Positions 1 through 7,545 of a stretch of DNA of 7,545 nucleotides are shown here, one piece after another. The DNA is from an uncultured Clostridia bacterium (lineage in GTDB: Bacteria > Bacillota > Clostridia > Oscillospirales > Ruminococcaceae). Under the pieces are notes generated by a model that saw only the letters and a program-made list of their open reading frames with translations, ran no database searches and was not told where the DNA came from. The stretch lies in assembly GCA_947302065.1 (NCBI GenBank), contig CAMYUO010000080.1, positions 1 through 7,545 on the forward strand, in the 5' to 3' direction. The first letter of the stretch is position 1, and each line of letters opens with the position of its first letter. Made by a program: the position numbers and the translations under genes.

Positions 1-1
1 C

Positions 2-172
2 GGCTTGACGGGCGACAACGCCTATCCCGATGACCTGCCATTTCTGAGCATAGATAACGACTCGTTCGACGGCGAGGGAAACCTGAACGTATTCAAAATG
101 TCGGCAGGTGCAAGGTGGCTCGACGATATAATCCGAAACAACGAGCTAAATCAGCAGGAGCTGGATAAATAG
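2..172 (+). CDS. 3' end of an unrecognised protein (partial)
   Basis: An open frame runs from the left edge to a TAG at 170-172 and gives the last 56 residues of a protein whose start lies outside the window. The visible part is hydrophilic and acidic, with no membrane segment. It includes FLSIDNDSF, then FKMSAGARWLDDIIRNNE, and ends LNQQELDK. I do not recognise the family. It is the only plus-strand gene here and converges on the small lipoprotein gene, with a bidirectional hairpin between the two stops. The coding call rests on an intact frame to the edge, a plausible globular composition and a terminator directly after the stop. Confidence 0.7.
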   Translation, partial: GLTGDNAYPDDLPFLSIDNDSFDGEGNLNVFKMSAGARWLDDIIRNNELNQQELDK

Positions 173-178
173 TACAAA

Positions 179-207
179 AAAACGGACTTGAAAACCAAGT
201 CCGTTTT
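179..207. terminator. Bidirectional rho-independent terminator
   Basis: A perfect 12-bp inverted repeat (AAAACGGACTTG / CAAGTCCGTTTT) encloses a 5-base loop. It lies between the convergent stops at 172 and 212. Read on the minus strand it is followed by a run of T (complement of 175-182), so it is strongest for the lipoprotein transcript. On the plus strand the right arm itself supplies TTTT and it should also stop the partial gene. Confidence 0.9.
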
Positions 208-211
208 GTAT

Positions 212-778
212 TTACTGCATTTGTCTGAAATCGTATTTTCGCTGGCTGTCCTTGCCGTTAATATAGGAATGTGTGCTGAAATCTATCGTGTCATCGGGAT
301 TTATCTTGCCGACATATGTGACTTTGCCCTGCTGGCTTATCAGGTCAAATGTGACCGTATCGTCGATGACTTCATAAGTTCCTGCTATCGTGTTGTATTC
401 GTGCGAGAGAGTTTTCCACACCTTTTCGGGTGAAGCGCTCGTGCTCTGGCTGACTACCTTTCCGTCATCAAAGAACCTTAAATGGAATGTGTAGGAATCC
501 ATTTTGCTCATATACAGACCGTCAAACCTCACAAGCGATACAGCAGCGGGCTTCTGCGAGCTTCCCTCTGTGGTCGGCTCACTGCTTGACTGCTCAGGCT
601 CGCTCGTTTCGACAGGCTCGCTCGTTTCAACAGGCTCGCTCTTTTGTACAGCAGACGATGTGCTTTCCGTCTTGGTAGTCTGCGCCTGCGAACTGCTTAC
701 GCCCGTATCCTCGGTGCAGGCTGTCATAACCACGCCCATAGCAAGTGCGATAACAAGTGCCGAAATTCTTTTCTTCAT
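212..778 (-). CDS. Small surface lipoprotein with Ser/Glu/Pro-rich stalk and C-terminal beta-type domain
   Basis: The protein has 188 residues. A signal peptide (MKKRISALVIALAMGVVMTA, then Cys21) ends in a good lipobox, Met-Thr-Ala-Cys, so the protein should be lipid-anchored outside the membrane. Residues 22-80 are a low-complexity Ser/Thr/Glu/Pro linker that includes SEPVET twice and a degenerate third copy. Residues 83-188 form a compact domain rich in alternating beta-type stretches (FDGLYMSKMDSYTFHLRFFDDGK, split here only by function) and resemble small lipocalin-like or barrel domains of unknown role in gut Firmicutes; that comparison is inference. The start at 778 is chosen because AAGGTGGGG (785-793) precedes it and because a near-consensus promoter (802-830) rules out the in-frame ATG at 811. 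It has its own promoter and terminator, so it is a single-gene transcript. Function is unknown. Confidence 0.85.
   Translation of the reverse strand: MKKRISALVIALAMGVVMTACTEDTGVSSSQAQTTKTESTSSAVQKSEPVETSEPVETSEPEQSSSEPTTEGSSQKPAAVSLVRFDGLYMSKMDSYTFHLRFFDDGKVVSQSTSASPEKVWKTLSHEYNTIAGTYEVIDDTVTFDLISQQGKVTYVGKINPDDTIDFSTHSYINGKDSQRKYDFRQMQ
595..648 (-). repeat. 18-bp tandem repeat, three copies, in the lipoprotein linker
   Basis: Three direct 18-bp units lie at 595-612, 613-630 and 631-648, each beginning CAGGCTCGCTC on the plus strand. Units one and two differ by one base; the third diverges at its end. They encode the SEPVET hexapeptide stalk repeats. Exact unit length and near identity suggest recent copy-number change by slippage, which would lengthen or shorten the stalk in frame. 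Confidence 0.85.
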
Positions 779-801
779 ACATATCCCCACCTTTCGACAT
801 A

Positions 802-830
802 AGTATATCACGCCTTTGGGCAGATGTCAA
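802..830 (-). promoter_or_regulatory. Promoter of the small lipoprotein gene
   Basis: On the minus strand the -35 TTGACA (825-830) and -10 TATACT (802-807) are separated by 17 bp. TGA directly before the -10 makes it an extended -10. This matches the primary sigma consensus closely. Transcription should start near 795, leaving a short leader that contains the ribosome site and excluding a start at 811. Confidence 0.85.
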
Positions 831-831
831 C

Positions 832-859
832 AAAAAAGACCCAACAAGCGTCGGGTCTT
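832..859 (-). terminator. Terminator of the thrH-like gene
   Basis: On the minus strand a 10-bp stem with one G-U pair (AAGACCCGAC / GTTGGGTCTT) has a 4-base loop and runs into TTTTTT (832-837). It starts 12 bases after the thrH-like stop and ends against the -35 of the next gene, so the two genes are transcriptionally separate. Confidence 0.9.
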
Positions 860-871
860 GATCTGCAAATA

Positions 872-1480
872 TCAATCCATTGCGTTCTTGATAGTCTCAT
901 AAAGCTCATCATATGTCTCATACGCAGGGATATCAGGGTTGTCAGCCTTGATGTTGTCAGGGCTTTTGAACAGGAAGCCTGCCTTGCTTGCCTTGATCAT
1001 GCCAAGGTCGTTGTGGCTGTCGCCCGATGCGATAGTCTCATAACCGATAGACTGAAGCGCCTTGACGGTCGTGTACTTGGACTTTTCAACTCTCATCTTA
1101 TAGCCTGTGATCTCGCCGTTGTCTGCAACCTCAAGAGTATTGCAGAAGATAGTCGGCATACCCAGCTTTTTCATCAGAGGCTTTGCGAACTGAGTGAATG
1201 TGTCGCTGATGATGATGACCTGTGAAAGATCACGGAGCTTGTCAAGAAACTCCTTTGCACCTTCCATAGGCTCTATCTTTGCGATAGTTTCCTGTATCTC
1301 CTTGAGTCCGAGTCCGTGCTCTTTGAGTATCGCAAGGCGGTACTTCATAAGCTTGTCGTAATCAGGCTCGTCACGGGTGGTCTTGCGAAGCTCGGGGATA
1401 CCGCTTGCCTCGGCAAAAGCGATCCATATCTCTGGAACGAGAACTCCCTCAAGGTCAAGACATGTGATATACATTGACAT
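872..1480 (-). CDS. thrH: ThrH-like phosphoserine phosphatase / homoserine phosphotransferase (HAD superfamily)
   Basis: The protein has 202 residues, the usual ThrH length. HAD motif I is CLDLEGVLVPE, with nucleophile Asp9 and acid Glu11; motif II is ISDTF, with Ser92; motif IV is GDSHND at 153-158. The LEGVLVPEIWIAFAE and TTRDEPDYDKLM stretches are the specific ThrH signature as I recall it from the Pseudomonas protein. That enzyme hydrolyses phosphoserine to serine and can move the phosphate to homoserine, which links serine and threonine synthesis; whether this copy has the second activity is not shown. The start at 1480 follows GGAGGAA (1488-1494) at normal spacing. A TTG at 1495 overlaps that ribosome site and is rejected; ATG at 1474 is a less likely alternative. 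The gene has its own promoter and terminator. No serine or threonine pathway genes are next to it. It is likely cytosolic. Confidence 0.88.
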   Translation of the reverse strand: MSMYITCLDLEGVLVPEIWIAFAEASGIPELRKTTRDEPDYDKLMKYRLAILKEHGLGLKEIQETIAKIEPMEGAKEFLDKLRDLSQVIIISDTFTQFAKPLMKKLGMPTIFCNTLEVADNGEITGYKMRVEKSKYTTVKALQSIGYETIASGDSHNDLGMIKASKAGFLFKSPDNIKADNPDIPAYETYDELYETIKNAMD

Positions 1481-1518
1481 TTTACATTCCTCCAATTAGG
1501 TATTAATTTAACACAACT

Positions 1519-1547
1519 ATTATACCACAATCGGAAAAGCTATTCAA
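1519..1547 (-). promoter_or_regulatory. Promoter of the thrH-like gene
   Basis: On the minus strand the -35 TTGAAT (1542-1547) is 17 bp from a perfect -10 TATAAT (1519-1524), which is preceded by TGG and so is an extended -10. It lies between the serpin 1 stop and the thrH-like ribosome site and makes the gene independent of the serpins. Confidence 0.88.
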
Positions 1548-1561
1548 GGATATTTTGTGAA

Positions 1562-2929
1562 CTATTGAACCGTCGGGTCGCATACCGTGCCGATGAACAC
1601 GGGCACGCCCAGCTCGGTGTCCATTATCGCAAACACGAACGGTCTGTCAAGGTGAACGGTCTTTGGATCTTCCTTTTGCATAGCCATATTTCTATTGGTC
1701 ACTGCCGTTGCGGCTGCTGCCTTTGTGCCCTGTGCATCAAGCTCGATGTGCGTCTTGTGCAGGACCCTGTCGATCTTCATTTGCGCATTTTCAAACATAT
1801 TAGAAAAATCGGCACCTGCTGAAAAAGCATCGCTCATGCCCATATTTTTCAGAGTATTTCCCAGCTCGGTGTTGTAATCGAACTTGAACTGCGGCAGCTT
1901 TGCATAAACATCAACGTTTTGCTTTCTGCTCGCATACAGCTCGCTCAGCTCGTCAAAATCAAGCGCTGACACGAAATCACCGATAGATTTATCCTCATTC
2001 GGCAGCACAGCCATAAATGAATACTTGCCGTTGTAGCGCTTGACGAAGCCTGTCGCACTGCCGTTCTCGATGTAGTCTGATTCAACGCTTTCAAGCATCG
2101 TACACTTGACCTCTTCGCCCTTGGCATTTGTGAATTTTTCGTTCTGCTTTATCTGATCTTCCTCGTATGGTTTGATCCACTTTGCATCAAACGCAGCGCA
2201 GTTGAGCAGGCACGATGCCTCATTGCCCTCAAAACCGTCGATGATGCTTGGGATCATACCGTTGGTCTTTTGGCTGACCCAGTTGTTTATGTCTGCGGCA
2301 GTCTTATCGTTGAACTCCGACCTGAAAACAGACGCATTGTACATCTCCTTGCACGCCTTTGCGAACTGCTGTGTCGGCGTGATGCCGCCCTTGTTGTTTA
2401 CCCACACGGCATTGGCAAAATCAAGCCTGCTGTTCTCGCTTTGCAGAGTGAGCGACCTGCTCATCCAGCGCTTCATGTTCTCGTTGAACTTGTCCGTGTC
2501 AACACCCTTGCACAGAACGTTCTGCATCTGTTCAAGAGTCTTTCCGCCTGCGCCGTTCTCTGTCATGCCCAGTGCAAAAGCCACCGATGCGGGCGAAACG
2601 AGCGTGTTCTTTTCGCCGTTTGAAAGGTCGCCCTTAACGGTATTCTTGAAAAGCTCTGTCGAAAAACCGCCGATGCCCTTGATGAATTCGGCATCATATG
2701 TCTTACTGTGGTCATTTGGCATCGGTGTGAACTGCAGATCACTTGTAAGATCTATAACATCGCCCTGCGGCACAGGGTCGGGCTTGATCGGCACATCAGG
2801 CTCTGTCGGCTCAGCAAATGACGAATCGGGCTGACCGGGCGACGGCTCCGACGAGCTGCTGTGCGAACACGAACACATACCCATTACCAGCGAAACAGCT
2901 ATAACCGCACTCAAGATTCTCTTTAACAT
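1562..2929 (-). CDS. Lipoprotein serpin 1 (serine protease inhibitor, predicted P1 Met)
   Basis: The protein has 455 residues: signal peptide 1-18, the Cys-Ser-Cys lipid-attachment region at 19-21 and a Ser/Pro/Asp-rich linker to about 75. A complete serpin domain follows, near 80-455. Family marks are NTLVSPASVAFALGMTENGA (109-128), WVSQKTNGMIPSII (217-230), LLNCAAFDAKW (241-251), LPQFKFDYN (345-353) and HKTHIEL (391-397). The hinge is GTKAAAATAV (401-410), with Thr at P14 and a run of Ala, the form seen in inhibitory serpins. By canonical spacing P1-P1' is Met415-Ala416; Arg413 (P3) is a nearby basic alternative. P17 is Ala rather than the usual Glu. Serpins trap serine or cysteine proteases covalently after loop cleavage. 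Here that would happen outside the membrane. The start at 2929 is set by AGGGAG nine bases upstream and by alignment with the two paralogues; the ATG at 2938 touches the ribosome site. No T-tailed terminator is seen after the stop. Confidence 0.95.
   Translation of the reverse strand: MLKRILSAVIAVSLVMGMCSCSHSSSSEPSPGQPDSSFAEPTEPDVPIKPDPVPQGDVIDLTSDLQFTPMPNDHSKTYDAEFIKGIGGFSTELFKNTVKGDLSNGEKNTLVSPASVAFALGMTENGAGGKTLEQMQNVLCKGVDTDKFNENMKRWMSRSLTLQSENSRLDFANAVWVNNKGGITPTQQFAKACKEMYNASVFRSEFNDKTAADINNWVSQKTNGMIPSIIDGFEGNEASCLLNCAAFDAKWIKPYEEDQIKQNEKFTNAKGEEVKCTMLESVESDYIENGSATGFVKRYNGKYSFMAVLPNEDKSIGDFVSALDFDELSELYASRKQNVDVYAKLPQFKFDYNTELGNTLKNMGMSDAFSAGADFSNMFENAQMKIDRVLHKTHIELDAQGTKAAAATAVTNRNMAMQKEDPKTVHLDRPFVFAIMDTELGVPVFIGTVCDPTVQ
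1637..1729 (-). other. Reactive-centre loop of serpin 1
   Basis: This segment encodes residues 401-431, from P15 Gly to the Phe of the DRPF motif. P1 Met415 is at 1685-1687 and P1' Ala416 at 1682-1684. Sixteen residues run from P1' through the Phe, against twelve in human alpha-1-antitrypsin as I recall it, so the primed side is four longer. Met at P1 is associated with elastase-like or chymotrypsin-like targets; the target is inference. Confidence 0.7.
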
Positions 2930-2972
2930 AAAAAACATCTCCCTGTCTTTTTTCTGTGTTTTGCCTACATCA

Positions 2973-3051
2973 GATATACGGACAAGGAGATGATTTTTTA
3001 TTGGTATATCATGCACAAATCAGTGCTTGTTTTTTGTCGATTATTTTGTGC
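2973..3051 (-). promoter_or_regulatory. Conserved serpin upstream module, copy 1
   Basis: Read on the minus strand the order is TTTGTGCA (3012-3019), 10 bp, ATAAAA (2996-3001), 17 bp, TATATC (2973-2978), with TGTCCG just before the last block. The start codon of serpin 1 is 43 bases further on. The last two blocks have -35/-10 geometry, but ATAAAA is not a consensus -35, so activator dependence or another sigma factor is possible. A second GCACAAAA arm (3044-3051) overlaps the last codons of serpin 2 and is inverted relative to TTTGTGCA. Confidence 0.65.
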
Positions 3052-4417
3052 TCGGGTCGCAGACAGTTCCCATAAATACAGGCAGTCCTGTTTCGGTATC
3101 GACTATTGCATATGCAAAGGCTCTGTTGATATCGACTACCTTTGCTTTTTCATCCATCGGCGATATACCCATAACATCCATCTTAACAGATGTGGCAGCT
3201 GCCGCCTTTGTGCCGTCTTCATCGAGCTGGATATGTGTCTTGTGAAGCACCTCGCTGATAAACAGCTGCTGCGTCTCGCTCATTGCAGAGAAATCAGCCG
3301 ACTCGGGATCAAAAGCATCTGTTATGCCCATCTGCTTGAGAGTGTCGTTGAGAGCTGCGCTGTAATCATATGTGAACTTGGGAAGATGCGCATAGACTTT
3401 GTACTCGTCCGTCCTGCCTGCATAAAGCTTTGCAAACTTTTCAGCGGTCATCGACTTTACGTAATCCGCAAGGCTCACGCCTTCGTTCGGCAATATAGCC
3501 ATGAACGCAAACTTTCCGCCCTTGTATTTCTTGATAAAGCCCTGTGAGTCCTCATCGCTGATATACAGGTTTTCCTCAGAGTACATTTTCTCGCAGGTCG
3601 TTTTGCTGCCGTCGGGACGGGTGAACTCAGCATTTTTCCTGACATCATCGGTCGTATACTTATGCTCCCACTCTGCCTCAAAAGCTATGCAGTTGAGCAG
3701 AACAGCCGCCGTGGTATCATCAAGCGAATCTATTATGCTAGGAATCATCTGGGTGGTCTTTTCATTTACCCAGCCGTTCATCTGCTGTGCGGTGCTGTCG
3801 TCAAAAGGTGCTTTGAACATATCGGCATTGTAAAGCTCCTTGCAGTTCTTTGCAAACTGCTCTGTGAGGGTCATGTTTGAGTTGTCCCTTACCCATACCG
3901 AATTTGCGATGCTGAACTTGAACTCGCTGTTGTTCTGTGCAGATGTCATCAGCTTGTTCATGTTCCTGTTGAAAGTCTCTATGTCCATATCCTTGCACAG
4001 CACTTTCAGCATCTGTTTGAGCGTTTCGCCCTTTGCGCCGTTTGCAGTCATCCCCAGCGCAAAAAGCACCGACTCGGCTGAAACGAGTGTATTGTTTCCA
4101 TTTTCCAGGTCAGCTTTCACAGCGTTTTTGAAAAACTCTACCGAGAACTCATTTGTACCGATAAGGAACTGTTCGTCGCTGCTGATCTTGCTGTCGGCAG
4201 CCGGTAAGAACTGATACTGCGAGGTAGGTGATACGATATCCTCGCTCGGTGTGAAAGACCCGTTATTAGGTGTTTCCGGTTCTGTCTTTGTAGGCGGGAG
4301 CGAATTGACAACGCTGCTGTTTTTGTTGTCCCCAGTGCTTGAACTTTCAGAGCATGAGCACATCATACCCAATACCAGTGTCATTGCTACCACTGCACTT
4401 AAAATCTTCTTAAACAT
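3041..4417 (-). CDS. Lipoprotein serpin 2 (serine protease inhibitor, predicted P1 Met, long loop)
   Basis: The protein has 458 residues: signal peptide ending GMMCSC (Cys20 or Cys22 lipidated), an Asn/Ser/Thr/Pro linker to about 80, then a full serpin domain. Marks are LVSAESVLFALGMTANGAKG (111-130), WVNEKTTQMIPSIID (216-230), LLNCIAFEAEW (240-250), LPKFTYDYS (345-353) and HKTHIQL (392-398). The hinge GTKAAAATSV (402-411) has Glu at P17 and Thr at P14, as in inhibitory serpins. Canonical spacing puts P1-P1' at Met416-Gly417. Two normally firm serpin positions are changed: the Pro of the N-terminal Ser-Pro motif is Ala, and the Pro of the RPF motif after the loop is Ala (NRAF). The start at 4417 follows AGGAG and matches the signal peptides of the paralogues. 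Its own upstream module and the serpin 3 terminator point to separate initiation. No T-tailed terminator is visible before serpin 1, so readthrough into it is possible. Confidence 0.95.
   Translation of the reverse strand: MFKKILSAVVAMTLVLGMMCSCSESSSTGDNKNSSVVNSLPPTKTEPETPNNGSFTPSEDIVSPTSQYQFLPAADSKISSDEQFLIGTNEFSVEFFKNAVKADLENGNNTLVSAESVLFALGMTANGAKGETLKQMLKVLCKDMDIETFNRNMNKLMTSAQNNSEFKFSIANSVWVRDNSNMTLTEQFAKNCKELYNADMFKAPFDDSTAQQMNGWVNEKTTQMIPSIIDSLDDTTAAVLLNCIAFEAEWEHKYTTDDVRKNAEFTRPDGSKTTCEKMYSEENLYISDEDSQGFIKKYKGGKFAFMAILPNEGVSLADYVKSMTAEKFAKLYAGRTDEYKVYAHLPKFTYDYSAALNDTLKQMGITDAFDPESADFSAMSETQQLFISEVLHKTHIQLDEDGTKAAAATSVKMDVMGISPMDEKAKVVDINRAFAYAIVDTETGLPVFMGTVCDPSTK
3116..3214 (-). other. 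Reactive-centre loop of serpin 2
   Basis: This segment encodes residues 402-434, from P15 Gly to the Phe of NRAF. P1 Met416 is at 3170-3172 and P1' Gly417 at 3167-3169. Eighteen residues run from P1' through the Phe, the longest primed side of the three. After the shared Ala run the sequence (KMDVMGISPMDEKAK) has little in common with the other two loops. Confidence 0.7.
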
Positions 4418-4464
4418 AATAACATCTCCTCATTTTGTTTTTTATATGTTTTTTGCTTACATCA

Positions 4465-4532
4465 GATATACGAACAGGGAGAAGTGATTTTATTGGTGCA
4501 CTATGCATAAATGCGAAGCAATATTTTGTGCA
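4465..4532 (-). promoter_or_regulatory. Conserved serpin upstream module, copy 2
   Basis: On the minus strand: TTTATGCA (4504-4511), 10 bp, ATAAAA (4488-4493), 17 bp, TATATC (4465-4470), with TGTTCG just before the last block and TGATGTAAGC after it. The start codon of serpin 2 is 47 bases on. An inverted TGCACAAAA arm lies at 4524-4532. It follows a strong terminator, which supports a promoter role. Confidence 0.7.
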
Positions 4533-4555
4533 TTTTGCCATCGGGAATTGCTCAT

Positions 4556-4584
4556 AAAAAAGTCCCCGTCACAATGGCGGGGAC
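4556..4584 (-). terminator. Terminator of serpin 3
   Basis: On the minus strand GTCCCCG and CGGGGAC form a 7-bp GC-rich stem around a 9-base loop, followed by TTTTTT (4556-4561). It begins 15 bases after the serpin 3 stop and isolates that gene from serpin 2. Confidence 0.92.
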
Positions 4585-4599
4585 ATACAGCAACAAATA

Positions 4600-5916
4600 T
4601 CAGTTGACGCTCGGATCGCAGACTGTGCCCATGAATACAGGCAGTCCCGACTCGTTGTCCATTATCGCGTAAACGAAAGGTCTGTCAAGAATGACCTCTT
4701 TGCGTGCTGATATCGCGCCCTTTGCCCGCACCTCAACAGCCGTTGCAGCGGCAGCCTTTGTGCCGTTCGCGCCAAGCTCGATGTGTGTCTTGTGCAGCAC
4801 CTTGCCGATGTATGTCTCGGTGTTCTCTATCAGCTTTGAGAAATCCGCCGCATTTGAGAACGCCTGTGTCATACCCATCTTTTTAAGGCTCTCCGAAAGC
4901 TCAAGACTATGATCGTACTTGAACTCGGGCATCTTTGTAACGACCTCGTCTTCAGTGCGGTCGTTGTAAAGCTTTGCAAACTCGTCTGCCGTCATTGAGG
5001 AAACATAGTCCTTGACATCTGTGCCCTCATTCGGCAGGATAGCCATAAATGCGTACTTGCCGCCCTTATAATTCTTGATAAAACCCTGTGCTCTATCGTC
5101 TGAGATATAGATGTTCTCCTTGCTCGAAAGCATCGTGCAATTGACCTTATCACCCTTTTCATTGGTGAATGTCTCGTTTTCCTCGACCTGCTCCTCCTCG
5201 TACTTATCTGCCCACTCGGAATCGAAAGCCACGCAGTTTATAAGGTACATCACGTCATTTTCGTCAAACTTGTCAATTATATTCGGAATCATCTTATCGG
5301 TCTTTTCGTTTACCCAGCTGTTGACCTGCTTTACCGTCTCGTCATCGAAAGCGCCCTTGAAAAGCTCTGCATCGTAAAGCTCCTTGCAGGTCTTTGTGAA
5401 CTGCTGCGTCGGGGTGATATCATTTCTGTCCCTTACCCAGACGGAGTTTGCGATATTCAGCTTGCACTTTTCATTGTTGAACGCCTTTGCCATTGACATT
5501 ATGCGGTTCATATTCTTGTTGAACGTTTCCTGGTCAACGTCTTTGTAAAGCACCTTCTGCAGCTCCTTGAGCGTATTGCCGTCTGCACCGTTCTGAGTCA
5601 TTCCGAGAGCGAATGCAACGGACTCGGGCGAAACGAGCGTGTTCATTCCGGTGCCGAGGTCGTTTTTGACCGACGCCTTGAAAAGCTCGACCGAAAAGCT
5701 GTTCATACCGCTGACGAACTTTTCATCGAGAGGGTCTGTGCTCTCGTTCTTTACGAATGCGTAGTCGGCTGTCGGTGTGACCGCAGGCTCGACTGCAGGT
5801 GTCTGCGATGCCGTGCCAAGCGACGAAGCCGGCTCAGTTGCGCTGCTCTCCGAACACGAACACATTCCCATTACCATTGTTATTGCGATGACCGCACTGA
5901 TTATCTTTTTAAACAT
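4600..5916 (-). CDS. Lipoprotein serpin 3 (serine protease inhibitor, predicted P1 Lys)
   Basis: The protein has 438 residues, the shortest of the three because of a shorter Ala/Pro/Thr linker (about 22-60). The signal peptide ends MGMCSC (Cys19 or Cys21 lipidated). The serpin domain is complete: NTLVSPESVAFALGMTQNGA (92-111), WVNEKTDKMIPNIID (201-215), LINCVAFDSEW (225-235), MPEFKYDHS (329-337) and HKTHIEL (375-381). The hinge is GTKAAAATAV (385-394). Canonical spacing puts P1-P1' at Lys399-Gly400, with Arg397 at P3, so trypsin-like targets are predicted, unlike the two Met paralogues. P17 is Ala rather than Glu. The start at 5916 follows AAGGAG eight bases upstream. It is preceded by its own copy of the upstream module and followed by a strong terminator, so it looks like a single-gene transcript. 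Confidence 0.95.
   Translation of the reverse strand: MFKKIISAVIAITMVMGMCSCSESSATEPASSLGTASQTPAVEPAVTPTADYAFVKNESTDPLDEKFVSGMNSFSVELFKASVKNDLGTGMNTLVSPESVAFALGMTQNGADGNTLKELQKVLYKDVDQETFNKNMNRIMSMAKAFNNEKCKLNIANSVWVRDRNDITPTQQFTKTCKELYDAELFKGAFDDETVKQVNSWVNEKTDKMIPNIIDKFDENDVMYLINCVAFDSEWADKYEEEQVEENETFTNEKGDKVNCTMLSSKENIYISDDRAQGFIKNYKGGKYAFMAILPNEGTDVKDYVSSMTADEFAKLYNDRTEDEVVTKMPEFKYDHSLELSESLKKMGMTQAFSNAADFSKLIENTETYIGKVLHKTHIELGANGTKAAAATAVEVRAKGAISARKEVILDRPFVYAIMDNESGLPVFMGTVCDPSVN
4675..4764 (-). other. Reactive-centre loop of serpin 3
   Basis: This segment encodes residues 385-414, from P15 Gly to the Phe of DRPF. P1 Lys399 is at 4720-4722 and P1' Gly400 at 4717-4719. Fifteen residues run from P1' through the Phe, the shortest of the three loops. 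It carries Arg at P3 and P6' as other basic cleavage candidates. Confidence 0.7.
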
Positions 5917-5959
5917 ATCTCCCACTCCTTGAAATTCGTATTTCAACGTTCTTACACTG

Positions 5960-6028
5960 AATATACGAACATTCCGCCATATTTTTATGGTGATATCCTG
6001 CACAAATCAGCCTTAACGTTTTTGTGCA
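5960..6028 (-). promoter_or_regulatory. Conserved serpin upstream module, copy 3
   Basis: On the minus strand: TTTGTGCA (5999-6006), 10 bp, ATAAAA (5983-5988), 17 bp, TATATT (5960-5965), with TGTTCG before the last block. The serpin 3 start codon is 43 bases on. The spacer bases are largely different from copies 1 and 2 while the block distances are the same, so the blocks themselves appear to be under selection. Confidence 0.68.
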
Positions 6029-6029
6029 G
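5998..6029. repeat. Inverted repeat between FkbM gene and serpin 3
   Basis: A perfect 9-bp inverted repeat (CTGCACAAA at 5998-6006, TTTGTGCAG at 6021-6029) has a 14-base loop and starts 4 bases after the FkbM stop. It lacks a T run on the minus side, so it is a poor rho-independent terminator. One arm is the TTTGTGCA block of the serpin module. It could be an operator with two half-sites or a weak 3' hairpin. Confidence 0.6.
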
Positions 6030-6033
6030 TTTG

Positions 6034-7095
6034 CTACCCTGGCACACAATACAGATTTGTCTCCCAGCAGGGATAATACCTCGATTGGCGCAGATAGAAC
6101 TTATAATCGGCGTTTATCCTGCAAAGCATCAGCGGCAGCAGGAAATAATCATAAGGCTTGTGATAAAGTGCGGCGCATATCTTCGGCGTGTATTTTCTGA
6201 TAGTCTGCACACTGCCGAGCAGAGCCTCATAGTCCGCACCCTCAACATCGTATTTCACATAAGTGCAGCCGTCCTGCGCAATGCTGTCGAGCGTCAAAGC
6301 TCGTACCTGCGTACCCTTGTCGGATATCTTTGCCTGTCTGCCTGCGCCCTTTGAAAATATCAGCTCGGTGTTCTCGCTCCACGCCGCAGCGTTATACAAA
6401 GTTACATTTTCAAGGCTCTGCGTGTTCAGCTCACATTTGCGGAAATTCTTTTCATTCGGCTCAACACCGACAATGCGCTTGTACTTTCCGCCGACAAGCC
6501 TTACGAACTCCTCAATCGTGTCGCCTCGGTATGCGCCGAGGTCAAAATATTCCTCACTGTCTGTCAGCCCGAGCAGACTCTTCGCCTCACTCTCATCACA
6601 AAAACACTCACGCAGATATTTCGTGCTGCCCGTTATCTTGAACGCCGTCACACACTCGAATGTCTTTCGTGACAGCTCGTCTTCGAGCAGGCTGTAAGCT
6701 CTCTCCGCCTTATTATAAAGGTCTAAGAATCTTTCCTTGTCAAAATAGCCTTCGTCAGTCACAGATGTGTCGGGCGCAAGCAGTTCAAACCTGTCCTCGA
6801 TACTCTCTATCCTTGACATTATCTCGTCAAGACTGCTGCCGAAACCGAGTACGATGAGCTTGTCTCTGCTGTCGTTCATCACGTCGGAGAATCTCTGCAC
6901 TTTATATCCGCAAAAGCTCTGTCCCCTGACAAAATCATCGCTTGCAAATATACCGTCACATCTTATCCCGAAACGGTCAAACAAACGCAGTATCTTTTCG
7001 CTGCCGTTGCCCATACCGTATATATAAACCGGCTTGCCGCAGTTCGCTATCCTGTCCCAGCAGCTCGACAGCCCTTCAAAATAACTCTTATCCAT
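6034..7095 (-). CDS. FkbM-family SAM-dependent methyltransferase with N-terminal Rossmann-like segment
   Basis: The protein has 353 residues. Residues 20-110 look like a nucleotide-binding or sugar-modifying Rossmann-type segment (VYIYGMGNGSEKIL at 23-36, then GIFASDDFVRG and LIVLGFGSS). Residues 180-353 are an FkbM (Methyltransf_21) domain: SAM motif FDLGAYRGDT (184-193), acidic loop VEPNEKN (211-217) and YVKYDVEGADYEALLG (279-294). Family members O-methylate sugars or other hydroxyls, often on surface glycans or secondary metabolites; the substrate here cannot be read. No signal peptide, so cytosolic. The start at 7095 follows GGAGG (7102-7106). An in-frame ATG at 7143 would translate through a terminator hairpin and is rejected. 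It is 54 bases from the upstream PH-domain gene; the hairpin between them lies against the ribosome site. No glycosyltransferase is adjacent in the window. Confidence 0.88.
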   Translation of the reverse strand: MDKSYFEGLSSCWDRIANCGKPVYIYGMGNGSEKILRLFDRFGIRCDGIFASDDFVRGQSFCGYKVQRFSDVMNDSRDKLIVLGFGSSLDEIMSRIESIEDRFELLAPDTSVTDEGYFDKERFLDLYNKAERAYSLLEDELSRKTFECVTAFKITGSTKYLRECFCDESEAKSLLGLTDSEEYFDLGAYRGDTIEEFVRLVGGKYKRIVGVEPNEKNFRKCELNTQSLENVTLYNAAAWSENTELIFSKGAGRQAKISDKGTQVRALTLDSIAQDGCTYVKYDVEGADYEALLGSVQTIRKYTPKICAALYHKPYDYFLLPLMLCRINADYKFYLRQSRYYPCWETNLYCVPG

Positions 7096-7106
7096 AAAAA
7101 GCCTCC

Positions 7107-7134
7107 AAAAAAGGACGGAAAAACCTTTCCGCCC
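7107..7134 (-). terminator. Terminator-like hairpin against the FkbM ribosome site
   Basis: On the minus strand GGGCGGAAA and TTTCCGTCC (one G-U pair) enclose a 4-base loop and run into TTTTTT (7107-7112), which touches the GGAGG of the FkbM gene. It fits a terminator for the PH-domain gene, 15 bases after its stop. Its position also makes it a possible attenuator in an FkbM leader. Confidence 0.85.
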
Positions 7135-7146
7135 TTTGATCATCAG

Positions 7147-7175
7147 ATATCAAAACATTGTGTCGTCATGGTCAA
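7147..7175 (-). promoter_or_regulatory. Weak candidate promoter for the FkbM gene
   Basis: On the minus strand TTGACC (7170-7175) is 17 bp from TGATAT (7147-7152), inside the last codons of the PH-domain gene. The -35 is good and the -10 is poor. If used, the transcript would begin near 7140 and carry the hairpin at 7113-7134 in its leader. Confidence 0.3.
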
Positions 7176-7545
7176 AATCACCGTCAATGAAAGAATCATC
7201 GCTGTGTGCACCGAACGAACCGCCGACCATATCTCTGCCTCTTACACGGTACTTGTCACGGTTGAGATTGATATACTTGTCAAGCTGCTCAAGCACCTGT
7301 CTGGGTTTCTTGATCGACTTGACTATCTTGATCGGAGTATCAACGTCTTTAACGTGCATCATTATAGTGCCGCACTTGAATATCCTCTGCCTGAGCGTAA
7401 GGATCAGCTTTTTATCGGTAACTCTGTAAAGTTCCAGCTCGTCCTCCTGCACCTTGAGAAGACCGCTTCTTGTGATAAACTTGTTCTCGGTGAGAAAATA
7501 TCTTGTGAAAGACAGCGGCAGACCGAAGATGGTGCGCTTTTTGTC
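7150..7545 (-). CDS. Bacterial PH-domain protein, C-terminal part (partial at right edge)
   Basis: The frame is open from the right edge to a TGA at 7150-7152 and gives 131 residues. A GTG at 7452 could be mistaken for a start, but the frame continues upstream without a stop and with the same character (FGLPLSFTRYFLTENKFITR), so the true start is outside the window. The pattern of a short strand, YFLTENKFITRSG, LYRVTDKKLILTLRQRIFKCGTI and a closing helix (KKPRQVLEQLDKYIN) is that of the bacterial PH domain (bPH_2, YdbT-like). The function of such domains is mostly unknown. The final 25 or so residues are Gly/Asp/His-rich and probably disordered. No membrane segment is in the visible part, though one could lie upstream. 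It ends at the hairpin at 7107-7134. Confidence 0.75.
   Translation of the reverse strand, partial: DKKRTIFGLPLSFTRYFLTENKFITRSGLLKVQEDELELYRVTDKKLILTLRQRIFKCGTIMMHVKDVDTPIKIVKSIKKPRQVLEQLDKYINLNRDKYRVRGRDMVGGSFGAHSDDSFIDGDFDHDDTMF

What the first reader, a model, noticed from the sequence alone, without database searches (positions are those of the whole stretch)
1562..5916. Tandem array of three surface-anchored serpins with diversified reactive-centre loops
Seen: three full-length serpins in a row share signal peptide, hinge (GTKAAAAT), HKTHI and the C-terminal GTVCDP, yet diverge from about P7 onward and differ in loop length (16, 18 and 15 residues from P1' through the Phe after the loop). 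Known: the loop sets protease specificity, and serpins of the gut species Eubacterium siraeum inhibit human neutrophil proteases. Inference: duplication followed by loop diversification gave a cell-surface panel of inhibitors against several host, dietary or competitor proteases. Lipid anchoring would keep them at the cell rather than released.
Basis: partly seen in the sequence, partly recalled or inferred. Interest (0 to 1): 0.72.

Follow-up and report, generated by a model that had tools for sequence, protein, structure and literature searches.

The report
Sigma-controlled serpin trio in Ruminococcus
Three neighbouring genes in a Ruminococcus bacterium encode serpin-type protease inhibitors, predicted to be anchored at the cell envelope, and each gene is preceded by the same promoter-like DNA element that also precedes a stress-type sigma-factor gene across the genus, so the trio is likely switched on by that sigma factor.

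Summary
Observation confirmed: three full-length serpins (S1 4600-5916, S2 3041-4417, S3 1562-2929, minus strand) share signal, hinge and C-terminus but differ in loop sequence and length. The MAG belongs to the genus of Ruminococcus albus, not to Eubacterium siraeum. The array sits at one conserved locus (bPH_2-FkbM-serpin x1-3-ThrH) and holds three old paralogue clades. Lipid anchoring is supported by a conserved MCSC lipobox, MAAC in one relative. Ongoing loop diversification is not supported at the specificity positions: P5-P2' evolve at ordinary scaffold rates, the fastest sites lie at P3' and beyond; two close pairs do show loop bursts. The new part is regulatory. Each window serpin carries TTTGTGN5TNNCNCNANAAA-N16-CGTATAT, found upstream of 25 of 31 genus serpins scanned (reversed pattern 0 of 31) and of an orthologous ECF sigma gene in 28 of 28 genomes that have it (25 by pattern, 3 with a 15-nt spacer by reading). 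The serpins are therefore likely an ECF-sigma regulon. In S3 and 10 related leaders the promoter spacer is complementary to the Shine-Dalgarno; the predicted hairpin would form only in read-through RNA, as in phage T4 gene e. S1 and S2 lack a strong version. Nothing is tested at the bench.

The parts
4600..5916 (-). S1 (clade A): predicted lipoprotein serpin, loop AVEVRAKGAISARKE, P1 Lys by usual register
   Evidence: Pfam PF00079 3e-87; clade A SH-aLRT 98
3041..4417 (-). S2 (clade D): predicted lipoprotein serpin, loop SVKMDVMGISPMDEKAK, P1 Met by usual register
   Evidence: Pfam PF00079 6.4e-85; clade D SH-aLRT 94
1562..2929 (-). S3 (clade N): predicted lipoprotein serpin, loop AVTNRNMAMQKEDPK, P1 Met by usual register
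   Evidence: Pfam PF00079 1.5e-83; clade N SH-aLRT 93
5950..6006 (-). Promoter-like element of S1 (TTTGTG...CATAAA-N16-CGTATAT); CGTATAT at 5961-5967
   Evidence: pattern hits, (2 mismatches; 0 mismatches)
4455..4511 (-). Promoter-like element of S2; CGTATAT at 4466-4472
   Evidence: pattern hits, (3 mismatches; 2 mismatches)
2963..3019 (-). Promoter-like element of S3; -35-like CAATAAA at 2997-3003, CGTATAT at 2974-2980
   Evidence: pattern hits, (2 mismatches; 1 mismatch)
2981..2992 (-). 5' arm (CATCTCCTTGTC) of the predicted S3 leader hairpin, inside the N16 promoter spacer
   Evidence: RNA folding, (z -5.2)
2936..2947 (-). 3' arm (GACAGGGAGATG) of the predicted S3 hairpin; contains the Shine-Dalgarno
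   Evidence: probability unpaired 0.00
4556..4584 (-). Intrinsic terminator after S1 (7-bp stem, 9-nt loop, T6); none found between S2 and S3
   Evidence: loop one base too long for the scan
6034..7143 (-). FkbM-family methyltransferase, conserved upstream neighbour
   Evidence: PF05050, TIGR01444; synteny
872..1480 (-). ThrH-type phosphoserine phosphatase/homoserine phosphotransferase, conserved downstream neighbour
   Evidence: TIGR02137 4e-77; synteny

Best explanation
The window holds a tandem array of three serpin genes that encode predicted lipoproteins, and the three are likely transcribed as members of an ECF-sigma-factor regulon from a promoter-like element that lies upstream of each gene. 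Shown by calls: the array, its single conserved locus, three paralogue clades, the shared element, and the same element in front of an orthologous ECF sigma gene across the genus. Inferred: a membrane signal frees the sigma factor from the protein encoded next to it (a putative anti-sigma with one hydrophobic segment), RNA polymerase starts a few bases after CGTATAT, and the serpins are exported, lipid-anchored and trap serine (or cysteine) proteases by loop cleavage and insertion. For S3 a further step is predicted: the promoter spacer is an anti-Shine-Dalgarno, so RNA that reads through from S2 would fold the ribosome site shut, while RNA started at S3's own promoter would lack the 5' arm and be translated. 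S1 ends in a terminator, which would spare S2 such read-through; S2, which precedes S3, has none.
For: Serpin identity: Pfam E 3e-87 to 1.5e-83; nearest solved relative of S1 is tengpin, E 6e-91; hinge columns slow (mean rate 0.10). Lipoprotein: MCSC in 20 of 21 array genes, MAAC in G009_1. Element: 57-nt form, 23 hits in 14 of 29 genus genomes, 0 reversed-pattern hits; 46-nt form, 109 hits in 29 of 29 genomes against 21 reversed hits, my sums of the printed columns. Upstream of serpins: 25 of 31 scanned, reversed control 0 of 31; of the 5 serpins not in that scan, 4 have it and one was not examined. Upstream of the ECF gene: 28 of 29 genomes have the orthologue at E 1.1e-53 or better (all but the 76%-complete G019); 25 of these 28 have the element at spacer 16 and G000, G028, G007 show it with spacer 15 by reading. 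ECF domains: Sigma70_r2 and r4, TIGR02937 for the window genome's own copy. A CGTC motif in the -10 region is called common for ECF promoters (PMC3397946, passages); here it is CGTA. Hairpin: 11 of 11 leaders of the clade-N/single-copy type (counting G010_1 of clade D) fold with z -4.7 to -7.5, and own arms pair better than swapped arms in all but 0.00025 of 20,000 permutations; spacer-SD z -4.2 to -6.2 in these 11 against 0.5 to -2.4 in 15 ECF promoters.
Against: No transcription start is mapped; if transcription starts upstream of the spacer, the hairpin is in every S3 transcript. The strong hairpin is missing from S1 and weak in S2 (z -2.3 and -0.8), and the seven D-type-plus-S1 leaders give p 0.067 in the arm test, so it is not a feature of the whole array. 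2 of 12 non-serpin lipoprotein promoters also pair spacer and SD, so the feature is not serpin-specific. Arm permutations ignore relatedness. Six of 31 serpins lack the element in the scan, among them three third-position A genes. The ECF gene lies on another contig, and 11 ECF-like matches exist in the MAG, so another sigma factor could use the element. The putative anti-sigma has no Pfam hit in the two relatives tested. -35 and -10 roles are assigned by position only. An outer half-site could mean a transcription factor instead.
Confidence: 0.62

Rival explanations
1. One reading: duplication followed by selected loop diversification gave a cell-surface panel that tracks several host, dietary or competitor proteases.
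For: Three paralogue clades with different loops and loop lengths at one locus; two close pairs with a loop burst, 1.5%/24% and 2.7%/28% scaffold/loop difference; very fast columns at P3' and beyond.
Against: P5-P2' columns are no faster than typical scaffold columns; of 25 pairs with at most 15% scaffold difference, the 8 above 5% have loop means of 0.029 (6 pairs) and 0 (2 pairs); S1 and P0002 share the whole loop at 13% scaffold difference; loop dN exceeds dS in one of four usable DNA pairs, plus one pair with dS zero.
Confidence: 0.2
2. The S3-type hairpin is a regulated leader of the gene's own transcript (riboswitch, thermosensor or protein-bound leader), with the start site just after CAATAAA.
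For: Hairpin z -4.7 to -7.5 and better own-arm pairing; the inner stem also pairs better with its own partner, p 0.009 in the N-type group.
Against: CGTATAT and its distance to CAATAAA or CCATAAA are kept in ECF and lipoprotein promoters most of which have no anti-SD, so CGTATAT acts as DNA; in 17 of 22 ECF genes a GGG-type SD follows within about 16 nt of CGTATAT, which fits a start just after it; no Rfam family reaches its gathering score in the window.
Confidence: 0.25
3. The shared element is the site of a transcription factor rather than an ECF promoter, and the serpins mainly protect the cell's own envelope and secreted fibre-degrading enzymes from self or neighbour proteases.
For: A dockerin-borne serpin of R. 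flavefaciens was proposed to protect the cellulosome (PMC5301203, passages); an outer half-site ([CT]A[CT]AAA or CACAA) precedes the element in 14 of 18 serpin, 14 of 22 ECF and 10 of 12 lipoprotein promoters, 0 for reversed windows.
Against: None of the three carries a dockerin hit; the element directly precedes an ECF gene in 28 of 28 genomes that have it, the usual sign of autoregulation.
Confidence: 0.2
4. The array order is an assembly artefact of similar paralogues.
For: Gene order here is A-D-N while G006, G016 and G020 have D-N-A; the MAG has 380 contigs.
Against: Four other genomes carry three-gene arrays at the same locus; clusters with the 97-99% relatives of S1 and S3 share a longest contig of 6571 bases, consistent with one other contig.
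Confidence: 0.05

Closest known systems
Siropins 1 and 2 of Eubacterium siraeum DSM 15702 (PMC5127057; abstract, three results sections and passages seen)
   Same: Gut-bacterial inhibitory serpins with small-residue hinges; Siropin 2 predicted extracellular; cleaved at V-M (Siropin 1) and V-E (Siropin 2). S2 holds V-M and S1 holds V-E in the loop.
Tengpin (PDB 2vh4, 2pee, 2pef) and miropin (PDB 5ncs to 5ncw)
   Same: Same fold family and among the best sequence matches with solved structures for S1 (E 6e-91 and 2e-41); tengpin has a GTKAGAVT hinge.
   Different: Other organisms and loops; synthetic conserpin ranks between the two.
Dockerin-serpins of Ruminococcus flavefaciens and Clostridium thermocellum PinA (PMC5301203, passages)
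   Same: Secreted serpins of fibre degraders, one in Ruminococcus.
   Different: Held by dockerins; the three here have a lipobox and no dockerin hit.
Bifidobacterium breve serpin with its two-component system (PMC8012564, passages)
   Same: Serpin gene under a protease-inducible signal system.
   Different: Two-component system next to the gene, not an ECF sigma factor elsewhere.
Phage T4 gene e, soc, 49 and I-TevI leaders (PMC3014915 and PMC2988022, passages)
   Same: Shine-Dalgarno shut by a helix in long RNA; for I-TevI a promoter placed so that its own transcript lacks the sequence needed for the helix.
   Different: Phage late promoters; here a predicted ECF promoter of a chromosomal gene, untested.

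Membership tests
Serpin (Pfam PF00079, inhibitor family I4) | Full-length serpin domain | tested here: met
   All three over the 27-bit cut-off at 281-294 bits, profile 3-370 or 5-370 of 370
Serpin (Pfam PF00079, inhibitor family I4) | Inhibitory-type hinge (small residues P12-P9, Thr at P14) | tested here: met
   GTKAAAAT in all three; P17 is Glu only in S2, Ala in S1 and S3; the hinge rule is recalled
Serpin (Pfam PF00079, inhibitor family I4) | Covalent protease trapping | not testable with these tools
   needs protein
Bacterial lipoprotein | Signal peptide ending in a lipobox with Cys | tested here: met
   MCSC in S1, S2, S3; MAAC in G009_1; read by eye, no predictor run
Siropin orthologue | Closest relationship to E. 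siraeum siropins | not tested
   siropin sequences not in the text seen and not fetched
ECF-sigma regulon member | Promoter element shared with the ECF operon | tested here: met
ECF-sigma regulon member | Regulator has sigma regions 2 and 4 of ECF type | tested here: met
   PF04542 and PF04545; TIGR02937
ECF-sigma regulon member | Cognate anti-sigma factor | tested here: inconclusive
   next gene has one hydrophobic segment by eye but no Pfam match in the two relatives tested
ECF-sigma regulon member | Transcription depends on the sigma factor | not testable with these tools
   needs a mutant or in vitro transcription
T4 gene e-type promoter-in-hairpin leader | SD paired in long RNA | tested here: met
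   predicted for S3 only (z -5.2, probability unpaired 0.00); S2 weak (z -0.8, 0.18); S1 not met (0.91)
T4 gene e-type promoter-in-hairpin leader | Own transcript starts inside the hairpin | not testable with these tools
   inferred from CGTATAT lying between the arms

The most novel reading that the evidence does not exclude
Each gene of the array is an independently switched unit of an ECF-sigma protease-defence regulon, and in clade-N genes one 16-nt stretch does two jobs: promoter spacer and anti-Shine-Dalgarno. Translation is thereby restricted to RNA started by the stress sigma factor, a chromosomal counterpart of the T4 gene e switch that lets tandem paralogues sit head to tail without terminators.
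Probability: 0.45. Interest if true: 0.7.

Novelty: new variant of a known kind. Interest (0 to 1): 0.55.

Why it matters
Gut-bacterial serpins are discussed mainly as inhibitors aimed at host proteases. A genus-wide ECF-sigma link would recast the Ruminococcus ones as part of an envelope-stress response and names the regulator to remove in an experiment. The predicted double use of a promoter spacer as an anti-ribosome-site arm would be a compact way to insulate tandem paralogues, known from phage T4, and can be tested with one 5'-end map. A search of the held paper library for serpin with extracytoplasmic function and sigma factor gave 4 papers, none of whose titles or abstract openings concerns ECF control of a serpin (one opened by passages). 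Subscription journals are mostly not in that library.

Tried and rejected
Rfam scan of the window: three hits, all far below gathering score; one (mir-955) overlaps the S3 leader on the opposite strand and one (anti-hemB) overlaps the S1 terminator. The first 57-nt pattern had a spacer miscounted by one and found nothing, not even the known sites; corrected. Loop exchange between paralogues: P0044 switches at about residue 300 from G020_1-like (0.92-1.0 per 25 residues) to G020_2-like (0.96-1.0), which fits a crossover or an assembly chimera; P0004 and P0005 pair an A scaffold with an N-like loop; but holding A or D as one clade in the C-terminal tree is not rejected (p-AU 0.455 and 0.419), so loop exchange stays suggestive. 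dN/dS on eight DNA pairs has only 15-18 loop codons each; the closest relatives were available only as proteins. The half-site count was cut off by one base and gave 0; redone. Structure prediction was not run, since the serpin fold is not in doubt. Rows: only P0001-P0057 and P0059 of the homologue lists were used, P0055 (short) was dropped before, 23 near-duplicate rows of 84, and P0044 before the rates. The tree is the quick method. In one search the stretch between G006_2 and G006_3 had length 0 because of the start chosen for G006_3, so it was not examined.
Full report
What is there. The window is contig C80 of a 2.17-Mb, 380-contig, 70%-complete MAG. Three serpin genes lie head to tail on the minus strand, in transcribed order S1 (4600-5916), S2 (3041-4417), S3 (1562-2929). 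No other serpin was found in the MAG. Flanks are an FkbM methyltransferase and a bPH_2 protein upstream, and a ThrH-type phosphatase and a small lipoprotein-like ORF downstream.

Where it comes from. Genomes placed in the same genus include contigs whose lengths match six named records: Ruminococcus sp. FC2018, Ruminococcus sp. UBA3767, RUG060, RUG13226, RUG460 and a MAG from SRR10912540; one same-genus contig of 418,867 bases matches the longest contig of a protein cluster named Ruminococcus albus. RUG means rumen uncultured genome as I recall; no call states a habitat, and the window's own is not known.

Locus history. The same neighbourhood bPH_2-FkbM-serpin(s)-ThrH is found in nine genomes with 1, 2 or 3 serpins: three in G000, G006, G009, G016, G020; two in G004, G010; one in G008, G012. 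A tree without loop columns gives three clades: A with S1, D with S2, N with S3 (SH-aLRT 98, 94, 93; quick method). G009 is D-N-N, and G006, G016 and G020 are D-N-A, but the window is A-D-N. S1 carries its own terminator (4556-4584); of the 20 other array genes, 19 had the following stretch examined and none showed one. The place of A at the front is thus a lineage-specific rearrangement or, less likely, an assembly error.

Loops. S1 and P0002 differ at 13% of scaffold positions and at none in the loop. Of 25 pairs with at most 15% scaffold difference, 17 at or below 5% average 2.3% scaffold and 8.5% loop difference, 6 between 5 and 10% average 7.4% and 2.9%, and 2 between 10 and 15% average 11.9% and 0. 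The largest values in the first bin are two pairs at 24% and 28%. Pairs are not independent. Site rates put P5-P2' at 0.47-1.46 and six columns at P3' and beyond at 3.36-3.47, with scaffold mean 0.99. This looks like an exposed loop with a fairly stable working end, not an arms race at P1. The eight DNA pairs neither add much nor settle it.

Anchoring. 20 of 21 array serpins have MCSC after the hydrophobic stretch; G009_1 has MAAC instead, which points to the second Cys as the lipidated one. Lipidation and surface exposure are inference; the linkers are tens of residues long and may or may not span the wall.

The shared element. Reading upstream of the start codons showed a block at fixed spacing, TTTGTGCANNATNNCNC[AC]ATAAA-N16-CGTATATNNNNTGTAAGC. 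With up to 3 mismatches it gave 23 hits in 14 of 29 genus genomes and no reversed-pattern hits. A shorter form gave 109 hits in 29 of 29 genomes against 21 reversed hits (sums are mine), so some single hits are chance. A scan of 31 serpin loci found it upstream of 25, and the reversed pattern upstream of 0. The 6 without it are the third-position A genes of G006, G016 and G020, G012 (present with a 15-nt spacer by reading), G013 and G007:C44. Of the 36 serpins, 5 were not in that scan; 4 of those have the element and G019:C68 was not examined. In a family-wide sample with up to 2 mismatches, 9 of 148 genomes had it, two of them the only ones of this genus in the sample, while 3 genomes had a reversed-pattern hit.

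The likely regulator. The non-serpin hits include the promoter of an ECF sigma gene. One close orthologue per genome was found in 28 of 29 genomes at E 1.1e-53 or better. 25 of the 28 have the element at spacer 16 just upstream, and the other three, among them the window's own genome (C93:4061-4603), have it with spacer 15 by reading. The next gene encodes a protein with one hydrophobic segment and an N-terminal SPDMDkLW-like motif in the loci read; I take it as a putative anti-sigma factor. ECF operons commonly drive themselves (general knowledge), so the simplest reading is that this sigma factor reads the element. Other candidates under the element are lipoprotein-like ORFs (including G000:C119, no Pfam hit), VWA lipoproteins and ORFs without a Pfam family. 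The signal is unknown. [quoted passage not shown] breve serpin (PMC8012564, passages), so protease damage is a reasonable guess.

The hairpin. In S3 the spacer reads CATCTCCTTGTC and the ribosome site GACAGGGAGATG, a 12-bp match with one G-U. The 11 leaders of the N/single-copy type (G010_1 of clade D among them) fold with z -4.7 to -7.5, and own arms pair better than swapped arms in all but 0.00025 of 20,000 permutations. It does not hold for S1 (z -2.3, SD free) and hardly for S2 (z -0.8); the seven D-type-plus-S1 leaders give p 0.067. Spacer-SD pairing is not seen in 15 of 15 ECF promoters tested (z no lower than -2.4) or 8 of 8 R. albus-type serpin promoters (no lower than -1.4), but is seen in 2 of 12 lipoprotein promoters, and one D-type leader reaches -3.2. 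If the start site follows CGTATAT, the 5' arm is missing from the gene's own RNA, and only read-through RNA from S2, which has no terminator, would be shut. Reviews describe this arrangement for T4 gene e and I-TevI (PMC3014915, PMC2988022, passages). Here it remains a prediction.

Exchange between copies. G010_1 and G010_2, from clades D and N, have the same 46-nt element, which suggests leader conversion. Loop exchange is suggestive only.

Verdict. Ordinary serpins in a real, conserved array; the diversification story is not supported at the specificity positions; the ECF-sigma link is well supported by comparison, and no matching paper came up. New variant of a known kind.

Noticed in passing
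window 1562-5916; L065, L067, L068: Gene order A-D-N in the window against D-N-A in G006, G016, G020; S1 carries a terminator, not found after 19 other array genes examined.
   Followed up: partly
L160 upstream of 204 and L163 upstream of 2974 (minus): Two non-serpin lipoprotein-like genes with the element also have a spacer complementary to their Shine-Dalgarno (z -6.1 and -4.3), possibly an independent origin of the same trick.
   Followed up: partly
L069:6132-6234 and L069:4679-4781: Leaders of two paralogues of different clades in G010 are identical over the 46-nt element.
   Followed up: partly
P0044: Metagenome protein that is G020_1-like to about residue 300 and G020_2-like after it: crossover product or assembly chimera.
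   Followed up: partly
L182 (G000:C119); L129, L130, L133, L135, L139, L140, L142: 378-aa lipoprotein-like ORF without Pfam hit under the same element; similar ORFs in array species, some much longer (513-667 aa).
   Followed up: partly
L179:2288-3100: A TrpB-like ORF (label recalled, no family search run) follows the ECF operon in the window's genome and in several relatives.
   Followed up: no
L076, L077, L081, L158: Lipoprotein ORFs under the element in four same-genus genomes; L076 and L158 have VWA hits, L077 and L081 resemble L076 at the N-terminus only as far as read.
   Followed up: partly
P0098, P0112, P0118, P0125, P0128, P0154, P0194: Serpins of other sources joined to a PF02368 domain in the precomputed Pfam column.
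   Followed up: no
window 179-207 and 836-859: Terminator-like sites on the minus strand after the small lipoprotein-like ORF and after ThrH.
   Followed up: no
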